From: Flavobacteriaceae bacterium MAR_2010_188
Lineage (GTDB): Bacteria; Bacteroidota; Bacteroidia; Flavobacteriales; Flavobacteriaceae
Direction: 5' to 3'
Length of the DNA stretch: 64,000 bases
Assembly (NCBI GenBank): GCA_900104375.1
Contig: LT629302.1
Coordinates: forward strand, 3,064,001-3,128,000
Part shown: positions 1-64,000 of the stretch, piece after piece
Layout: each line of letters starts with the position of its first letter
Position numbering within the stretch: the stretch's first letter is position 1
The notes under the pieces: model-generated
Database searches by the model: none
What the model saw: only the letters and a program-made list of their open reading frames with translations
Told to the model about the DNA's origin: nothing
Position numbers and translations under genes: made by a program

Positions 1-11
1 ACCTAAACCCT

Positions 12-32
12 AATCCCCAATCCCCAATCCCC
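12..32. repeat. Heptamer tandem repeat (AATCCCC)x3
   Basis: Three consecutive perfect AATCCCC units, followed by CAACAAACAAC-like sequence. It is a variant of the AATCCCT array at 277-318 and shares its seven-base period. Confidence 0.75.
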
Positions 33-135
33 AACAACAAACAACTTAGAATATAGACCGGAGAATAAAAGCCTTAGAAAACAGATTTAAAATCGGTGAT
101 TAGCGAATAAGTCAAAAAAACTATGCACTATATTA

Positions 136-160
136 TTGTCACGCTGAGCTTGTCAAAGTG
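136..160. repeat. Diverged copy of a dispersed Bacteroidota repeat
   Basis: The core GTCACGCTGAGCTTGTC (139-155) followed by AAAGTG resembles the dispersed sequence usually seen as TGTCACGCTGAGCTTGTCGA in many Bacteroidota genomes, with A in place of G near the end. The resemblance is recalled, not searched. Only one copy is visible here. Confidence 0.4.
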
Positions 161-276
161 CAATATCAATTCATTTTGAATGGGCAATTGGGCACACTAC
201 TAGGAATATTGAGAAATATAAAATAGAGTGAATATTAGACGATTGTATCAAGTTATAGTAAATAATCATTTCGTTA

Positions 277-358
277 AATCCCTAATCCCTAATCCCTAAT
301 CCCTAATCCCTAATCCCTAATACCCAACAACCATCAACCAACAACCATCAACCAACAA
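277..358. repeat. Heptamer tandem array (AATCCCT)x6 plus CAACCA-rich repeat
   Basis: Six perfect AATCCCT units occupy 277-318. They are followed by ATACCC and then CAACAACCATCAACC-type sequence that itself repeats with a 14-base period to about 358. The same heptamer recurs at 47368-47395. Confidence 0.9.
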
Positions 359-381
359 AATACCAACTCAAATTATAATCA

Positions 382-389
382 TACCTTTG
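382..389 (+). promoter_or_regulatory. Bacteroidota -7 promoter element upstream of trhO
   Basis: TACCTTTG matches the Bacteroidota -7 consensus TAnnTTTG exactly and lies 31 bases before the trhO start codon. No clear -33 TTG is seen at the usual distance, because the sequence there is CAACC repeat. Confidence 0.5.
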
Positions 390-420
390 CCATAACTTAA
401 ACCTTAAAAATTAGTATAGC

Positions 421-1491
421 ATGCAACTGTACAATACTTTAAGCGCGAAAGAAAGAGCAGATTTAATTGAACAGGCCGGTAAGGATCGCCTAACAATCTC
501 TTTCTACAAATACGCCAAAATCCTAAATACCGAAATCTTTCGAAATCATATGTTCATTGCCTGGGACAGTCTTGAGGTACTTGGTAGAATATACATCGCA
601 AAAGAGGGTATAAACGCCCAACTTTCTTTGCCCGCAGATAAATTCAATGCTTTTAAGCAACATTTAGACAGTGTTTCCTTTTTAGAGAATGTTCGGTTAA
701 ATGTAGCTCTAGAACACGATAATTTTGCTTTCTTAAAATTGAAGGTAAAAGTGCGCGATAAAATCGTGGCGGATGGACTTAATGACGAAACCTTTGATGT
801 AACCGATAGAGGAGTGCACGTCGATGCCGAAATGTTTAATCAACTGATCGAAAACCCCGATACCGTATTGGTCGATATGCGTAACCATTACGAAAGTGAA
901 ATCGGGCGATTTAAAAATGCGATTACCCCAGATGTGGATACTTTTAGGGACTCACTTCCGATAATCGAAGAAGACTTAAAAGAACATAAAGAGGATAAAA
1001 ACTTAGTAATGTATTGTACCGGCGGAATCCGTTGTGAGAAAGCAAGTGCCTATTACAAGCATAAAGGTTTTAAAAATGTGTTTCAGCTAGACGGAGGCAT
1101 TATAAACTACGTTAGGCAGGTCAACGAGAAGGGTTTAGAAAACAAGTTTATTGGTAAAAACTTTGTCTTTGACGAAAGACGTTCAGAACGTATTACCGAA
1201 GACGTAATTGCTCATTGTCATCAATGCGGAAAACCTGCAGATTTGCACGTTAACTGTGCTAATGAAGCCTGTCATTTGCTTTTTATTCAGTGTGAAGATT
1301 GTAAAAATTCAATGGAGGGCTGTTGTTCTACAAACTGTATGGAAGTACACAGATTGCCCTACGCCGAACAAAAAGCTCTTCGCAAAGGTCAAGGCAACAG
1401 CAACGATATCTTTAAAAAAGGGCGAGCCGAACATTTACCCTATAAGAAAGATTTGCGAAATATCTTTGATGTTTTAAAGCCGAATGCTTAA
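421..1491 (+). CDS. trhO: tRNA uridine(34) hydroxylase TrhO (rhodanese-related)
   Basis: This 356-aa cytoplasmic protein belongs to the YceA/UPF0176 family, which oxygen-dependently hydroxylates U34 of tRNAs as the first step towards 5-(carboxy)methoxyuridine. The N-terminal ~110 residues form the family-specific domain, with the sequence YIAKEGINAQ. A rhodanese domain follows, with active-site loop CTGGIRCEKAS and the key Cys at residue 199. The C-terminal part carries a Cys-rich cluster (HCHQCGK, CEDCKNS, CCSTNC) that may bind metal. Length is normal for the longer version of the family. The stop overlaps the next start by one base (taATG), so the following radical SAM gene is probably translationally coupled. 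Confidence 0.93.
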   Translation: MQLYNTLSAKERADLIEQAGKDRLTISFYKYAKILNTEIFRNHMFIAWDSLEVLGRIYIAKEGINAQLSLPADKFNAFKQHLDSVSFLENVRLNVALEHDNFAFLKLKVKVRDKIVADGLNDETFDVTDRGVHVDAEMFNQLIENPDTVLVDMRNHYESEIGRFKNAITPDVDTFRDSLPIIEEDLKEHKEDKNLVMYCTGGIRCEKASAYYKHKGFKNVFQLDGGIINYVRQVNEKGLENKFIGKNFVFDERRSERITEDVIAHCHQCGKPADLHVNCANEACHLLFIQCEDCKNSMEGCCSTNCMEVHRLPYAEQKALRKGQGNSNDIFKKGRAEHLPYKKDLRNIFDVLKPNA

Positions 1492-2495
1492 TGAATATTT
1501 ATAAACTCATAAGTCTTAACCGAATTATTACAAATCATCGGATAAAATTTTTTGGGATTTATTTATTGCATAAGTTGAATAAGCGCTACTTAGCAGTTAA
1601 CATTGATCCTGTTCTTGCCTGCAACCTCAGATGTAAAATGTGCTATTTTACAGATGAAGATTACGTGAAAAATAATAAAGGACAGTTTCTTTTGAAAGAC
1701 CTAAAATTGGTGGCCGACCGGATATTTGACCGCGCCCTAAAACTACAGATTGGTTGTGGTACCGAGCCTACTTTATACAAAAACTTACCAGAATTGGTGC
1801 GGTTGGGAAAAGCGCATCATGTGCCATACATATCCTTGACCACCAACGCCAACTTACTTAACCACGATAAGATTGAAGAGCTTTTAGATGCAGGTCTTAA
1901 TGAGTTTACCATTTCCTTGCACGGTGTAACTAAAGATAGTTACGAAGGCTTTATGCAGAACGCGAGTTATGAAAAGTTTATGGACGTTTTTCAAATTTTG
2001 AAAAGATTAAAGAAGGAAAGAGAATTCAAGGTTAGGATTAATTACACTTTCAACAAGGATAATTTTTATGAGCTTTCTACCTTCTTCGAGCATTTTGATG
2101 GCGACAGCTTTGATATCCTTCAAATTAGACCAATCCAAAATTTAGGGAATACGGATTATCAAGATTTTGATATTACAAGTTTAATCGATGATTACCCAAA
2201 ACTCATTTCTAACATAAGGAAAGAATGTAGAAAATTCGGCATTACGCTTATGGTGCCAAATAAGCTTGAAACACTGAAACAAACCAATAAATCGAGCTAT
2301 ATTTTTGATTATACCTTCTGCTATATTTCTCCTAATAAATTCTGGAAAGACGGTTTTGATTGGAGAAACGAAACCTTCAACCAATTTTCTGAAAGAATTA
2401 ATTGGAGCCATTCGCTTCTTAAGAATGTTTTTAAATCCAACGAGCAAATGAGTTCTACTTCAAAAAGGCTTAATTACGAGATTGAATTCAATTAA
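1491..2495 (+). CDS. Radical SAM protein of unknown substrate
   Basis: The 334-aa product has the radical SAM cluster motif CNLRCKMC (Cys 44, 48 and 51) near the N-terminus, after an amphipathic leader. The next blocks (QIGCGTEPTLY, SLTTNANLL, FTISLHG) fit the beta strands of a SAM-binding TIM barrel. No second Cys-rich SPASM cluster is seen; only scattered Cys residues occur around CYISPNKFW. Family members include peptide, nucleic acid and cofactor modifying enzymes, so the substrate is open. The one-base overlap with trhO makes co-translation likely and hints at, but does not prove, a role in tRNA modification. Confidence 0.8.
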   Translation: MNIYKLISLNRIITNHRIKFFGIYLLHKLNKRYLAVNIDPVLACNLRCKMCYFTDEDYVKNNKGQFLLKDLKLVADRIFDRALKLQIGCGTEPTLYKNLPELVRLGKAHHVPYISLTTNANLLNHDKIEELLDAGLNEFTISLHGVTKDSYEGFMQNASYEKFMDVFQILKRLKKEREFKVRINYTFNKDNFYELSTFFEHFDGDSFDILQIRPIQNLGNTDYQDFDITSLIDDYPKLISNIRKECRKFGITLMVPNKLETLKQTNKSSYIFDYTFCYISPNKFWKDGFDWRNETFNQFSERINWSHSLLKNVFKSNEQMSSTSKRLNYEIEFN

Positions 2496-2600
2496 CTCCA
2501 AGAATTCTTCTATAAATAATATTATCTTTACATTTCAGAAAAACAAATATTAATCTTTATTCGTTAATTTATTTGGTTAACGGATTTTATATATAAACAT

Positions 2601-3773
2601 ATGGGTTGTAACAGTTGTTCAACCGGGAAGGACGGGCAGCCTCGAGGTTGTAAGAATAATGGAACGTGTGGAACAGATAGCTGTAATAAATTAACCGTTT
2701 TTGATTGGCTTTCTAATATGTCTTTGCCAGAAGGACAAGAACCATTCAAGGCTGTTGAGGTTCGATTTAAGAACGGCAGAAAACTATACTTTTTAAATAG
2801 CGAAAATTTATCCTTGAGTATTGGCGATATCGTAGCTACACAAGCACAGTCGGGCCATGATATCGGTATGGTAACTCTTACCGGCGAATTGGTTCGTATA
2901 CAGATGAAACGCAAAGGCGTAAATATCAATGACCCTGAAGAGGTAGCGAAAATCTATCGAAAGGCATCCCAAAAAGACATCGACGTTTGGTGTAAGGTTC
3001 GCGATAGGGAAGACCCTATGAAGGTGAAGGCAAGACAATTTGCCATTGACCTTAATTTAAGGATGAAAATCTCTGATATAGAATTTCAGGGAGATGGGAG
3101 CAAGGCTACCTTTTACTACACCGCTGAAGAAAGAGTAGATTTTAGAGAACTTATAAAACTTTTTGCGAGGGAATTTAGAACTAGGATAGAGATGAAGCAA
3201 GTCGGCTTTAGACAAGAAGCTGCTCGACTTGGTGGTATTGGTTCTTGCGGACGCGAGCTGTGTTGCTCAACTTGGCTTACCGATTTTAGGTCGGTTAGCA
3301 CTTCTGCAGCAAGATACCAACAACTTTCTTTGAATCCTTTAAAATTGGCTGGTCAGTGCGGCAAACTTAAATGTTGCCTAAACTATGAACTAGATGCTTA
3401 TTTGGATGCGTTAAAGGCATTTCCTAAGACAGAGATTAAACTTTATACCGATAAGGGAACCGCCGTTTGCCAAAAAACGGATATTTTTGGCGGTTTTATG
3501 TGGTATGCTTATGAAGGTGAATGGATGAATTGGCATAAATTAACCACTACTCAGGCCAATGAAATAATCAATAAGAATAAGAAGAAGGAAAAAGTTGCGA
3601 GTTTAGAAGAATATGCAATAGAACTTATAGCTGAGACTAAATCGGAATTCGAAAATGTGGTTGGCCAAGATAGTTTGACCCGATTCGACACTCCTAAATC
3701 TAGTGGTAACCGCAGGAAGAAAACAAACAGAAAGAAAAGGAACAATAAGCCTAATAGGGATGTTAAAAAATAA
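2601..3773 (+). CDS. ricT: PSP1 domain protein, RicT-like
   Basis: This 390-aa protein has the PSP1 C-terminal domain typical of RicT (YaaT), seen in RQVGF-like and GGIGSCGRELCCSTW segments and in CGKLKCCLNYE around residues 200-280. In Bacillus, RicT works with RicA and RicF in RNA maturation and phosphorelay control. The Bacteroidota version carries an extra Cys-rich N-terminus (MGCNSCSTG, CGTDSC) and a Lys/Arg/Asn-rich tail, both visible here. Its last 14 bases overlap the gldH start, so the two genes are very likely expressed together. The gene symbol is by homology. The function in flavobacteria is not established. Confidence 0.85.
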   Translation: MGCNSCSTGKDGQPRGCKNNGTCGTDSCNKLTVFDWLSNMSLPEGQEPFKAVEVRFKNGRKLYFLNSENLSLSIGDIVATQAQSGHDIGMVTLTGELVRIQMKRKGVNINDPEEVAKIYRKASQKDIDVWCKVRDREDPMKVKARQFAIDLNLRMKISDIEFQGDGSKATFYYTAEERVDFRELIKLFAREFRTRIEMKQVGFRQEAARLGGIGSCGRELCCSTWLTDFRSVSTSAARYQQLSLNPLKLAGQCGKLKCCLNYELDAYLDALKAFPKTEIKLYTDKGTAVCQKTDIFGGFMWYAYEGEWMNWHKLTTTQANEIINKNKKKEKVASLEEYAIELIAETKSEFENVVGQDSLTRFDTPKSSGNRRKKTNRKKRNNKPNRDVKK

Positions 3774-4257
3774 TCACTATATTTTTTCCTATGTAATTAT
3801 TGTGTTTTTTTGTTCATGTGATTCAAAACAGATATTCGATGAGTACCAATCCTTGCCAACTAAATGGAACAAGGATTCTATCATAAATTTTAATATAACA
3901 GCTCCAGATTCTACCAAATCCTATAATTTGTTCGTTAACTTAAGAAACAACAAAGACTACAAATACAGCAATTTACAGTTAATTGTTGCGTTAGAATATC
4001 CAAATGGCAAAACCGAAAAGGATACTTTAGAGTATGCGATGGCCAAGCCAAACGGAGAATTTTTAGGTGAAGGTTTTACCGATGTCAAAGAGAATAAACT
4101 TTGGTATAAGGGATACGATTCTGATTTTAAGTTTACCGAAATCGGTAATTATAAAGTTAGTGTACAGCAGGCCATGAGAGAAAATGGCCAAGTAGAAGGA
4201 ATCGAAAACTTGGATGGAATAATGGCTGTTGGTTTTAGGATTGAAAATTCAAACTGA
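3760..4257 (+). CDS. gldH: Gliding motility lipoprotein GldH
   Basis: The 165-aa product begins with a lipoprotein signal peptide ending in a Cys-containing box (VFFCSC), followed by GldH-type sequence including LPTKWNKDSI and NLFVNLRNN. GldH is one of the lipoproteins required for gliding and T9SS function in Flavobacterium, though its exact role is unclear. I chose ATG 3760, inside the end of ricT, rather than an upstream start at 3703: the upstream residues are basic and lie before the signal peptide. The PBP1A gene follows after 5 bases, so ricT-gldH-PBP1A appears to be one operon linking envelope and motility functions. Confidence 0.88.
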   Translation: MLKNNHYIFSYVIIVFFCSCDSKQIFDEYQSLPTKWNKDSIINFNITAPDSTKSYNLFVNLRNNKDYKYSNLQLIVALEYPNGKTEKDTLEYAMAKPNGEFLGEGFTDVKENKLWYKGYDSDFKFTEIGNYKVSVQQAMRENGQVEGIENLDGIMAVGFRIENSN

Positions 4258-4262
4258 TTAGT

Positions 4263-6587
4263 ATGGCAAAAAAAACAGTTCAGAAAAAGAAATCTACTAA
4301 CGATTTCGGTAAGTATATAAGAGGATTCTGGATTCTCTTTTTAGTAGGTGTCGTTTCCTTGGTGATACTATTTCAATTCGCAGCTTGGGGAGTTTTTGGA
4401 AGTTTGCCCAGTATTGAAGACGTTACCAATCCAAAAACAAATTTAGCGTCACAGATAATTTCTTCAGACTCTAAGCTTATCGCAAAATTTTATTTTAACG
4501 ATAATAGAACCCCGGTAAAATACGACGAACTTTCAAAGAACTTGGTAGATGCATTGGTAGCAACCGAAGATATTCGGTTTTTTGAACATTCTGGTATAGA
4601 CGCACGTGGTACGTTACGAGCCCTTGCTTTTTTAGGAAGTCGAGGAGGAGCAAGTACAATTACGCAACAGTTGGCTAGACAACTCTTTGTAGGTGTTCGT
4701 TCCCAAAATATATTCGAAGCGATTACCCAAAAGACAAAGGAGTGGGTTATTGCAACTCGACTAGAAAGACAATATACAAAGGAAGAGATTATTACTATGT
4801 ATTTCAACATTTATGACTGGGGAAATAACGCCGATGGAATAAAGTCTGCTTCAAAAATCTATTTTGGTAAGGAACCGAAAGACCTCGATGTAAAAGAGTC
4901 TGCGATGCTGGTTGGGATGTTTGTGAATTCATCTTTTTACAATCCACGAAGAAACCCAGTAGGAACGAGGAATCGAAGAAATGTCGTGCTTGCCCAAATG
5001 GAAAAATACGACTTCATTTCAGAAAAAGAACAGGATTCTTTAGAAGGTACTGAGTTGGATATTAACTATAATCCCGAATCCCATAGAGAAGGTTTGGCAA
5101 CCTATTTTAGGATGTATCTAAAAGGATTCATGGATAAATGGATTGAAGAAAATCCAAAGCCAGATGGTTCAAAATATAACTTGTATAATTCAGGTTTAAA
5201 GATTTATACCGCCTTAGATTCTAGAATGCAGCAATATGCTGAGGATGCAGTAAGAAGGCACATGCCAAGACTGCAGGCAGAATTTGATCATCAAAATACT
5301 CCAGACAGAAATCCTACTGCCCCATTTTTAGATTTAGAGCCAGAAGATATAGACAGAGTTATGGCGGCAGGGATGCGACAGTCTGAGCGCTGGAGACATA
5401 TGAAATACGATTTAAAAATCGATGAGGATAAAATCATAAAATCCTTTGATGTTCCCGTGCCGATGTCCATTTTTTCATGGAAAGGTGAAATAGATACCAT
5501 CATGAAACCGATGGATTCTATGCGATATTATAAGCAATTTTTGCATCCAGGTATGATGTCAATGGAACCACAAACAGGTCTTGTAAAAGCTTGGGTTGGC
5601 GGAATGGATTATAGACATTTTCAATATGATCACGTAGAAAAAGGTAAACGCCAAGTAGGTTCTACATTTAAGCCTTTTGTATATGCAACCGCCATTGATC
5701 AGTTGCATCTTTCACCTTGCGATACTCTTCCTAGACAACAAATAACGATTGAAGCTGGCCGATTTGGAAATCCAGAACCTTGGACCGCAAGGAATGCAGA
5801 TGGCAATTACAACGGTTTCCTAACCTTAAAGAGTGCATTGGCAAACTCGGTCAATACTATAACCGCTAGATTGATGGACAAAGTTGGCCCACAACCTGTG
5901 GCAGATATGGCTCACAATCTTGGTATAGAATCTAAAATACAAGCAGTTCCGGCGATTGCGTTAGGGACGCCAGACCTTAGCGTTTACGAAATGGTTGCGG
6001 CTTACAGCACCTTTGCCAATAAAGGTGTGTATAACAAACCGGTACTTGTTACAAGAATCGAAGATAAGAATGGAACGGTTCTCTTTCAATTTAAACCAGA
6101 ATCGCGTGATGTATTAAGCGAAGAAGTTGCATATGTAACCGTAAGTTTAATGGAAGGCGTTGTGCAGTCTGGTTCTGGTGGAAGACTAAGACACACCTAT
6201 GGCGGCACCCAAGCGGTTTATAAAGAAATTATAACTGGTTATCCATATGAATTAGACAACCCTATTGCCGGTAAAACGGGGACCACTCAAAACCAGAGTG
6301 ATGGTTGGTTTATGGGGATGGTTCCAAATCTGGTTACTGGAGTTTGGGTTGGTGCAGAGGATCGAGCGGCGCATTTTGGCTCCCTGCTTTATGGTCAAGG
6401 CGCATCAATGGCACTGCCAATTTGGGCATTGTATATGAAGGCGTGTTACGCAGATTCAACCCTGACTGTCTCAAAACAACCGTTTGATGTTCCGGCAAAT
6501 CTTTCCATAAAAGTAAATTGTGCTGATTTTGGAAAAGATCAAGCGAGAGATGAAGGTGAAGATTTAGAGGATGTGTTGGATTTTTAA
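4263..6587 (+). CDS. mrcA: Bifunctional penicillin-binding protein 1A
   Basis: A class A PBP of 774 aa that polymerises and cross-links peptidoglycan. It has a single N-terminal transmembrane helix (about residues 18-42), then the glycosyltransferase 51 domain with EDIRFFEHSGID (catalytic Glu near residue 102) and STITQQLARQLF. The transpeptidase domain carries the SxxK motif STFK (Ser near 467), SVN (in ANSVNT) and KTGT (Lys near 671). All catalytic motifs are intact. It follows gldH by 5 bases and ends at a strong intrinsic terminator. The short acidic tail (GEDLEDVLDF) is unremarkable. Confidence 0.95.
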   Translation: MAKKTVQKKKSTNDFGKYIRGFWILFLVGVVSLVILFQFAAWGVFGSLPSIEDVTNPKTNLASQIISSDSKLIAKFYFNDNRTPVKYDELSKNLVDALVATEDIRFFEHSGIDARGTLRALAFLGSRGGASTITQQLARQLFVGVRSQNIFEAITQKTKEWVIATRLERQYTKEEIITMYFNIYDWGNNADGIKSASKIYFGKEPKDLDVKESAMLVGMFVNSSFYNPRRNPVGTRNRRNVVLAQMEKYDFISEKEQDSLEGTELDINYNPESHREGLATYFRMYLKGFMDKWIEENPKPDGSKYNLYNSGLKIYTALDSRMQQYAEDAVRRHMPRLQAEFDHQNTPDRNPTAPFLDLEPEDIDRVMAAGMRQSERWRHMKYDLKIDEDKIIKSFDVPVPMSIFSWKGEIDTIMKPMDSMRYYKQFLHPGMMSMEPQTGLVKAWVGGMDYRHFQYDHVEKGKRQVGSTFKPFVYATAIDQLHLSPCDTLPRQQITIEAGRFGNPEPWTARNADGNYNGFLTLKSALANSVNTITARLMDKVGPQPVADMAHNLGIESKIQAVPAIALGTPDLSVYEMVAAYSTFANKGVYNKPVLVTRIEDKNGTVLFQFKPESRDVLSEEVAYVTVSLMEGVVQSGSGGRLRHTYGGTQAVYKEIITGYPYELDNPIAGKTGTTQNQSDGWFMGMVPNLVTGVWVGAEDRAAHFGSLLYGQGASMALPIWALYMKACYADSTLTVSKQPFDVPANLSIKVNCADFGKDQARDEGEDLEDVLDF

Positions 6588-6618
6588 ATAGGCTTAAACT
6601 AATTTTATAACATATACC

Positions 6619-6654
6619 GCCAATCTAATGTTGAATCAATTAGGTTGGCTTTTT
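6619..6654 (+). terminator. Intrinsic terminator after the PBP1A gene
   Basis: GCCAATCTAAT (6619-6629) pairs with ATTAGGTTGGC (6639-6649), giving an 11-bp stem with one G-T pair and a 9-base loop, followed directly by five T. It closes the ricT-gldH-mrcA transcription unit. Confidence 0.88.
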
Positions 6655-6689
6655 AATTTTGTATTTTACAGAAACAAAACAAAAGATAA

Positions 6690-7391
6690 ATGATCAGCAA
6701 AAAAGTTGAAAATGTAGACGTCGCATTAAGAGGTGTCGCAGATGGTATGACCTTTATGTTAGGCGGGTTTGGATTGAGCGGCATCCCGGAAAATTCCATT
6801 GCCAAGCTGGTGGAGTTAAATATCAAGGATTTGACCTGTATTTCTAATAATGCGGGAGTCGACGATTTTGGTCTTGGCCTTTTACTCCATAAAAAACAGA
6901 TTAAGAAAATGGTTTCTTCTTACGTTGGAGAAAATGCGGAGTTCGAAAGACAGATGTTGAGTGGAGAATTAGATGTTGAGTTGATTCCACAAGGAACTTT
7001 AGCAGAACGTTGTAGAGCGGCGCAAGCGGGTTTTCCAGCATTTTACACGCCCGCAGGTTTCGGAACCGAAGTTGCTGAAGGCAAAGAAACCAGGGAGTTT
7101 GATGGTAAAATGTATGTTTTAGAACATGCTTTTGAAGCTGACTTTGCGTTTGTAAAAGCATGGAAGGGAGATGAAGCTGGCAACTTAATCTTCAAAGGAA
7201 CCGCAAGGAATTTCAACTCAAATATGTGCGGTGCGGCAAAAATTACCGTTGCCGAAGTTGAAGAACTTCTGCCCGTGGGAACTCTAGACCCTAATCAAAT
7301 TCATATTCCAGGTATTTTTGTGCAAAGAATTTTTCAAGGTGAAAAATACGAGAAACGCATCGAACAGAGAACGGTTAGGAAGAGGAATTAA
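6690..7391 (+). CDS. scoA: 3-oxoacid CoA-transferase subunit A
   Basis: This 233-aa protein is the alpha subunit of a succinyl-CoA:3-ketoacid CoA transferase, which activates acetoacetate using succinyl-CoA. Family features are [16 protein letters not shown] near the start, [12 protein letters not shown], and [14 protein letters not shown]. The catalytic Glu lies in the partner subunit ScoB (7559-8215). The two genes are on the same strand but are separated by about 167 bases packed with short tandem repeats, where such pairs are usually adjacent or overlapping. The start codon follows the PBP1A terminator by 35 bases. Confidence 0.92.
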
Positions 7392-7411
7392 TGGGTGAAA
7401 AGTTTTAAGGA

Positions 7412-7548
7412 TTCAAAGTCTCAAAGTCTCAAAGTCTCAAAGTTTCAAAGCCGCAAGATTGTAAAAACCAAAAACCAAAAACCAAAAACCAAAAACCAAA
7501 AACCAAAAACCAAAAACCGACAACCAACAACCAACAACCAACAACCAA
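7412..7548. repeat. Three stacked short tandem repeats between scoA and scoB
   Basis: Three arrays lie side by side. At 7412-7450 there are about five octamers of the CTCAAAGT type, slightly degenerate. At 7463-7518 there are eight perfect AAAAACC heptamers. At 7521-7548 there are four perfect CAACCAA heptamers followed by a partial unit. No open reading frame spans them. They fill nearly all of the scoA-scoB gap. Confidence 0.92.
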
Positions 7549-7558
7549 CAACTCAAAT

Positions 7559-8215
7559 ATGTTAGGAAAAGAACAAATAGCTAAAAGAATTGCTAAGGAA
7601 GTAAAAGATGGCTACTACGTAAATCTGGGTATAGGTATCCCTACACTCGTGGCAAATTATGTGAGGGATGACATTGAAGTTGAATTTCAAAGTGAGAACG
7701 GCGTATTAGGGATGGGGCCTTTTCCGTTTGAAGGCGAAGAAGACGCAGATATAATTAATGCTGGTAAGCAGACAATAACAACATTGCCGGGAGCGAGCTT
7801 TTTCGACTCTGCAATGAGCTTTTCTATGATAAGAGGCAAACATGTAGACTTAACTATATTGGGAGCCATGGAAGTGGCAGAAAATGGAGATATCGCCAAC
7901 TGGAAAATTCCGGGAAAGATGGTCAAAGGTATGGGTGGAGCGATGGACCTTGTAGCAAGCGCTGAAAATATTATTGTAGCGATGATGCACACCAACCGAG
8001 AGGGAGAATCTAAATTATTAAAAAAATGTAGCCTACCCTTGACTGGGGTTGGTTGTGTTAAAAAGATAGTTACGAATCTGGCGGTTTTAGAAGTTGTAGA
8101 GAATGGTTTTAGATTATTAGAACGGGCGCCAGGTGTTTCTGTTCAAGATATAAAAGATGCCACTGAAGGTAATTTAATAGTGGACTCAGAGAATATTCCC
8201 GAAATGGATGTCTAG
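7559..8215 (+). CDS. scoB: 3-oxoacid CoA-transferase subunit B
   Basis: The 218-aa beta subunit of the CoA transferase. The catalytic glutamate is expected in SENGVLGMGPFP, the E-N-G-x-x-G-x-G-P signature of the family, near residue 44. Other family blocks are VNLGIGIPTLV near the N-terminus and GKMVKGMGGAMDLV around residue 120. It pairs with ScoA to move CoA between succinyl-CoA and a 3-oxoacid, part of ketone-body, branched-chain or fatty-acid metabolism. The start ATG is preceded only by CAACCA repeats, with no Shine-Dalgarno-like sequence, which is common in flavobacteria. Confidence 0.92.
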   Translation: MLGKEQIAKRIAKEVKDGYYVNLGIGIPTLVANYVRDDIEVEFQSENGVLGMGPFPFEGEEDADIINAGKQTITTLPGASFFDSAMSFSMIRGKHVDLTILGAMEVAENGDIANWKIPGKMVKGMGGAMDLVASAENIIVAMMHTNREGESKLLKKCSLPLTGVGCVKKIVTNLAVLEVVENGFRLLERAPGVSVQDIKDATEGNLIVDSENIPEMDV

Positions 8216-8239
8216 ATATTAAAGAATAATAGAATTTTT

Positions 8240-8266
8240 AAGCCATCAATCGATGGCTTTTTTTAT
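8240..8266 (+). terminator. Intrinsic terminator after scoB
   Basis: AAGCCATC (8240-8247) pairs with GATGGCTT (8252-8259) around the loop AATC and runs into a T-rich tail. It ends the CoA-transferase unit. Confidence 0.85.
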
Positions 8267-8600
8267 TTATAAGGTTACCATGAACATTGTTAAATTCCTA
8301 CAAAAATTGTCTTAAAACCTGTTAAATGTTAAAATAACATGTATTTAATCGAATAAATATGATTTTTAGCTGATATAATTAAAAATAGATTGCATATTAG
8401 CAGTCCCAAACAACAACTAAATTATTAACCAAATCTATCATAAACCTAAATTATGATTTGCCCCAAATCTATCATCATTTAACTTATGAATGTAGCCCCA
8501 AATCTACCAAAACCTACTTATTTAAAAACTCAAGTTTTTAAGAGTTTTCATAACAATTTGAAATTAGTTAGAAGTATCTTATTGTTAACCAAAAAAATAT
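8267..8600. other. AT-rich gap between convergent genes, with a degenerate repeat
   Basis: No supported gene lies in this gap between the convergent scoB and ABC ATPase genes. It holds three spaced copies of a 12-base motif (8429-8509) and an AT-rich hairpin (AAAACTC 8525-8531 with GAGTTTT 8542-8548). A 41-codon reading frame at 8486-8611 (+) begins within the last repeat interval and runs into the end of the opposing gene; I do not call it as a gene. Confidence 0.6.
8429..8509. repeat. Three spaced direct repeats CCAAATCTAYCA
   Basis: CCAAATCTATCA occurs at 8429-8440 and 8463-8474, and CCAAATCTACCA at 8498-8509. The copies are 34 and 35 bases apart, and the last two are preceded by GCC. The spacers are AT-rich and not conserved. 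The regular spacing suggests a degenerate tandem repeat or a set of binding sites. Confidence 0.6.
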
Positions 8601-10304
8601 TCATGCTATAACCGACCGCCCCTTGGGAATGGCATGAATTAACTTTTTGGTATACTCTTTTTCAGGATTCGCATATATATTTTCTGCGTCTCCCATTTCT
8701 TCAATTACCCCATTATTCATTACAATCAACTGATCAGCCATATATTTTACCACCGCCAGGTCGTGGGAAATAAATATATAGGAGAATCCAAAATCTTCCT
8801 TTAGATCGTTCAATAAATTCAAAACTTGCGCTTGTACAGAAATATCGAGGGCAGAAACAGACTCATCGCATACAATTAGTTTTGGCAGAAGAGCAATTGT
8901 CCTGGCAATACCAATTCGTTGTCTCTGTCCGCCGGAAAATTCGTGCGGATATCGATAAAAATATTCTTCATCTAATCCAACCTTTTTAAGCAAACCCATA
9001 ACGATATTTTTTCGGTCCGACTGCGATTTTCCTATTTTATGGACTTTCATCGGTTCCATAATTGCTTTTCCTACTGGCAGTCTCGGATTTAACGAAGCGA
9101 ATGGATCTTGAAAAATAATTTGGATATCCTTTCTCAGTTGCCTTAATTCAGATTTTTTTAAATGAGTGATATCATTGCCTTTGTAAATAATTTTGCCCGA
9201 AGTTGCCTTGTCTAGTTGTAAAATGGCATTTCCGAGAGTTGATTTTCCGCAACCAGATTCTCCAACCAACCCAACAGTTTCACCTTCATATATTTTAAAT
9301 GAAACATCATTAACCGCCTTAAATTCGGTTTGCTTTTTAAAAATACCTACGTTGGAATAATATGTCTTCCCGAGATTAATGATTTCTAACAAAGGAGATT
9401 TTGAATATATCTTAGCAAGACTTGCTTTGCGTTCTTCGGACGAAATAACCTCGCTCGGAGCTTTTTTATTTAAGAAATCAATAATAGTTGGCAACCGTTT
9501 AAGATGAATATCTAACGATGGCCGCGACTTTATTAACGCCTCAGTATAGGAATTCTGAGGATTTTTGAAAATCTCTTTAGCATCTCCTTGCTCCACAATT
9601 TCTCCTTTGTACATTACGATGAGTCTATCTGCAATTTCTGATACCAAGGAAAGGTCATGAGAAATAAATATAATGCTCATATTCACTTCTTTTTGTAAAT
9701 CCTTTAGTAGTTGTATTACTTCCTTTTGAACGGTTACGTCTAATGCGGTAGTCGGTTCGTCGGCGATAAGGATTTTTGGTTTACAGGCGATGGCCATCGA
9801 TATCATGACCCTTTGTTTTTGTCCGCCAGAAATTTCATGGGGATAAGAATTATAAACCCGATCTGGATTGGGAAGTTTTACTTTTTCAAAAAGGGTCAAG
9901 GTTTCATTTTTAATTTCTCTTTTCGACAACGACGTGTGCCGTTGCAAAATTTCTTCGACCTGTCTTCCACATTTCATACTTGGGTTTAGAGAGCTCATCG
10001 GTTCTTGAAAAATCATGGAAATGCTTTGACCTCTAATATTGGAAAATTCAGTTTGGTTAAGAGCGCTGAGGTCATTTCCTAAAAACTCAATTTTACCAGA
10101 AGTTATTTCTGAAATATTTTTTGGCAAGAGTCCCATAATGGCTAATGAAGTTACCGACTTTCCAGAACCAGATTCGCCTACAATCCCGAGAATTTCATTG
10201 TCATTAAGCTGAAAATCAATGTCCTTGATAACAGGATAAAATTTTCCTTCATTTTTGAACGAAATCGTCAAATTTTTGACCTCCAATATGTTACCTTTTT
10301 CCAT
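8601..10304 (-). CDS. ABC transporter ATP-binding protein with two fused ATPase domains (peptide/nickel type)
   Basis: A 567-aa cytoplasmic protein with two complete ABC ATPase domains in tandem, like a DppD-DppF fusion (YejF/GsiA type). The first domain has Walker A GESGSGKS, signature SGGQKQR and Walker B ILIADEP. The second begins near residue 310 and has GESGCGKS, SGGQRQR and LIVCDES. Each domain carries the oligopeptide-family C-terminal extension. Such proteins energise import of oligopeptides or similar solutes. No permease or solute-binding gene is adjacent in the window, so the substrate and membrane partners are unknown. Confidence 0.9.
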   Translation of the reverse strand: MEKGNILEVKNLTISFKNEGKFYPVIKDIDFQLNDNEILGIVGESGSGKSVTSLAIMGLLPKNISEITSGKIEFLGNDLSALNQTEFSNIRGQSISMIFQEPMSSLNPSMKCGRQVEEILQRHTSLSKREIKNETLTLFEKVKLPNPDRVYNSYPHEISGGQKQRVMISMAIACKPKILIADEPTTALDVTVQKEVIQLLKDLQKEVNMSIIFISHDLSLVSEIADRLIVMYKGEIVEQGDAKEIFKNPQNSYTEALIKSRPSLDIHLKRLPTIIDFLNKKAPSEVISSEERKASLAKIYSKSPLLEIINLGKTYYSNVGIFKKQTEFKAVNDVSFKIYEGETVGLVGESGCGKSTLGNAILQLDKATSGKIIYKGNDITHLKKSELRQLRKDIQIIFQDPFASLNPRLPVGKAIMEPMKVHKIGKSQSDRKNIVMGLLKKVGLDEEYFYRYPHEFSGGQRQRIGIARTIALLPKLIVCDESVSALDISVQAQVLNLLNDLKEDFGFSYIFISHDLAVVKYMADQLIVMNNGVIEEMGDAENIYANPEKEYTKKLIHAIPKGRSVIA

Positions 10305-10481
10305 ACAAAACTTCGATGTTATGCGATTGTGTCAATCCTGAATTCAAATGTATCAACCCTAAATGTTTTTTATCGAAAATATTCAATTTTAACTTTTTTA
10401 TTCTATTCGTTTTGATATTTTCGCCGCCTCTAACTTCGCTAAGTACTACAATTTACTAATTCTCAAAAATTGTTTAATAGC

Positions 10482-13400
10482 ATGAGAAAAAATTTACTAG
10501 GATCAATTCTTAGCATGATTGCTATTGCCTTGATCTCGGCAGTCGTTTTTTACCAAAAAAACAAAAGTGAAGTAGAAAACTCCAACCAACAATCCTCCCT
10601 CGAAGAGCAAAGACAAACTTACCAAAAGTATCTTGAAAATAGTCCCTACAAGGAAACTATAGCTTGGGACAAAAAAACCAGAAAACAGCACGGATTACCC
10701 CCCAATAAATATTTTGAACAAATGTGGGAGCTTTCAATTAATCCCGCTACAGGTAAATTAGATGATGGCAAACTTGCCATTTTAAGAGAAGAAATAGAAA
10801 ATCAAAGACAATCTCAAAGAACTCCAGGAGAATCTACAAATCCTTGGGAAGAAAGAGGTCCAAATAACGTAGGTGGCCGTACTAGGGTTTTAATGTTCGA
10901 CCCTAATGATTCTTCAAACAATACTGTATATGCCGGTGGTGTAAGCGGTGGTCTTTGGAAAAATACCAATATTAGCAGCAGCACCTCTACTTGGTCTAGG
11001 GTTAGCAACGTTCCAGGAAACCTTTCGGTAACATCAATTACAGTCGATCCAAGAAATAGCAAAAGATGGTGGGTAGGTACTGGAGAGCAATACACTGCGG
11101 GTGATGTTGTAGGTAACGGTGTTTACGTTACTAATGATGGTGGAAATTCTTGGTCTGCAGTCAATATCCCAGCAGCTGGTCCTGGCACCATGACTTATGG
11201 CCTAAGTACTCTATTTCTTTCTGGCATATATTATGTCAACGATATTGTAGCCTGGGACAATGGTTCTACTACAGAATTATATGTAGCGGTCGGATCTCAT
11301 GTTTATGGTGATTCCTCTGATCCTACCAACTGGTTAGGATTGCAATCGGCGGGTCTTTATCGATCAGCTAATGGTGGTTCTAGTTGGTCTAGAATCGAAT
11401 CTGCAAATATGAGATATACTTCAGGTAGCACCAATTACTATTATATCCCAAATGATATTGAAGTAAGCGCAAATAATACCTTATGGATGGGAACCATCAA
11501 ATCTGGTTTTGGTCAAGGAGGCGGACGCGTTTATAGTTCTACAAACGGTAGCACGTGGAATGAGGCAGCAGCTTCTCCTTTAAGTGATTCCAATAGAGTA
11601 GAATTAGAATGTTCTGCAACCAATCCAAATAAGATTTATGCTCTTACTCAAGGTGTTTCTATGCCAGTACATATTTATAGTACCACCAATGGTTTCGGAA
11701 GCGTTTCTACAGTAAATATGCCTAACGACGCAGATTCTGGAATTTCTGCCGTGGATTTTACAAGAGGGCAATCTTTTTATAACCTAGTAATTGAGGCTGA
11801 CCCAGCAAACGATAATGTCGTATATGTTGGTGGTATTAATTTGTTTAAATCTAGCAACAGCGGTTCATCTTGGTCACAGATTTCTCATTGGTATGGCGGC
11901 TTTGGTTACCAAAGTGTTCATGCTGATCAGCATGCTATGGCATTTGGAAATAATTCTTCCTCTAAAATGCTTTACGGGAATGACGGAGGCGTCTATTATT
12001 CTGGCAATGCAGGTGGTACTATCGGTGTTAGAAATAGAGGTTATAATGTTACTCAATTTGTAAAGGCAGGGATTGGACCTGACGGACCGGGGGATGTCGA
12101 TGGGATATTTACCGCAGGCGCTCAAGATAACGGTACCCAAGCGTTTAGAAATGCTAGTGATGGTATAAATAGTTCTGAAGTACTTTCGGACGGAGATGGT
12201 TTTTACACCTTCGTAGATAAAGATGGTCAGTATATGATTTCTACTTATGTCTATAACATAATCTATAGATTTACACTTCCTTGGAACGGTCAAGGTCGTC
12301 AGCAAGGTGCCGCTACCTCTTTATCTAACTCCCAATCTACCGGAGACTTTGTAAACTCTATGGGCTATGATAGTGATGCCAATCGATTGTTGTCTAACAA
12401 TAGTTCGGGATCATCCTATTCTATATTAAGCATTAATGTTGAGGCAAATACTAATGGAGTTCTTAGTAGTAGCAGTTTAACTTCTAAGCCAACCGCATTT
12501 AGGGCATCACCTTATAGTAACAATACTTGGTATGTAGGGACCGAAAATGGAAGTCTTTTAAAATTGACTAACGTTGCCAATGGTTCTGCAAATTTCACAA
12601 ATATCACTACCCCATTTGTGGGATCTGTTTCATCCGTAAGATTTGGAAAGACAGAAAGTGAATTGATTGTTACGATGCATAATTACGGCGTCAATAATGT
12701 GTGGTATTCTAACAATGGCGGGTCTAGTTGGAGCAATAAAGAAGGTAATCTGCCGAACTTACCGGTACGGGATTTTCTTTTGAATCCTTTAAATGAAAAT
12801 GAAGCCATTTTAGCTACCCAACTAGGTGTTTGGAGAACTTCTAATTTCAATGACACCACTCCAAGCTGGAGCCAAGCTTATAATGGAATGAGCGATGTGA
12901 GCGTAACTTCATTTGATTATTGGAACGTTAGTGGTGATCATACCAATAACAAGATAATTGCATCTACCTATGGAAGGGGAGTATTCACCGGAAAATTTAC
13001 TGGAAATACTATTTCTGATACTCAAGCGCCATCGGCACCAGCGAATCTGTCAGTATCGTCAGTTACCCAAAGTTCTCTAAAATTGAACTGGTCTGCATCG
13101 ACAGATAATTCTGGGGTCACTGGATATGAAGTTTATCAAAATTCAAATATGATAACCACCACAACGTCTACAAATTTTGACGTAACCGGATTGCAATCAA
13201 ATACTCCTTATTCCTATTATATTATAGCTAAGGACGCAGCGGGCAATAAGTCTGAAAAGAGCAATAACGTAAGTGCGACGACTTCAGGAACAGATATTGC
13301 TGCTCCTTCAGCTCCGACAACTTTATCAGTTTCGAACATTACTATTAATAGCTTAAGACTTAATTGGTCTGCGTCTACGGATAATATAGGAGTAACTGGT

Positions 13401-15689
13401 TATGAAGTTTACCAGAATTCAACTTTAATATCTACTACAACTTCAACCTATATAAATCTTTCAGGATTAATATCTAATTCGGCGTATTCATATTACATCA
13501 TTGCAAAGGATGCGGCAGGTAATAAATCTAACAAAAGTAATACTGTAAATATTACCACATTGTCGGTAGATAGTATTGCACCGTCATCACCATCTAATCT
13601 TACTGCTTCTAATATCACGACCAATAGTGCCAATCTTTCATGGTATTCAGCAAATGACAATGTTGGGGTAACTGGATATAATGTTTACCGAAATGGTGTA
13701 CTAATAGCTAACATAACCGGAACAACCTACCAAGTTTCTGGCTTGAGCTCCCAAACCACCTATATATTTACGGTAAAGGCAACAGATGCTGCGGGGAATT
13801 TATCTGATGCCAGTAATTCTGTTGATGTTACTACGGATGGCGGCGGTAGCATCACCCAAAGCTATTGTACCTCTAACAGTAATAACATTAATGACGAATA
13901 TATTAGTAGAGTGCAGCTAAACACCTTAGATAATTCTTCTGGGGCTAAGGCATATTCAGATTTTACGGATGTATCTACGGAACTCTTAATTGGTTCTAGT
14001 TATTCTATTACAATCACACCTACTTGGAGTGGAACTGTATATTCGGAAGCATATAATGTTTGGATAGATTACAATCATGATGGTGACTTTACCGATTATA
14101 GTGAAAGTGTGTATACTTTTTCAGCTTCAACCAATAGTGTGGTAAGCGGAAGTTTTAGTATTCCTACAAGCGCAATCCAAGGAACAACTAGAATGCGTAT
14201 TTCGATGAAATATAATTCTAATGCATCGCCTTGTGAAACCTTTACTTACGGAGAAGTAGAAGATTATACCATTATCATTGGCGGACAAGGAGCTGACCAA
14301 GCAGCTTTATCGCCACCGAGAAATCTTATGGCTAACAATACAACTCAAACGGCTACTAGCTTAACTTGGGATGCGCCAACCGATAATTCGGCTGTAACTG
14401 GTTATGAAGTTTATAGAGGTTCAACTAGAATTGCCACATTAACCGGAAGAGGTTATAATGTCTCTGGCTTAACCCCTAGTACTTCGTATTCATTCAAAGT
14501 TTTGGCTTTCGACGCCTCTGGAAATAAATCCGGATACAGTAATTCTGCCAATGTCACAACCTTAAGTGCTTCCGATACTCAGGCGCCAACCGCCCCAACT
14601 TATCTTAGAGCTTCTAATATAACTGAGAATTCTGCAAATTTAACCTGGAATGCTTCCTCCGATAATATTGGAGTGGCCGGCTATGTTGTTTACAAAAATG
14701 GTAATCAGATCGGGTATACTTCATCTACCTCATTTCCTGTTACTGGATTAAATGCTGGTACAGGATATTATTTTGTAGTTAAAGCTAAAGATGGAGCGGG
14801 AAATTTGTCCTCAGCTAGTAATCAAGTTAACATCACTACAGATTCAATAACATCTAGCTGTAATGATGGGATTAAGAATGGTGACGAAGCTGGAGTAGAT
14901 TGTGGAGGAACATCATGTGTGCCTTGTCAAACATCTGGTCCTGATATTTTACATGAAGGATTTTTCGAAACAGGCATGGACAATTGGGAAGACGGAGGAA
15001 GTGATTGTTACAGAATGTATACAACAGCTTCTTACGAAGGAATGTATTCTATTAGACTAAGAGATGATTCTGGTCTTGGTTCGTCTATGACTTTATCTAA
15101 CCTAAATCTTGAACCTTATAACGAAGTAGAATTTGAATTCTATTTCTATATTAACGGAATGGATTACGGTGAGAACTTTTTCCTAAGTTATTACAATGGT
15201 TCATCTTGGTCTGTAATAGGCAAGTATGTGGTTGGTACAAATTTCAACAACAACACTTTTTACTCTGCCGCGGTAACATTATCTGCTTCCCAGGTTAATT
15301 TCTCTAACAATTCTGGCTTCAGGATTGAGTGCGATGCTTCAGAAAATTATGATCAAGTATTTATTGATCAGGTGACCGTTGCTGGTTATTATGGAATGGC
15401 ACCACTTAAAACTGGTATCGCAGAACATGGAACTAGACCTATGAAAGACGACTGGAATTCTAAGGAAGACTTTAAAGTTTACCCGAACCCAGTTAGCGGT
15501 AGCATTGTAAATGTAGTTCTACCAGGAAATCTTTCAACGGATTATAGGATCATTAATATGATGGGTCAAACGGTAAGTCAAGGTCATACCGATAAGGAAG
15601 TGAACGTTTCAGAATTACAAACTGGACTTTACTTTATTGAGGTTAATGACGGAGATGAGACCATGACCAAGAAGTTTGTAAGGAACTAA
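10482..15689 (+). CDS. Giant T9SS-exported beta-propeller / FN3 / GEVED protein
   Basis: A roughly 1735-aa exported protein. It has an N-terminal hydrophobic signal segment, then a sortilin/VPS10-like propeller with many Asp-box motifs (NDGGNSW, NGGSSWS, NSGSSWS) over residues ~90-840. Three fibronectin type III domains follow (~845, 938, 1030), then a GEVED domain (~1127-1266, with WIDYNHDGDF and FTYGEVEDYT), two more FN3 domains (~1275, 1365), a short Cys-rich motif (CNDGIKNGDE), a MAM/lectin-like region and a C-terminal Por secretion tail (VYPNPVSG ... GLYFIEV). It probably acts at the cell surface in adhesion or polymer binding. ATG 10482 was preferred to TTG 10470. No catalytic site is recognised. 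Confidence 0.87.
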   Translation: MRKNLLGSILSMIAIALISAVVFYQKNKSEVENSNQQSSLEEQRQTYQKYLENSPYKETIAWDKKTRKQHGLPPNKYFEQMWELSINPATGKLDDGKLAILREEIENQRQSQRTPGESTNPWEERGPNNVGGRTRVLMFDPNDSSNNTVYAGGVSGGLWKNTNISSSTSTWSRVSNVPGNLSVTSITVDPRNSKRWWVGTGEQYTAGDVVGNGVYVTNDGGNSWSAVNIPAAGPGTMTYGLSTLFLSGIYYVNDIVAWDNGSTTELYVAVGSHVYGDSSDPTNWLGLQSAGLYRSANGGSSWSRIESANMRYTSGSTNYYYIPNDIEVSANNTLWMGTIKSGFGQGGGRVYSSTNGSTWNEAAASPLSDSNRVELECSATNPNKIYALTQGVSMPVHIYSTTNGFGSVSTVNMPNDADSGISAVDFTRGQSFYNLVIEADPANDNVVYVGGINLFKSSNSGSSWSQISHWYGGFGYQSVHADQHAMAFGNNSSSKMLYGNDGGVYYSGNAGGTIGVRNRGYNVTQFVKAGIGPDGPGDVDGIFTAGAQDNGTQAFRNASDGINSSEVLSDGDGFYTFVDKDGQYMISTYVYNIIYRFTLPWNGQGRQQGAATSLSNSQSTGDFVNSMGYDSDANRLLSNNSSGSSYSILSINVEANTNGVLSSSSLTSKPTAFRASPYSNNTWYVGTENGSLLKLTNVANGSANFTNITTPFVGSVSSVRFGKTESELIVTMHNYGVNNVWYSNNGGSSWSNKEGNLPNLPVRDFLLNPLNENEAILATQLGVWRTSNFNDTTPSWSQAYNGMSDVSVTSFDYWNVSGDHTNNKIIASTYGRGVFTGKFTGNTISDTQAPSAPANLSVSSVTQSSLKLNWSASTDNSGVTGYEVYQNSNMITTTTSTNFDVTGLQSNTPYSYYIIAKDAAGNKSEKSNNVSATTSGTDIAAPSAPTTLSVSNITINSLRLNWSASTDNIGVTGYEVYQNSTLISTTTSTYINLSGLISNSAYSYYIIAKDAAGNKSNKSNTVNITTLSVDSIAPSSPSNLTASNITTNSANLSWYSANDNVGVTGYNVYRNGVLIANITGTTYQVSGLSSQTTYIFTVKATDAAGNLSDASNSVDVTTDGGGSITQSYCTSNSNNINDEYISRVQLNTLDNSSGAKAYSDFTDVSTELLIGSSYSITITPTWSGTVYSEAYNVWIDYNHDGDFTDYSESVYTFSASTNSVVSGSFSIPTSAIQGTTRMRISMKYNSNASPCETFTYGEVEDYTIIIGGQGADQAALSPPRNLMANNTTQTATSLTWDAPTDNSAVTGYEVYRGSTRIATLTGRGYNVSGLTPSTSYSFKVLAFDASGNKSGYSNSANVTTLSASDTQAPTAPTYLRASNITENSANLTWNASSDNIGVAGYVVYKNGNQIGYTSSTSFPVTGLNAGTGYYFVVKAKDGAGNLSSASNQVNITTDSITSSCNDGIKNGDEAGVDCGGTSCVPCQTSGPDILHEGFFETGMDNWEDGGSDCYRMYTTASYEGMYSIRLRDDSGLGSSMTLSNLNLEPYNEVEFEFYFYINGMDYGENFFLSYYNGSSWSVIGKYVVGTNFNNNTFYSAAVTLSASQVNFSNNSGFRIECDASENYDQVFIDQVTVAGYYGMAPLKTGIAEHGTRPMKDDWNSKEDFKVYPNPVSGSIVNVVLPGNLSTDYRIINMMGQTVSQGHTDKEVNVSELQTGLYFIEVNDGDETMTKKFVRN

Positions 15690-15710
15690 GTAGATTTCAT
15701 CTTAAATTGA

Positions 15711-15748
15711 AAAAGCCACGGAATTAAATAAACTCCGTGGCTTTTATA
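15711..15748. terminator. Bidirectional intrinsic terminator between convergent genes
   Basis: AAAAGCCACGGA (15711-15722) pairs perfectly with TCCGTGGCTTTT (15734-15745) around an 11-base loop. A-rich and T-rich flanks let it act on both strands, ending the giant surface protein gene (+) and the exonuclease gene (-). Confidence 0.9.
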
Positions 15749-15765
15749 TTTTTAAAAATTCGAAT

Positions 15766-16479
15766 CTAAACATGCTTTATTTCCGAATCGTCTAATATTT
15801 CATCTCCTCGCAATCGCAGAAATATCTGAGCTACAGCAATCGTATCTCTTTCGCAATAGGAAACAATTCGGTCTATATCGTTTGCTTCATAAAAAACGCC
15901 ACAGACTTCACTGCCATCAATATCTTCCTTTGGCGATGGTATTCCTAAAACATTGGTCAATAATTTAAGCGATGTAAAAGTTTTGTAGTCGCCGAACTTC
16001 CAGAGCTCGAGTGTGTCTAAATGAGGTACTTCCCAAGGTTTTTTACCGAACAGATTAAGTTTATAAGGAAGTTCTATGTTATGAATAATCATTCTTCTGG
16101 CGATATAAGGAAAATCGAATTCCTTTCCATTATGAGCGCAGAGCAAATGTTTGTTTTCGCTAAAATGAGTGATTAAAAGATTCCTAAAATCCTTTAAAAT
16201 TTTAATTTCTTCACCGTGAAAAGAGGTAACGCGGAAAGTCCTGATATCTCCCTGAAATGCAAAGTAGCCCACCGAAATACAAACAATTTTTCCGAATTCC
16301 GCCCAAATACCTGCGCGTTCGTAAAATTCTTCAGCAGAGACTTCTTCCTTTCTTTGATATTTAGATTTAGCTTCCCATAGTTCTTGTTTTGTTTCGTCTA
16401 AATCAGAAAAATGGTGGGTTTCTGGCACCGTTTCGATGTCGAGAAAAAGAATATTTTCAAGATGAAGTTTTGCAATCAT
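15766..16479 (-). CDS. Predicted 3'-5' exonuclease, DNA polymerase B-like (RNase H fold)
   Basis: This 237-aa protein matches the stand-alone DEDDy-type exonuclease domain related to family B DNA polymerases. Visible motifs are FLDIETVP (Exo I, Asp and Glu), HNGKEFDFPYI (Exo II) and YCERDTIAVAQ (Exo III, with the Tyr and Asp of the DEDDy pattern). It should remove nucleotides from 3' ends of DNA or RNA, presumably in repair or turnover; the natural substrate is unknown. It lies 3 bases downstream of the serine hydrolase gene and may be co-transcribed with it. Confidence 0.85.
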   Translation of the reverse strand: MIAKLHLENILFLDIETVPETHHFSDLDETKQELWEAKSKYQRKEEVSAEEFYERAGIWAEFGKIVCISVGYFAFQGDIRTFRVTSFHGEEIKILKDFRNLLITHFSENKHLLCAHNGKEFDFPYIARRMIIHNIELPYKLNLFGKKPWEVPHLDTLELWKFGDYKTFTSLKLLTNVLGIPSPKEDIDGSEVCGVFYEANDIDRIVSYCERDTIAVAQIFLRLRGDEILDDSEIKHV

Positions 16480-16482
16480 ATA

Positions 16483-17655
16483 TTATTTTAAAGCTTTGTC
16501 GCTCATCTGCAACATTTTATAACCTTCTTCAAGATAAGTATAAATATCTGCATAAAACGGGTCTTCTTGTCCATCTACCTTCGATGATTTATGTCCTAAT
16601 CTAATGATGATGATATTATCATCTGGTTCAACCATAACATATTGGCCCAAATGGCCGCGCATCATAAAGAAATGCTTTCCTAGGTGATTTAGCAACCACC
16701 AACCATAACCATATTCTGGGCTTTCCTTAAATCTAGGGGTAATGGATTTTGCAATAAAAGCGGAATCCAAAAGTTGCTTACCGTTCCATTTTCCATAGTC
16801 CTTGTATAATTTTCCGAATCTAGCGAAGTCACGGGCGTTACTCGCAACACAGCAATAGGCCTTCTCTAATTGACCTTCTTCACTATCGATCTGCCATAAA
16901 GCTTCATGTTCTGCGCCCATAGGCTTCCAAAAACTATCGCTAAGATATTGTGACATGGTTTTTCCGGTTGCCTTTTCGATAACCATTCCTAAAAGTTCCG
17001 TATTTCCACTTAAATATTTATATGATTGTCCCGGTTCTTCAACGACAGGCAAGTCTAGCATTACGCCTTCTAGATCTTTATCAAAGTAAGCCCGAGTGGT
17101 AATTGAAAAAGGCGAGGAGTAAGCCTCGTCCCATTGCAACCCCGATGCCATAGAAGAAAGGTCGCCTACCGTCAATTTTCCGGCCAAACCGTCTTTATAT
17201 TGTGGATAAAAGTCACCAACCTTTTGGTCTAAACTTTTAATCTTTCCTTCCATAATTGCCTTGCCAAGCATCGCAGAAATCATGCTTTTTGCCATGGAGA
17301 AAGAATTTGTTTTAGAATCCTTTCCGTAGCCATCGTAATAATTTTCGAACCAAATACTGTCGTTTTTAAGGATCATGTAAGCAATGCTTCCATTTTGAGC
17401 ATTTAGTACGTTTAAAGTTTCGGTTTCGTTTACAGAATTATAATCTTTATGGATTGGCCATGGCTGAGGTTCTCCGTCTTCAACGACATGGTTCTCAAAA
17501 TATTGGTAGTCATCTAAAAATGCAGTAGTATGACCATTGAGATAAATAGTCCGCACCGCTTTTAACAAATAATCAGTATTGGTGAGGTATAGCGCAGAGA
17601 TTAGCACAACGAAGAGAATCAAGACTGTTATGACAATCTTTTTAAAAATTTGCAT
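16483..17655 (-). CDS. Serine hydrolase, beta-lactamase class C family
   Basis: A 390-aa envelope protein. The N-terminus is a hydrophobic segment (residues ~5-25, likely membrane anchor or signal). The S-x-x-K nucleophile motif is SMAK in TNSFSMAKSM (near residue 129), the Tyr motif lies in YKYLSGNTELLG, and a late block reads MMRGHLGQYVMV, replacing the usual KTG/HTG. The family covers esterases, D-amino peptidases and PBP-like enzymes, so the substrate cannot be told from sequence. Beta-lactamase activity proper is unlikely to be its main role. Confidence 0.85.
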   Translation of the reverse strand: MQIFKKIVITVLILFVVLISALYLTNTDYLLKAVRTIYLNGHTTAFLDDYQYFENHVVEDGEPQPWPIHKDYNSVNETETLNVLNAQNGSIAYMILKNDSIWFENYYDGYGKDSKTNSFSMAKSMISAMLGKAIMEGKIKSLDQKVGDFYPQYKDGLAGKLTVGDLSSMASGLQWDEAYSSPFSITTRAYFDKDLEGVMLDLPVVEEPGQSYKYLSGNTELLGMVIEKATGKTMSQYLSDSFWKPMGAEHEALWQIDSEEGQLEKAYCCVASNARDFARFGKLYKDYGKWNGKQLLDSAFIAKSITPRFKESPEYGYGWWLLNHLGKHFFMMRGHLGQYVMVEPDDNIIIIRLGHKSSKVDGQEDPFYADIYTYLEEGYKMLQMSDKALK

Positions 17656-17712
17656 TAGCTAGTTGTTTAATTAAAGGTAAGAAAATTTGTAGAATGGTCT
17701 ATAGCTTAGAGT

Positions 17713-18186
17713 TTAGAACAAACTCATTTGGGTAATCGAACCTTCAAGTTCTAAAAGGGCCTTTTTTCTTGGTAAACCTCCGGCGTATCCCGTAAGATTT
17801 CCGTCAGATCCAATCACCCGGTGACAAGGAACAACAATCCATAATGGGTTTTTACCATTTGCAGCGGCAACCGCTCTAATCGCATTTACATCCCCCAGCT
17901 CTTTAGAAAGTTCTAAATACGAAATTGTTTTGCCATACGGAATACGTAAAAGCTCGGTCCATACGGTTTTTTGGAAATCAGTGCCCTGCGGGTTTAATTT
18001 TAAATTGAAGTCTTTTCTACTGCTCTCAAAATATTCGGTCAATTGAGTAGCGCTATCTTTTAAATGTGGAGGAATAATTTCGGTAACAGGAATTGATTCA
18101 TCTAACATATAAATGGAAGAAATCCCAGCTTCGTCACCAATAATCTTCGCGATTCCAAGGGGTGTGGAAATATAGCACACTTCCAT
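17713..18186 (-). CDS. ogt: Methylated-DNA--protein-cysteine methyltransferase
   Basis: The 157-aa suicide repair protein removes alkyl groups from O6-alkylguanine. The acceptor Cys is in VVPCHRVIGSDG, and the recognition helix block is NAIRAVAAANGKNPL. The N-terminal ribonuclease-like domain is short and degenerate, as in Ogt. It starts one base after the end of the CNNM gene (18188) on the same strand, so the two form a likely operon. No Ada-type regulatory domain is present. Confidence 0.93.
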   Translation of the reverse strand: MEVCYISTPLGIAKIIGDEAGISSIYMLDESIPVTEIIPPHLKDSATQLTEYFESSRKDFNLKLNPQGTDFQKTVWTELLRIPYGKTISYLELSKELGDVNAIRAVAAANGKNPLWIVVPCHRVIGSDGNLTGYAGGLPRKKALLELEGSITQMSLF

Positions 18187-18187
18187 T

Positions 18188-19279
18188 TTATAGTTTCTTG
18201 TTTGCTTCTGGATTGGTGTTAGTTGAATCGGAAAACCCTAATTTCTTCGAACGATTTTCCCAATTCATTTTAGCTTGCTTTTGAAGATCTGCCACATTAT
18301 CACTTTCGTCCATAATTTCTAAGCCAAGCAGGGTTTCAATAACATCTTCCTGAGTTACAAGTCCACTTATTGAACCATATTCATCAACCACAAGGGCAAG
18401 ATGATTTTTACTATCTACCAATCTTTCAAACAATTTTGGTATAGGCGTGTTTCTTTCAATGATTATAATGTCTCGCTTAATCTCGGCCAACTTTTTAGAA
18501 TCGTTATCATAAGCCATTTCCTTATAGACATCATCCTTTAATACAAATCCAGTAATATTGTCTTCAATATCCTTATAAACCGGAATTCTGGAAAATTTTA
18601 GTTCGGGATTGTCGTTAAAAAATCCTGAAACCGTTTCCTCTTCAGAAACAAGGGTCATCATGGTGCGAGGCGTCATAATGTCCTTGGCCAGTATCTTTTT
18701 AAAGTTCAATAAGTTTTTAATGACTTTGCTTTCGGATTCTTGAAAAACGCCTTCTTCATGGGCCATATCGGTCATGGCCAAAAAACTTTCTCGGCTTAAT
18801 ACACTTCCGTGGCCGGTACCGCCAATAAGTTTCGTTGCCAATTGTAAAATCCAAAGTATCCCCGTGTATTGCAATGGAAATATTAAAACCTTTAATGCCT
18901 TTGTGGTAAAATTTGTCATAGACCTCCAATAAGTCGCGCCAATAGTTTTTGGGATAATCTCGGAAAGAACCAATATCAGGAAAGTCATAACCGCCGAAAC
19001 GATCAATATTTCATTTCCACCATCCCCAAATACATTTTCTGCCTGCACTCCCACAAGAATGGCTCCAACGGTATGGGCAATAGTATTTAACGTAAGTATA
19101 GCAATCAGTGGTTTGTCGACATCTTTCTTAAGTTCTTCAAGATTCGCTGCATAACTTTTATTCTCCTTCTTTTTCAGATTAATAAAAGTGGGAGTGACGC
19201 TTAGAAGAACCGCTTCCAGAATTGAACATAAAAACGAAAAGAAAATGGATATTAAAGCGTAAAATATTAGAAGTCCCAT
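18188..19279 (-). CDS. CNNM/DUF21 transmembrane and CBS-pair protein
   Basis: A 363-aa inner-membrane protein of the CorB/hemolysin C-like family. The CNNM (DUF21) domain with four hydrophobic segments covers residues ~1-170, with the family block ILVLSEIIPKTIGATYW. Two CBS motifs follow (IMTPRTMMTLVSEE, and LALVVDEYGSISGLVTQEDV). Members are proposed to move Mg2+ or related cations, or to sense adenine nucleotides. The C-terminal CorC_HlyC (transporter-associated) domain seen in many relatives is missing: after the CBS pair only a short basic tail remains. Confidence 0.85.
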   Translation of the reverse strand: MGLLIFYALISIFFSFLCSILEAVLLSVTPTFINLKKKENKSYAANLEELKKDVDKPLIAILTLNTIAHTVGAILVGVQAENVFGDGGNEILIVSAVMTFLILVLSEIIPKTIGATYWRSMTNFTTKALKVLIFPLQYTGILWILQLATKLIGGTGHGSVLSRESFLAMTDMAHEEGVFQESESKVIKNLLNFKKILAKDIMTPRTMMTLVSEEETVSGFFNDNPELKFSRIPVYKDIEDNITGFVLKDDVYKEMAYDNDSKKLAEIKRDIIIIERNTPIPKLFERLVDSKNHLALVVDEYGSISGLVTQEDVIETLLGLEIMDESDNVADLQKQAKMNWENRSKKLGFSDSTNTNPEANKKL

Positions 19280-19446
19280 TGTTTATAAAATTTGTAGCTA
19301 AAGTAAAGTGTTTGTTGTTGGTTTATTAGTGAGTTCAATAGGATTGTTGCCTCAATAATAAGATTTAGACCTACCTTAAAAATAGGATTTTCTTAGCTAT
19401 TAGATGTAGTAATGACTTTTTAAGATGAATAAAATCTGGAATTTGA

Positions 19447-20424
19447 TTATTTATTCAGTAAAGCAACTGCTTCTTTTGCAAAGTAACTTGCAATGATATC
19501 GGCACCGGCTCTCTTAATCGCAATGAGCTGCTCCATCATCACTGCGTCATGGTTTAACCAACCTTTTTCCGACGCCGCTTTCAACATAGAATATTCACCA
19601 CTAACTTGATAAACTGCTACTGGAACGCTCACCGTATTTTTTATTTCCCTAACGATATCCAAATAGCAAAGTCCGGGCTTAATCATAACAATATCTGCGC
19701 CTTCATCAATATCCATCAAGGTTTCTTTTATGGCTTCAGATCTATTTGCAGGGTCCATTTGGTAGCTTTTCTTATCGCCAAAGCCTGGCGTAGAATCTAG
19801 GGCATCCCTAAATGGTCCGTAAAAACTGGAAGCGTATTTTGCCGAATAGCTCATGATGCCAGTGTCGATAAAACCTTCATCTTCCAAGAGAGAACGTATC
19901 TCAAAAATCCGTCCGTCCATCATATCGCTAGGTGCGACAAAATCGGCTCCGGCTCTGGCGTGAGAAAGACTCATTTCGGCCAAAATTGCATTGGTCTCAT
20001 CATTTAATATAATGCCGTCATGTACCACACCGTCGTGTCCGAAAGACGAATACGGGTCTAGAGCCACATCTGTTATCACAATCATTTCTGGGCAGCTGTC
20101 CTTAATCATTCTTATGGCGCGCTGCATAAGGCCGTGTTTATTTAAAGCTTCGGTACCTTTGTTATCCTTCAATTCATCTGGAACTTTTACAAATAAAAGC
20201 ACAGATTTTAAACCCATTTTCTGCAGTTCTTTTACCTCTTTTTTAAGGAGGTCTAGACTAAATCTATAATAACCGGGCATTGATGGAATTTCTTCCTTTT
20301 TATTTTTTCCTTCAACAATAAACAAAGGGACCAAAAAATCGTTAGGAGATAGATAGGTTTCTCTAACCAATGAGCGTAGATTTTCGTTTACTCTTAATCT
20401 TCTGTTTCTGCTGAGTGGGAACAT
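19447..20424 (-). CDS. hemB: Porphobilinogen synthase (delta-aminolevulinate dehydratase)
   Basis: The 325-aa enzyme condenses two 5-aminolevulinate molecules to porphobilinogen. Schiff-base lysines are expected in the block with YSAKYASSFYGPFRDA and in VMIKPGLCYLD. At the metal site the sequence reads DVALDPYSSFGHDG, where the Zn-type enzymes carry a Cys triad (DVCLCEYTxHGHCG). Ala and Asp replace the cysteines, as in Mg2+/K+-dependent HemB. It stands alone, 188 bases from hemF on the same strand, in a block with most other heme biosynthesis genes. Confidence 0.95.
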   Translation of the reverse strand: MFPLSRNRRLRVNENLRSLVRETYLSPNDFLVPLFIVEGKNKKEEIPSMPGYYRFSLDLLKKEVKELQKMGLKSVLLFVKVPDELKDNKGTEALNKHGLMQRAIRMIKDSCPEMIVITDVALDPYSSFGHDGVVHDGIILNDETNAILAEMSLSHARAGADFVAPSDMMDGRIFEIRSLLEDEGFIDTGIMSYSAKYASSFYGPFRDALDSTPGFGDKKSYQMDPANRSEAIKETLMDIDEGADIVMIKPGLCYLDIVREIKNTVSVPVAVYQVSGEYSMLKAASEKGWLNHDAVMMEQLIAIKRAGADIIASYFAKEAVALLNK

Positions 20425-20612
20425 GTTTGTTTGTATATAGTTTATGATTTACGTCTCACGTGTAAGGTGAATAAAGGCTTGCACTTCGCCATCAACGTTT
20501 TTATAATTTTGAAAAAAATTTAAATTTTAGTGATTTTTTTTCGTTGAAATATATTGTTACAAAGGATATAGGATTTGGTGACTTTACAAGTTCTTAGTAA
20601 TTAATTTATCTA

Positions 20613-21521
20613 CTAATTTTCAATCCAATCAATTGGACTTCCAAGAACTTTTGTCAATTTTTCCTCTTCGCTCCCCTGTTTTGGATGATGATCATAGACC
20701 CATTGCACCTTTGGAGGTAAACTCATTAATATACTCTCAATCCTTCCATTGGTCTTTAGACCAAACAAAGTTCCTTTATCATGCACAAGATTGAACTCTA
20801 CATAACGCCCACGGCGTATTTCTTGCCAATCTTTTTGTTCTCTTGTGTATGCCTGATCTTTCCTTTTCTCAACGATTGGCACATAACTTTCTAAGAATGA
20901 ATTTCCTACGGCAGTCACAAAATTAAACCATTTTTCCATTGAAAAATCTTCTTTTGGTTTACAGTAGTCAAAAAATAATCCACCGATACCTCTGGCCTCA
21001 TTGCGATGAGCGTTCCAAAAGTAATCGTCGCATTGCTTCTTATATAAGGAATGAAAACTGCTGTCGTGCTCATCACAGACATCTTTACAAACTTGGTGAA
21101 AGTGCTTAGCATCTTCTTCAAATAGGTAATAAGGTGTTAAATCCTGTCCGCCACCAAACCAGCTATCTACGATTTGTCCATTGGTATCATACATTTCAAA
21201 ATAACGCCAATTAGCGTGTACTGTCGGCACCATCGGATTATTGGGGTGGAGCACCAAGCTAAGTCCACAAGCAAAGAAATCGGCATCCTTCACATTAAAA
21301 TACGTTTGCATCGAGAGCGGTAAAGCACCGTGGACCGCAGAAATATTAACGCCGCCTTTTTCGAAAACCGCTCCGTTTTCTATTATCCTACTTCTACCGC
21401 CGCCTCCTTCTTCGCGAACCCAAACATCTTCCTTAAATTTGGCCTTGCCATCAACGGCTTCAAGCTTTAACGTGATTTTATTTTGAAGTTCTAGTATGTA
21501 ATTATAGAATTTATCTTTCAT
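20613..21521 (-). CDS. hemF: Oxygen-dependent coproporphyrinogen III oxidase
   Basis: A 302-aa aerobic oxidase that converts two propionate side chains of coproporphyrinogen III to vinyl groups. Family blocks are VWVREEGGGGRSR, HPNNPMVPTVHANWRYFE, WFGGGQDLTPYY and RGIGGLFFDY. I chose ATG 21521 (MKDKFYNYILEL), not the longer frame from 21620, because the extra 33 residues are the antisense-like overlap with the upstream GNAT gene and do not resemble HemF. The coding region overlaps the GNAT gene end by 11 bases, consistent with coupling. It implies aerobic heme synthesis. Confidence 0.93.
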   Translation of the reverse strand: MKDKFYNYILELQNKITLKLEAVDGKAKFKEDVWVREEGGGGRSRIIENGAVFEKGGVNISAVHGALPLSMQTYFNVKDADFFACGLSLVLHPNNPMVPTVHANWRYFEMYDTNGQIVDSWFGGGQDLTPYYLFEEDAKHFHQVCKDVCDEHDSSFHSLYKKQCDDYFWNAHRNEARGIGGLFFDYCKPKEDFSMEKWFNFVTAVGNSFLESYVPIVEKRKDQAYTREQKDWQEIRRGRYVEFNLVHDKGTLFGLKTNGRIESILMSLPPKVQWVYDHHPKQGSEEEKLTKVLGSPIDWIEN

Positions 21522-22050
21522 AACATAATTCATATAGTTCCATATCCATTGGCACTTTGGTAATCGGCGTAAATTCGTTATACAGGGTACGCTTCCATTC
21601 AAATCCAGAATTTTCAGCAACCTTTATACTCGCTTTATTGTTTCTGTGAATGATGATATGAAGAGTTAAAAGTTTCAATTTAGTAAAGGCGAATTCTGAA
21701 AATGCCCTGATGCTTTTGGTGACCCAGCCTTGTCCTTCAAACTCTTTACCTATGCAATAAGCGAATTCTCCCGACTTCTCCGTCTGGTCTATTTCCTTTA
21801 AGATTATCAGACCAGCTATCATTTTTTGTTGAATGTCCTTAATCGCTAAGGTGAAAACTTCTAAGTTCTCAATTTCGAGATTTTTCTCTTTGATATATTT
21901 CTTTGAAGATTCTTCTGAAAGGTTCTGTGATAATGTTTTAGGCAGATATTGTTGAAAACGTTTTCCGTTTCTGATCATTAATGAATTTAGGCTCGAAGCG
22001 TCTTCTAGTTTTAGTGTTTCTAAGCTGAAATTTTCATCTATAAGTTTCAC
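21511..22050 (-). CDS. GNAT family N-acetyltransferase
   Basis: A 179-aa GCN5-related acetyltransferase of the RimJ/RimL type. Typical features are FAYCIGKEFEGQGWVTKSIR (acetyl-CoA pyrophosphate loop, with G-x-G-W instead of R/Q-G-x-G/A) and LHIIIHRNNKASIKVAENSGF. The acceptor could be a ribosomal protein N-terminus, an amine or an antibiotic; nothing in the sequence decides. It is embedded between hemE and hemF on the same strand, overlapping hemF by 11 bases and following hemE by 19. Confidence 0.85.
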   Translation of the reverse strand: MKLIDENFSLETLKLEDASSLNSLMIRNGKRFQQYLPKTLSQNLSEESSKKYIKEKNLEIENLEVFTLAIKDIQQKMIAGLIILKEIDQTEKSGEFAYCIGKEFEGQGWVTKSIRAFSEFAFTKLKLLTLHIIIHRNNKASIKVAENSGFEWKRTLYNEFTPITKVPMDMELYELCYER

Positions 22051-22069
22051 ACTTGTCGCTTCTAGTTTT

Positions 22070-23095
22070 CTATGATCTATATTCCTTTACGGCATCTACA
22101 AACGCTCGGGCATTTTCCACCGGAATGTTAGGCAAAATACCATGGCCTAGATTGGCGATATAGCGGTCTTTTCCAAAATCGTCAATCATCGTTTTTACCA
22201 TTTTCTTGATTTCTTCGGGAGGAGATAAAAGTCGGGCCGGATCAAAATTACCTTGAAGCGTTATCTTACCACCGCTTAAATATCGTGCATTGGCAGCAGA
22301 GCAGGTCCAATCGACTCCTAAAGCAGAAGCATTAGATTTGGCCATTTCATTAAATGCAAACCAACATCCTTTACCAAAGACGGTTACTGGCGCAAGTTCG
22401 TAAACAGCATCTACAATCTGCTGAATGTAGGGCCAAGAGAATTCTTGATAGTCTTTAGGAGATAACAATCCACCCCAAGAATCGAAAACTTGAAGCGCAT
22501 CGACACCAGCGGCAACTTTTTCCTTTAAATAAGCGATTGTTGTATCTGTTATTTTTTGCAAGAGTTGATGCGCGGCGATTGGTTCTCTAAAACAAAATTC
22601 TTTGGTTCTATCAAAAGTTTTGCTGCCTTGTCCTTGTACAACGTAACATAAAATTGTCCAGGGAGAACCTGCAAATCCGATTAGCGGGATGTCGTTATTT
22701 AAAAGCTCTTTGGTCGCTTTTATAGCTTCCATCACATATCCCAATTCCTCTTGAATATCTGGAACAATAACTTGATCGACATCTGCTTGAGTTCTAACTG
22801 GATTTGGCACAAAAGGACCAATCCCAGGTTTCATGACCACTTCAATATTCATTGCTTGTGGAATCACCAAAATATCGCAGAAAAGAATGGCCGCGTCCAT
22901 ACCAAAACGACGAATCGGCTGCACTGTAATTTCACTGGCAAGTTCTGGAGTTTGGCAACGGGTAAAGAAATCGTACTTCTCCTTAATTGCCATAAATTCT
23001 GGAAGATATCTCCCAGCCTGACGCATCATCCAAACGGGCGGTCGCTCTACGGATTCTCCTTTTAGGGCTCTTAAATATAAATCGTTCTTAAGCAT
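22070..23095 (-). CDS. hemE: Uroporphyrinogen decarboxylase
   Basis: The 341-aa cytoplasmic enzyme removes four carboxyl groups from uroporphyrinogen III to give coproporphyrinogen III. The N-terminal signature [17 protein letters not shown] holds the two substrate-binding arginines, and the catalytic Asp is expected in [16 protein letters not shown]. The later blocks [14 protein letters not shown] and FDSWGGLLS are typical. It lies between the GNAT gene (19-base gap) and hemC/D (37-base gap) in the minus-strand hem operon. Confidence 0.95.
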
Positions 23096-23132
23096 AACTA
23101 TTTTTTAAAATATAAAGGGATGCGCTTAATTT

Positions 23133-24710
23133 TTAGTTTGAATAATGTTGGTTTACCAAATCGATTACGCTTTCTACCGTAGGTACTTTTGCAACCCTAA
23201 CATCCTCAAATTTCTCTCTTGCAGCGTTTGCAGTCGTTTCACCGATACAATACGCAATGATATTTGGTTGGTTCTTCTCTAGAAAACTGTAAACGGTAGA
23301 AGGACTGTAAAAAAGAACGCCTTCAATAGACTCATCTAATTTATTGGCGTCTGCTACGGTCTTATACGCTTCTACTTCTTTAATTTCTATGTTACCTTCT
23401 TTTAAAATTGAAGGAAGTTCGTCCAAACGGATGTTACTGCAAAAATATGTTGCTTCGGTTCCTTCAATATATTCAACCAGATAGTTGGCCAAATCCACCG
23501 CGTTATTTTCAGAATGGGTAACCTTGCCGATTTTCTTTTCGATTAATCTTTTGGTCCTGCGACCTACACAATAAATATTCTTAAATTTTAAATCTTCTGG
23601 CGGGCAGCTGCTTAGAATGGATTCTACCGCATTTTGGCTGGTAATGATTACATTCTTAATTTCAGATTTTAGCAATGGCAAAGAAATCCGGGTATGATTG
23701 ATTTTAATAAAATCGGTACTCTCAACTTCAACATCTAATTTAAATCGGCGTTTTTGCTCTTCGGTCAAAGATTTGGTTGAAAAGATTTGTGTCTTTCTAT
23801 GAACTTTTTTAATCTCGGACATTACCCTTTTTCCACCATGGTCTATAATGTAATTGGCGCAAATTTTCGGTAGGTCATGGTGCTCGCCGAGTGGTCTGGA
23901 TTTGGTTTGTTCAAACCTATGTTTTCCATCTAAACTTAAGAGCACTCCCTGAAAGTGAACTTCTTCATCTTTAATATAGGCCAAAGCTCCAATCGGTGCA
24001 GAACAGCCACCTTCTAAAATCTTTAAGAATTCCCGTTCTAGTGAGGTACAAATTTGGGTTTCTTCATGATTAATTTCGGCACATATAGCGAGAATTTCTT
24101 CATCTTCGGCTCTTGCAGCAATCATAACCGCCCCTTGTGCTGGAGCAGGTACCATCCATTCCAAATTTATTGCATCTTCTGGACGTAGATTTATTCTTCC
24201 TATCCCGGCTGCAGCGAAAATTGCTCCGTTCCAGTCAGAATCTTCTAGTTTTTGTAAACGTGTATTTACGTTTCCCCGCAAACCTACAATGGTGTGTGTC
24301 GGATATCGGTTTAGCCATTGCGCTTTTCTACGGAGGCTTCCGGTCGCGATAACCGCGTCTCTTTCTCCTAAAAATTCTTCGTTATTTTTGAAGATTAGAG
24401 TGTCCCAAACATTTCCTCGTTTTAAAACTGCTGCTTGCACAATTCCTTTTGGCAAAGCGGTTGGAACATCTTTTAAAGAATGAACCGCAATATCTATTTC
24501 ATCGGTTAATAAGGCAATATCTAAGGTTCTTGTAAATACCCCGGTTATTCCCATATCATAAACAGGTTTATCTAGGACCAAATCACCGGTGGATTTTACC
24601 GCTACAATCTGTGTTTTATGACCAAGAAATTCTAGCTGGCCCTTAACGGCATTGGCTTGCCACATCGCCAACTCGCTGTCGCGGGTGCCAATTCTAATTG
24701 TTTTAGACAT
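23133..24710 (-). CDS. hemC: Fused hydroxymethylbilane synthase and uroporphyrinogen-III synthase
   Basis: A 525-aa bifunctional protein. Residues ~1-310 are HemC, which polymerises four porphobilinogens; the dipyrromethane cofactor attaches to Cys 236 in EGGCSAPIGAL, and the RIGTRDSELAMWQA start is typical. A linker (~310-345) leads to a HemD-like domain (~345-525) with IITSQNAVESI, YCVGRRTKRLIEKK, LFYSPSTVYSFL and CIGETTANAAR, expected to cyclise hydroxymethylbilane to uroporphyrinogen III. No separate hemD is present nearby. It overlaps the end of hemA by 8 bases, so the two are translationally coupled. Confidence 0.93.
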   Translation of the reverse strand: MSKTIRIGTRDSELAMWQANAVKGQLEFLGHKTQIVAVKSTGDLVLDKPVYDMGITGVFTRTLDIALLTDEIDIAVHSLKDVPTALPKGIVQAAVLKRGNVWDTLIFKNNEEFLGERDAVIATGSLRRKAQWLNRYPTHTIVGLRGNVNTRLQKLEDSDWNGAIFAAAGIGRINLRPEDAINLEWMVPAPAQGAVMIAARAEDEEILAICAEINHEETQICTSLEREFLKILEGGCSAPIGALAYIKDEEVHFQGVLLSLDGKHRFEQTKSRPLGEHHDLPKICANYIIDHGGKRVMSEIKKVHRKTQIFSTKSLTEEQKRRFKLDVEVESTDFIKINHTRISLPLLKSEIKNVIITSQNAVESILSSCPPEDLKFKNIYCVGRRTKRLIEKKIGKVTHSENNAVDLANYLVEYIEGTEATYFCSNIRLDELPSILKEGNIEIKEVEAYKTVADANKLDESIEGVLFYSPSTVYSFLEKNQPNIIAYCIGETTANAAREKFEDVRVAKVPTVESVIDLVNQHYSN

Positions 24711-25962
24711 CTAATGTATTTTCAAGCTGAAAAACCCTCTTGATCAATTCGAGACTTTCGTCTATAGAAACCGAATCGTCCTTTAGGTGGTGAGCGAAGT
24801 GGTTGGTAATCTTTTGAATGATATTATTACTGATGGTTTCTGCCTGTTCTTCGTTAAAATCCTTGAATTTCTTTCTCTGATTTTCTAGTTCGGCCGTTTT
24901 AAAAACCTTCAACTTTTCATTTAATGCTTTAATAGTAGGTGCAAATTTTCTGGTTTCTAGCCAAGCGTTAAACTCGCTCTTTACATCATCGATAATACAT
25001 TCTGCAACAGGCACGTGTAATTTCCTGTTTTCTAAAGCATCATCGGTCATCCTAGATAAATGGTCTAAATGAATGAGCGTAACTTGTTTTAAATCCCGAA
25101 CATCTTCATTGACGTTCTTAGGAATTGAAAGATCCAAAATCAATAATGGTCTCTCTGCTTGGATACAGTATTTATCGATGGTCGGATTTTGTGCGCCAGT
25201 AGCGACAATAAGAATATCCGATTTTTTAATTTCTTCTTGCAGGTTAGAATATTCCTTGACGATAAGGTTGAATTTCCCCGCAATCTTTTCAGCCTTATCC
25301 TTGGTTCTATTGATAAGGGTTATATGTTCATTCTTGGTGTGCTTGATGAGGTTTTCACAGGTATTTCTACCTATTTTACCAGTTCCGAAGAGAAGGATAT
25401 TCTTCTCGGACACATCAGGAATATTATTTAAAATAAAATGCACTGATGCAAAAGAAACCGAAGTTGCCCCGCTAGAAAGACTGGTTTCGTTTTTAATTCT
25501 TTTACTTGCTTGTATAACCGAATTTATTAAACGCTCCAAAAACGAATTCAGCAAATCATGCTTTTTTGAAAGTCTAGCGCTGTAGCGCAATTGACTTATA
25601 ATCTCAAAATCACCTAAAATTTGGCTATCTAAACCAGAGCCAACCCGAAACATATGAGATATTGCCTCTTGATTTTTATAGATGTATGCAACTTTTTGGA
25701 AATCTTCAACGGTGCCTAATGTATTATTACAAAGAAGTTGAATAAGCTTGAAGGGATGTTCTGCAAAACCGTAAATCTCGGTTCTGTTACAAGTTGCGGT
25801 AACGATAAGACTTTCAATACCATTTTCCTTAGCCTCGGAAAGTAGTGAAAGTTTGGAAGAATCATCTAAACTAAAATGACCACGGATATCTGCATCGGCT
25901 TTTTTATAGCTAATACCAATAACGTAAAAATATGTTCCTCTTGAAATATTATACTCCTTCAT
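24703..25962 (-). CDS. hemA: Glutamyl-tRNA reductase
   Basis: A 419-aa NADPH-dependent enzyme that reduces glutamyl-tRNA to glutamate-1-semialdehyde, the first committed step of C5 heme synthesis. The catalytic Cys is residue 58 in TATCNRTEIYGF. A Rossmann NADPH domain carries LLFGTGKIGRNTCENL, and the C-terminal dimerisation helix region follows (LETRKFAPTIKALNEK). It is the first gene of the minus-strand operon hemA-hemC/D-hemE-GNAT-hemF and is divergent from the AraC-hemH operon. The next enzyme, HemL, is not in the window. Confidence 0.95.
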   Translation of the reverse strand: MKEYNISRGTYFYVIGISYKKADADIRGHFSLDDSSKLSLLSEAKENGIESLIVTATCNRTEIYGFAEHPFKLIQLLCNNTLGTVEDFQKVAYIYKNQEAISHMFRVGSGLDSQILGDFEIISQLRYSARLSKKHDLLNSFLERLINSVIQASKRIKNETSLSSGATSVSFASVHFILNNIPDVSEKNILLFGTGKIGRNTCENLIKHTKNEHITLINRTKDKAEKIAGKFNLIVKEYSNLQEEIKKSDILIVATGAQNPTIDKYCIQAERPLLILDLSIPKNVNEDVRDLKQVTLIHLDHLSRMTDDALENRKLHVPVAECIIDDVKSEFNAWLETRKFAPTIKALNEKLKVFKTAELENQRKKFKDFNEEQAETISNNIIQKITNHFAHHLKDDSVSIDESLELIKRVFQLENTLDV

Positions 25963-25985
25963 TCAGTCCTTTTGGTAAGGGTAGA

Positions 25986-25993
25986 CAAAAATA
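25986..25993 (-). promoter_or_regulatory. -7 promoter element of the hemA operon
   Basis: On the minus strand this reads TATTTTTG, an exact TAnnTTTG match, 24 bases before the hemA start codon. No convincing -33 TTG is seen. It probably drives the hemA-hemC/D-hemE-GNAT-hemF transcript. Confidence 0.45.
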
Positions 25994-26087
25994 GCATTAG
26001 CATAACTGAAAAAATAACGCTAGAAGAACTAATAGTGTCGCTTGTGGTTTTAACTAAATTTAATAATCGCTCAGTTCTAAAAAGCCT

Positions 26088-26095
26088 TATTTTTG
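26088..26095 (+). promoter_or_regulatory. -7 promoter element of the araC-hemH operon
   Basis: TATTTTTG matches TAnnTTTG and lies 54 bases before the AraC start codon. A transcript starting about 7 bases later would carry the palindromic box at 26126-26142 in its leader. No good -33 element is seen. Confidence 0.45.
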
Positions 26096-26125
26096 CTAAT
26101 CAGAAGCTAGATTGCAGAAATATTG

Positions 26126-26142
26126 TTTAGAATAAATCTAAA
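26126..26142. promoter_or_regulatory. Candidate iron-responsive operator (TTTAGA-N5-TCTAAA)
   Basis: TTTAGA (26126-26131) and TCTAAA (26137-26142) form a perfect inverted repeat with a five-base spacer, between the promoter element and the AraC start codon. The same architecture, TTTAGA-N5-TTTAAA, lies at the feoA promoter (53633-53649). The pattern resembles DtxR/IdeR-type operators, so iron control of heme synthesis is inferred. Confidence 0.5.
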
Positions 26143-26149
26143 TAGGAAA

Positions 26150-27052
26150 ATGGAAAATCACTCTACCAACAAACTCAAAAGTGTCGCTAACGGTCCTTTT
26201 GCCGAAACAATTATTGAAAAAGACTTTATCGCTCTATGCTATAAAAACGAATCAGATTCTATGCAAAGCATTGAACGTGATATAGATAGCAGCTTTCTTC
26301 AATTTCATTTCTGTTTAAAAGGAAGTCTTAAATTTATATTCAACGAAGGGCGATATGCCTTGGATGTGAATGAGGAAAATTCCCTTTTGCTATACAATCC
26401 GCAACGCGGGTTACCGATTCATCTTCAAGTCGAACCTCAAAGTTGGTTGGTCACAATCTTGATTTCTATCAGCAAATTTCATGGACTTTTTTCACAGGAA
26501 GCAGATTACATAACTTTTTTAAGTCCAGAGAACCGAGATAAAAAATATTATAAAGATGGTCAGATCTCACCATCGATGGCAATTGTATTAAATCAAATTA
26601 TTAATTACAATTTAAATGATACCATTAAGAATATCTATTATAAAGGAAAGGCCTACGAACTTTTAAGTCTTTACTTTAACCGGAGCGGAGATGCAGACAT
26701 TGAGCAATGCCCTTTTTTAATTGACGAGAGCAATGTGCAAAAGATTAAAAAGGCGAAAGATATTATAATCGCAAGGATGGCTGAGCCTCCGACGTTACAA
26801 GAACTTTCCGATGAAATTGATTTAAGTTTGAAGAAATTAAAGGAAGGTTTTAAACAGATTTACGGTGATTCAGTTTATAGTTTTTTGTACGATTATAAGA
26901 TGGAAGTGGCTAGAAAATTACTCGAGACCGGAAAACATAACGTTAATGAAATTGGGCTGAAGATTGGTTATAGTACTGCCAGCCATTTTATTGCCGCTTT
27001 TAAAAAGAAGTACGGAACAACTCCGAAAAAATATATTACCTCTTTATCATAA
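26150..27052 (+). CDS. AraC family transcriptional regulator (heme cluster)
   Basis: A 300-aa regulator with an N-terminal cupin-like sensing region (residues ~1-190) and a C-terminal AraC/XylS pair of helix-turn-helix motifs (PTLQELSDEIDLSLKKLKEGF and NVNEIGLKIGYSTASHFIAAF). ATG 26150 is preferred to TTG 26123, because the operator-like palindrome 26126-26142 would otherwise fall in coding sequence. It is divergent from hemA and ends 7 bases before hemH, which makes it the obvious candidate regulator of the heme block. The effector is unknown; a tetrapyrrole intermediate or an iron signal would fit the context. Confidence 0.88.
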   Translation: MENHSTNKLKSVANGPFAETIIEKDFIALCYKNESDSMQSIERDIDSSFLQFHFCLKGSLKFIFNEGRYALDVNEENSLLLYNPQRGLPIHLQVEPQSWLVTILISISKFHGLFSQEADYITFLSPENRDKKYYKDGQISPSMAIVLNQIINYNLNDTIKNIYYKGKAYELLSLYFNRSGDADIEQCPFLIDESNVQKIKKAKDIIIARMAEPPTLQELSDEIDLSLKKLKEGFKQIYGDSVYSFLYDYKMEVARKLLETGKHNVNEIGLKIGYSTASHFIAAFKKKYGTTPKKYITSLS

Positions 27053-27059
27053 ACTTTAG

Positions 27060-28094
27060 ATGAGTAAAGGAATTTTAATGGTCAACCTTGGATCTCCCGA
27101 TAGCCCGGATCCAAAAGACGTAAAAAAATATTTGGGCGAATTCTTAATGGACGAAAGAGTGATCGATGTGCCTTTATGGGCAAGAACTCTTCTGGTAAAA
27201 GGAATAATTCTTAATACAAGACCAAAAGCTTCTGCAGCTGCCTACCAAAAAATCTGGTGGGAAAAGGGTTCTCCACTAATTGTAATTTCAGAACGATTAA
27301 AATCTAAGGTTGAAGAAAAAGTCGATTTCCCGGTTGCTTTGGCAATGCGTTATGGGAGTATGACCATGAAAAAAGGTTTGCAAAACTTAGTGGATCAAGG
27401 TGTGGATGAAGTTTTTATCATTCCGCTTTATCCGCAATTTGCGATGGCCACCACCGAAACCATTTTGGTTCTTGCAGAAGAAATTAAAAAAGAGCACTTT
27501 CCAAATTTAAAGTTATACGATTTACCAGCTTTTTATAATCGACCTGAATATATCGAGGTTCTTTCAAAATCGATTAATGAACATCTTAAAGGAAAACAAT
27601 TTGATCATATTTTGTTTTCTTATCACGGAGTACCCGAAAGACATATTAGAAAGAGCGACATTACAAATTCTCACTGCCAAATAGATGGGAGCTGTTGCAA
27701 AACGGCATCTAAAGCTCATCAATATTGTTATCGTCATCAATGTTTTGAAGTCACTCGATTAGTTGGAGAAAAACTTCAACTTAAAGAAGGAAGTTTTTCA
27801 ACTTCGTTTCAATCTAGATTAGGTTTTGATCCTTGGTTACAACCTTATACTGACAGAACAATCGAAAGATTGGGAAAACAAGGAATTAAGAAAATGGCGA
27901 TAATTACACCTGCATTTGTAAGTGATTGTCTCGAGACCTTGGAAGAAATCGCAATGGAAGGCGAAGAAATTTTCCATGAAATGGGAGGTAAGGAATTTAC
28001 GACCGTCCCATGTTTGAACGATCGTGATGACTGGGCTCAACTTTTAGCCAATTGGATTAATGAATGGGCTGAAAAAGATTCAGTTTTGGCATAA
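27060..28094 (+). CDS. hemH: Ferrochelatase
   Basis: The 344-aa enzyme inserts Fe2+ into protoporphyrin IX to form protoheme. Family blocks are GILMVNLGSPDSP at the start, LMDERVIDVPLW, SYHGVPERHI with the metal-binding His (residues ~193-202), and FQSRLGFDPWLQPYTD. A Cys-containing stretch (CQIDGSCCKTASKAHQYC) sits where some ferrochelatases carry cluster or metal ligands, but no Fe-S cluster is claimed. It follows the AraC regulator by 7 bases and overlaps the MATE gene by one base, so the three form an operon. Confidence 0.95.
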   Translation: MSKGILMVNLGSPDSPDPKDVKKYLGEFLMDERVIDVPLWARTLLVKGIILNTRPKASAAAYQKIWWEKGSPLIVISERLKSKVEEKVDFPVALAMRYGSMTMKKGLQNLVDQGVDEVFIIPLYPQFAMATTETILVLAEEIKKEHFPNLKLYDLPAFYNRPEYIEVLSKSINEHLKGKQFDHILFSYHGVPERHIRKSDITNSHCQIDGSCCKTASKAHQYCYRHQCFEVTRLVGEKLQLKEGSFSTSFQSRLGFDPWLQPYTDRTIERLGKQGIKKMAIITPAFVSDCLETLEEIAMEGEEIFHEMGGKEFTTVPCLNDRDDWAQLLANWINEWAEKDSVLA

Positions 28095-29440
28095 TGGCCA
28101 AAGTATCATCAAAGGATTTAGGGGAAGAGTCCATAGGCAAACTTCTAATAAGACAAGCGTTACCCGCATCGATTGGTATTTTGGTGATGTCGCTAAATAT
28201 TCTGGTCGACACCATTTTTGTTGGACAGTGGATCGGATCAATTGCCATAGCCGCAATTAATGTGGTTTTACCAGTTTCTTTTTTTATTGCAGCTCTCGGA
28301 ATGTCCATTGGTATTGGTGGTTCTTCCATCATATCTCGCGCACTTGGTGCGGATAATCCCTTAAAAGCATTAAAGACATTTGGTAACCAGATTACCTTAA
28401 CCTTATTACTGACCATCTCTATGGTCATTATCGGTCTTGTATTTGCTGATAGTATTATACTCTCTTTTGGTGGTAAGGGAGCAATCTTTGAACCGGCCAA
28501 AATCTATTATACCATTGTACTTTACGGAGTTCCTTTCTTGGCGCTCTGTATGATGGGAAACACAGTGATTAGGGCAGAAGGCAAACCCAAATTTGCAATG
28601 TATGCCATGATGATTCCCTCGGTCGGGAATCTTTTTTTAGATTATATATTCATCAACGTGCTAGATTACGGGATGGAAGGCGCGGCTTGGGCCACCACTA
28701 TCGCTTATGTATTATGTTTTGCTTACATATTATGGTTTTTTCTTTCCAAAAAATCGGAACTAAAAATCCGTTCGACTCATTTTGGACTCAACTTCCCGAT
28801 TGTAAAGGAAATTTCTTCTTTAGGATTTGTGACCCTAGCCAGACAGGCAGTAGTGAGTATCACCTATTTGTTCATGAATAATATTCTGTACGACCTTGGG
28901 GGCGAAACTTCAGTGACCGCCTACGCGATTGTAGGTAGGATGTTGATGTTTGCTTTGTTCCCGGTTTATGGGATCACTCAAGGGTTTTTGCCTATTGCAG
29001 GTTTTAATTATGGAGCCGGCAAATTTGAAAGAGTCAAAAAAACAATTTACACTGCTTTAACTTATGCCGCTGCGCTCGCAACTTTAGTTTTTATAATGCT
29101 AATGATTTTCCCTGAAGCAATTACTAGGTTGTTTACTTCTGATCAAGAAGTAGTGCGGCAGACACCATCGGATATGCGATGGGTTTTCGCTGCCACCCCA
29201 ATTATAGCCATTCAGCTTATCGGGGCAGCGTATTTTCAAGCGATAGGAAAAGCTGTACCCGCCCTTTTACTCACATTGACGCGGCAAGGATTTTTCTTTA
29301 TTCCTTTAATATTGATTCTTCCAATTTATTTTGGCGAACTTGGCGTATGGATCTCATTTCCAATTGCTGACGTGTTAAGTACGATTGTTACTGGGTATTT
29401 CTTGAGAAGAGAGTTAAGGTTAAATTTAAAAACCGATTAA
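28094..29440 (+). CDS. MATE family efflux transporter
   Basis: A 448-aa inner-membrane protein with about 12 hydrophobic segments and MATE-type blocks (LPASIGILVMSLNILVDTIF, GTNPGFLP-like ITQGFLPIAGFNYGAG). MATE proteins exchange drugs or metabolites for H+ or Na+. The ATG overlaps the hemH stop by one base (taATG), meaning the two are translated together. This tight coupling raises the possibility that it exports a porphyrin or related metabolite, but the sequence itself does not tell the substrate. Confidence 0.9.
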   Translation: MAKVSSKDLGEESIGKLLIRQALPASIGILVMSLNILVDTIFVGQWIGSIAIAAINVVLPVSFFIAALGMSIGIGGSSIISRALGADNPLKALKTFGNQITLTLLLTISMVIIGLVFADSIILSFGGKGAIFEPAKIYYTIVLYGVPFLALCMMGNTVIRAEGKPKFAMYAMMIPSVGNLFLDYIFINVLDYGMEGAAWATTIAYVLCFAYILWFFLSKKSELKIRSTHFGLNFPIVKEISSLGFVTLARQAVVSITYLFMNNILYDLGGETSVTAYAIVGRMLMFALFPVYGITQGFLPIAGFNYGAGKFERVKKTIYTALTYAAALATLVFIMLMIFPEAITRLFTSDQEVVRQTPSDMRWVFAATPIIAIQLIGAAYFQAIGKAVPALLLTLTRQGFFFIPLILILPIYFGELGVWISFPIADVLSTIVTGYFLRRELRLNLKTD

Positions 29441-29465
29441 GAATTCTCTCTTTAAATCATTATTT

Positions 29466-29483
29466 TTAATGTTCTAACATTAA
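29466..29483. promoter_or_regulatory. Inverted repeat upstream of the VPS10-type protein
   Basis: TTAATGTT (29466-29473) and AACATTAA (29476-29483) form a perfect 8-bp inverted repeat with a CT spacer, 10 bases before the start codon. It could be an operator or a weak hairpin in the leader. No function is known. Confidence 0.4.
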
Positions 29484-29493
29484 TTAGACCATC

Positions 29494-32400
29494 ATGAATA
29501 AATTTTTACGCGTACTATCCCTCTCATTTTTTATTTGTTTCAATTTAAATTCCTTTTCACAATCTATTGAAGAGTCCCAATACGGAGCTTTAGAATACCG
29601 TTTAATCGGACCTTTTAGAGGCGGCCGAAGTGCTGCAGTTACAGGGGTTCCTGGCAAACCAAACCTTTTCTATTTTGGAGCAACAGGTGGCGGAGTTTGG
29701 AAAACTACCGATGGGGGAGAGAAATGGGAAAATATCTCCGACGGTTATTTTGGTGGTAGTATCGGTGCGGTTACCGTGTCGAAGAGCGATCCAAATGTAA
29801 TATATGTTGGTGGTGGTGAAAAAACAGTAAGAGGAAACGTGTCCTCAGGTTATGGGATTTGGAAAACAGAAGATGCTGGACAATCCTGGATACAAATTGG
29901 GCTCAAGGAAAGTAGGCATATACCCAGAATTTCGGTACATCCTGAAAATCCCGATATCGTTTATGCCGGGGTGCTTGGTAATATTTACAAACCAACACAG
30001 GAGAGAGGAATCTATAAAAGTACGGATGGTGGAAAAACTTGGAGACAAACTCTTTTCGCCAATGAAAACGCTGGCGTAGTCGATTTAATTATGGATCCGA
30101 GCAATCCTAGAATTTTGTATGCTTCAACTTGGAGGTTAAGACGTACTCCTTATAGCCTTAGTTCTGGCGGTGAAGGTTCTGCACTTTGGAAGAGTACTGA
30201 TAGCGGTGAAACTTGGAAAGAGATATCAAAACAAGAAGGATTCCCTACTGATACCTTAGGTATTATTGGAGTTACAGTTTCACCTGTAAACAACCAACGA
30301 GTTTGGGCAATGGTAGAAAACAAGGAAAAAGGTGGTCTTTATCGAAGTGATGACGGTGGTGAGACTTGGGAATCGGTCAATAGCGAACGAAAATTAAGGC
30401 AACGTGCTTGGTATTACACTCGAGTTTATGCAGATACTCAAGACGAGGATAAAGTTTATGTGTTAAATGTTGACTATCATAGAAGTGATGACGGAGGAAA
30501 AACCTTTAGTACTTTTAATGCTCCCCACGGTGATCATCATGATTTGTGGATTGCGCCAGAAGATCCAGACAGAATGATTATCGGCGATGACGGTGGTGCG
30601 CAAGTTACTTACGATGGAGGCGAAAATTGGACAACCTATCATAACCAGCCGACTGCCCAATTTTACCGCGTAACAACAGATAATGCGTTTCCCTACCGGA
30701 TTTATGCTGCACAGCAAGACAATTCTACGATAAGAATCAGACATAGAACAGATGGAGGGAATATTGGTGAAGACGATTGGGAAGAGACGGCTGGCGGAGA
30801 GTCTGCACATATAGCAGTGGACCCGGAAAACAACGAAATTGTTTATGGTGGAAGTTATGGTGGTTTCCTAACTCGGGTCAATCACGAAAACAATACAGTC
30901 AGGGCGATAAATGTATGGCCAGATAACCCTATGGGTTATGGAGCAGAAGGAATGAAATATAGATTTCAATGGAATTTTCCCATTGAATTTTCTAAGCACG
31001 ATCCAGATAAACTTTACACATTTTCGCAGCATGTACACCTAACAGAGAATGAAGGTCAATCCTGGAAGATTATAAGTCCGGATCTGACAAGGAACGATCC
31101 AGAGAAATTAAAATCGTCCGGAGGACCAATAACCCAAGATAATACGGGGGTAGAATATTACGCCACAATTTTTGCGGCTAAAGAATCAATATTGAAAGAA
31201 GGCTTGATGTGGGTAGGTAGTGACGATGGTTTAATTCATGTTACTCAAAATGGTGGCGAATCTTGGGAAAATGTTACACCGAAGGGAATGCCAGAATGGA
31301 TGATGATAAATAGTGTTGAACCAAGTGCTTTTGATGAGGGAACGAGCTACGTGGCTGGAACAAGATATAAGTTGGGAGATTTCGCTCCCTATCTTTATAA
31401 AACTACCGACTATGGTAAAACATGGACCAAAATCACTAATGGCATACCGGCAGAGCACTTTACTAGAGTCGTGAGGGAAGACCCAAAACAAAAAGGACTG
31501 TTATATGCCGGAACGGAAACTGGGATGTATATCTCATTTGACGATGGTAAAAATTGGAAGCCTTTTCAATTAAATCTTCCTATAGTGCCAATTACCGATT
31601 TAGCGATAAAGGACAATAATCTTATTGTCGCTACACAAGGTAGAAGTCTTTGGATTATAGATGATCTTGGAATCATACATCAGAATTTTAATAATCCCAC
31701 GAAAGGAAATAGGCTATACGTTCCAAAGAATTCGTACAGAATGGGAGGAAGCAATTTCACGGAGAGTAAGACTGCGGGCACAAATCATCCGGATGGTATC
31801 ATAACCTATTTCAATCTACCTGATCTAAAGGCTGATGACAAAGTCTCGCTTACTTACACATCTATAACCGGCGATACCATACAGACTTTTTCAAATGAGA
31901 ATAAAAAGGAAAATAAACTTAAGGTAGAAAAAGGAGCTAATCGGTTTGTTTGGGATATGTCCTATAAAGGAGCAGAAAAATTTGAGAAGATGATACTTTG
32001 GGGAGCACGTCTCAATGGCCCCACGGCAGTCCCTGGGGATTATATGGTTCATCTAAAAGTGAACAATGAAACGATGAGTCAACCCTTTAAAATATTACCG
32101 GATCCAAGAGCGGAAGGGACAGCTGAAGACCTTAATATGCAATTTAAATTTATTACTGACATTAATGAAACTGTCAGCAAAGCTCACAAGACAATTGAAA
32201 AGATTAGGAATATAAACTCGCAGCTAAAAGATTTTGAAGCACGATATGAGGATCAGAAAAACGTTCAGGATTTAATAGAACATTCTAAAGAGTTAAGAGA
32301 GAAAATCACTACAATTGAAGAAACGCTTTATCAAACCCAAAATCAGAGCGGACAGGACCCATTAAACTTTCCTATACGCTTAACAAATAAGTTAGTGCAT

Positions 32401-32586
32401 ATAAGCTCTTTGGTAGGCTATGGGTCTTTTTCGCCTACGGCACAAGATGTTGCTGTAAAGGATGAATTGACGAAAGAGATAAATATTGAGTTAACAAAAT
32501 TCAATGTTCTCATAGACAAGGAAATATCCGATTTTAACAAAGCTTTCAATGACAAGAATTTAGAATATCTGGCTGTTGAAGATTAA
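29494..32586 (+). CDS. Exported VPS10/sortilin-like beta-propeller protein
   Basis: This 1030-aa protein has an N-terminal signal peptide (residues ~1-22, ending NSFSQS) and a sialidase/VPS10-like propeller built from repeated Asp-box sequences (KTTDGGEKWE, KTEDAGQSWI, KSTDGGKTWR, RSDDGGETWE, KTTDYGKTWT) over residues ~30-730. A C-terminal beta-sandwich and a helical tail (~750-1030, with coiled-coil-like stretches) follow. No sialidase catalytic residues or Por tail were recognised. Relatives are usually annotated as glycosyl hydrolases, which is not supported here. The stop overlaps the hemJ-like start by one base. Confidence 0.85.
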   Translation: MNKFLRVLSLSFFICFNLNSFSQSIEESQYGALEYRLIGPFRGGRSAAVTGVPGKPNLFYFGATGGGVWKTTDGGEKWENISDGYFGGSIGAVTVSKSDPNVIYVGGGEKTVRGNVSSGYGIWKTEDAGQSWIQIGLKESRHIPRISVHPENPDIVYAGVLGNIYKPTQERGIYKSTDGGKTWRQTLFANENAGVVDLIMDPSNPRILYASTWRLRRTPYSLSSGGEGSALWKSTDSGETWKEISKQEGFPTDTLGIIGVTVSPVNNQRVWAMVENKEKGGLYRSDDGGETWESVNSERKLRQRAWYYTRVYADTQDEDKVYVLNVDYHRSDDGGKTFSTFNAPHGDHHDLWIAPEDPDRMIIGDDGGAQVTYDGGENWTTYHNQPTAQFYRVTTDNAFPYRIYAAQQDNSTIRIRHRTDGGNIGEDDWEETAGGESAHIAVDPENNEIVYGGSYGGFLTRVNHENNTVRAINVWPDNPMGYGAEGMKYRFQWNFPIEFSKHDPDKLYTFSQHVHLTENEGQSWKIISPDLTRNDPEKLKSSGGPITQDNTGVEYYATIFAAKESILKEGLMWVGSDDGLIHVTQNGGESWENVTPKGMPEWMMINSVEPSAFDEGTSYVAGTRYKLGDFAPYLYKTTDYGKTWTKITNGIPAEHFTRVVREDPKQKGLLYAGTETGMYISFDDGKNWKPFQLNLPIVPITDLAIKDNNLIVATQGRSLWIIDDLGIIHQNFNNPTKGNRLYVPKNSYRMGGSNFTESKTAGTNHPDGIITYFNLPDLKADDKVSLTYTSITGDTIQTFSNENKKENKLKVEKGANRFVWDMSYKGAEKFEKMILWGARLNGPTAVPGDYMVHLKVNNETMSQPFKILPDPRAEGTAEDLNMQFKFITDINETVSKAHKTIEKIRNINSQLKDFEARYEDQKNVQDLIEHSKELREKITTIEETLYQTQNQSGQDPLNFPIRLTNKLVHISSLVGYGSFSPTAQDVAVKDELTKEINIELTKFNVLIDKEISDFNKAFNDKNLEYLAVED

Positions 32587-33134
32587 TGGAAATTTATCCA
32601 TATATAAAATCGTTTCATCTAATCTTTGTAATCACATGGTTTGCTGGACTTTTTTATATCCCTAGATTGTTTGTTTATCAAATTGAAAACTCTAAAAGAG
32701 CTTCACCTGAGCGTGAGATTATTGGAGCTCAACTTAAGATAATGGCAAGAAGGCTTTGGACAATCATAACCTGGCCTTCTGCAATCTTAGCAATCACTTT
32801 TGCTCTTTGGCTACTGGTTTTACAACCTGCTTGGGTTGAACAGCGCTGGATGCAGGTAAAATTAGTATTTGTGGTTCTTTTGATTATCTATCATTTAAAG
32901 ACCCACACTTATTTTAAGGAATTACAAAAGGATAAAATCACGGTGACCTCTAACTTCATGAGAATCTGGAATGAAGGCGCGACATTTATCCTCTTTGCAG
33001 TTGTTTTTCTGGCGATACTAAAAAGTGCAATCAATTGGATTTTTGGAATTGTTGCCCTTATTATCCTTGCGGTGTTGATTATGCTAGGCTTTCGACTTTA
33101 TAAAAAACTGCGGTTCAAAAATAAAGAGTGGTAG
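32586..33134 (+). CDS. hemJ: HemJ-like protoporphyrinogen oxidase (CopD-family membrane protein)
   Basis: A 182-aa integral membrane protein with four or five helices. The start SFHLIFVITWFAGLFYIPRL, with His 11, and the block QVKLVFVVLLIIYHL, with Lys 92 and a His, match the HemJ/UPF0093 family, which oxidises protoporphyrinogen IX where HemG or HemY are absent. The two blocks hold the conserved His and Lys of the family. Its start overlaps the upstream propeller gene by one base. With hemA, B, C/D, E, F and H in the same region it supplies the missing penultimate step. A CopD-type copper role is the alternative. Confidence 0.8.
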   Translation: MEIYPYIKSFHLIFVITWFAGLFYIPRLFVYQIENSKRASPEREIIGAQLKIMARRLWTIITWPSAILAITFALWLLVLQPAWVEQRWMQVKLVFVVLLIIYHLKTHTYFKELQKDKITVTSNFMRIWNEGATFILFAVVFLAILKSAINWIFGIVALIILAVLIMLGFRLYKKLRFKNKEW

Positions 33135-33182
33135 GTTAGATGGCGTGATTATTGATAACTTGCAACCACCACGTCCGCTTCT

Positions 33183-34640
33183 ATGAGTATCAGAAAATTG
33201 TCTTTACGTCTTAGGATTTTTATTTCGATGATTTTATTGGTGCTTATCGCATCAATCGTCATTGCGGCGGTTACTATCTATCAGTATAACGAAGAAGCCC
33301 AAGATTATCATAAAGAGCGTTTAGAACGTAAGGAAGAGAACATTCGTTCTAGTGTAGATTATGTAATCAGGGAAACCACTTATAACGTTTCTTCAGAATT
33401 TGTTCCCCTTATTTTTAAGGATGAAATCAATAAGATTGCGGAAATCCATCAACTTGAAATCAATATTTTTGATATTGACGGTACCTTTTTAAAATCTTCC
33501 AAAGCTACTTTGGCTATCGATACCATTAAAGGGTGTTTAGATGCCGAAACACTTAATGCAATCAGTAATACACCAGAACATCGCTATGTAGAATCTAACG
33601 AAATTAATAACGAAACTTATCAGTCTTCATATTCTTATATCACCGATCGGAAATACAAGCCGATTGCCATCCTTAATCTTACCTATTTAGAAGACGATGA
33701 ATTTCTTCAAAAGGAGTTAGGGGAATTTCTGCAACGTTTATCCTATGCGTATTTATTTATGATCCTTATGGCGATATTTATCGCCTATCTGCTTTCAAAA
33801 TATATTACCCGTTCGCTAAAAACTATCGGAGATAAGATAAATTCAACCCGACTTGAAAAGCGAAACCAGAAAATAAACATTACCACAACTAGCGAAATTT
33901 CGACTTTGGTTAATTCTTATAATAGAATGATTGATGAGTTGGAAGAAAGTGCGGTAAAATTGGCGACTGGTGAAAGAGAGCAGGCGTGGAGGGAAATGGC
34001 CAAACAAGTGGCCCACGAGATTAAAAACCCTTTGACGCCGATGCGTTTAACCGTTCAAAGTTTTCAAAGAAAATTTGACCCTCAAGATCCGGAAATTATT
34101 CATAAGCTAGACGATTACAGCAAAACATTAATTCAGCAGATAGATACGATGAGTTCTATTGCTTCTGCATTTTCCAACTTTGCCGAGATGCCGGCGCAGA
34201 AGAACGAGACGCTGAATGTCGTACAGATTGTGAAGTTAGGTTTAGATATTTTCAATGAAGATTATATTGTCTTCTTGGCCGATGAAGAAGAAATTATCGC
34301 CAAGTTTGACCGGACTCAATTGATTAGGGTGGTTACTAATCTGGTGAAAAATGGAATCCAGGCGATACCGACCGATAGTGAAACTGTTCCAACTGTGGTT
34401 GTACAAGTTTCTAAAGACATTGATAATGTCATTATTTCGGTTTCTGATAATGGTATCGGGATTTCAGAAGATAATAAGTCAAGGGTTTTTGAACCCAAAT
34501 TTACGACCAAAACAAGCGGTATGGGTCTTGGCCTAGCGATGGTTAAGAATATCGTTGAAAACTATAAAGGAAGCATTAACTTTACCTCAGAACTTGGAAA
34601 AGGAACTGTATTTACGGTTATTTTACCTAGAGAAATATAA
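33183..34640 (+). CDS. Sensor histidine kinase, NtrY-like core
   Basis: A 485-aa inner-membrane kinase. Two transmembrane helices (~12-33 and ~188-210) flank a periplasmic sensor of about 150 residues. A HAMP segment follows, then a HisKA domain with the phosphoacceptor His 278 in KQVAHEIKNPLTPMR, which resembles NtrY-type kinases, and an HATPase domain with N box VVTNLVKNGIQAI, G1 DNGIGI and G2 GMGLGLAMVKNIVE. No response-regulator gene is adjacent, so it is an orphan here. The nearest downstream gene, an enoyl-CoA hydratase, begins 8 bases later. Confidence 0.9.
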   Translation: MSIRKLSLRLRIFISMILLVLIASIVIAAVTIYQYNEEAQDYHKERLERKEENIRSSVDYVIRETTYNVSSEFVPLIFKDEINKIAEIHQLEINIFDIDGTFLKSSKATLAIDTIKGCLDAETLNAISNTPEHRYVESNEINNETYQSSYSYITDRKYKPIAILNLTYLEDDEFLQKELGEFLQRLSYAYLFMILMAIFIAYLLSKYITRSLKTIGDKINSTRLEKRNQKINITTTSEISTLVNSYNRMIDELEESAVKLATGEREQAWREMAKQVAHEIKNPLTPMRLTVQSFQRKFDPQDPEIIHKLDDYSKTLIQQIDTMSSIASAFSNFAEMPAQKNETLNVVQIVKLGLDIFNEDYIVFLADEEEIIAKFDRTQLIRVVTNLVKNGIQAIPTDSETVPTVVVQVSKDIDNVIISVSDNGIGISEDNKSRVFEPKFTTKTSGMGLGLAMVKNIVENYKGSINFTSELGKGTVFTVILPREI

Positions 34641-34648
34641 AAAATATC

Positions 34649-35431
34649 ATGGATTACAACAACCTCATTATAGAATTTGAAAACGGCATTAGCACGATTA
34701 CCATCGACAGGCCTAAAAAATTGAATGCTTTAAATCGTGAAACCATCCAAGAGCTTCATGAAGCTTTTAAGGAAGCAGATGAAGACAAAGAAACCAAGGT
34801 TATTATTCTTACCGGAAGTGGTGAAAAAGCATTTGTGGCGGGTGCAGATATTAGCGAGTTCGCTGATTATAATGTTGCGCAAGGGAAGAAATTAGCTGCC
34901 GAAGGTCAAAAGATTTTATTTGATTTTGTACAGAATCTTTCGACTCCAGTAATCGCAATAATCAATGGGTTTGCCTTGGGAGGTGGATTAGAACTGGCGA
35001 TGGCATGCCATATACGGATTTCAAGTATGCAAGCAAAAATGGGACTTCCCGAAGTGTCATTGGGAGTTATCCCAGGATACGGAGGCACCCAACGCCTTGC
35101 TCAATTAGTGGGAAGAGGACGCGCTTTGGAAATAATTCTTACTGCCGGAATGATTGATGCGCACCAAGCTTTGAGCTATGGATTGGTAAATCATGTACTT
35201 CCTCAAGATGAATGCTTAGCATTTGCAGAAAAAATGGCGGAAAAAATAATGCGTAATAGTGGCATTGCGATTGCCTCAGCTATAAAAGCGGTTAACGCCA
35301 ACTTTGAAGATGGCGTTAACGGCTTTGAAATTGAAATTTCTGAATTTGGTAAGTGCTTTGGTACCGACGATTTTACTGAAGGTACATCGGCGTTTCTTGG
35401 GAAAAGAAAAGCTGAATTTCCGGGGAGCTAG
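34649..35431 (+). CDS. Enoyl-CoA hydratase/isomerase family protein
   Basis: This 260-aa crotonase-fold enzyme probably hydrates 2-enoyl-CoA in beta-oxidation or butanoate metabolism. The oxyanion-hole segments are FVAGADISEF (residues ~64-73) and INGFALGGGLELAMACH (~101-117), and the catalytic Glu pair lies in GLPEVSLGVIPGYGGTQRL. Length and motifs match classic short-chain enoyl-CoA hydratase (crotonase/FadB' type). It starts 8 bases after the kinase gene and may be co-transcribed with it, though no functional link is evident. Confidence 0.92.
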   Translation: MDYNNLIIEFENGISTITIDRPKKLNALNRETIQELHEAFKEADEDKETKVIILTGSGEKAFVAGADISEFADYNVAQGKKLAAEGQKILFDFVQNLSTPVIAIINGFALGGGLELAMACHIRISSMQAKMGLPEVSLGVIPGYGGTQRLAQLVGRGRALEIILTAGMIDAHQALSYGLVNHVLPQDECLAFAEKMAEKIMRNSGIAIASAIKAVNANFEDGVNGFEIEISEFGKCFGTDDFTEGTSAFLGKRKAEFPGS

Positions 35432-35484
35432 TTTAGAAAACAGTATTAAGTAGTTAGTATTAAGTATCAAGAATTAAGTTTTTT

Positions 35485-35586
35485 CAACCAACAACCAACA
35501 ACCAACAACCAACAACCAACAACCAACAACCAACAACCAACAACCAACAACCAACAACCAACAACCAACAACCAACAACCAACAAC
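35485..35586. repeat. Long heptamer tandem array (CAACCAA)x14
   Basis: Fourteen perfect CAACCAA heptamers occupy 35485-35582, followed by the partial unit CAAC. It is the longest tandem array in the window. It lies between the convergent enoyl-CoA hydratase (+) and Gfo/Idh/MocA (-) genes and ends 7 bases before the stop codon of the latter. No indels or substitutions were seen in the array. Confidence 0.95.
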
Positions 35587-35592
35587 TTAAAA

Positions 35593-37014
35593 CTAACTCA
35601 ACTTCCAACCTTCACGGTAGTCTCCTTTTACCCAGTCGTTAGCCTTATCGTAATTGGTAACTTTCATATTTGGGCCGTCCCACATAAGTTTACGTCTTCC
35701 AGGGTAATCAAAAGCTCCCCAATCTCCTTCTTTCTTACCATCTTGAACCACTTTGTACTGAAATGATTTAATGGCCAAATTACCCATTAAAACAGCTTCT
35801 GTAAGAGGTCCGGCATAAGAGAAAGGTGATGATGTCACTTTTCCATCCAAAACACCTTCGACCCAGTTAAGTTGATGGTTTTGGTCTTTAATTCTAGGAA
35901 GGGTTGGGGAAGGCAAATTAGCGCTTTCCATTTTCTCTGACGGGAACAACCTTGGGTTTCTACTATAGGTATCGGTCACCATAATTCCTTCGGTACCATG
36001 GAACACGCTTCCGCCGCTCCAATCACCAATCATCTCACCATCTTTTACTTCGTCTGGAATATCTGGCATAATACCACCATCATACCAGTTAAGGTCAACT
36101 TTTCCTTGAGTTGGTGATTCATATTTTAGTCTTACTATTGAAGAAGGAGGACATGCTTCGGCGTAATTTGCTTCAACAAAATCTCCCGCCCAAACTGTAG
36201 TACAGCTTGCCTCAGCTTCGTAAGGATATTTAAGTTTTAAGGTTCTAAACGGAGTTTCCATGATATGGCAACCCATATCTCCTAAACCGCCTGTTCCGAA
36301 ATCCCACCAGCCCCGCCATTTAAATGGCAGGTAAGCGGAATTATATGGTCGCATTTCTGCAGGGCCCAACCAAAGGTCCCAATCCAAACCTTCTGGGATT
36401 GGTTCTCCTTCGGTAATATTTCTTAAACCTTGTGGCCAGACCGGTCTATTGGTCCAACAATCAACTCTTTCAACTTTACCGATCAATCCGGCTTCTATCC
36501 ATTCTTGCGCCTGGCGGATACCATCCGATGAGCTGCCTTGGTTACCCATTTGCGTTACAATTCCTTGTTCTTCCGCAACTCTAGCCATAAGCCTTGCTTC
36601 TGCAATATTGTGGGTAAGTGGTTTTTCTACGTATGCGTGCTTTTTTTCGCGCATAAAAGGCAATGCAATTGTTGCGTGCGTATGGTCTGGTGTTCCTACC
36701 GAAAAAGCATCTATATCTTTTATATGATTATCGAAAAGTTTTCTAAAATCCTTGTATCTCGGTACATTAGGAAGCATTTCGTAAGTGTCTTTTGCTCGTC
36801 TATCATCAACATCTGCAAACGCAACAAATTTAACTCTTCCGGTTGCGTTAAGTTCTCGTACAACACCACCTCCACGGCCGCCAACCCCAATAGAACCTAC
36901 GTATAGGGTATCGCTCGGTGGGATGTGTCGATTACCGCCCAAGACAAAACTCGGAACAATCGAAAATACTGCTGCAGCGCCCGCGGACTGCTTAATAAAT
37001 TTTCTTCTTTTCAT
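35593..37014 (-). CDS. Tat-exported Gfo/Idh/MocA family oxidoreductase
   Basis: A 473-aa NAD(P)-dependent oxidoreductase with a twin-arginine signal at the N-terminus (RRKFIKQSAGAAAVFS, then a hydrophobic stretch and ALGG-like cut region). The Rossmann segment is GSIGVGGRGGG, and the family motif EKPLTHN sits in HAYVEKPLTHN. The C-terminal domain has blocks typical of sugar or cyclitol dehydrogenases. Tat export means the cofactor is bound in the cytoplasm before translocation. The substrate, probably a sugar or glycoside in the periplasm, is not identifiable. No associated sugar genes are adjacent. Confidence 0.92.
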   Translation of the reverse strand: MKRRKFIKQSAGAAAVFSIVPSFVLGGNRHIPPSDTLYVGSIGVGGRGGGVVRELNATGRVKFVAFADVDDRRAKDTYEMLPNVPRYKDFRKLFDNHIKDIDAFSVGTPDHTHATIALPFMREKKHAYVEKPLTHNIAEARLMARVAEEQGIVTQMGNQGSSSDGIRQAQEWIEAGLIGKVERVDCWTNRPVWPQGLRNITEGEPIPEGLDWDLWLGPAEMRPYNSAYLPFKWRGWWDFGTGGLGDMGCHIMETPFRTLKLKYPYEAEASCTTVWAGDFVEANYAEACPPSSIVRLKYESPTQGKVDLNWYDGGIMPDIPDEVKDGEMIGDWSGGSVFHGTEGIMVTDTYSRNPRLFPSEKMESANLPSPTLPRIKDQNHQLNWVEGVLDGKVTSSPFSYAGPLTEAVLMGNLAIKSFQYKVVQDGKKEGDWGAFDYPGRRKLMWDGPNMKVTNYDKANDWVKGDYREGWKLS

Positions 37015-37218
37015 TAGATTATATTTGAAAGTTCAATTTAAGTTGAAAAATAACTAGAAATGAATGAGAGGTTTTCAGGTTGAAGATTCTAAAAAAAGCC
37101 GTCATATATCTAGGTCTATGAAATTACAAAAAAATTAGTATGGAACTAGAAAGTTTTCAGAATTGATAAAATATCACTAAAGCTATCTGTTATAGCAAGG
37201 TTTCCTTCTATTGCACCA

Positions 37219-37226
37219 TACTTTTG
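37219..37226 (+). promoter_or_regulatory. -7 promoter element upstream of the PA0069-type radical SAM gene
   Basis: TACTTTTG matches TAnnTTTG exactly and lies 34 bases before the TTG start codon at 37261. No clear -33 element is seen. It supports 37261 as the start. Confidence 0.45.
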
Positions 37227-37260
37227 TGATTCTAATTAATAAACGCAAATTCGTTTTTGT

Positions 37261-38334
37261 TTGAAACCTGAATCTTACATAAAAGGCAGAGGAGCGCAGA
37301 CAAAGATTGCCAATAGATTCACTTCGCAGTCTCATGAAGTATTGGACGAATTTTTAGAATACTGCAGCAAGGAAGGGGAAGAACCAGATTCTAATAAGAC
37401 CAATTATTTAGAAATTTTCCCAAAAACTATCGTCAATAAAGTTGACAGTCCAGATGTGAGGATGATGTATTCTATGAATGCATATCAAGGTTGTGAGCAT
37501 GGCTGTATTTATTGTTACGCTAGAAATACTCACGAATTTTGGGGCTACGGTCCGGGTTTGGAATTCGAACGCAATATTTTGGTGAAGAAAAACGCTCCAA
37601 ATTTATTGGAAGAAACCATAAAAAAGAAAAGTTGGAAGGCGCACACCATCGTGATGTCCGGGAATACGGATTGCTACCAACCCGCAGAAAAAATCTACGG
37701 AATCACTAGGAAGTGTCTCGAAGTCTTTCTAAAATATCGTCATCCTGTTGGTATTATTACCAAGAACTCTTTAATCTTACGGGATTTGGACCTTTATAAA
37801 AAGTTGGCAGAGGATAATTTAATTCATGTAAATGTCTCGATTACCACCTTATCCGAAGAAACCAGAAGAATCTTAGAGCCTAGAACTGCTACCATTAAAA
37901 AACGTTTGGAAACAGTGAGGACCTTAAGTGAAAACGGAATACCGGTTAATGTTATGTTAGCGCCGATTATTCCCGCAATTAATAGTCATGAAATCCTTGG
38001 GCTCGCTAAGGCGGCTTCCGATTATGGCGCTAGCTCAATTGCGCATACTGTGGTAAGATTGAATGGACCAATCGGTCAAATATTTTCTGATTGGATTAGG
38101 AAGGCCTATCCAGACAGAGCCGAAAAAGTTTTACATCAGATTGAGAGTTGCCACGGCGGAAATTTAAACGATAGCAGAATAGGAAAAAGGATAAAAGGTG
38201 ACGGCGAATTTGCGGATCAGATTCTGCAAATGGTGCAGATGGGGAGGAAATTATACTTTAAGGATAAGGGAATTCCCGAACTTAATTACGATTTGCACGA
38301 AACCTATAAGCAAGGACAGCTCAAGTTATTTTAG
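37261..38334 (+). CDS. Radical SAM protein of the PA0069 / SplB-like family
   Basis: The 357-aa protein starts with the family sequence YIKGRGAQ and has the radical SAM cluster motif CEHGCIYC (in YQGCEHGCIYCYARNTHEFW) near residue 80. Members resemble spore photoproduct lyase in sequence, but this family is found in non-sporulating bacteria and has no established reaction. The start is TTG at 37261; an in-frame stop 21 bases upstream leaves no ATG option. The closest upstream gene is divergent, so it is likely a single-gene unit, with a -7 element at 37219-37226. Confidence 0.85.
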   Translation: MKPESYIKGRGAQTKIANRFTSQSHEVLDEFLEYCSKEGEEPDSNKTNYLEIFPKTIVNKVDSPDVRMMYSMNAYQGCEHGCIYCYARNTHEFWGYGPGLEFERNILVKKNAPNLLEETIKKKSWKAHTIVMSGNTDCYQPAEKIYGITRKCLEVFLKYRHPVGIITKNSLILRDLDLYKKLAEDNLIHVNVSITTLSEETRRILEPRTATIKKRLETVRTLSENGIPVNVMLAPIIPAINSHEILGLAKAASDYGASSIAHTVVRLNGPIGQIFSDWIRKAYPDRAEKVLHQIESCHGGNLNDSRIGKRIKGDGEFADQILQMVQMGRKLYFKDKGIPELNYDLHETYKQGQLKLF

Positions 38335-38399
38335 AGTAAAAATTTTTAACATCGTTATTCCACAAGCAATCTGAATACTAACGATTACTAAAAAGCAAA

Positions 38400-38425
38400 A
38401 ATCCCGCTTTAAAAGCGAGATTCTT
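38400..38425 (+). terminator. Intrinsic terminator after the PA0069-type radical SAM gene
   Basis: AATCCCGCTT (38400-38409) pairs with AAGCGAGATT (38413-38422), with one mismatch, and is followed by CTTTCT. It ends the radical SAM transcript about 66 bases after its stop. Confidence 0.6.
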
Positions 38426-38454
38426 TCTAATCATTAATCATAAGAGTATTTCAA

Positions 38455-38483
38455 TAAAAAAAGTGGGCCCGAACAAACCCACT
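38455..38483 (-). terminator. Intrinsic terminator of the secreted-protein gene
   Basis: Read on the minus strand, AGTGGG and CCCACT (38462-38467 and 38478-38483) form a hairpin that runs into a T-rich tract from 38461 downwards. It ends the gene at 38521-39114. Confidence 0.8.
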
Positions 38484-38520
38484 CTTTAACTAACTAACTA
38501 AAGCTCAGTCAATTTGAAGC

Positions 38521-39114
38521 TTATATTTTCAGTATTTGAGAAAACGTTCTGTTATTAGACGACATTACAACCTTGTAAGTTCCTTTTTCGTTTTCCTTTA
38601 ATCTGTAGATTCTTTCTAAAATTTGATTGTTGGTCAAGGTTTCAGAATAAATCAAATCATAATTACTGGTTCCAGATTTAGCATCGTAATAAACTTTTAC
38701 GTTCATCGGTGATTCATCAAAAGTCAATTTAGAGATAAATAGTAAATTGTCCTTAGATCTTACCACTGGCTTAAAGTATACGTAACTATTGCTTTCTATC
38801 ATTGTTACTGTGTTAGCATCAACTTTAAAAGGAATAACCTTTATTTCAAAGTCTTTTTCTAGCTCAATCGTGTATTTACCTTTAGGAAGATTGGATAGTT
38901 CGAATCCTTTAGAATATGATCCAGTCTCTGTAATGATTTCTTCGTGAATTATGGTGCCTGCATTGTTCTTGATGAATAATTTCTGGCCAGGTTTAACATC
39001 ATTAAATGTGATTACTGTGTTGCTTTCAGAACCTGTGATAGGGGCGTTGGCAAATCCTGCAATAGTTGTTAGCGTAAGGCCGGCAACTAAAATGTTTTTG
39101 AATAATTTTTTCAT
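38521..39114 (-). CDS. Secreted protein of unknown function
   Basis: A 197-aa exported protein with a clear signal peptide (residues ~1-23, MKKLFKNILVAGLTL ... GFANA). The mature part is predicted beta-rich, with blocks such as KPGQKLFIKNNAG and ELSNLPKGKYTIELE that look like an immunoglobulin-like or carboxypeptidase-regulatory-like fold. No catalytic residues, Cys or lipobox were seen. A similar style of small secreted protein occurs often in flavobacteria. It is divergent from the AraC gene at 39324. Confidence 0.8.
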   Translation of the reverse strand: MKKLFKNILVAGLTLTTIAGFANAPITGSESNTVITFNDVKPGQKLFIKNNAGTIIHEEIITETGSYSKGFELSNLPKGKYTIELEKDFEIKVIPFKVDANTVTMIESNSYVYFKPVVRSKDNLLFISKLTFDESPMNVKVYYDAKSGTSNYDLIYSETLTNNQILERIYRLKENEKGTYKVVMSSNNRTFSQILKI

Positions 39115-39141
39115 GGTATAAGTATTTAACGTTCAACGGTA

Positions 39142-39149
39142 CAAACATA
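39142..39149 (-). promoter_or_regulatory. -7 promoter element of the secreted-protein gene
   Basis: On the minus strand this reads TATGTTTG, an exact TAnnTTTG match, 28 bases before the start codon at 39114. No -33 TTG is seen at the usual spacing. Confidence 0.45.
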
Positions 39150-39290
39150 CCACCGATGTAGTGAAATAAAAACATCCCGTTTATCATGTTTGTATAGTAA
39201 ATTAACAGGGTGAAATTCATAAGGCTAAATGAGGGTTAATATAGCATAGAATAATGATAATTGTATATACATTTATCAAGCTCTGTGTCA

Positions 39291-39298
39291 TATCTTTG
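39291..39298 (+). promoter_or_regulatory. -7 promoter element of the second AraC regulator gene
   Basis: TATCTTTG matches TAnnTTTG and lies 26 bases before the ATG at 39324. The nearest TTG (39261-39263) is too far upstream to be a good -33 element. Confidence 0.45.
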
Positions 39299-39323
39299 CA
39301 TAGCAAAGAGTAACGGATTTATC

Positions 39324-40208
39324 ATGAAACCTACATTAGAAAAAATCAGCCCCGATTTTGGTAGTTCTTTATTAGTAAAGCAACATACCAAGAAAAGAAA
39401 AAACCAGAGAGCGTTCTGGCATTTTCACCCCGAACTAGAATTGGTCTACGTTAACAAGGGAATGGGAAAAAGACATATAGGAAACCATTTGGCTTATTTC
39501 AACAACAGTCAATTAATATTGATTGGCGAAAATCTGCCGCACAATGGTTTTGCAGACAGACTTACCGAAAGAGGCACGGAAACGATTGTACAGTTTAAAT
39601 CGGACTTTTTAGGAAAGGCATTCTTTGAGATGCCAGAAATGTTAGAGATTAAAAAACTGTTCGATAAGGCCAAAAAGGGAATCTTATATAAGCCACGTAC
39701 AAAGCAGCTTCTAGGAAATAGGATTGAAGGACTTACTGAACTTAAAGGAGTAGCGAGAATAACCGAGCTATTGGATATTCTTCAAGTTTTGGCAGAAACA
39801 GACGATTATACCTTATTAAATGTAGATGGTTTTGCTTTTGAAACCAATCAACAAGACAGTAATAGAATCGATACCGTTTTCAACTACGTTAATCAAAACT
39901 TTAAGGAGCATATCAGTTTAGATGCCATTGCCGAAGAGGTAAGTATGACGGTCCCTGCATTTTGCAGATACTTCAAAAAATCGACCGGAAAGACCTTTAC
40001 CCAGTTGGTAAATGAATATAGAGTGGTGCACGCTACCAAATTATTGTCAGAAACAGAGAACAGCGTTACCGATGTGTGTTATGCGTGCGGTTTTAATAAC
40101 TTCTCTCATTTTAATAAAATCTTTAAGGAATTAACCGGGAAGAGCGCCTCTAAATATAGAAACGAAATCAAGAACTTGGTGAATCAGCCAGCCGTGGTAA
40201 GAGGTTAG
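39324..40208 (+). CDS. AraC family transcriptional regulator
   Basis: A 294-aa regulator with an N-terminal cupin fold (residues ~1-165; the block FWHFHPELELVYV carries the His residues of the fold) and two C-terminal helix-turn-helix motifs (ISLDAIAEEVSMTVPAFCRYF and SVTDVCYACGFNNFSHFNKIF). It is probably a sensor of a small molecule, with the sensing domain resembling sugar-responsive family members. I chose ATG 39324 because a -7 element lies just before it; the longer frame from 39261 would include the promoter. The target genes are unknown. It is divergent from the secreted-protein gene and convergent with the HD-domain gene, one base away. Confidence 0.88.
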   Translation: MKPTLEKISPDFGSSLLVKQHTKKRKNQRAFWHFHPELELVYVNKGMGKRHIGNHLAYFNNSQLILIGENLPHNGFADRLTERGTETIVQFKSDFLGKAFFEMPEMLEIKKLFDKAKKGILYKPRTKQLLGNRIEGLTELKGVARITELLDILQVLAETDDYTLLNVDGFAFETNQQDSNRIDTVFNYVNQNFKEHISLDAIAEEVSMTVPAFCRYFKKSTGKTFTQLVNEYRVVHATKLLSETENSVTDVCYACGFNNFSHFNKIFKELTGKSASKYRNEIKNLVNQPAVVRG

Positions 40209-40209
40209 C

Positions 40210-40872
40210 TTATTTTTTCCCCTCCCATTCGGCATAAAATTGCTTTAGAAAATTTTCCATATAACGGTGTCTTTCCTTTGCGATTTTTCTACCGCTCTCG
40301 GTATTCATCTGGTCCTTAAGTAAAAGTAGCTTTTCATAAAAATGATTGATTGTTGGCGCAGAAGATTTTTTATACGCTTCTTTGTCCAGGTCAAGATTAG
40401 GCTTTATTTGTGGGTCGTAAAGCTTTCTATTTTTAAAACCTCCGTAATTAAATGCCCGAGCAATACCGATGGCTCCTAGTGCATCTAATCTATCCGCGTC
40501 TTGCACAACTTGAAGCTCGTTTGATTTAATCTTGTTTGGGTTGTCTAAACTTTTGCTGAAGGAAATATTCTCGATTATATCGATGACACTTTCGATATCC
40601 GCACTATCTACATTAATTGTGTAGAGAAACTTCCTAGCGATTTTAGGTCCTACGGTTTCATCACCGTCATGAAATTTACTGTCAGCAATATCATGGAGCA
40701 GCGCTCCTAAACAAACCACAAAGGCATCAACCTTTTCGGTTTTTGAAATATGTAGTGCGTTTTTGTAGACACGTTCTACATGAAACCAATCGTGCCCACC
40801 TTCGGCAGAATGCAAACTTTCCTTAACAAATTCTATGGTTTGATTTATCTGCTCGAGTTGACTTTTATCCAC
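40210..40872 (-). CDS. HD domain phosphohydrolase
   Basis: A 220-aa metal-dependent phosphohydrolase with the HD signature: HDWFHVERVY near residue 23, ALLHDIADSKF around residue 55 with the His-Asp pair, and QDADRLDALGAIGIAR near residue 123 with a further Asp. Such proteins hydrolyse nucleotides or nucleotide-like phosphates; many are annotated as uncharacterised. The C-terminal half is helical. It begins 12 bases after the acyl-ACP desaturase gene and could be co-transcribed with it. Confidence 0.85.
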   Translation of the reverse strand: MDKSQLEQINQTIEFVKESLHSAEGGHDWFHVERVYKNALHISKTEKVDAFVVCLGALLHDIADSKFHDGDETVGPKIARKFLYTINVDSADIESVIDIIENISFSKSLDNPNKIKSNELQVVQDADRLDALGAIGIARAFNYGGFKNRKLYDPQIKPNLDLDKEAYKKSSAPTINHFYEKLLLLKDQMNTESGRKIAKERHRYMENFLKQFYAEWEGKK

Positions 40873-40884
40873 AGAACTATCTAA

Positions 40885-41874
40885 TTATTTAAGAACTGCT
40901 GGCTCTACCCATTTAAATTGAAAAGAATTATTTGGAATTGAAACCCTATCGGCCAGTCTTAGAAGTCTAGATGGAAGATTCATTACGTAATCTCTGGCTT
41001 TTTCAGCTTCATCTGAAAGATTTTCTAAGTTGCCAATATCCCAACGCTCAATCAGTTTTTCAAGAATTTCTACATAATCCCTACTGGTATAGACACCAAT
41101 ACGTTGTGCAGTATTAGAAAATTCTACAAAGGCAGTGCTGATTTTTTCACCGGACTCCCGAAGAAAATGTGCAGGCATGGTGATTTTCTGCTTCATCATA
41201 TAATGAAAAGCCATCATCATTTGATTAGGGTCTACAGCAAAAATACGCTCAACAAATTCTGAATAAGCGTGATGGTGTCTCATCTCATCTCCAGAAATAA
41301 TCTTGCACATTTTAGATAATTGCTTGTTGCCTTTGTCCTTGGCCAGTTTTGCAACCCGGTTATGTGAAATATAAGTCGCTAGTTCTTGAAATGAGGTATA
41401 AACGAAGTTTTTATAAGGATCTCTGTCGGTACCAATATCAAAACCATCCGAAATTAAATATTGGGTAGTTTTTTCTATTTCACGCATGTTAACACGGCCT
41501 GAGAGGTAAAGATATTTATTTAGAACATCTCCATGACGGTTTTCTTCTGCCGTCCAATGTCTCACCCATTTGGCCCAAGGATTTCTTTCTACTTGGCCAA
41601 CTCCTTCAACATCCATTAACCACGACTCATAAGTTGGTAATGCTTCTTCGGTAATCATATCGCCGACTAATACTACCCAGAAATCATAAGGAAGTTCCTT
41701 GCTTAATTCTCTAATTTCAGTGACTTCATCAAAGAAGTTGTCATTTTCAGAATTAGGAAGAAAATCGGTCGGTTGCCAAATCTTTTCAACCGGAATTAAA
41801 TATTTTTCGATGAGTGATTCAACGTCCCCTTCTAGGTATTTCATCACTTCTAGTCTTTTGTTTTTTAAGGACAT
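40885..41874 (-). CDS. Acyl-ACP desaturase (soluble diiron type)
   Basis: A 329-aa soluble stearoyl-ACP desaturase-like enzyme that should introduce a cis double bond into acyl-ACP, helping adjust membrane fluidity. The two diiron motifs are EENRHG (in TAEENRHGDVLNKYL) and DEMRHH (in ISGDEMRHHHAYSEF), giving the E-x2-H pairs. It needs O2 and reduced ferredoxin. It is followed on the same strand by the HD gene and preceded, 10 bases away, by a PlsC-type acyltransferase gene, an apparent lipid operon. Confidence 0.92.
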   Translation of the reverse strand: MSLKNKRLEVMKYLEGDVESLIEKYLIPVEKIWQPTDFLPNSENDNFFDEVTEIRELSKELPYDFWVVLVGDMITEEALPTYESWLMDVEGVGQVERNPWAKWVRHWTAEENRHGDVLNKYLYLSGRVNMREIEKTTQYLISDGFDIGTDRDPYKNFVYTSFQELATYISHNRVAKLAKDKGNKQLSKMCKIISGDEMRHHHAYSEFVERIFAVDPNQMMMAFHYMMKQKITMPAHFLRESGEKISTAFVEFSNTAQRIGVYTSRDYVEILEKLIERWDIGNLENLSDEAEKARDYVMNLPSRLLRLADRVSIPNNSFQFKWVEPAVLK

Positions 41875-41884
41875 AAAATTTTAT

Positions 41885-42622
41885 TTATGGACTGATATCA
41901 GAGATGATGGTGTGCTCTATATCCCTTATCAAGGCCTCATGGTCTGTAAAGTTAGCCAAAATTATGGGTCGATGAACTTTAAATTTCATATGATTGCCGA
42001 TTCCCATAGGAAATTTACCATATCTTAACATTTTCCAAGAATTGTTCACCGTAATCGGTACTACCAGTGCAGAAGGTATTTTTTTAAACATGGTAATGAC
42101 CCCTCTAGTTTGAAACGGTTTAGGAATCCCATCCTTACTTCTAGTGCCTTCAGGAAATATTACCGCAGCCCGATTTGTTTCTTCGATATATTCTGAAAAC
42201 CTGATGATTTCATTAATGGACTGTCTCGGGTTTTTACGATCAATCAAAGCCGAACCACCATGCCTTAAATTATAGGAAACACTGGGTATTCCGTGACCCA
42301 ATTCTTTCTTGCTCACAAACTTTACATGATGTTTTCTCATAAACCACATAATGGGCGAGATATCGTACATGCTCTGATGGTTAGAAACAATTATCAGTGG
42401 CTGTTCGGTGCTGATGTTGTATGGATTATCGAACGTGAATCGCGTTCCTAAAAGATGAAGGCAACGAACTAGAGAAAACTGTAATGCATTCACGATTTTT
42501 TGGTGTGCATGATAACCGAACACATTAAAGACAAACCATTGTATAGGATGAAAAATAAGCAAGGTCAACCCAAAGAAGATAAAATAGATAATAGTAAGAG
42601 GGTAGGCCAATAATTTTCGCAT
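41885..42622 (-). CDS. plsC: 1-acyl-sn-glycerol-3-phosphate acyltransferase, PlsC family
   Basis: A ~245-aa membrane-bound acyltransferase that makes phosphatidic acid from lysophosphatidic acid. The catalytic H-x4-D motif is NHQSMYDISP, and the second block is FPEGTRSKDG. Two N-terminal hydrophobic segments anchor it. The frame extends to GTG 42670, but I prefer ATG 42622 (MRKLLAYPL), because the longer start lies within 10 bases of the terminator of the upstream bacilliredoxin gene and the extra residues do not fit the family. It sits next to the acyl-ACP desaturase gene. Confidence 0.9.
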   Translation of the reverse strand: MRKLLAYPLTIIYFIFFGLTLLIFHPIQWFVFNVFGYHAHQKIVNALQFSLVRCLHLLGTRFTFDNPYNISTEQPLIIVSNHQSMYDISPIMWFMRKHHVKFVSKKELGHGIPSVSYNLRHGGSALIDRKNPRQSINEIIRFSEYIEETNRAAVIFPEGTRSKDGIPKPFQTRGVITMFKKIPSALVVPITVNNSWKMLRYGKFPMGIGNHMKFKVHRPIILANFTDHEALIRDIEHTIISDISP

Positions 42623-42670
42623 GCCAGCAGCTGTCAGTTTTTCAAAATTAATCCAATGATTATTATGCAC

Positions 42671-42695
42671 AAAAAAACCACGAAAAAATCGTGGT
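42671..42695 (-). terminator. Intrinsic terminator after the bacilliredoxin gene
   Basis: ACCACGA (42677-42683) pairs with TCGTGGT (42689-42695) around a five-base loop. On the minus strand the hairpin is followed by a run of T. It separates the bacilliredoxin gene from the plsC-desaturase-HD unit. Confidence 0.85.
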
Positions 42696-42723
42696 CTTTT
42701 ATAATATTGTGCTTGAATTTATC

Positions 42724-43134
42724 TTAGCAATGTTCGTTGTAAGCATCACGAAGGTTTTCTGCAATCATTTCAGCAGGACGGCCTTCAATATGGTGACGCT
42801 CGATCATATGAACTAGCTCGCCATCCTTAAAAAGAGCCATACTTGGGGAACTTGGAGGAAAAGGAACCATAAATGATCTTGCTCTATCGGTAGCATCTTT
42901 ATCAACTCCTGCGAAAACAGTAACCAAATTATCTGGTGTTTTTGCATTTTGCAAGCTCATTCTAGCTCCCGGTCTTGCGTTAGCCGCGGCGCATCCACAA
43001 ACAGAATTTACTACGACTAGGGTAGTCCCTTCTTTTTCTATTGCTGACTCGACTTCTTCAACAGTGTGCAATTCTTCAAAGCCTACATTGGTAAGGTCTT
43101 CGCGCATTGGTTTAACTAATTCTGCTGGGTACAT
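42724..43134 (-). CDS. Bacilliredoxin, BrxA/BrxB family
   Basis: The 136-aa cytoplasmic thioredoxin-fold protein has the BrxA/BrxB active site CGCAAANARP (in VNSVCGCAAANARPG), where two Cys flank Gly. In Firmicutes, bacilliredoxins remove bacillithiol from mixed disulfides during oxidative stress; several Bacteroidota also make bacillithiol. Another typical block is VTVFAGVDKDATDRARSF. It is a single-gene unit on the minus strand, closed by the terminator at 42671-42695 and divergent from the TerB/DnaJ gene. Confidence 0.9.
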   Translation of the reverse strand: MYPAELVKPMREDLTNVGFEELHTVEEVESAIEKEGTTLVVVNSVCGCAAANARPGARMSLQNAKTPDNLVTVFAGVDKDATDRARSFMVPFPPSSPSMALFKDGELVHMIERHHIEGRPAEMIAENLRDAYNEHC

Positions 43135-43253
43135 ATATTTAAGTTTTAACGATTAATAATTGTTTTACGAAGGTACGGAAAAATAGTGTCTTAAGAGAGA
43201 TTACAGTGCAACAACCGTTTTTTTAAAGCACTCATTTTCGTAACTATATCGAT

Positions 43254-43282
43254 TTTGGATAGTCTAACAAATGGTATCTTTG
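43254..43282 (+). promoter_or_regulatory. Bacteroidota promoter of the TerB/DnaJ gene
   Basis: A -33 TTTG (43254-43257), a 17-base spacer and a -7 TATCTTTG (43275-43282) fit the Bacteroidota housekeeping promoter. It is 26 bases upstream of the start codon at 43309. Confidence 0.65.
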
Positions 43283-43308
43283 GTCTTAACTATTTATAAA
43301 AACTTACA

Positions 43309-44082
43309 ATGAATTTTTCAAAATGGGTAGGAGCATCTATTGGTTGGTCGGTTGGCGGACCCATAGGCGCAATTATTGGTCTGGCAATAGGGAGCATTAT
43401 CGATGCAGTTGCAGGTGATGCAGGATTTTTATTAGGTGAAGGAGAGAAAAATAGACCTCGACCTAAAACCACCTATACTCAAAGTCAAGAGCGACCAAGG
43501 ACGAATTCTGGGGATTTTGAAGTCAGTTTGCTGATATTAGCGTCCATTGTGCTAAAGGCAGATGAACGGCAAGATTCAAGAGAACTAGATTTTGTACGCC
43601 AACAGTTCAAAGGAATGTACGGTGCAGAAAGGGCAAACCATGCGTTTAAATTGTTCAAAGAAATAAGCAAGCAACAGATTTCTACTAGAGCCGTCTGCTT
43701 ACAGATTAGGCAGATGATGGATCATCCCGCCAGGCTTCAACTTTTACATTTTCTATTCGGGATTGCTAAGGCAGATAACATCGTTACGGATAGGGAAGTA
43801 ACCCAAATCTTTACGATTTCTGGATATTTGGGAATAAGCAATCGCGATTTCAACAGTATAAAAGCGATGTTCTATAATAGTCGGGACAATGCTTATAAAA
43901 TCCTCGAAATAGACAAATCCGCAAGTGTAGACGAGATTAAGGCGGCATATCGTAAAATGGTTAAAAAATACCATCCCGATAAAGTGATGCACTTAGGCAA
44001 AGAACACCAGCAAGGAGCAGAAGAGAAATTTAGACAGGTACAACAGGCTTACGAACAATTGCAAAAGGAAAGGCGATTTTAA
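43309..44082 (+). CDS. TerB-like and DnaJ domain protein
   Basis: A 257-aa protein with a Gly-rich N-terminal hydrophobic segment (residues ~4-45), likely a membrane association region, then a TerB-like helical domain (~60-165) and a C-terminal J domain (~193-257) with the HPD motif in KKYHPDKV. The layout matches DjlA-like co-chaperones, which stimulate DnaK at the membrane. The N-terminus is richer in Gly than a normal transmembrane helix. A good promoter lies just upstream (43254-43282). Specific client proteins are unknown. Confidence 0.88.
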
Positions 44083-44227
44083 ATTCCTATAAAGACATAA
44101 ATTTTTTCACGCCCATATCTCAAGAGATTTGCGCAACTTCAAATTCCAAAGATTACAATCCTAAAAATAATTTTAATTGTTTGGGAGACCTTTTTAGAAT
44201 TTTGCCATTAATAAGTAAAGACGTTTT

Positions 44228-44917
44228 ATGAATGACCAAAGAATTCTAGAACTATTTAAAAATGGCCAGCGGCAAAAGGCTTTCCAGAAGTTATACCGAT
44301 TATATCCTAAAATTGAAACATTAATACGTTCTAAAGGCGGACAAGAGCAGGATGCAAAGGATGTTTTTCAAGAAGGATTAATTATTATATATCGAAATCT
44401 TCAAAAGAGCGATTTTAAATTAACTTCATCATTTTACACCTATCTCCATTCGGTATGCAGATTTCTGTGGAGCGATATGCAGAAAAAAAATTCGAAAACA
44501 ACTTCAGAAACCTTCGAATTAAATCAAGAAGAAATACCACATCTTATAGATGGCGAAAAGAAATATCGTCTTGCAGAAATGGCATTTTCTGAATTAGGAG
44601 AGCGATGTCAACAGTTATTACTGCTGTTCTATCATCAAAAAAAGTCATTCATTGAGGAAATTTCTGGGGCCGACATCAATCTGGTTTATAAATCCGTAAA
44701 ATCTATATCAGCGGGTTATCGACAAAACGGCAAATATAATTTTGGGTTGATTGGAGAAGATGAAGAGGTTATTCTTGTGGCCATAAAAAAACTTCAAAAC
44801 AAACTCTATTTGGATATGGTTGAAACAAAGACCAACAAAAACGCTGACATTCAATTTGAATTTAAAGAAGTTTCACTTGAAGAATTAAAACAAGAAATGA
44901 AAGTTCTGGACAACTAA
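44228..44917 (+). CDS. ECF-type RNA polymerase sigma factor with a divergent C-terminus
   Basis: A 229-aa sigma-70 family protein. Region 2 is recognisable (DAKDVFQEGLIIIYRNL, then FYTYLHSVCRFLWSDMQKK). The start of region 4 is also visible (LGERCQQLLLLFYHQKKSF), but the usual -35 recognition helix (like GY-x2-AKxxKYKCLK) is replaced by ADINLVYKSVKSISAGY and a long acidic tail (EVSLEELKQEMKVLDN). Relatives are about 180-190 aa, so this one is longer. No anti-sigma gene is adjacent. It may still bind core polymerase; promoter recognition is doubtful. Single-base errors or a frameshift were considered and not supported. Confidence 0.75.
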   Translation: MNDQRILELFKNGQRQKAFQKLYRLYPKIETLIRSKGGQEQDAKDVFQEGLIIIYRNLQKSDFKLTSSFYTYLHSVCRFLWSDMQKKNSKTTSETFELNQEEIPHLIDGEKKYRLAEMAFSELGERCQQLLLLFYHQKKSFIEEISGADINLVYKSVKSISAGYRQNGKYNFGLIGEDEEVILVAIKKLQNKLYLDMVETKTNKNADIQFEFKEVSLEELKQEMKVLDN

Positions 44918-44948
44918 TGGGAAAAAGATATTACTGAGGATTTGAAGG

Positions 44949-46109
44949 TTAACCCCTAAACAAAAAGAAGTCGTCTTTCATATCCTCAATTTGGGAATCC
45001 CTATTGGTAATGATGTAATCCACGGCGCGTGAGGTGAATTTTTCTCCTTTCTCGGTCAGTGTCACGATATTCTTGTGAATGTTGATCATGTTATTTTTCA
45101 ACGCCAGATCCAAGACTGTTTTTGCCCTTACTTTTTGCCAATTTATATGTTCGTTGAGGTGATTAACATGTCTTTCTTCTTCCTCTTCATGATTTTTTAA
45201 ATGGAGAAGGAAGGTGATCAAGGACACTTCTGTGCGCTGTTGTTTTTCCCGATATAACACCGCGATGACACCTTTGCTAGGCGCAAAAAGATAAACCAAG
45301 AAAAAGACAATTCCTAACATGGTGGTGATGGAGCCTGCAATAGAAGCGTCTAGCCAATGGGCCATCCAATAACCAGAAATCGCACTAAAGACACCGAACA
45401 AAATGGCCAAGGATATCATTTTTTTTAGGTTGGTCGTCAAAAGATATGCGGTTGCAGCAGGGGCAATCATCAAAGCAACGACCAAGATTGCGCCAACGGC
45501 ATCAAAAGCTCCGACCGTAGTTACGGATGAAACGGACATTAGTCCGTAATGCAGGATAGCAGGTGAAAATCCTAAGGAAGCCGACAGACCTTCATCAAAA
45601 GTGCTCACTTTTAATTCTTTATAGAATGCCAATAATAACCCGACGGTTATGGTGAGAATCGTTCCGATTACCCATAAAGATTTAGGTCCGATATCCACGC
45701 CAGAAACGGTTAACCTATCAAACGGCGCAAAGGCCAATTCACCTAATAATACCGCATCAACATCAAGATGGACATCATTGGCATTTTTTGCGATCATGAT
45801 CACCCCGATACTAAAAAGGGCAGGGAACACTAAACCGATTGCTGTGTCTTCTTTTACCAAACCGGTCTTTTGGATATTTTCAACCAAAACCACAGTAATG
45901 ATCCCCGTAAGCGCCGCCAACAATATCAGTAAAGGGGAATTTAGATCTTGGGTAATAAAAAATCCGATCACCAGCCCAGGTAAGATGGCGTGACTGATGG
46001 CATCGCTGATCATCGCCATTTTTCGGAGCACCAGAAATGTTCCCGGTATTGCACAGGCAACTGCCACCAAGCTAGCAATTAACTGTATTTCTATCTGGGC
46101 GTTACTCAT
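44949..46109 (-). CDS. Metal ABC transporter permease (TroD/MntB-like) with soluble C-terminal extension
   Basis: A 386-aa inner-membrane permease of the Zn/Mn/Fe (cluster 9) ABC importer family. About eight or nine hydrophobic segments cover residues ~5-275, with the family block SDAISHAILPGLVIGFF near the start. A ~110-residue soluble tail follows, ending with TVLDLALKNNMINIHKN and LTEKGEKFTSRAVDYI, which looks like a winged-helix (DtxR/MarR-like) unit. ATG 46109 was chosen because the longer frame (46157) overlaps the upstream permease gene far more; the chosen overlap is 8 bases. It is the last gene of the metal-uptake operon. Confidence 0.88.
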   Translation of the reverse strand: MSNAQIEIQLIASLVAVACAIPGTFLVLRKMAMISDAISHAILPGLVIGFFITQDLNSPLLILLAALTGIITVVLVENIQKTGLVKEDTAIGLVFPALFSIGVIMIAKNANDVHLDVDAVLLGELAFAPFDRLTVSGVDIGPKSLWVIGTILTITVGLLLAFYKELKVSTFDEGLSASLGFSPAILHYGLMSVSSVTTVGAFDAVGAILVVALMIAPAATAYLLTTNLKKMISLAILFGVFSAISGYWMAHWLDASIAGSITTMLGIVFFLVYLFAPSKGVIAVLYREKQQRTEVSLITFLLHLKNHEEEEERHVNHLNEHINWQKVRAKTVLDLALKNNMINIHKNIVTLTEKGEKFTSRAVDYIITNRDSQIEDMKDDFFLFRG

Positions 46110-47202
46110 TTTCTGGCTGTTGTTGGTTATATAAATTTGAAGCGGTATCAAAACCAAGTTGGGTAAGATACCACATATCGCCCTCGATAGAGATGTAGTC
46201 TTGGTCTTCTAATTTGCTCAAGGATTTTTTACTGAATCCTCTAAATTTATTAAGAATCTTAATGGTATGAGGATGCGAAATATTCTCATGTTCTACCGCA
46301 ATATTGTACATAAAACTGAGTGTCTTATGAAGTTCTAGGTCCTGTCTGTTTTTAATAAAACGGATATGTTTAAAAAGCAAACCTCTTTTAGGGGAAAATA
46401 TGAATGATATAAAGACGAACACTGACGCTACAATCACGATAACCGGACCAGTAGAGAGATTATTTTGACTTGCACTAATTGCAGTTCCAAAAACGCCAGA
46501 AAACGCTCCTATAATAGAAGCTAGAAATACCATTACACTTAGACTATTGGTCCATTGCCTTGCCGCCGCTGCTGGCGCTAAGAGCATAGCACTCATTAAT
46601 ACCACGCCTACTGTTTGAAGCCCAATAACGATTGCCAAAACGATAAAACTTGTGATCAATATATCAATAAATTTTGTGTTGAAACCGAGTGTTTTTGTGT
46701 AATCCTCATCAAAGAGCAATATTTTGAATTCTTTCCAGAAGAGCAGCATTACAAAAAGACAAATTGAAGTCACAATTACCATCAGCCAAACATCTTTTTC
46801 CACCAAGGTCGCCGCCTGACCAAATAAATATTTGTCTAATCCTGCTTGATTGGCATTCGGCATTTTTTGAATAAATGTTAGTAATAGCATTCCGAAGCCA
46901 AAGAAAAGTGATAGTATAAGACCTAACGCAGTATCCGATTTTAGATGGGTTTTCGAAACTATCCCGCGAATCCAAAATGTCCCAATCAGACCGCTTACTA
47001 ACGCACCGACCAACAAAGCGTTACTATCTTTTGTTCCTGCAATTAAGAATGCCAGTGCGATTCCTGGTAGAGCCGCATGAGAAATAGCATCCCCGAGCAA
47101 ACTTTGTTTTCTGAGTACCGCAAAACTTCCCAGCATCCCACAAACCGCTCCCAATACGGCGGTTCCAAGGGTGATGGTTCTAAGGGTATAATCCGTAAAC
47201 AC
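46102..47202 (-). CDS. Metal ABC transporter permease (TroC-like) with C-terminal extension
   Basis: A 366-aa inner-membrane permease, paralogous to the next one. About eight hydrophobic segments cover residues ~5-270, with GDAISHAALPGIALAFL in the first part. The C-terminal ~95 residues are soluble and include KTLSFMYNIAVEHENISHPH and LSKLEDQDYISIEGDMWYLT, again resembling a winged-helix fold. With the other permease it should form a heterodimeric channel for Mn2+, Zn2+ or Fe2+. It is separated from the ATPase gene by a 194-base gap with short repeats, but is on the same strand. Confidence 0.88.
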   Translation of the reverse strand: MFTDYTLRTITLGTAVLGAVCGMLGSFAVLRKQSLLGDAISHAALPGIALAFLIAGTKDSNALLVGALVSGLIGTFWIRGIVSKTHLKSDTALGLILSLFFGFGMLLLTFIQKMPNANQAGLDKYLFGQAATLVEKDVWLMVIVTSICLFVMLLFWKEFKILLFDEDYTKTLGFNTKFIDILITSFIVLAIVIGLQTVGVVLMSAMLLAPAAAARQWTNSLSVMVFLASIIGAFSGVFGTAISASQNNLSTGPVIVIVASVFVFISFIFSPKRGLLFKHIRFIKNRQDLELHKTLSFMYNIAVEHENISHPHTIKILNKFRGFSKKSLSKLEDQDYISIEGDMWYLTQLGFDTASNLYNQQQPENE

Positions 47203-47241
47203 TTGCGATATGTAGTCTTGGAAGTCTATATTGTTCGATTT

Positions 47242-47276
47242 TAGAAGCTAGAAGCTAGAAGCTAGATATTAGATAT
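47242..47276. repeat. Heptamer repeats (TAGAAGC)x3 and (TAGATAT)x2
   Basis: Three perfect TAGAAGC units (47242-47262) run into two TAGATAT units (47263-47276). Both have a seven-base period. They lie in the gap between the ATPase and permease genes of the metal-uptake operon. Confidence 0.85.
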
Positions 47277-47367
47277 TAGGAGTTATTGCTTTGAGAATTT
47301 TAGAACACCTTGTTAATTTTACTTTAAACCATAATTTTCATACTATTTACATTTTATTATTTTTATT

Positions 47368-47395
47368 AATCCCTAATCCCTAATCCCTAATCCCT
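47368..47395. repeat. Heptamer tandem array (AATCCCT)x4
   Basis: Four perfect AATCCCT units, ending one base before the stop codon of the ATPase gene (47397). The unit is the same as in the array at 277-318, about 47 kb away. Confidence 0.92.
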
Positions 47396-47396
47396 G

Positions 47397-48179
47397 TTAT
47401 TCCTGCAATGTCACTTTATAATTAATGCCGTAAGTTTTAGTTAGATTATCATCATTGAAAATATCCTTTACGGGACCAGTCGCTATTTTTTTCACGTTTA
47501 AAAAGGTAACCCAATCAAAATATTCTGGCACAGTTTGAAGGTCGTGATGTACAACGACGACTGTTTTGTTTGCTTTTCTCAAGGTTTTTAAAATATTGAT
47601 AATCGCGATTTCAGTGGTGGCGTCAACCCCCTGAAAAGGCTCATCCATAAAATAAATCAAAGCATCCTGCACCAATGCGCGAGCTAAAAAAATTCGCTGC
47701 TGCTGTCCGCCAGAGAGTTGGCTAATTTGTCGATTTTTGAATGAAAGCATCCCTACTTTTTCAAGAGCTTCTAGAGCGGATTTTTTTTCTTTTTGTCCAG
47801 GTCGTTTGATCCAGCCTAGACTGCCATAAGTGCCCATCATCACAACATCCAAGGCCGTGGTCGGGAAATCCCAATCCACACTTCCTTTTTGGGGTACATA
47901 TGCAACTAGGGACCTTTGTTTTTCATAGGGTTTTCCGTAGATGCTCACACTCCCTGCAATTGGTTTTAAGATTCCGAGTATTGCTTTTATTAAAGTCGAT
48001 TTTCCTGCGCCATTGGGTCCTACGATTGCCATTAATACTCCTTCGGGTATTTCTAGATCTATATCCCACAGTACCGGTTTGTAATTGTAGGCAACAGTTA
48101 AATCGTCAACCTTTACCGCAAGTATCACGGCGGAGGAAGGTATCTCATTTCCTGTTTTCAAATTATTATTATTTTCCAT
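47397..48179 (-). CDS. Metal ABC transporter ATP-binding protein
   Basis: A 260-aa ATPase of the cluster 9 (Zn/Mn/Fe) uptake type. Walker A is GPNGAGKST, the signature is LSGGQQQR and Walker B leads into [11 protein letters not shown]. It energises metal import with the two permeases downstream and the binding lipoprotein upstream (21-base gap). The N-terminal ~20 residues before the first strand are polar and likely non-conserved, so a slightly later start is possible. The metal specificity is set by the binding protein. Confidence 0.92.
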
Positions 48180-48200
48180 TGCAGATCCGTTTTACAAATT

Positions 48201-49112
48201 CTATTTGAGAGCATTTACGATGGTTTCAACATTATATTTGAACATCCCGATATATGTGCCTTCGTCTGTTCCCGGATTTCCTAGGGCGTCGGAATAAAGC
48301 GTACCTCCAATTTCAACATCATAATTTTGGGCATTTACCGCGGCCTTTAAGGCTTCGATGGTCCTTTTTGGAACTGAACTTTCAATAAAGATTGCTTTGA
48401 TCTTTTTTTCAATAATAAAACCGGCTAAACGCTGGACATCTTGGACACCAGCTTCTGTAGCAGTCGAAATTCCTTGCAGACCAACAACTTCAAAACCAAA
48501 TGATTTTCCGAAGTAATTGAATGCATCATGTGCGGTAACCAAGATTCTTTTTTCCTCTGGCAAAGTTGAAATCTTTGAATGTAAATCTTCTTTTAATGCT
48601 TGAAGTTTTTCAATGTAAATCTTCCCATTTTCCTCAAAATCATCCTTATATTCCGGCGCATCTTTCGATAATGTTTCCACTACATATGCTGTTGCCTGTT
48701 CCCAATAATCAACATTAAACCAAATGTGTGGATCATAATTGCTCGCAAAATATTCAGAACCGATCAGTGTAGATTTGTCCAAAGCATCAGACAATGCTAC
48801 TGTATTAACTTTCCTGCTTTGCATTTTCTCAAAAACCTCGACCAGTTTTCCTTCTAGGTGCAAACCATTATAAAAAACCACATCTGCGCTACCTAACTTA
48901 TGGACATCACCTTCCGAAGCTTTATAGAGATGAGGGTCCACACCACTACCCATTAGACCCTGAACACTAATTAGGTCTCCACCAATATTTGTGACAAGAT
49001 CCGTAATCATAGATGTTGTGGTTACAACCTTTAATCGTTGATCAGAACTGTTTTCTGACTTACATCCTATTATAAATATGCATGCCCCAAGTAATATTAG
49101 TATATTTTTCAT
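48201..49112 (-). CDS. Metal ABC transporter substrate-binding lipoprotein, TroA/ZnuA-like
   Basis: A 303-aa cluster A-I binding lipoprotein with a signal peptide and lipobox IIGCKS (acylated Cys near residue 16). Metal-ligand blocks typical of TroA/MntC/ZnuA are GVDPHLY, DPHIWFN and AHDAFNYFGKSFG (three His), with an Asp/Glu pair in NPGTDEGTYIG. The STATEAGVQD segment is family-typical. It lacks the His-rich loop of many ZnuA proteins, and the fourth ligand appears to be Asp, as in TroA and MntC, so Mn2+ or mixed Mn/Zn is the better guess. Confidence 0.92.
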   Translation of the reverse strand: MKNILILLGACIFIIGCKSENSSDQRLKVVTTTSMITDLVTNIGGDLISVQGLMGSGVDPHLYKASEGDVHKLGSADVVFYNGLHLEGKLVEVFEKMQSRKVNTVALSDALDKSTLIGSEYFASNYDPHIWFNVDYWEQATAYVVETLSKDAPEYKDDFEENGKIYIEKLQALKEDLHSKISTLPEEKRILVTAHDAFNYFGKSFGFEVVGLQGISTATEAGVQDVQRLAGFIIEKKIKAIFIESSVPKRTIEALKAAVNAQNYDVEIGGTLYSDALGNPGTDEGTYIGMFKYNVETIVNALK

Positions 49113-49119
49113 AATTCTT

Positions 49120-49953
49120 TTATTTGGGCAATCTTAAACTAAAACCAGCACTTAACAAAAGGTCTTGGCCTTCGGTAAAACTTCTACCCACGGTAGCGTC
49201 TAGTTGTAGATTGTTTTTTATTAAGTAAGTTAGACCAGCATCCCAATAATGGTTAGATTTAGAATTTTCTGGTAAATCACCATATACTTCCGCATAGGCA
49301 CCAAAACGTTTGCTGATGCTATAAGCATAAGATAAGGTGTAGATATAGGCTGCCTCGGGATTATCATCTCCCCATTGTGCACCTATGTTGTAAGCGATAC
49401 TCGAATTTTCGGTAAGGGTATGGGCAAAAGAAAATCTAAAATCCACGCCTGTAGTTTCTGGTCTATAATCCTTTGAAGCTGTGAAAGGAAGATAGAGATG
49501 TCCTAAAAAACCAATTTCAGGAAACCAACCATCTTCCTGCGCAATTGCGATTTTTGCTCCAAAGAGCAATGGATTAAATCCGCTCGACACATTGGTTAAC
49601 CTGGTATTATCTAATGTTGTTCTTCCTTCTACAAAATCCCATCCAATCCGCATTTCTAGATTGTTTAAAATCCCGATTCTTACTAGGGTGGTGTTATACG
49701 TAAAAGCTTCAAGCTTAATTGAATTTTCCTCATAACTTTCGTATAAAGCGCCGGTCTCAATCTGCACAAATCCTTGGGGAATCGTGCTCGGGGATTCTGT
49801 AGCATCGGGGCGGTCAGTTATCAGGACGTTTTCGGCAGTATAACTTTTTAGATTCTGAGCGCCGACAATGGTGTCGGTGATTGTTATCTTTTGGGTGAAT
49901 CCAAATTGAAAACTTCCACAGATAATTAGTACTAGAAGCGTGATTTTATTCAT
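49120..49953 (-). CDS. Outer-membrane beta-barrel protein (Phenol_MetA_deg transporter family)
   Basis: A 277-aa protein with a signal peptide (residues ~1-20) and a beta-barrel-like sequence ending in LLLSAGFSLRLPK, with the family's N-terminal block DRPDATESPSTIPQGF. The family is called MetA-pathway of phenol degradation but contains many unrelated uptake barrels. Here the gene overlaps the metalloregulator by 8 bases and is followed, 7 bases on, by the metal-binding lipoprotein. It is therefore a candidate outer-membrane channel for the metal carried by the ABC importer. Confidence 0.82.
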   Translation of the reverse strand: MNKITLLVLIICGSFQFGFTQKITITDTIVGAQNLKSYTAENVLITDRPDATESPSTIPQGFVQIETGALYESYEENSIKLEAFTYNTTLVRIGILNNLEMRIGWDFVEGRTTLDNTRLTNVSSGFNPLLFGAKIAIAQEDGWFPEIGFLGHLYLPFTASKDYRPETTGVDFRFSFAHTLTENSSIAYNIGAQWGDDNPEAAYIYTLSYAYSISKRFGAYAEVYGDLPENSKSNHYWDAGLTYLIKNNLQLDATVGRSFTEGQDLLLSAGFSLRLPK

Positions 49954-50605
49954 CTATCAAAACATATATAAGATTTGTAAATTCCTTATTCAACAAAAGC
50001 GTTTGGGAATTTACCCTCACTTCTGTCATATTGGTGTTATTAAACTGTCTTAGAACCTTAAACGAATTTCCATACTTAAGACCGTGCTGGGAACAGAAAT
50101 CAAAAAAATCCTTATCGTCGCTTACCAATCTTGCTACCTTGTAAATCTTACCTTCCTCTGCGGCATCTAAAGGGATAGAATGGTCATCAGTGGTTATTTT
50201 CCCTTCGCTATTTGGTATTGGATCACCGTGAGGATCAAAGCTTGGATTGCCCAAAAATTCTGAAATCTTATCAGCAAGAAAGTCTGATGTCTCATGTTCT
50301 AATAATTCCGCTTCTCGATGAATTTCATGAAGGGACATATCAAAAAATTTGAAGAGAAACGATTCCCAAAGCCGGTGTTTCCTAATGACGTTTAATGCCA
50401 TCTCCGTACCTTTTGGAGTAAGCTGAAGCGCTTGGTACTTTTCATAATTGAGCAAATCCTTGGCGGCCAATTTTTTAGCCATATCGGTTGCCGCAGCATT
50501 AGATATACCGAGCTTTTTCGCAATATTACCGGGCTTGGTATCATTGTGATCTTGATGATCATTTTTGTAAATTGCCTTTATAAAATTTTCTACAGCTACG
50601 GACAT
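49946..50605 (-). CDS. mntR: DtxR/MntR family metal-dependent transcriptional regulator
   Basis: A 219-aa metalloregulator. Residues ~1-70 are the winged-helix DNA-binding domain (KLGISNAAATDMAKKLAAKD), ~70-140 the metal-binding and dimerisation domain (AELLEHETSDFLADKISEFL), and ~145-219 a FeoA/SH3-like domain. It is the first gene of the operon mntR-barrel-binding protein-ATPase-permeases. An 18-bp palindrome covers the predicted transcription start, so it probably represses its own operon when Mn or Fe is plentiful. The symbol mntR is by context; an Fe-specific role is the alternative. Confidence 0.88.
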   Translation of the reverse strand: MSVAVENFIKAIYKNDHQDHNDTKPGNIAKKLGISNAAATDMAKKLAAKDLLNYEKYQALQLTPKGTEMALNVIRKHRLWESFLFKFFDMSLHEIHREAELLEHETSDFLADKISEFLGNPSFDPHGDPIPNSEGKITTDDHSIPLDAAEEGKIYKVARLVSDDKDFFDFCSQHGLKYGNSFKVLRQFNNTNMTEVRVNSQTLLLNKEFTNLIYVLIDE

Positions 50606-50625
50606 TTAGAATTGCTTTAATTATA

Positions 50626-50643
50626 ATTTAAGCGCGCTTAAAT
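50626..50643. promoter_or_regulatory. Perfect 18-bp palindrome, probable MntR/DtxR operator
   Basis: ATTTAAGCGCGCTTAAAT is an exact 18-bp palindrome, 20 bases upstream of the mntR start codon. It covers the expected transcription start of the mntR promoter at 50650-50679. The size and position fit a DtxR-family operator. Confidence 0.6.
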
Positions 50644-50649
50644 ATTTTT

Positions 50650-50679
50650 CAAATGTAACTAAAAAATTTAAATATGCAA
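50650..50679 (-). promoter_or_regulatory. Bacteroidota promoter of the mntR operon
   Basis: On the minus strand a -33 TTG (50677-50679) is followed by a 19-base spacer and the -7 element TACATTTG (50650-50657). The predicted start, about 7 bases on, falls within the palindrome 50626-50643. Confidence 0.65.
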
Positions 50680-50746
50680 CAATCCAGTAAGATATAAGTC
50701 TTTAGTTTTAAGTAGAATGTTTCAAATTATTCAACACCGTTAGCCT

Positions 50747-51148
50747 ATGTATAAGATTATTTTCTTGCTGTTATTATTTCCGCTTACCGATGCAATTCAA
50801 CCAAATGACAGAACGATTATTAATATTCGTTATGGTGAAAGCATTGAGGTGGAAGGAATTTCCTTAAAATTGATAAAGGTTGTTGATTCTCGCTGTCCTA
50901 AAGCTGTCATGTGTGTAAGGGCAGGGGAGGCGAAAGTGGTTTTGGAAATTTCTAAGAATGGAAAGCTAATTGGCAATAAAGAAATTGTTTTTCAGGCGGC
51001 TGGGGTTATATCTGAAGAACTGATGCAAATATATAATATCAATGATGTGCTTATCTCTGCTCTCCACATTGGTCCCTATCCTAATGTGCCGGGAGCGTTG
51101 AAGCTTTCCGACTATACTTTAGATTTATCTGTGAAATATATAGAGTAG
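50747..51148 (+). CDS. Secreted protein with a DSRCP motif
   Basis: A 133-aa exported protein with a signal peptide (residues ~1-17). The mature part has the DSRCPKAVMCVRAGEA motif, two Cys around a short loop, typical of a widespread family of small secreted or lipoproteins with no assigned function. The two Cys probably form a disulfide. No lipobox is seen. It is on the plus strand between the metal importer and feo genes, convergent with the FeoB-associated peptide; a link to metal handling is only positional. Confidence 0.78.
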   Translation: MYKIIFLLLLFPLTDAIQPNDRTIINIRYGESIEVEGISLKLIKVVDSRCPKAVMCVRAGEAKVVLEISKNGKLIGNKEIVFQAAGVISEELMQIYNINDVLISALHIGPYPNVPGALKLSDYTLDLSVKYIE

Positions 51149-51159
51149 GGTATTTTAAC

Positions 51160-51300
51160 TTAATGGCAGCCGCAATCGTCCGTACCACAACTCTTTGAAG
51201 ATTTTGTTGAAGCAGGCTTCCAAATAAATTTTCTTACCAGGAAAGTCAGGGCAAAAGCCAGGGCAATAAAGATTAATATGTATTGGATAATATCGTTCAT
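51160..51300 (-). CDS. FeoB-associated Cys-rich membrane protein
   Basis: A 46-aa protein in the short gap after feoB, starting 1 base after the feoB stop. Residues ~5-23 form one hydrophobic membrane segment (YILIFIALAFALTFLV), and the C-terminus carries a Cys cluster in SCGTDDCGCH. This is the pattern of the FeoB-associated Cys-rich family, found downstream of feoB in Bacteroidota and Firmicutes. It may help gate FeoB or coordinate iron at the membrane. It is short enough to be missed by gene callers with a minimum length of 60 codons. Confidence 0.88.
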   Translation of the reverse strand: MNDIIQYILIFIALAFALTFLVRKFIWKPASTKSSKSCGTDDCGCH

Positions 51301-51301
51301 T

Positions 51302-53401
51302 TTACTTTAAAATTTGGTACGCCACTAGAGCTACAATATAAGCAAATCCGCTCATAATTACTAATTGCAGGATGGGCCATTTCCAAGTATTGGTCTCTCT
51401 TTTAACAATCGCCAAAGTACTCATACATTGCATTGCGAAGGCGTAAAATAGCAATAGCGAAACACCTGAAGCAAAATTGAACAACGGCGTTCCCAAAATT
51501 GGATTTACCTCGCCAGCCATTCGGTTTTTAATGGTTTCTTCTTCATCGCTCCCCACGCTATAAATGGTTGCCAAAGTACCCACAAAGACTTCTCGAGCCG
51601 CAAAAGAACTTACGATGGCGATACCAATTTTCCAATCGTAGCCGAGTGGCCTAATTGCTGGTTCTATTGCTCTTCCGGTTATTCCGATAAAGGAATGTTC
51701 TAATTTGTAAGAAGCAATTTCTTGCTGTATTTCAGTTTCGCTAATCGTGTTTCCTTGATTTTGATTACGGATGATTTCTTCGGCGCCATTAAAATCCTTG
51801 CCTGGACCGAAAGAAGCCAAAAACCATAGGATGATAGAAATCGCCAAGATTATTTTTCCTGCCCCAAAAACGAACGATTTGGTTTTTTCTACCACGGTGA
51901 ACAGTACGTTTTTAAAGAGCGGAAGTTTATAGTTAGGCATTTCTATCACAAAGAAAGAACGACTTTTTATTTTGAGAATCTTATTTAAGATGTATGCGGA
52001 GCCGATTGCTGCGCCAAATCCGATGAGGTACAAAAGCATCAAGGTTAAGGCTTGATAACCAAGTCCGAAAAAGCGTCCTTCAGGAATCACTAAGGAAATG
52101 ATGATTAGATAAACCGGAAGCCTTGCCGAGCAAGTAGTAAATGGAGTTACCAAAATAGTAATCAAACGTTCCTTCCAACTTTCGATATTCCTAGTAGCCA
52201 TAATTGCCGGGATGGCACAGGCAGTACCAGAAATTAAAGGCACAACGCTTTTTCCGCTTAAGCCAAAGCGACGCATAATTCTATCCATTAAGAAAACTAC
52301 ACGGCTCATATAGCCGCTTTCTTCTAGCATGGCGATAAAAAGGAATAAAAAGGCAATCTGCGGAATAAAAATAATGATACCACCTAAACCAGGAACAATA
52401 CCTTCGGCCAGCAAACTTGTAAACACACCGGCTGGCAGAGTCTGTTTTATATACTCGCTAATAGATGCAAAGGCAGAGTCGATTAAATCCATAGGTACGC
52501 TAGACCAATCGTAAATCGCTTGAAAAATGGAAAGAAGAATGACAAAAAATATAAAATATCCCCAGAATTTGTGGGTCAACACTCGGTCTAATTTTGAGCG
52601 TAAATCCTTTGCAGAATTCACATCGATGGTCTGACCAATTTTTAATGTTTCATTAATAAATTGATATCGCTTGATAGTTTCCTTCTGTTGAAGCCTTTTA
52701 AGGTCGCTACTAGTTTTGGTTTTGAAAGTAGCAAGAGAATCTACTCGGTTTCTATCGGTTTTTCCAAAATTCACATCTTGGGTAATAACCAACCATAATT
52801 TATACAAGAGTTGGTTAGGAAATGCTTTGCGAAGATTATCAAAATATTCTACGTCGATACTGCTGGCATCGAGACAGGGTTTGGTAGAAAGTTCCCTGTA
52901 ATTGCTGATTAAATCCTTAAGTTCTTCAATACCTATTTTCTTTCTGGTGCTTACCAGAGCAATTTTCGTTTCTAAAGCTTTTTCAAGGTAATCGATATCA
53001 AGACTTATACCTTTATAAGCCATTCTGTCTGCCATATTAATGGCAAGTATTACGGGGATTTCTAAATCTTTCAACTGAGTGAATAGTAAAAGATTCCTCT
53101 TAAGATTTTCAACATCACTCACCAATACCGCAACATCCGGAAAGTCCTTATCGTTTTTATTCAACAAAAGCTCGATCACCACATTTTCGTCCAAGGACGA
53201 AGCATTGAGACTGTAAGTGCCGGGAAGATCAATAATGTGTGCTTTTACACCTCTAGGTAATTTGCAAATCCCTTCTTTTTTCTCAACCGTAATACCCGGA
53301 TAGTTCCCAACCTTTTGATTTAGGCCGGTTAGTGCATTAAAAACAGAAGTTTTCCCGGTATTTGGATTCCCAATGAGCGCAACGTTAAGCTGTTTAGCCA
53401 T
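51302..53401 (-). CDS. feoB: Ferrous iron transport protein B
   Basis: A 699-aa inner-membrane transporter for Fe2+. The N-terminal G domain has GNPNTGKTS (G1), DLPGTYSL (G3) and the G4 motif in NMADRMA (NxxD). A linker leads to the membrane domain with Gate motifs: the first Gate holds PVYLIIISLVIPE, and SGTACAIPAIMATRN and PFTTCSARLPVY carry conserved Cys residues. It pairs with FeoA, overlapping it by 8 bases, and with the 46-aa Cys-rich membrane protein. A candidate iron operator precedes feoA (53633-53649). Confidence 0.95.
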   Translation of the reverse strand: MAKQLNVALIGNPNTGKTSVFNALTGLNQKVGNYPGITVEKKEGICKLPRGVKAHIIDLPGTYSLNASSLDENVVIELLLNKNDKDFPDVAVLVSDVENLKRNLLLFTQLKDLEIPVILAINMADRMAYKGISLDIDYLEKALETKIALVSTRKKIGIEELKDLISNYRELSTKPCLDASSIDVEYFDNLRKAFPNQLLYKLWLVITQDVNFGKTDRNRVDSLATFKTKTSSDLKRLQQKETIKRYQFINETLKIGQTIDVNSAKDLRSKLDRVLTHKFWGYFIFFVILLSIFQAIYDWSSVPMDLIDSAFASISEYIKQTLPAGVFTSLLAEGIVPGLGGIIIFIPQIAFLFLFIAMLEESGYMSRVVFLMDRIMRRFGLSGKSVVPLISGTACAIPAIMATRNIESWKERLITILVTPFTTCSARLPVYLIIISLVIPEGRFFGLGYQALTLMLLYLIGFGAAIGSAYILNKILKIKSRSFFVIEMPNYKLPLFKNVLFTVVEKTKSFVFGAGKIILAISIILWFLASFGPGKDFNGAEEIIRNQNQGNTISETEIQQEIASYKLEHSFIGITGRAIEPAIRPLGYDWKIGIAIVSSFAAREVFVGTLATIYSVGSDEEETIKNRMAGEVNPILGTPLFNFASGVSLLLFYAFAMQCMSTLAIVKRETNTWKWPILQLVIMSGFAYIVALVAYQILK

Positions 53402-53627
53402 TAATGAGTTCGATTATAATGTGGATGGCAGTTTCTTTTCTAATGGCGAGGTGAGTTCCATTAACATTGAGATACAACGGATCAGAAAAAGGCGCAACTT
53501 GTACTAACTGAACTTGATTGCCAGGTAAACATCCCATTTCTAGAAGCTTTAACGGGATATGTTTAGAGGAAACATCAAGTATAGTGGCTCTTTCCCCACG
53601 GCGTAATTGTGCTAAGTTTAGTCGCAA
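53394..53627 (-). CDS. feoA: Ferrous iron transport protein A
   Basis: A 77-aa SH3-like protein of the FeoA family, needed for FeoB function. Typical blocks are KLLEMGCLPGNQVQLVQVAPF and DPLYLNVNGTHLAIRKE. It is the first gene of feoA-feoB-Cys-rich peptide, with an 8-base overlap with feoB. The promoter element and an iron-box-like palindrome lie just upstream. Separation from mntR's FeoA-like domain is clear: this one is a stand-alone gene. Confidence 0.93.
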   Translation of the reverse strand: MRLNLAQLRRGERATILDVSSKHIPLKLLEMGCLPGNQVQLVQVAPFSDPLYLNVNGTHLAIRKETAIHIIIELING

Positions 53628-53632
53628 GCTTA

Positions 53633-53649
53633 TTTAGATTGATTTTAAA
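53633..53649. promoter_or_regulatory. Candidate iron-responsive operator of feoAB (TTTAGA-N5-TTTAAA)
   Basis: TTTAGA (53633-53638), a five-base spacer and TTTAAA (53644-53649) form an imperfect inverted repeat at the predicted transcription start of feoA. The spacing matches the box at 26126-26142, ahead of the araC-hemH operon. Confidence 0.5.
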
Positions 53650-53653
53650 CAAG

Positions 53654-53661
53654 CAAAAGTA
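53654..53661 (-). promoter_or_regulatory. -7 promoter element of the feoA operon
   Basis: On the minus strand this reads TACTTTTG, an exact TAnnTTTG match, 27 bases before the feoA start codon. The predicted start overlaps the operator-like box at 53633-53649. Confidence 0.5.
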
Positions 53662-53705
53662 AAGTAAATTACCGAGGGCAGAAAATGGTAGATGCAAAAG
53701 TATTG

Positions 53706-54368
53706 TTATTCTTTTTTTAGAACCTCAATATCGTGCAGCAAACGCTGTATTTCTGCACTATCCGTACCATCATAAGTACCTCTAATTCGCCGTTTTTTAT
53801 CGATGAGCATAAAGTTTTCGGTATGGATCATCCCGTAATCGTTATTACCATCATCCTTTACCGCGAGATAGCTCTTTCTTGCCAAATCGTAGATCTGCTT
53901 TTTATCGCCAGTGACGAGATTCCATTTTGTGTCATCAACACCTTTTTCTAGCGCGTATTTTTTTAGTTGTGCGACATCATCAATTTCCGGGGTAACAGAA
54001 TGGGACAATAACATAACATCACCTTTATGCTCTAGACTATTTTGGACTTCTACCATATTCTTGGTCATAATTGGGCAAATAGTCTGGCAGGTGGTGAAAA
54101 AGAAATCTGCCACGTAGATTTTATTGGCATAATCGGCTTGGGTGATGCTTTCACCATTCTGATTGATTAAATTAAAATCAGCGATTTGGTGATATTTTCT
54201 CTGATGTTGAATGCTTTCATCGACCAATTCTGCGTTGATGTCGGCCGGCTCGTAAATCGGTAAAATTTCCTTAGGAGTTAGGATGTAATAAAAGATGGAA
54301 ATTATAATTCCGGAAAGTATCAGAAATCCTAGTCCGAATCTTTTGTATTCCTTAAAGAATGAAAGCAT
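53706..54368 (-). CDS. SCO family protein
   Basis: A ~220-aa SCO1/SenC-like protein with a thioredoxin fold. The Cu-binding C-x3-C motif is in FTTCQTICPIMT, and the third ligand His is in MIHTENFML. The N-terminal ~30 residues are a single membrane anchor. It acts in copper delivery to cytochrome c oxidase or in redox control. ATG 54368 (MLSFFKEYK) is preferred to TTG 54410, since the extra 14 residues precede the anchor and are polar. It is on the same strand as feoA, 79 bases upstream of it, with its own likely transcript. Confidence 0.88.
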   Translation of the reverse strand: MLSFFKEYKRFGLGFLILSGIIISIFYYILTPKEILPIYEPADINAELVDESIQHQRKYHQIADFNLINQNGESITQADYANKIYVADFFFTTCQTICPIMTKNMVEVQNSLEHKGDVMLLSHSVTPEIDDVAQLKKYALEKGVDDTKWNLVTGDKKQIYDLARKSYLAVKDDGNNDYGMIHTENFMLIDKKRRIRGTYDGTDSAEIQRLLHDIEVLKKE

Positions 54369-54495
54369 TAAGTTTAGTTTTCGACTTAAATAATCGCTAT
54401 TAAAATTCAAAAGTACAATAAGATTACAGCATGATCGTGTACTTTTAACATGCTATTTTTTGATAGTCCGCTATCAATTTTGAAAAAGAATCTAT

Positions 54496-56433
54496 ATGAA
54501 AAATTTCTACCTACTACTTTTTATGGTCCTATGCGAAACACTTTTCGCTCAGGATTTTTTAAAACTTGTTGAAGATTTTAAAATGATGGAAGCCAAAAAC
54601 GCGCTTAAGCTTATGGCTTTTGAAGCGAATGAAAATACTTCAAATTATGATATCGTTTATAATCGGATGCAACTAAACGTTGACCCTGCCCAAGCTTTTA
54701 TTTCTGGCGATGTAACCGCTTATTTTAGGGCTAAAGAAGTGATTGGCGATATCACTTTTGATTTGGCCCAAAATATGAATGTCACCGCGGTTTTACAGCG
54801 CGGAACTAATCTTTCTTTCACCCAGAACACAAATGACGAACTGGTAATAAATCTGCCAGCAATCTTAAATACAGGCATTTTAGATTCTCTAACTATTTCT
54901 TATTCGGGAAACCCCATAAGTTCTGGTTTTGGTTCTTTTGAACAAACCGAGCATGCGGGCAATGAAATTATCTGGACGCTTTCTGAGCCTTACGGAGCAA
55001 AAGCTTGGTGGCCTTGTAAACAAGATTTGATCGATAAGATAGATTCCATCGACGTTTTTATAAAAACCCCTAGATTAAATTCCAAATCGGCGGAAAATAT
55101 TGCGGTTTCTAATGGTTTGGAAATAAGTCAAGTTATAGATGGAGATTTTAAGACTACGCATTATAAGCACCGCTATCCGATTCCTGCATATCTAGTAGCT
55201 ATTGCAGTGACCAATTATAGTGTTTATTCTCATACCGTAGAAAACAACGGAAACCCGTTCGATATAGTTAATTATGTATACCCAGAAAATTTGGCCTCCG
55301 CCCAGAACAGTACCGGAGTTACTGTAGACATTATGGATTTATTTACCGATTTGTTTGAAGAATATCCTTTCGCGAAAGAAAAATACGGACACGCCCAGTT
55401 TGGCTGGGGTGGAGGAATGGAACATACTACCGTTTCATTTATGGGTAGTTTCAGCCGGAACTTAATTGCCCATGAGTTGGCCCATCAGTGGTTCGGCGAC
55501 AAAATTACTTGTGGAAGTTGGCAAGATATCTGGCTTAACGAAGGTTTCGCCACCTATTTAACCGGATTAACGGTAGATAAATTAGACGGAGTAAATGCTT
55601 TTAAGAATTGGCGGGAGCAATTGATCAGTTCTATCACTTCCCAGCCTGGGGGTTCTGTTTATCTTCAACCTTCTGACACCCTAAGTGTCGGGCGTATTTT
55701 TAGCGGAAGGCTTAGTTATAACAAAGGTGCGATGGTATTGCATATGCTTCGCAAGAAAGTAGGAGATTCCAACTTTTTTACGGGGATGAAGTCTTATTTG
55801 GATTCACCTCAACTATCTTATGGTTATGCCAAAACTGAAGATTATAAAAATGATATGGAAGCATCTTCAGGTAAAGATTTAGATGAATTCTTTAATGATT
55901 GGATTTACATGGAAGGTTATCCCACTTATAAAGTTGAATGGAAACAGCTTCCGAATAAAGACGTTGTTGTAAAACTTTCCCAATCCCAAAGCTCGGCGTC
56001 GGTCAACTTTTTTGAGGCTAAAGTACCGATTCGATTTATAGCTGCTTCCGGTGAAAGTGTGGACTTGGTTTTCGATAACACCGAAAATGACCAAAGTTTT
56101 TCTGAACCGTTGAACTTTCAAGTTGAATCCGTAATCTTCGACCCAGAATCAGACCTTATTTCAAAAGAAAATGAGATTTCTCTAAATACGGAGCTTCAAT
56201 CGCCTAATGCAGAACTTTTAATATTTCCTAACCCTGTTATTTCGGAACTCTATATCAAAAAACCTGGCGCAATGAGAATTGAAAGAATGGCACTTTACGA
56301 CACCCTTGGTCAACTATTATTCAATTTAAATTACCAAGAAAACTTGAATCTGGGTTCGTTATCATCTGGCGCATACTTTCTAAAACTGCAGACCTCAGAA
56401 GGAACAATTACTAAATCGCTGTTAAAAAACTAA
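54496..56433 (+). CDS. T9SS-exported M1 family aminopeptidase
   Basis: A 645-aa Zn aminopeptidase with a signal peptide (residues ~1-19), an N-terminal M1 beta domain, and the catalytic HExxH-x18-E motif: His 326, Glu 327, His 330 (in HELAHQWFG) and Glu 349 (in WLNEGFATY). The substrate-binding GxMEN motif appears as GGGMEHTT. The C-terminal ~75 residues are a Por secretion tail (IFPNPVISELYIK ... GAYFLKLQ) for T9SS export to the surface. It should trim peptides outside the cell. Confidence 0.93.
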   Translation: MKNFYLLLFMVLCETLFAQDFLKLVEDFKMMEAKNALKLMAFEANENTSNYDIVYNRMQLNVDPAQAFISGDVTAYFRAKEVIGDITFDLAQNMNVTAVLQRGTNLSFTQNTNDELVINLPAILNTGILDSLTISYSGNPISSGFGSFEQTEHAGNEIIWTLSEPYGAKAWWPCKQDLIDKIDSIDVFIKTPRLNSKSAENIAVSNGLEISQVIDGDFKTTHYKHRYPIPAYLVAIAVTNYSVYSHTVENNGNPFDIVNYVYPENLASAQNSTGVTVDIMDLFTDLFEEYPFAKEKYGHAQFGWGGGMEHTTVSFMGSFSRNLIAHELAHQWFGDKITCGSWQDIWLNEGFATYLTGLTVDKLDGVNAFKNWREQLISSITSQPGGSVYLQPSDTLSVGRIFSGRLSYNKGAMVLHMLRKKVGDSNFFTGMKSYLDSPQLSYGYAKTEDYKNDMEASSGKDLDEFFNDWIYMEGYPTYKVEWKQLPNKDVVVKLSQSQSSASVNFFEAKVPIRFIAASGESVDLVFDNTENDQSFSEPLNFQVESVIFDPESDLISKENEISLNTELQSPNAELLIFPNPVISELYIKKPGAMRIERMALYDTLGQLLFNLNYQENLNLGSLSSGAYFLKLQTSEGTITKSLLKN

Positions 56434-56474
56434 GACTGTCAAAAGTTTAAATTTCCCGTTTGTTGTTAAAAGGT

Positions 56475-56482
56475 TACTTTTG
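56475..56482 (+). promoter_or_regulatory. -7 promoter element upstream of rseP
   Basis: TACTTTTG matches TAnnTTTG, 29 bases before the rseP start codon. A TTTG at 56459-56462 is too close (12-base spacer) to be a good -33 element. Confidence 0.4.
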
Positions 56483-56511
56483 CAGCCTATAATTTTTTTG
56501 AAATACCATAC

Positions 56512-57852
56512 ATGGAGTTTGTAATTAAAATATCTCAATTCCTTCTAAGTTTATCCTTGCTGATTGTCCTTCATGAAATGGGACATTTTATTCCGGCTAG
56601 GTTATTTAAAACTAGGGTTGAAAAATTCTTCTTATTCTTTGATCTTAAATATGCGCTCTTCAGAAAAAAAATCGGTGATACTGTTTACGGTATCGGCTGG
56701 TTACCACTGGGAGGTTACGTTAAGATTGCCGGAATGATTGATGAAAGCATGGACAAGGAGCAGATGGAAAAACCACCTCAGCCTTGGGAATTCAGAAGTA
56801 AACCGGCATGGCAGCGCTTAATTATTATGTTGGGCGGGGTTACGGTAAACTTCATCCTAGCGTATGTTATTTACGTTTTTATCTCTTTTGCTTACGGCGA
56901 TTCAGACATTAAGGTAGATAGTCTTAAAGGAGGATATTCTATTGAGAACCCAACTTTAAATGAAATAGGATTTAGAACAGGAGACAAAATAATCTCTATC
57001 AACGATAATAAGATTGTAAATGATTCGGACATCAGAAAATATCTGATCGACGCCAATGAGATTACGGTTGAAAGAGATGGAGAAATGAAATCGATTGAGT
57101 TGCCAGAGGATTTCTTGGGGCAACTTTCAAGCGGAAAAGTAAGAGGTTTATTCGACCTTCGGATTCCATTTTTGGTTGCTGAGGTGGCAGACACTTCTGC
57201 AAATAAGGATGCCGGTCTTCTAAAAGGAGATATGATAACTTCGGTAAATGGAAAACAAATTGATTTTTATGATCAGCTTGCTCCAACCTTAAAAGAATTA
57301 AAGAATCAAGAAGTGCCAGCAACTGTTTTAAGGGATGATGAGACTGTTTCTTTGAATCTTAAAGTAGATAACACCGGAAGAATCGGAGTTTTTGCAGGTA
57401 TTGACCCAGATAGATTCGAAAAGATGGGCTATTACGAAAGCATACAGAAAGATTATACTTTGGCACAAAGTTTTGGTGCTGGCTACGATAAATTTACTGA
57501 GACGGTAGGTTCTTACTGGGGTCAGCTTGCTGCAATCGTAAATCCAAGTACAGGAGCCTATAAAGGTGTCGGTGGCTTTAAGGCCATATTCGATATTTTC
57601 CCAGCGACGTGGAGCTGGCAAGCGTTTTGGGCCTTAACCGCCTTTCTTTCTATAATGTTAGCGGTATTGAATCTTTTGCCGATACCGGCCTTAGATGGTG
57701 GTCACGTAATGTTTTTATTGTATGAAATGGTATCGGGTAGAAAACCGAGTGAAGCATTTTTAGAAAAAGCGCAACTCGTTGGTTTTGTGCTATTGATAAT
57801 GCTGGTTTTGTTCGCAAACGGGAACGATATTTTCAAGGCATTTACAAACTAA
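56512..57852 (+). CDS. rseP: Site-2 protease RseP (RIP metalloprotease)
   Basis: A 446-aa inner-membrane zinc metalloprotease that cleaves transmembrane signal proteins, such as anti-sigma factors. The active-site HExxH is residues 21-25 (LIVLHEMGHF), and the third ligand is in NLLPIPALDGGHVMF near residue 390. Two PDZ-like domains lie between (~130-310), with the first more degenerate. Four hydrophobic segments are seen. It is the last protein gene before the tRNA-Asn locus, about 40 bases upstream of the tRNA promoter's -7 element. Confidence 0.93.
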   Translation: MEFVIKISQFLLSLSLLIVLHEMGHFIPARLFKTRVEKFFLFFDLKYALFRKKIGDTVYGIGWLPLGGYVKIAGMIDESMDKEQMEKPPQPWEFRSKPAWQRLIIMLGGVTVNFILAYVIYVFISFAYGDSDIKVDSLKGGYSIENPTLNEIGFRTGDKIISINDNKIVNDSDIRKYLIDANEITVERDGEMKSIELPEDFLGQLSSGKVRGLFDLRIPFLVAEVADTSANKDAGLLKGDMITSVNGKQIDFYDQLAPTLKELKNQEVPATVLRDDETVSLNLKVDNTGRIGVFAGIDPDRFEKMGYYESIQKDYTLAQSFGAGYDKFTETVGSYWGQLAAIVNPSTGAYKGVGGFKAIFDIFPATWSWQAFWALTAFLSIMLAVLNLLPIPALDGGHVMFLLYEMVSGRKPSEAFLEKAQLVGFVLLIMLVLFANGNDIFKAFTN

Positions 57853-57870
57853 GTTTTTTTAAATAAAAGG

Positions 57871-57901
57871 TTTGTTCAATTTAAAAAATACCATATATTT
57901 G
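57871..57901 (+). promoter_or_regulatory. Promoter of the tRNA-Asn transcript
   Basis: A -33 TTTG (57871-57874), exactly 19 bases, and the -7 TATATTTG (57894-57901) match the Bacteroidota consensus. It is the best promoter in the window. A transcript starting near 57908 would run through two leader modules and the tRNA to the terminator at 58231-58259. Confidence 0.8.
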
Positions 57902-57923
57902 CGCTCGCAAAAGCGGATAACAC

Positions 57924-58140
57924 TCCTCCTTACCTGCCTGCCGGCAGGCAGGGCTCAGCACTGAGCTCTTCTTATAACCGGCACGTATGTAAATTGGAAA
58001 CGTCATAAAAGACGAAAAAATAAATGACCATTCCTCCTTACCTGCCTGCCGGCAGGCAGGGCTCAGAGCTGAGCTCTTCTTTATAACCGGCACGTATGTA
58101 AATTGGAAACGTCATAAAAGACGAAAAAATAAATGACCAT
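57924..58140 (+). repeat. Two tandem ~108-bp tRNA-derived modules with a 20-bp palindrome
   Basis: Two near-identical modules (57924-58031, 108 bp; 58032-58140, 109 bp; two substitutions and one inserted T) lie between the promoter and the tRNA. Each begins with TCCTCCTTA, the first nine bases of the tRNA-Asn, then the perfect palindrome CCTGCCTGCCGGCAGGCAGG (57933-57952 and 58041-58060), then GCTCAG, the next six bases of the tRNA, with CTGAGC completing an inverted repeat. The remaining ~72 bases are identical and do not resemble tRNA. Confidence 0.9.
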
Positions 58141-58214
58141 TCCTCCTTAGCTCAGCTGGTTAGAGCATTTGACTGTTAATCAAAGGGTCCTTGGTTCGAG
58201 CCCAAGAGGGGGAG
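58141..58214 (+). tRNA. tRNA-Asn (GTT)
   Basis: A 74-base cloverleaf folds here. The acceptor stem TCCTCCT pairs with AGGGGGA (one T-G pair), the anticodon stem is TTTGA/TCAAA, the loop CTGTTAA gives anticodon GTT (58175-58177), and the T loop contains GGTTCGAGCC. The discriminator base is G and the CCA end is not encoded. It is driven by the promoter at 57871-57901 through a duplicated leader. Confidence 0.95.
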
Positions 58215-58230
58215 CAAGATTAAAGAAAAG

Positions 58231-58259
58231 AAAGCTACATGAAAATGTGGCTTTTTTTG
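58231..58259 (+). terminator. Intrinsic terminator after tRNA-Asn
   Basis: AAAGCTACAT (58231-58240) pairs with ATGTGGCTTT (58245-58254) around the loop GAAA, with one T-G pair, and is followed by a T-run. It ends the tRNA transcript 17 bases after the gene. Confidence 0.88.
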
Positions 58260-58531
58260 TTTTAGGACGTTACTCTGCGCGTTTTAAAGCAATTGTCACT
58301 ACGTTACCTCCTTATCTTTTCGCTTAGATTAAACTCATATAACGGTTTTGAAGATAGAAAAAGGAGCATAATAGGTGTCCCAAAAGAATCTTATCTGCAT
58401 AACTGATAAGAACTAAGTTAAAAGCGTTTTTACATTTATATTTAAAGAAACGAAAGTATAAGGATAAGAAATAAAGTGAAACTTCATTTTATTTTTTTAT
58501 CTTGAAAACAATTGAATCATTTTTAAATGTT
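58260..58531. other. Gap between tRNA-Asn terminator and the SGNH gene
   Basis: No gene, RNA or clear promoter is supported in these 272 bases. A weak hairpin (TCTTATC 58389-58395 with GATAAGA 58405-58411) and an ordinary AT-rich leader are all that is seen. Confidence 0.6.
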
Positions 58532-59206
58532 ATGGAAAAATTAAAGCGCATAAGCCTGTTTATCTTTTTGTTATTCTTTATATCTAGTTACTCACAAAGT
58601 GTTATCGATACGTCCTATCGTCCCAACACTTATCCTGTGCAGGTGCGACAGTTCAGAACATATCCTGATAGCAACAACGATATCATCTTTCTTGGAAATA
58701 GTATTACAGCGCGTGCACAATGGAATGAGTTGTTGCAGTGCCCGATGGCAAGGAACAGAGGTATTTCTGGCGATACTACATTTGGAATATTAGAAAGACT
58801 CGATGAAATAACCGAAGGTAAACCTTCTAAAATATTTCTTTTGATTGGCATTAACGATATTTCTAGGGATTTTCCAGACTCGCTAATTATGAAGAATTAT
58901 AAAGAGATTGTTTCTAGAATCAAGAAGGAATCGCCAAATACCAAAATTTATATTGAAACCATTCTTCCGGTGAATAAATCGTTCGATGTCTACAAAAGAC
59001 ATTACAATAAAGATGAGCACATACTTTATATAAATGAAGAATTGAGAAAGCTGGCGCTCAAAATGGACGTGACGCTAATCGATATTTATTCTGAATTTTT
59101 GGACGAGAAGAACCGAATGGATGCAGAATTTACTGATGAAGGATTGCATCTTAATGAAAAAGGTTATTTAAAATGGGCTAAAATCCTTAAACCCTACATG
59201 GATTAA
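58532..59206 (+). CDS. Exported SGNH/GDSL-type hydrolase
   Basis: A ~224-aa exported esterase-like protein with a signal peptide (residues ~1-22, ending SSYSQS). Block I is FLGNSITAR (with Ser as nucleophile, the GDS variant GNS), block II RGISGDTT, block III GINDI and block V DEGLHLNEKGY with the catalytic Asp and His. It should hydrolyse acyl or acetyl esters, perhaps from sugars. ATG 58532 was preferred to TTG 58502, because the signal peptide begins there. It is convergent with the HAD phosphatase, 3 bases away. Confidence 0.88.
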   Translation: MEKLKRISLFIFLLFFISSYSQSVIDTSYRPNTYPVQVRQFRTYPDSNNDIIFLGNSITARAQWNELLQCPMARNRGISGDTTFGILERLDEITEGKPSKIFLLIGINDISRDFPDSLIMKNYKEIVSRIKKESPNTKIYIETILPVNKSFDVYKRHYNKDEHILYINEELRKLALKMDVTLIDIYSEFLDEKNRMDAEFTDEGLHLNEKGYLKWAKILKPYMD

Positions 59207-59209
59207 TTT

Positions 59210-60145
59210 TTAGTCTAATTTTCCGTTCTCCGAATTCCTTTTTATTTTCAATTTTTCTGAGACATATTCATAATTTCCTTCAGACGTATCTTTACATGTT
59301 ACGATGATTGCCTCATTTTTCTGCCAATATTGCTGCATCGTATAACCATTTAAGGATTTATTTTCCTCATCCTTCATCTCTTTAGTATAATCAGGATTAA
59401 CCATCATTTTTAATCCTACAGATTCATTCATCATCTCCAAATCCCCACGGCTGTTCCCCGCTACGAATAGCGGTTTTGCTTTAATAAACGTCTGTATTGC
59501 ATCTGATTTTCCTTCATCTTGAGGCACCGGTTGAACAAGAGTACCAGTAAGATTTCCTTTATGTATAACAGATTTTACACCAAGAATGCGGTTTTTTGGA
59601 ATACCCATATTCTCACTAACAAACTGCTGATATAGGATTTCTGGTGACGCGGTCACCACCCATATTTCGAAACTATAATCTTCTAGATTTGCAACTAATT
59701 GCTTCATTTCGGGGTAAAACTTCTTTTCATATTTTTTGTGAAACATTTCTTCCCCAATGTTTTGCACCTCGTTTGTAGATAGTCCCGATAAAAAACTAAT
59801 TCGACGTTTCACATAATCCATCCCTACATTATTCCCATTAAGAAGTGAATCTATAACCGCCATTTTTGCCATAGATAGGCTGTCTTTTTTTCCTGCATAT
59901 TTCTCGTGGGCATAGCTATATAAAGCCTCATCTGCGAGATAATAGGGTGATTGTCCGAGCAAAGTCCCATCGCAGTCAAACACGGCAACTTTTCTTTCCT
60001 TTATGATTCGTGTTCCTTCAAGAAAACTTTCAAGCTTAGTGTTTACAGATTGTTCCCAACTAGAAATCTGATGAAATTCTTGAGCTGAGAGATTTGCAGT
60101 CATCGCAAGCATCAGTACCGAGAATAAGAAAACCTTATTTTTCAT
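59210..60145 (-). CDS. Exported HAD-type phosphatase
   Basis: A 311-aa HAD superfamily phosphatase with a signal peptide (residues ~1-22, ending NLSAQ). Motif I is FDCDGTLL, with the nucleophile Asp and the general acid Asp, motif II is VVTASPE, motif III has the Lys around QDEGKSDAI, and motif IV is GNSRGDLEMM. The overall layout resembles phosphoserine phosphatase-like proteins, but export points to a phosphate-scavenging role. It overlaps the glycerophosphodiesterase gene by 11 bases, so it likely acts on the phosphoesters released there. Confidence 0.88.
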   Translation of the reverse strand: MKNKVFLFSVLMLAMTANLSAQEFHQISSWEQSVNTKLESFLEGTRIIKERKVAVFDCDGTLLGQSPYYLADEALYSYAHEKYAGKKDSLSMAKMAVIDSLLNGNNVGMDYVKRRISFLSGLSTNEVQNIGEEMFHKKYEKKFYPEMKQLVANLEDYSFEIWVVTASPEILYQQFVSENMGIPKNRILGVKSVIHKGNLTGTLVQPVPQDEGKSDAIQTFIKAKPLFVAGNSRGDLEMMNESVGLKMMVNPDYTKEMKDEENKSLNGYTMQQYWQKNEAIIVTCKDTSEGNYEYVSEKLKIKRNSENGKLD

Positions 60146-60914
60146 TATCTAAAAGTTGAAATAGTAATTCAGGCTCATTCGTAGTAATGTACTCGGCATT
60201 CTGATCAATCATATATTTCATATCATCTTCAGTATTTACTGTCCAAGCGTTAATTGACATTCCAAGTTTATGTGCTTCCGGAATCCATTGTGGATTATCC
60301 CTGTATTTGCTAAAATGATAATCTAGTCCCGTATACCCATCTTTTTTCGCCTGCTCAGGACTCACATCTCCGTTTAGATAGGCAATCTCTGCATTTGGAT
60401 CCAGTTCATGCACTAATTTTCCGGCTTCATAATCGAAAGTGATATATTCTACCCATTTTACCGCATTTATATCTTTTACTAAGTTTACTGCCATCCTCGT
60501 TAGGTCCAAGGTACGTTCCTGTGATTTGGTTTTCTTTATCTCGAGAATGAGTTTGGTAGTTTTCTGCTTCATGCCTTCAACAAGAAATTCTCGTAACGTT
60601 GGTAATATTTCACCATTATCAAGCTTTTCGGCAATAAGTTCGCGATATAGAGTGTTTTCGATGAGCATCCCCTTGTAATCATCATCATGATTTACTACCA
60701 TACTATCATCTGCGGTAATATGGACATCAAACTCAGATCCGTGAGTTCCAATCCTAACTGCCTCTTTTAACGCAGCAATTGAATTTTGTGGTAATGAATT
60801 AGCCTTCCAAGCACCGCGATGGGCAATCACAATATTATCGTGAAACATTGGTTTGGGCACGCTTGCACATGAAATCATTATTAACCCAAGACCTACTAAT
60901 ACTAATTTCTTCAT
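60135..60914 (-). CDS. Glycerophosphodiester phosphodiesterase lipoprotein
   Basis: A 259-aa lipoprotein (lipobox MISCAS, acylated Cys near residue 16) of the GDPD family, which hydrolyses glycerophosphodiesters such as deacylated phospholipids to glycerol-3-phosphate and an alcohol. Active-site blocks are VIAHRGAWKANSLPQNS, GSEFDVHITADD and VVNHDDD, followed by EYITFDYEAG and the C-terminal INAWTVNTED. It overlaps the HAD gene by 11 bases and follows GH97 by 12 bases, so it is part of the minus-strand operon. Confidence 0.92.
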   Translation of the reverse strand: MKKLVLVGLGLIMISCASVPKPMFHDNIVIAHRGAWKANSLPQNSIAALKEAVRIGTHGSEFDVHITADDSMVVNHDDDYKGMLIENTLYRELIAEKLDNGEILPTLREFLVEGMKQKTTKLILEIKKTKSQERTLDLTRMAVNLVKDINAVKWVEYITFDYEAGKLVHELDPNAEIAYLNGDVSPEQAKKDGYTGLDYHFSKYRDNPQWIPEAHKLGMSINAWTVNTEDDMKYMIDQNAEYITTNEPELLFQLLDNEK

Positions 60915-60926
60915 CTTTTGATTTTT

Positions 60927-62891
60927 TTAATTTGAAGGTTCTAATTTTATGACTAAACCTCCTCCGGATGCCATATCAAACTGAAAACCGTCATCTTTTT
61001 TAAATGTTCTTTCTTCGATTTTAATATGATTGGGATCTGAATCAGTTTCTGAAGCATCGAGATAAATGGTGGCATTATATGTTTTCCCTTCATCAAGAAA
61101 ATCCATGGGGAATGATACAGATTTCTTTTCAGAATTATTGATGGAACCCACATACCATTTACTCCCACTTCTTCTAGCAATTACCACATGACTTTGAAGT
61201 TTTGCTTCAGGCACACGAGTTTCATCCCAGACCGTTGGCACTTCGCTTACAAAATCGAATCCTGACTGTCCTTCATAAGATTCTGGGTAATCGGCGACCA
61301 TGCTCAAATAACTTTCTAGGACCACGTACATTGCCATCATATGACTTCTTGTCCCAATCATTAATGGCCGCGTATACTGAATCTTAAAATTTTCTGGCAA
61401 TACCGCGCGAAACCCACCAAGATGGTAGTCACTGGCTCCTGCCAACATCCTTGTAAACACAATGTTTAAGTCGTGTTCTGGTGTAATCGGGTTTTTACGC
61501 CACTTATTTTGTTCGTAATTATAAGTTCCTTCACGTGTCAATTCGTTGGGGTAAGTTCTATGCAAACCGGTAGGTTTAAATGAACCATGAAACTGTATAT
61601 AAAGCTTGTGCCTTGCAGCACTCTCAAGAATCTCTTCCATGATATTTACCATTTCCTGATCATCTCGATTTATGAAGTCTACCATCATTCCTTTTACACC
61701 CCATTTTTCGAATTGGGTAAAAGCTTCTTCAAGCTGAGGATATAGTGCTTCCCAATGCACCCAAACATTTATTGCGACTCCTTTTTCTTTGGCATAATCG
61801 CAAATCTTCTCCATTTCTAGGCTTTTAACGGGCTGAGTAAGATCAGTATTCGGTCCCACTACGCTATACCCAGAAGCATCGCTTTTGTACCATGCCATTC
61901 CGCCATAACCAATTACTGCATGATACGGGATATTATTTTTAGCGCAAAAATCGATATAGTATTTGTTGGTTTTAAAGTTGATTCCTGGAGCAAAGTTGGT
62001 ATCTGGAATAATATCACCATTCCACCAATGAAATGAGGTTTTTCCCGGTTTTATCCACGAGGTGTCGTCAATTTTAGAAGGTTCGTTTAAACTGGTAATT
62101 ATGTTAGTCTCAATCAATTTTCCAGGCCGATTCCCTATTAACAATACTCTCCAAGGAGTGTGATGTGGAAGCTTTGCCTTTACTTTGATTTCTTCTTGAC
62201 CTAGAAGTGGTGAAAGTTGTGTCTCTAAGAAACCGTCTTTCTTTTTGAGATACATGCCCGCGTAATCCCTCAGATTTGCTTCGGTTATACTCAGGTATGC
62301 TTTATCTGAAAAATTGAACATTCCCGGCATATCCATTAAAGTGTCCTGAGGAATTTCGTTGAATGGCAGAATATGATATAAAGCCTCATGAGAATTATCA
62401 TACGAACTCCAAAACATAGAATATACGGTTGGATTTCCAGAAATATTAAAGGATGTCTTTTCATCCACTAGTTCGTAAGATTTCCATTCTTGCTTAGGAA
62501 ATTCATATCTAAACCCTACGCCATCATTAAATGCTCGGACTACTATATTAACCTTCTTTCCATCTTTAGCGGTTAGGGGAAGAATCACTTCATTGTAATG
62601 ATTTCTTGCTTCACTAGTCTTCCCTACTACAAGTTTATAGGTCGTGTCTACTTCACTATATTCCGGTTTGCCTAACTTCAGATTTTTTTGAAGCTGAATG
62701 TCTTTAAATAATAGACCAAGTGAAGAGTCATCAATTAATAGCCGATTATTAAATTTTACCTTATAATATGGGGCATCTTTTTTTAGCTCAAATTGAAACT
62801 GGATATTACCGTCAGGCGAGTTAAGGCTAATTTTCTTTTGTGAAAAAGACAAAAAAGAAAATAAGAATATTAGGTACCATATTTTTCTCAT
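60927..62891 (-). CDS. Exported glycoside hydrolase family 97 protein
   Basis: A 654-aa exported enzyme with a signal peptide (residues ~1-18) of GH97, the SusB-like family of alpha-glucosidases and alpha-galactosidases. The beta-supersandwich covers residues ~20-270, the catalytic (beta/alpha)8 barrel ~280-560, and the C-terminal domain the rest. The strand-4 segment MMVDFINRDDQ has an Asp in the position of the nucleophile of retaining members, and TREGTYNYEQNKW is typical of the family. It may be retaining, which would favour alpha-galactosidase type activity, but the exact specificity is open. It is the second gene of the minus-strand operon. Confidence 0.9.
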   Translation of the reverse strand: MRKIWYLIFLFSFLSFSQKKISLNSPDGNIQFQFELKKDAPYYKVKFNNRLLIDDSSLGLLFKDIQLQKNLKLGKPEYSEVDTTYKLVVGKTSEARNHYNEVILPLTAKDGKKVNIVVRAFNDGVGFRYEFPKQEWKSYELVDEKTSFNISGNPTVYSMFWSSYDNSHEALYHILPFNEIPQDTLMDMPGMFNFSDKAYLSITEANLRDYAGMYLKKKDGFLETQLSPLLGQEEIKVKAKLPHHTPWRVLLIGNRPGKLIETNIITSLNEPSKIDDTSWIKPGKTSFHWWNGDIIPDTNFAPGINFKTNKYYIDFCAKNNIPYHAVIGYGGMAWYKSDASGYSVVGPNTDLTQPVKSLEMEKICDYAKEKGVAINVWVHWEALYPQLEEAFTQFEKWGVKGMMVDFINRDDQEMVNIMEEILESAARHKLYIQFHGSFKPTGLHRTYPNELTREGTYNYEQNKWRKNPITPEHDLNIVFTRMLAGASDYHLGGFRAVLPENFKIQYTRPLMIGTRSHMMAMYVVLESYLSMVADYPESYEGQSGFDFVSEVPTVWDETRVPEAKLQSHVVIARRSGSKWYVGSINNSEKKSVSFPMDFLDEGKTYNATIYLDASETDSDPNHIKIEERTFKKDDGFQFDMASGGGLVIKLEPSN

Positions 62892-62912
62892 AGATGAATT
62901 TAATCTTAATAT

Positions 62913-64000
62913 CTATTCTAGTCGGTAACTACTCTTAGCGGTGTGTATCTGACCAAACATATCTGTTGCTTTTACTTCTATTTTATGAACGCCAGCCTCT
63001 AATTTGGTGGGTAAATTACCGTACCACAAATGTTTGCTTTCTATCGGGTTAGAAGGTCTTCTTCCGTTTATAAGTGTTTCTGAAAGGTCCCAATCGTAAA
63101 CCATGTTAGCATAAGTTGGATCGTAATCTTCTACATAACGCATAGAGTTCCATTCGCCATCGTCAATTCTGTATTGCACTTCATCTCGTTGGGAGCCCAT
63201 AAAAAAATTAGCATACATACCCGCTTTAGAAGTTACGTTCTGCGCCATAACTTTTGGTGCAAATAATCGTATTTGATACTCCTTAGGCTCTCCCGCCACT
63301 TTATAATCTATGGAATATTCATTGCCATTAATTTTTAAAAATGCATATCCTTTGGGAGTTCCGTCACGCATTTCGGCTGCAGGAGCACCATTGACGATTT
63401 CTCCCGAGTTCCAATCTCCACAAGTTGTACCTACATTATAATGATGATGAATTCCTTGGCCTTTCCAGCCATTTTCAATATCGAATAAATCTTGTCGCTG
63501 TATATGAGTATGTGCCGAAAGGGACAGAGTATGCGGAAATTCCTTTAATAACTCGAACAGTTTTTCCCGGTCCTCATCTCTAAATGAATCGCCTTCTGGT
63601 TCGCTAATGGGGATATGAAAAGCTAACACAATTAGATAATCCTTCGGCACATGTTTTAAATCGTTTTCTATAAATTTTAGCTGCTTTGGAGTGAATCCTC
63701 CCCAATATCCTTTTGTATCTCGTGGATCAGGAAACAGCATATCATCCAGAATGATAAAATGCGATTTACCATAATTATAGGAATAGGAAGAGGGACCAAA
63801 ATGAGCCTCAAAGGTTTCATCTGAAAGTTGGTCGCTTTTAGCATCAAGGTTCATGTCGTGATTTCCCATGACATCATACCATCTAATGCCTAGCTTGTCT
63901 ATCGCTTTCTGATAAGGTTCAAACAATTCTAAATCATTCCATACCAAATCACCAAGGCTAATTCCGAAGGCTACATCTGAGCTTTTGTCAATATCTTGAA
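62913..64000 (-). CDS. Metallophosphoesterase, N-terminus cut by the window end
   Basis: A calcineurin-like metallophosphoesterase, at least 362 residues of which lie in the window; the 5' end is beyond position 64000. Metal-binding blocks are GDLVWN, MGNHDMN (GNHD), LAFHIPI and AHTHIQ. A C-terminal beta-sandwich (~200 residues, with KTVASNR-like strands) ends in TAKSSYRLE. The reading frame continues without a start from the window edge, so a TTG at 63947 is not the real start. It heads the operon with GH97, the glycerophosphodiesterase and HAD phosphatase, all exported, and may cleave phosphoesters or phosphodiesters in the periplasm. Confidence 0.9.
   Translation of the reverse strand, partial: QDIDKSSDVAFGISLGDLVWNDLELFEPYQKAIDKLGIRWYDVMGNHDMNLDAKSDQLSDETFEAHFGPSSYSYNYGKSHFIILDDMLFPDPRDTKGYWGGFTPKQLKFIENDLKHVPKDYLIVLAFHIPISEPEGDSFRDEDREKLFELLKEFPHTLSLSAHTHIQRQDLFDIENGWKGQGIHHHYNVGTTCGDWNSGEIVNGAPAAEMRDGTPKGYAFLKINGNEYSIDYKVAGEPKEYQIRLFAPKVMAQNVTSKAGMYANFFMGSQRDEVQYRIDDGEWNSMRYVEDYDPTYANMVYDWDLSETLINGRRPSNPIESKHLWYGNLPTKLEAGVHKIEVKATDMFGQIHTAKSSYRLE

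What the first reader, a model, noticed from the sequence alone, without database searches (positions are those of the whole stretch)
57924..58140. Duplicated tRNA-Asn-derived modules with a 20-bp palindrome in the tRNA leader
Between the promoter (57871-57901) and tRNA-Asn lie two almost identical ~108-bp modules. Each starts with the first nine bases of the tRNA (TCCTCCTTA), then a perfect 20-bp palindrome, then GCTCAG, which is the next six bases of the tRNA. It looks as if a mobile palindromic element inserted in the D-arm of a tRNA copy, and the unit was then duplicated. The two-base and one-indel difference suggests a recent event. The strong hairpins would sit in the pre-tRNA leader and could affect RNase P processing.
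Basis: partly seen in the sequence, partly recalled or inferred. Interest (0 to 1): 0.66.

Follow-up and report, generated by a model that had tools for sequence, protein, structure and literature searches.

The report
Palindrome-split tRNA copies beside tRNA genes
The stretch in front of this bacterium's tRNA-Asn gene holds two leftover pieces of the tRNA, each cut open by a 20-base palindrome; similar leftovers lie beside nearly half of this genome's tRNA genes and recur in distant bacteria, sometimes next to a small gene for a DNA-cutting enzyme, which suggests a little-noticed kind of selfish DNA that invades tRNA genes without killing them.

Summary
Observation confirmed. Two 108/109-bp modules (57924-58031, 58032-58140) precede tRNA-Asn; each is tRNA nt 1-9, a perfect 20-bp palindrome (PAL), nt 10-15, a small hairpin and a tail. 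It is not peculiar to the window. A scan of genome contigs for T[AG]-PAL-GCTCAG found 59 sites in Bacteroidota and Patescibacteria; 50 of 59 match at least 8 of the first 9 nt of a same-strand tRNA within 300 nt downstream. In this genome 17 of 37 tRNA genes have a partial copy within 600 nt (at least 11 nt; reversed control 0 of 37; same-genus relative 0 of 37). 5' pieces lie upstream, 3' pieces downstream; breaks cluster in the D arm and T arm, and palindromes split 12 of 15 printed cases by eye. At four tRNAs the units encode GIY-YIG nucleases that fall on one side of a well-supported branch, with others found at tRNAs of both phyla. Best reading: ORF-less relics of a selfish unit that invades tRNA genes and leaves one intact. 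The nuclease step is inferred; plain tandem duplication plus palindrome insertion is the main rival.

The parts
56512..57852 (+). upstream gene (M50 / RseP-type site-2 protease, name by recall); marks the orthologous tRNA-Asn locus
   Evidence: ORF; its C-terminal end lies within 600 nt upstream of 21 of 25 Asn-type rows elsewhere, 18 of 22 after removing three repeats
57871..57901 (+). presumed promoter (TTG ... TATATTTG, Bacteroidota type by recall)
   Evidence: read by eye; CTATATTTGCGCTCGCAAAAGCG precedes tRNA-Asn in G001; not tested
57904..57923 (+). original tRNA leader, now followed by module 1
   Evidence: G001 has a closely similar leader joined directly to an intact tRNA-Asn
57924..57932 (+). 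module 1: copy of tRNA-Asn nt 1-9
57933..57952 (+). module 1: 20-bp palindrome (PAL) at the nt 9|10 junction
57953..57966 (+). module 1: nt 10-15 (GCTCAG) plus CACTGAGC, short hairpin
57967..58031 (+). module 1: tail
   Evidence: no other match in own genome at E 0.001; related tails at other tRNA-Asn genes
58032..58040 (+). module 2: copy of tRNA-Asn nt 1-9
58041..58060 (+). module 2: palindrome (PAL)
58061..58074 (+). module 2: nt 10-15 plus AGCTGAGC, short hairpin
58075..58140 (+). module 2: tail, ends at the intact tRNA
58141..58215 (+). intact tRNA-Asn(GTT), the only tRNA-Asn among the tRNAs found in this genome

Best explanation
The two modules are ORF-less relics of a selfish unit that invades tRNA genes. 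SHOWN: a partial copy of the tRNA end is displaced outward (5' piece upstream, 3' piece downstream), one intact tRNA remains next to it, and palindromes split many of the displaced pieces within tRNA sequence (here nt 9|10; elsewhere D loop, T arm, anticodon arm). The same layout exists with a GIY-YIG nuclease gene between displaced piece and intact tRNA, and those nucleases group together. INFERRED: the nuclease cuts the conserved D-arm or T-loop sequence shared by tRNA genes; break repair by recombination then duplicates or replaces the tRNA end, so the cell keeps a working gene; the palindrome enters at or near the cut in the displaced copy and destroys that site. The window's unit has no ORF, and it was doubled in tandem more recently.
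For: (1) 59 nt-9|10 sites in Bacteroidota and Patescibacteria; 54 have a same-strand tRNA within 300 nt downstream, 50 match at least 8 of its first 9 nt, 41 all 9. (2) Own genome, exact same-strand copies within 600 nt of a tRNA: 17 of 37 tRNAs at 11 nt or more, reversed control 0 of 37, G001 0 of 37. At 9 nt: 5' pieces 9 upstream and 0 downstream, 3' pieces 13 downstream and 0 upstream; 11 of 13 3' pieces start at nt 58-63. (3) GIY-YIG units at tRNA-His, Arg(TCG), Leu(CAA) and Pro(GGG) in G000. In other genomes: beside split tRNA-Arg copies (L130, L154), a G190 unit pair (L182), tRNA-Asn (L295, L309, L341) and Patescibacteria (L064, L065, L081, L085). (4) GIY-YIG ORF within 450 nt of a tRNA in 8 of 89 tRNA-Asn loci not chosen for GIY-YIG. 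(5) Tree of 51 GIY-YIG domains: one branch (98/97) parts 31 rows from 20. By the 450-nt rule 26 of 31 against 1 of 20 are tRNA-linked; 30 of 31 after four labels set by eye. (6) The four family genomes with an exact 9|10 site have 14, 12, 11 and 10 GIY-YIG hits; median of the other 195 is 4, p=5e-4. (7) Published: SegB, a phage GIY-YIG enzyme, cuts inside tRNA genes, with motif RAWTSGAAC (the T-loop sequence on the other strand, my reading), and drives tandem amplification of a tRNA segment (PMC13096335, sections 9-10).
Against: No GIY-YIG gene lies at the window's own locus, and most partial copies printed for G000 have none beside them, so its role here is by analogy. Of 20 high-scoring GIY-YIGs taken one per genome, only 3 lie within 600 nt of a tRNA and 2 beside partial copies: the link holds for one group, and many of its rows were sampled because they lie at tRNAs. 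Two small GIY-YIGs of G000 have no tRNA near them (L194, L197), and L064 and L070 have no intact tRNA in the fetched stretch. PAL also sits at many loci without tRNA: 59 of 62 other-genome sites and 7 of 14 own sites. Replacement by a foreign tRNA end, the hallmark of fungal homing elements, was not seen: the displaced tRNA-His 3' pieces equal the intact gene, not G001. Plain tandem duplication explains the polarity as well.
Confidence: 0.5

Rival explanations
1. Plain tandem duplication plus palindrome insertion: short segments with one end inside a tRNA duplicate by ordinary slippage or recombination. REP-like palindromes insert widely, and those that fall in the redundant copy survive. No nuclease is needed; GIY-YIG genes are passengers.
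For: Polarity follows from any tandem duplication ending inside a tRNA. L048 shows an exact repeat of leader plus nt 1-9. PAL occurs widely outside tRNAs. Most G000 copies printed have no ORF. Displaced tRNA-His pieces equal the intact gene. The doubled module here is itself a tandem duplication.
Against: Breaks cluster: 11 of 13 3' pieces start at nt 58-63, and 7 of 9 5' pieces end at nt 9-11 (one of these, at tRNA-His, lies in the upstream gene and may be chance), the others at 20 and 53. Palindromes seem to lie in the tRNA part rather than in the longer spacers (read, not counted). The same-genus G001 has 0 of 37 at 11 nt. One GIY-YIG group is tRNA-linked across two phyla.
Confidence: 0.32
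2. A selected leader RNA: the 9-nt copy, the palindrome hairpin, the D-arm hairpin and a tail with CCGGC form a processing or regulatory leader of tRNA-Asn, kept by selection.
For: The module lies behind rseP in 18 of 22 distinct Asn-type sites, and [CT]CGGC recurs in 19 of 22 tails (21 of 25 rows; shuffles 1.5%). The tail is more alike between hosts than the last 70 nt of leader (mean identity 0.63 against 0.56; shuffled tail 0.50). CTGAGC or a near form follows in most Bacteroidota cases printed. The transcript folds far better than shuffles (z -6.1).
Against: Only 4 of 199 family genomes, own included, matched the module at E 1e-9, and G001, with a similar leader, lacks it. Similar scars occur on the 3' side and at unrelated tRNAs. 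The predicted fold abolishes the acceptor stem (mean pair probability 0.00 with two modules or one, 0.99 with the 20-nt leader).
Confidence: 0.12
3. Remnant of phage or ICE integration into the tRNA gene (attL/attR), the usual source of partial tRNA genes.
For: Integrative elements typically leave one complete and one partial tRNA (PMC9897764, passages).
Against: The units seen are about 60-470 bp; no integrase was seen in the stretches printed (not searched by profile). They sit on both sides, occur in tandem, are split by palindromes, and affect nearly half of the tRNA genes.
Confidence: 0.04

Closest known systems
Phage T-even SegB, GIY-YIG free-standing homing endonuclease (PMC13096335; abstract and sections 9-10 read)
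   Same: GIY-YIG enzyme often beside tRNA genes; cuts within tRNA genes, with a T-loop-like motif at 23 of 83 sites; needed for tandem amplification of a tRNA-containing segment
   Different: Phage genomes and a full-length tRNA gene; no palindrome-split partial tRNA copies in the sections read; sequence kinship not shown here (no PHROGs family at E 0.001)
Mobile ORF elements (mORFs) of fungal mitochondria, e.g. Allomyces atp6 and Glomus atp6/atp9/cox2/nad3 (PMC3630166, passages)
   Same: An endonuclease unit brings a replacement gene end; the native end is displaced beyond the unit; the gene stays whole
   Different: Protein-coding genes, inserted ends foreign, mitochondrial; here tRNA genes, both ends used, no foreign end detected, palindrome inside the displaced piece
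REP sequences and RAYTs; GTAG- and CGTC-tagged palindromes (PMC3733652, passages)
   Same: Short dispersed palindromes; CGTC REPs lack a known dedicated transposase
   Different: No Y1 transposase found in this genome; PAL itself carries neither tag; insertion inside tRNA copies
Partial tRNA genes left by phage or ICE integration (PMC9897764, passages)
   Same: One intact and one partial tRNA copy flank the insert
   Different: Large integrated elements (about 9-23 kb in that paper's archaeal cases) against units of about 60-470 bp
Rickettsia palindromic elements (PMC1950309, passages; insertion into genes recalled)
   Same: Palindromic repeats, one family found in the rpmE-tRNA-fMet spacer
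   Different: Other repeats in another phylum; no tRNA duplication or GIY-YIG link known to me
E. coli tyrT 178-bp repeats with the tRNA 3' end (recalled, not checked)
   Same: Tandem units downstream of a tRNA, each carrying its 3' end
   Different: No palindrome split or GIY-YIG gene as I recall it

Membership tests
REP/RAYT system | Y1 (PF01797) REP-associated transposase in the genome | tested here: not met
   0 matches in G000; control genomes ring in 5 of 14
REP/RAYT system | palindrome with GTAG or CGTC tag | tested here: not met
   PAL is a tagless perfect 20-mer with 14 exact copies and varied flanks; the other palindromes were not examined for tags
GIY-YIG homing element (mORF type) | GIY-YIG gene inside the unit | tested here: not met
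   Not at the window locus; met at tRNA-His, Arg, Leu and Pro of the same genome
GIY-YIG homing element (mORF type) | displaced native gene end plus intact gene | tested here: met
GIY-YIG homing element (mORF type) | intact gene's end is foreign (differs from the displaced native end) | tested here: inconclusive
   His copies equal the intact gene; the Asn copy is too short to tell
GIY-YIG homing element (mORF type) | cleavage of the empty site and transfer by homing | not testable with these tools
   needs biochemistry and genetics
SegB-type tRNA endonuclease | gene beside tRNA genes | tested here: met
   for the group: 26 of 31 rows within 450 nt, 30 after labels by eye, with ascertainment bias; 8 of 89 Asn loci not chosen for it; not for the window's unit, which has no such gene
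SegB-type tRNA endonuclease | sequence kinship with SegB | tested here: inconclusive
   no direct comparison made; no PHROGs family at E 0.001 for two proteins; one of two matches TIGR01453 group I intron endonuclease at E 1e-4, under its cut-off; best PDB matches of one are UPF0213 proteins
ICE/phage attachment remnant | integrase and element between partial and intact tRNA | tested here: not met
   108/109-bp modules with no listed ORF
Known structured RNA family | Rfam match in the leader | tested here: not met
   only the tRNA reaches the gathering score

The most novel reading that the evidence does not exclude
A hitherto unnamed class of selfish element in Bacteroidota and Patescibacteria. 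A dedicated GIY-YIG group cuts the conserved D-arm and T-loop sequence common to tRNA genes. Units rebuild an intact tRNA from their own end, and palindromes enter at the cut, so GIY-YIG nucleases rather than Y1 transposases spread these palindromes. ORF-less units such as the window's are the non-autonomous members.
Probability: 0.3. Interest if true: 0.86.

Novelty: new variant of a known kind. Interest (0 to 1): 0.72.

Why it matters
tRNA genes are essential and conserved, so an element that inserts there must leave the gene working. Nearly half of one genome's tRNA genes carry partial copies, and related nucleases sit at tRNA genes in two phyla. That makes testable how short palindromes without a known transposase spread, how partial tRNA genes arise without integrases, and whether the SegB type of tRNA-segment amplification also acts in bacterial chromosomes. 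It also warns annotators that palindrome-split tRNA fragments and tandem GIY-YIG ORFs may belong together.

Tried and rejected
Chance or artefact: rejected (same layout in many genomes).

Y1 transposase as mover: no PF01797 match in G000.

A complete tRNA interrupted by PAL, like an intron: taking out PAL gave no additional ARAGORN tRNA in any of the 146 PAL-bearing loci tried, many of which overlap.

General GIY-YIG to tRNA link: not true for the whole family; 3 of 20 high-scoring genes lie within 600 nt of a tRNA. A hairpin within 250 nt is printed for 7 of these 20, against 23 of 140 control windows from G001 tRNA loci; weak, not used (my note says 8, which is a miscount).

Foreign tRNA end: comparing displaced and intact ends with G001 gave no support.

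A base preference at PAL (A before or T after) holds for 50 of 76 sites, too weak to use.

Fold: its 'tRNA pairs' were those of the predicted tRNA-alone fold, which is not the cloverleaf; one search repeats it with the 21 cloverleaf pairs, and those figures are used.

Literature (openly licensed PubMed Central only; all ten searches): PAL sequence 0 papers; PACRQAG 0; GIY-YIG + Flavobacteri + tRNA genes + repeats 0; GIY-YIG + tRNA gene + palindrom + Bacteroidetes 1, a phage paper seen as listing; GIY-YIG + homing endonuclease + tRNA genes + free-standing 47, 20 listed, mostly fungal mitochondria, only the SegB paper opened; palindromic + tRNA gene + Bacteroidetes + REP 3, not opened; three of GIY-YIG/palindromic/repetitive extragenic/transposase 88, 15 listed, one opened; tRNA-fragment terms 1, opened; Rickettsia palindromic element + tRNA 6, one opened; GIY-YIG/Allomyces/atp6/carboxy-terminal 19, 10 listed, one opened. 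I saw no description of palindrome-split tRNA copies; unlisted papers were not seen.

Full report
OBSERVATION. Module 1 (57924-58031, 108 bp) and module 2 (58032-58140, 109 bp) each hold nt 1-9 of tRNA-Asn, a perfect 20-bp palindrome (PAL), GCTCAG (nt 10-15), CTGAGC two bases on, and a tail. They differ by two adjacent bases and one indel. The intact tRNA-Asn is at 58141-58215 and is the only tRNA-Asn among those found in the genome. PAL has 14 exact copies in the 3.82-Mb genome against 0 for the backward pattern; the tail has no other match there at E 0.001. The genome (G000) is unnamed; its relatives and hits point to Flavobacteriaceae (inference).

EMPTY SITE. The same-genus genome G001 has a closely similar leader (GCTCGCAAAAGCG...ACAC) joined directly to an intact tRNA-Asn. 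The original tRNA start in the G000 lineage is therefore most likely 57924, and the stretch from the first palindrome to 58140 is extra, unless G001 lost it.

THE SAME SCAR ELSEWHERE. One scan of genome contigs for T[AG]-PAL-GCTCAG gave 57 loci with 59 sites, with titles naming Bacteroidota or Patescibacteria groups; three titles name no phylum (L056, L062, L070). In 54 of 59 a same-strand tRNA lies within 300 nt downstream. Of the 5 others, L061, L078 and L092 have 142, 117 and 23 nt of sequence left, L070 has 308, and L064 has a GIY-YIG ORF there and no tRNA called. 50 of 59 match at least 8 of the first 9 nt of that tRNA, 41 of 59 all 9; four with a tRNA match 5-7 (L084, L085, L090, L097). 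tRNA types of the 54 by ARAGORN: Asn 24, Thr 9, Trp 6, Val 5, Ile 4, His 2, Gly 2, Met 1, Leu 1. The pattern fixes 8 tRNA-like bases, so likeness of those is by choice; the match of the other seven left bases to the next tRNA is not.

UNSELECTED PAL SITES. In 119 genomes of the class, 16 hold PAL. I analysed 76 distinct sites, those that were listed and fetched, not all counted there; some within a genome are near-copies. In G000 7 of 14 lie inside tRNA copies: Asn twice, Met, Arg(TCG) three times, and Gly(GCC), the last read by eye. Elsewhere 3 of 62 do (L130, L153, L154; L153 by eye). PAL is thus a general dispersed repeat; in G000 half of its copies are in tRNA pieces, though tRNA sequence is a tiny share of a genome.

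UNSELECTED tRNA SURVEY. All tRNA places found by RF00005 in G000 (39) and G001 (37) were fetched with about 1.2 kb of flank; ARAGORN sees 37 tRNAs in each. Exact same-strand copies within 600 nt: at 11 nt or more G000 17 of 37, reversed-sequence control 0 of 37; G001 0 of 37, control 0; at 9 nt 21 and 6, 3 and 4 (within 1000 nt at 9 nt 23 and 8, 7 and 6). At 9 nt the 5' pieces lie 9 upstream and 0 downstream, the 3' pieces 13 downstream and 0 upstream. Eleven of the 13 3' pieces start at nt 58-63, one at 64, one at 33. The 5' pieces end at nt 9-11 (7 of 9, one of them inside an upstream gene and perhaps chance), 20 and 53. Of the 15 cases printed, 12 show by eye a palindrome splitting or bounding the copy (Trp imperfect): for instance Met (L210) in the D loop, twice in tandem; Phe and Val(GAC) at the T arm; Ala and Asp 3' units, each twice in tandem, in the T arm; Gly(GCC) with PAL plus a second palindrome; Leu(CAA) with three. 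Arg(TCT), Val(TAC) and Pro(TGG) show none that is clear.

GIY-YIG LINK. PF01541 gives 14 hits in G000. Eight small ORFs lie in single or tandem units between intact tRNA and partial copies at tRNA-His (2), Arg(TCG) (3), Leu(CAA) (1) and Pro(GGG) (2); two others (L194, L197) have no tRNA near and lie among other repeats; one hit is broken by stops; three lie in frames of 463-603 aa. G001 has two hits, both in long frames. In three other genera (L295, L309, L341) tRNA-Asn shows nt 1-14, an 18-bp palindrome, GGTTAGAGCA, a GIY-YIG ORF and then the intact tRNA. In tRNA-Asn loci of the family, taken from the list by rank with G001, G107, G121 and G176 left out as already seen, 8 of 89 have a GIY-YIG domain within 450 nt of a tRNA (a 90th region, L351, was chosen for PAL and is not counted). 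GIY-YIG also lies near several sites, Patescibacteria among them. A tree of 51 domains has a branch (98/97) parting 31 rows from 20; tRNA-linked are 26 and 1 by the 450-nt rule, 30 and 1 after four labels set by eye. Caveats: many of the 31 were collected at tRNAs, the root is unknown, and only 83 columns were used. Among 20 high-scoring GIY-YIGs from 20 genomes 3 are within 600 nt of a tRNA; two of these (L356, L372) fall among the 31 and have partial copies, the third (L371) does neither. Family genomes with an exact 9|10 site carry more GIY-YIG hits: 14, 12, 11, 10 against a median of 4 in 195 others, p=5e-4; with two genomes of other PAL junctions (9, 5) p=4e-4.

AGE OF THE tRNA-Asn MODULE. 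18 of 22 distinct Asn-type sites lie behind rseP (21 of 25 rows; three rows repeat others), and [CT]CGGC recurs in 19 of 22 tails (21 of 25; shuffles 1.5%). All have an intact PAL by the choice of search. Over 20 rows (one a repeat) the tail is more alike (mean 0.63; shuffled 0.50) than the last 70 nt of leader (0.56; no shuffle made). Tail likeness rises weakly with host likeness (rho 0.27), but two distant pairs share the tail and not the leader: L095 and L100 (rseP end 0.60, tail 0.83, leader 0.44), L073 and L095 (0.62, 0.79, 0.42). This fits transfer of the module, or selection on it. Among 97 tRNA-Asn genes surveyed, 6 (in 5 loci, the window's one of them) have 5' copies upstream (control 0) and 8 have 3' copies downstream (control 1; one of the 8, L324, is 9 nt and may be chance).

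RNA. The leader plus tRNA folds far below shuffles (z -6.1). The predicted optimum pairs the leader's 9-nt copy with the tRNA 3' end. Mean probability of the seven acceptor pairs is 0.00 with two modules or with one, 0.99 with the 20-nt leader; over 21 cloverleaf pairs 0.06, 0.02 and 0.46, and 0.44 for the tRNA alone, so the predictor itself does not give the full cloverleaf. It makes an effect on processing possible and shows none.

MECHANISM. Shown: displaced partial copies, one intact gene, palindromes in many displaced pieces, one nuclease group at tRNAs. Inferred: cutting at conserved tRNA sequence, repair-driven duplication or replacement, entry of the palindrome at the cut. SegB of phage T6 is the published precedent for cutting in tRNA genes and tandem amplification (PMC13096335, sections 9-10). 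Fungal mORFs are the precedent for displaced gene ends (PMC3630166, passages). Neither describes palindrome-split tRNA copies in the parts I read.

VERDICT. A real, recurrent arrangement, not described in what my ten literature searches showed me; best filed as a new variant of endonuclease-linked gene-end duplication. The nuclease role at the window's own ORF-less unit remains to be tested. On re-checking, several counts were corrected (nine tRNA types, not ten; distinct Asn sites; 8 of 89; fold figures); none changes the odds.

Noticed in passing
L003/L231 (G000:3632965 to about 3634120): Three tandem 361-bp units after tRNA-Arg(TCG), each a GIY-YIG ORF, PAL in the anticodon arm and the tRNA 3' half.
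   Followed up: yes
L229 (tRNA-His) and L223 (tRNA-Pro GGG), G000: Tandem GIY-YIG units (about 366 and 471 bp) with tRNA 3' or 5' pieces split or bounded by other palindromes.
   Followed up: partly
L194, L197 (G000:3286076, 3349605): The two small GIY-YIG genes away from tRNAs sit among other repeats (GTCATTGCGAG...GAAGCAATC and CTTCGACAGGCTCAGCGTGAC types, by eye).
   Followed up: no
G157, G174: These family genomes have 26 and 25 GIY-YIG hits; the median of 195 family genomes is 4.
   Followed up: no
L208, L209, L210, L270, L295, L305, L336, L348: 3' units of different tRNAs and genomes share a GAGAAGTTTAT- or GAGAAGCCTGT-like stretch before the T-arm palindrome (by eye).
   Followed up: no
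L045, L051, L059, L063, L067 and others: [CT]CGGC recurs in 19 of 22 distinct tRNA-Asn module tails; unexplained, perhaps a decayed second palindrome or an RNA element.
   Followed up: partly
L027 (G001:1545467): A lone 3' part of tRNA-Asn in the same-genus genome, with no intact tRNA called by ARAGORN in the fetched stretch.
   Followed up: no
L313 (G095): Decayed tRNA-Asn copies with PAL-type and other palindromes, alternating with intact tRNA-Asn genes.
   Followed up: partly
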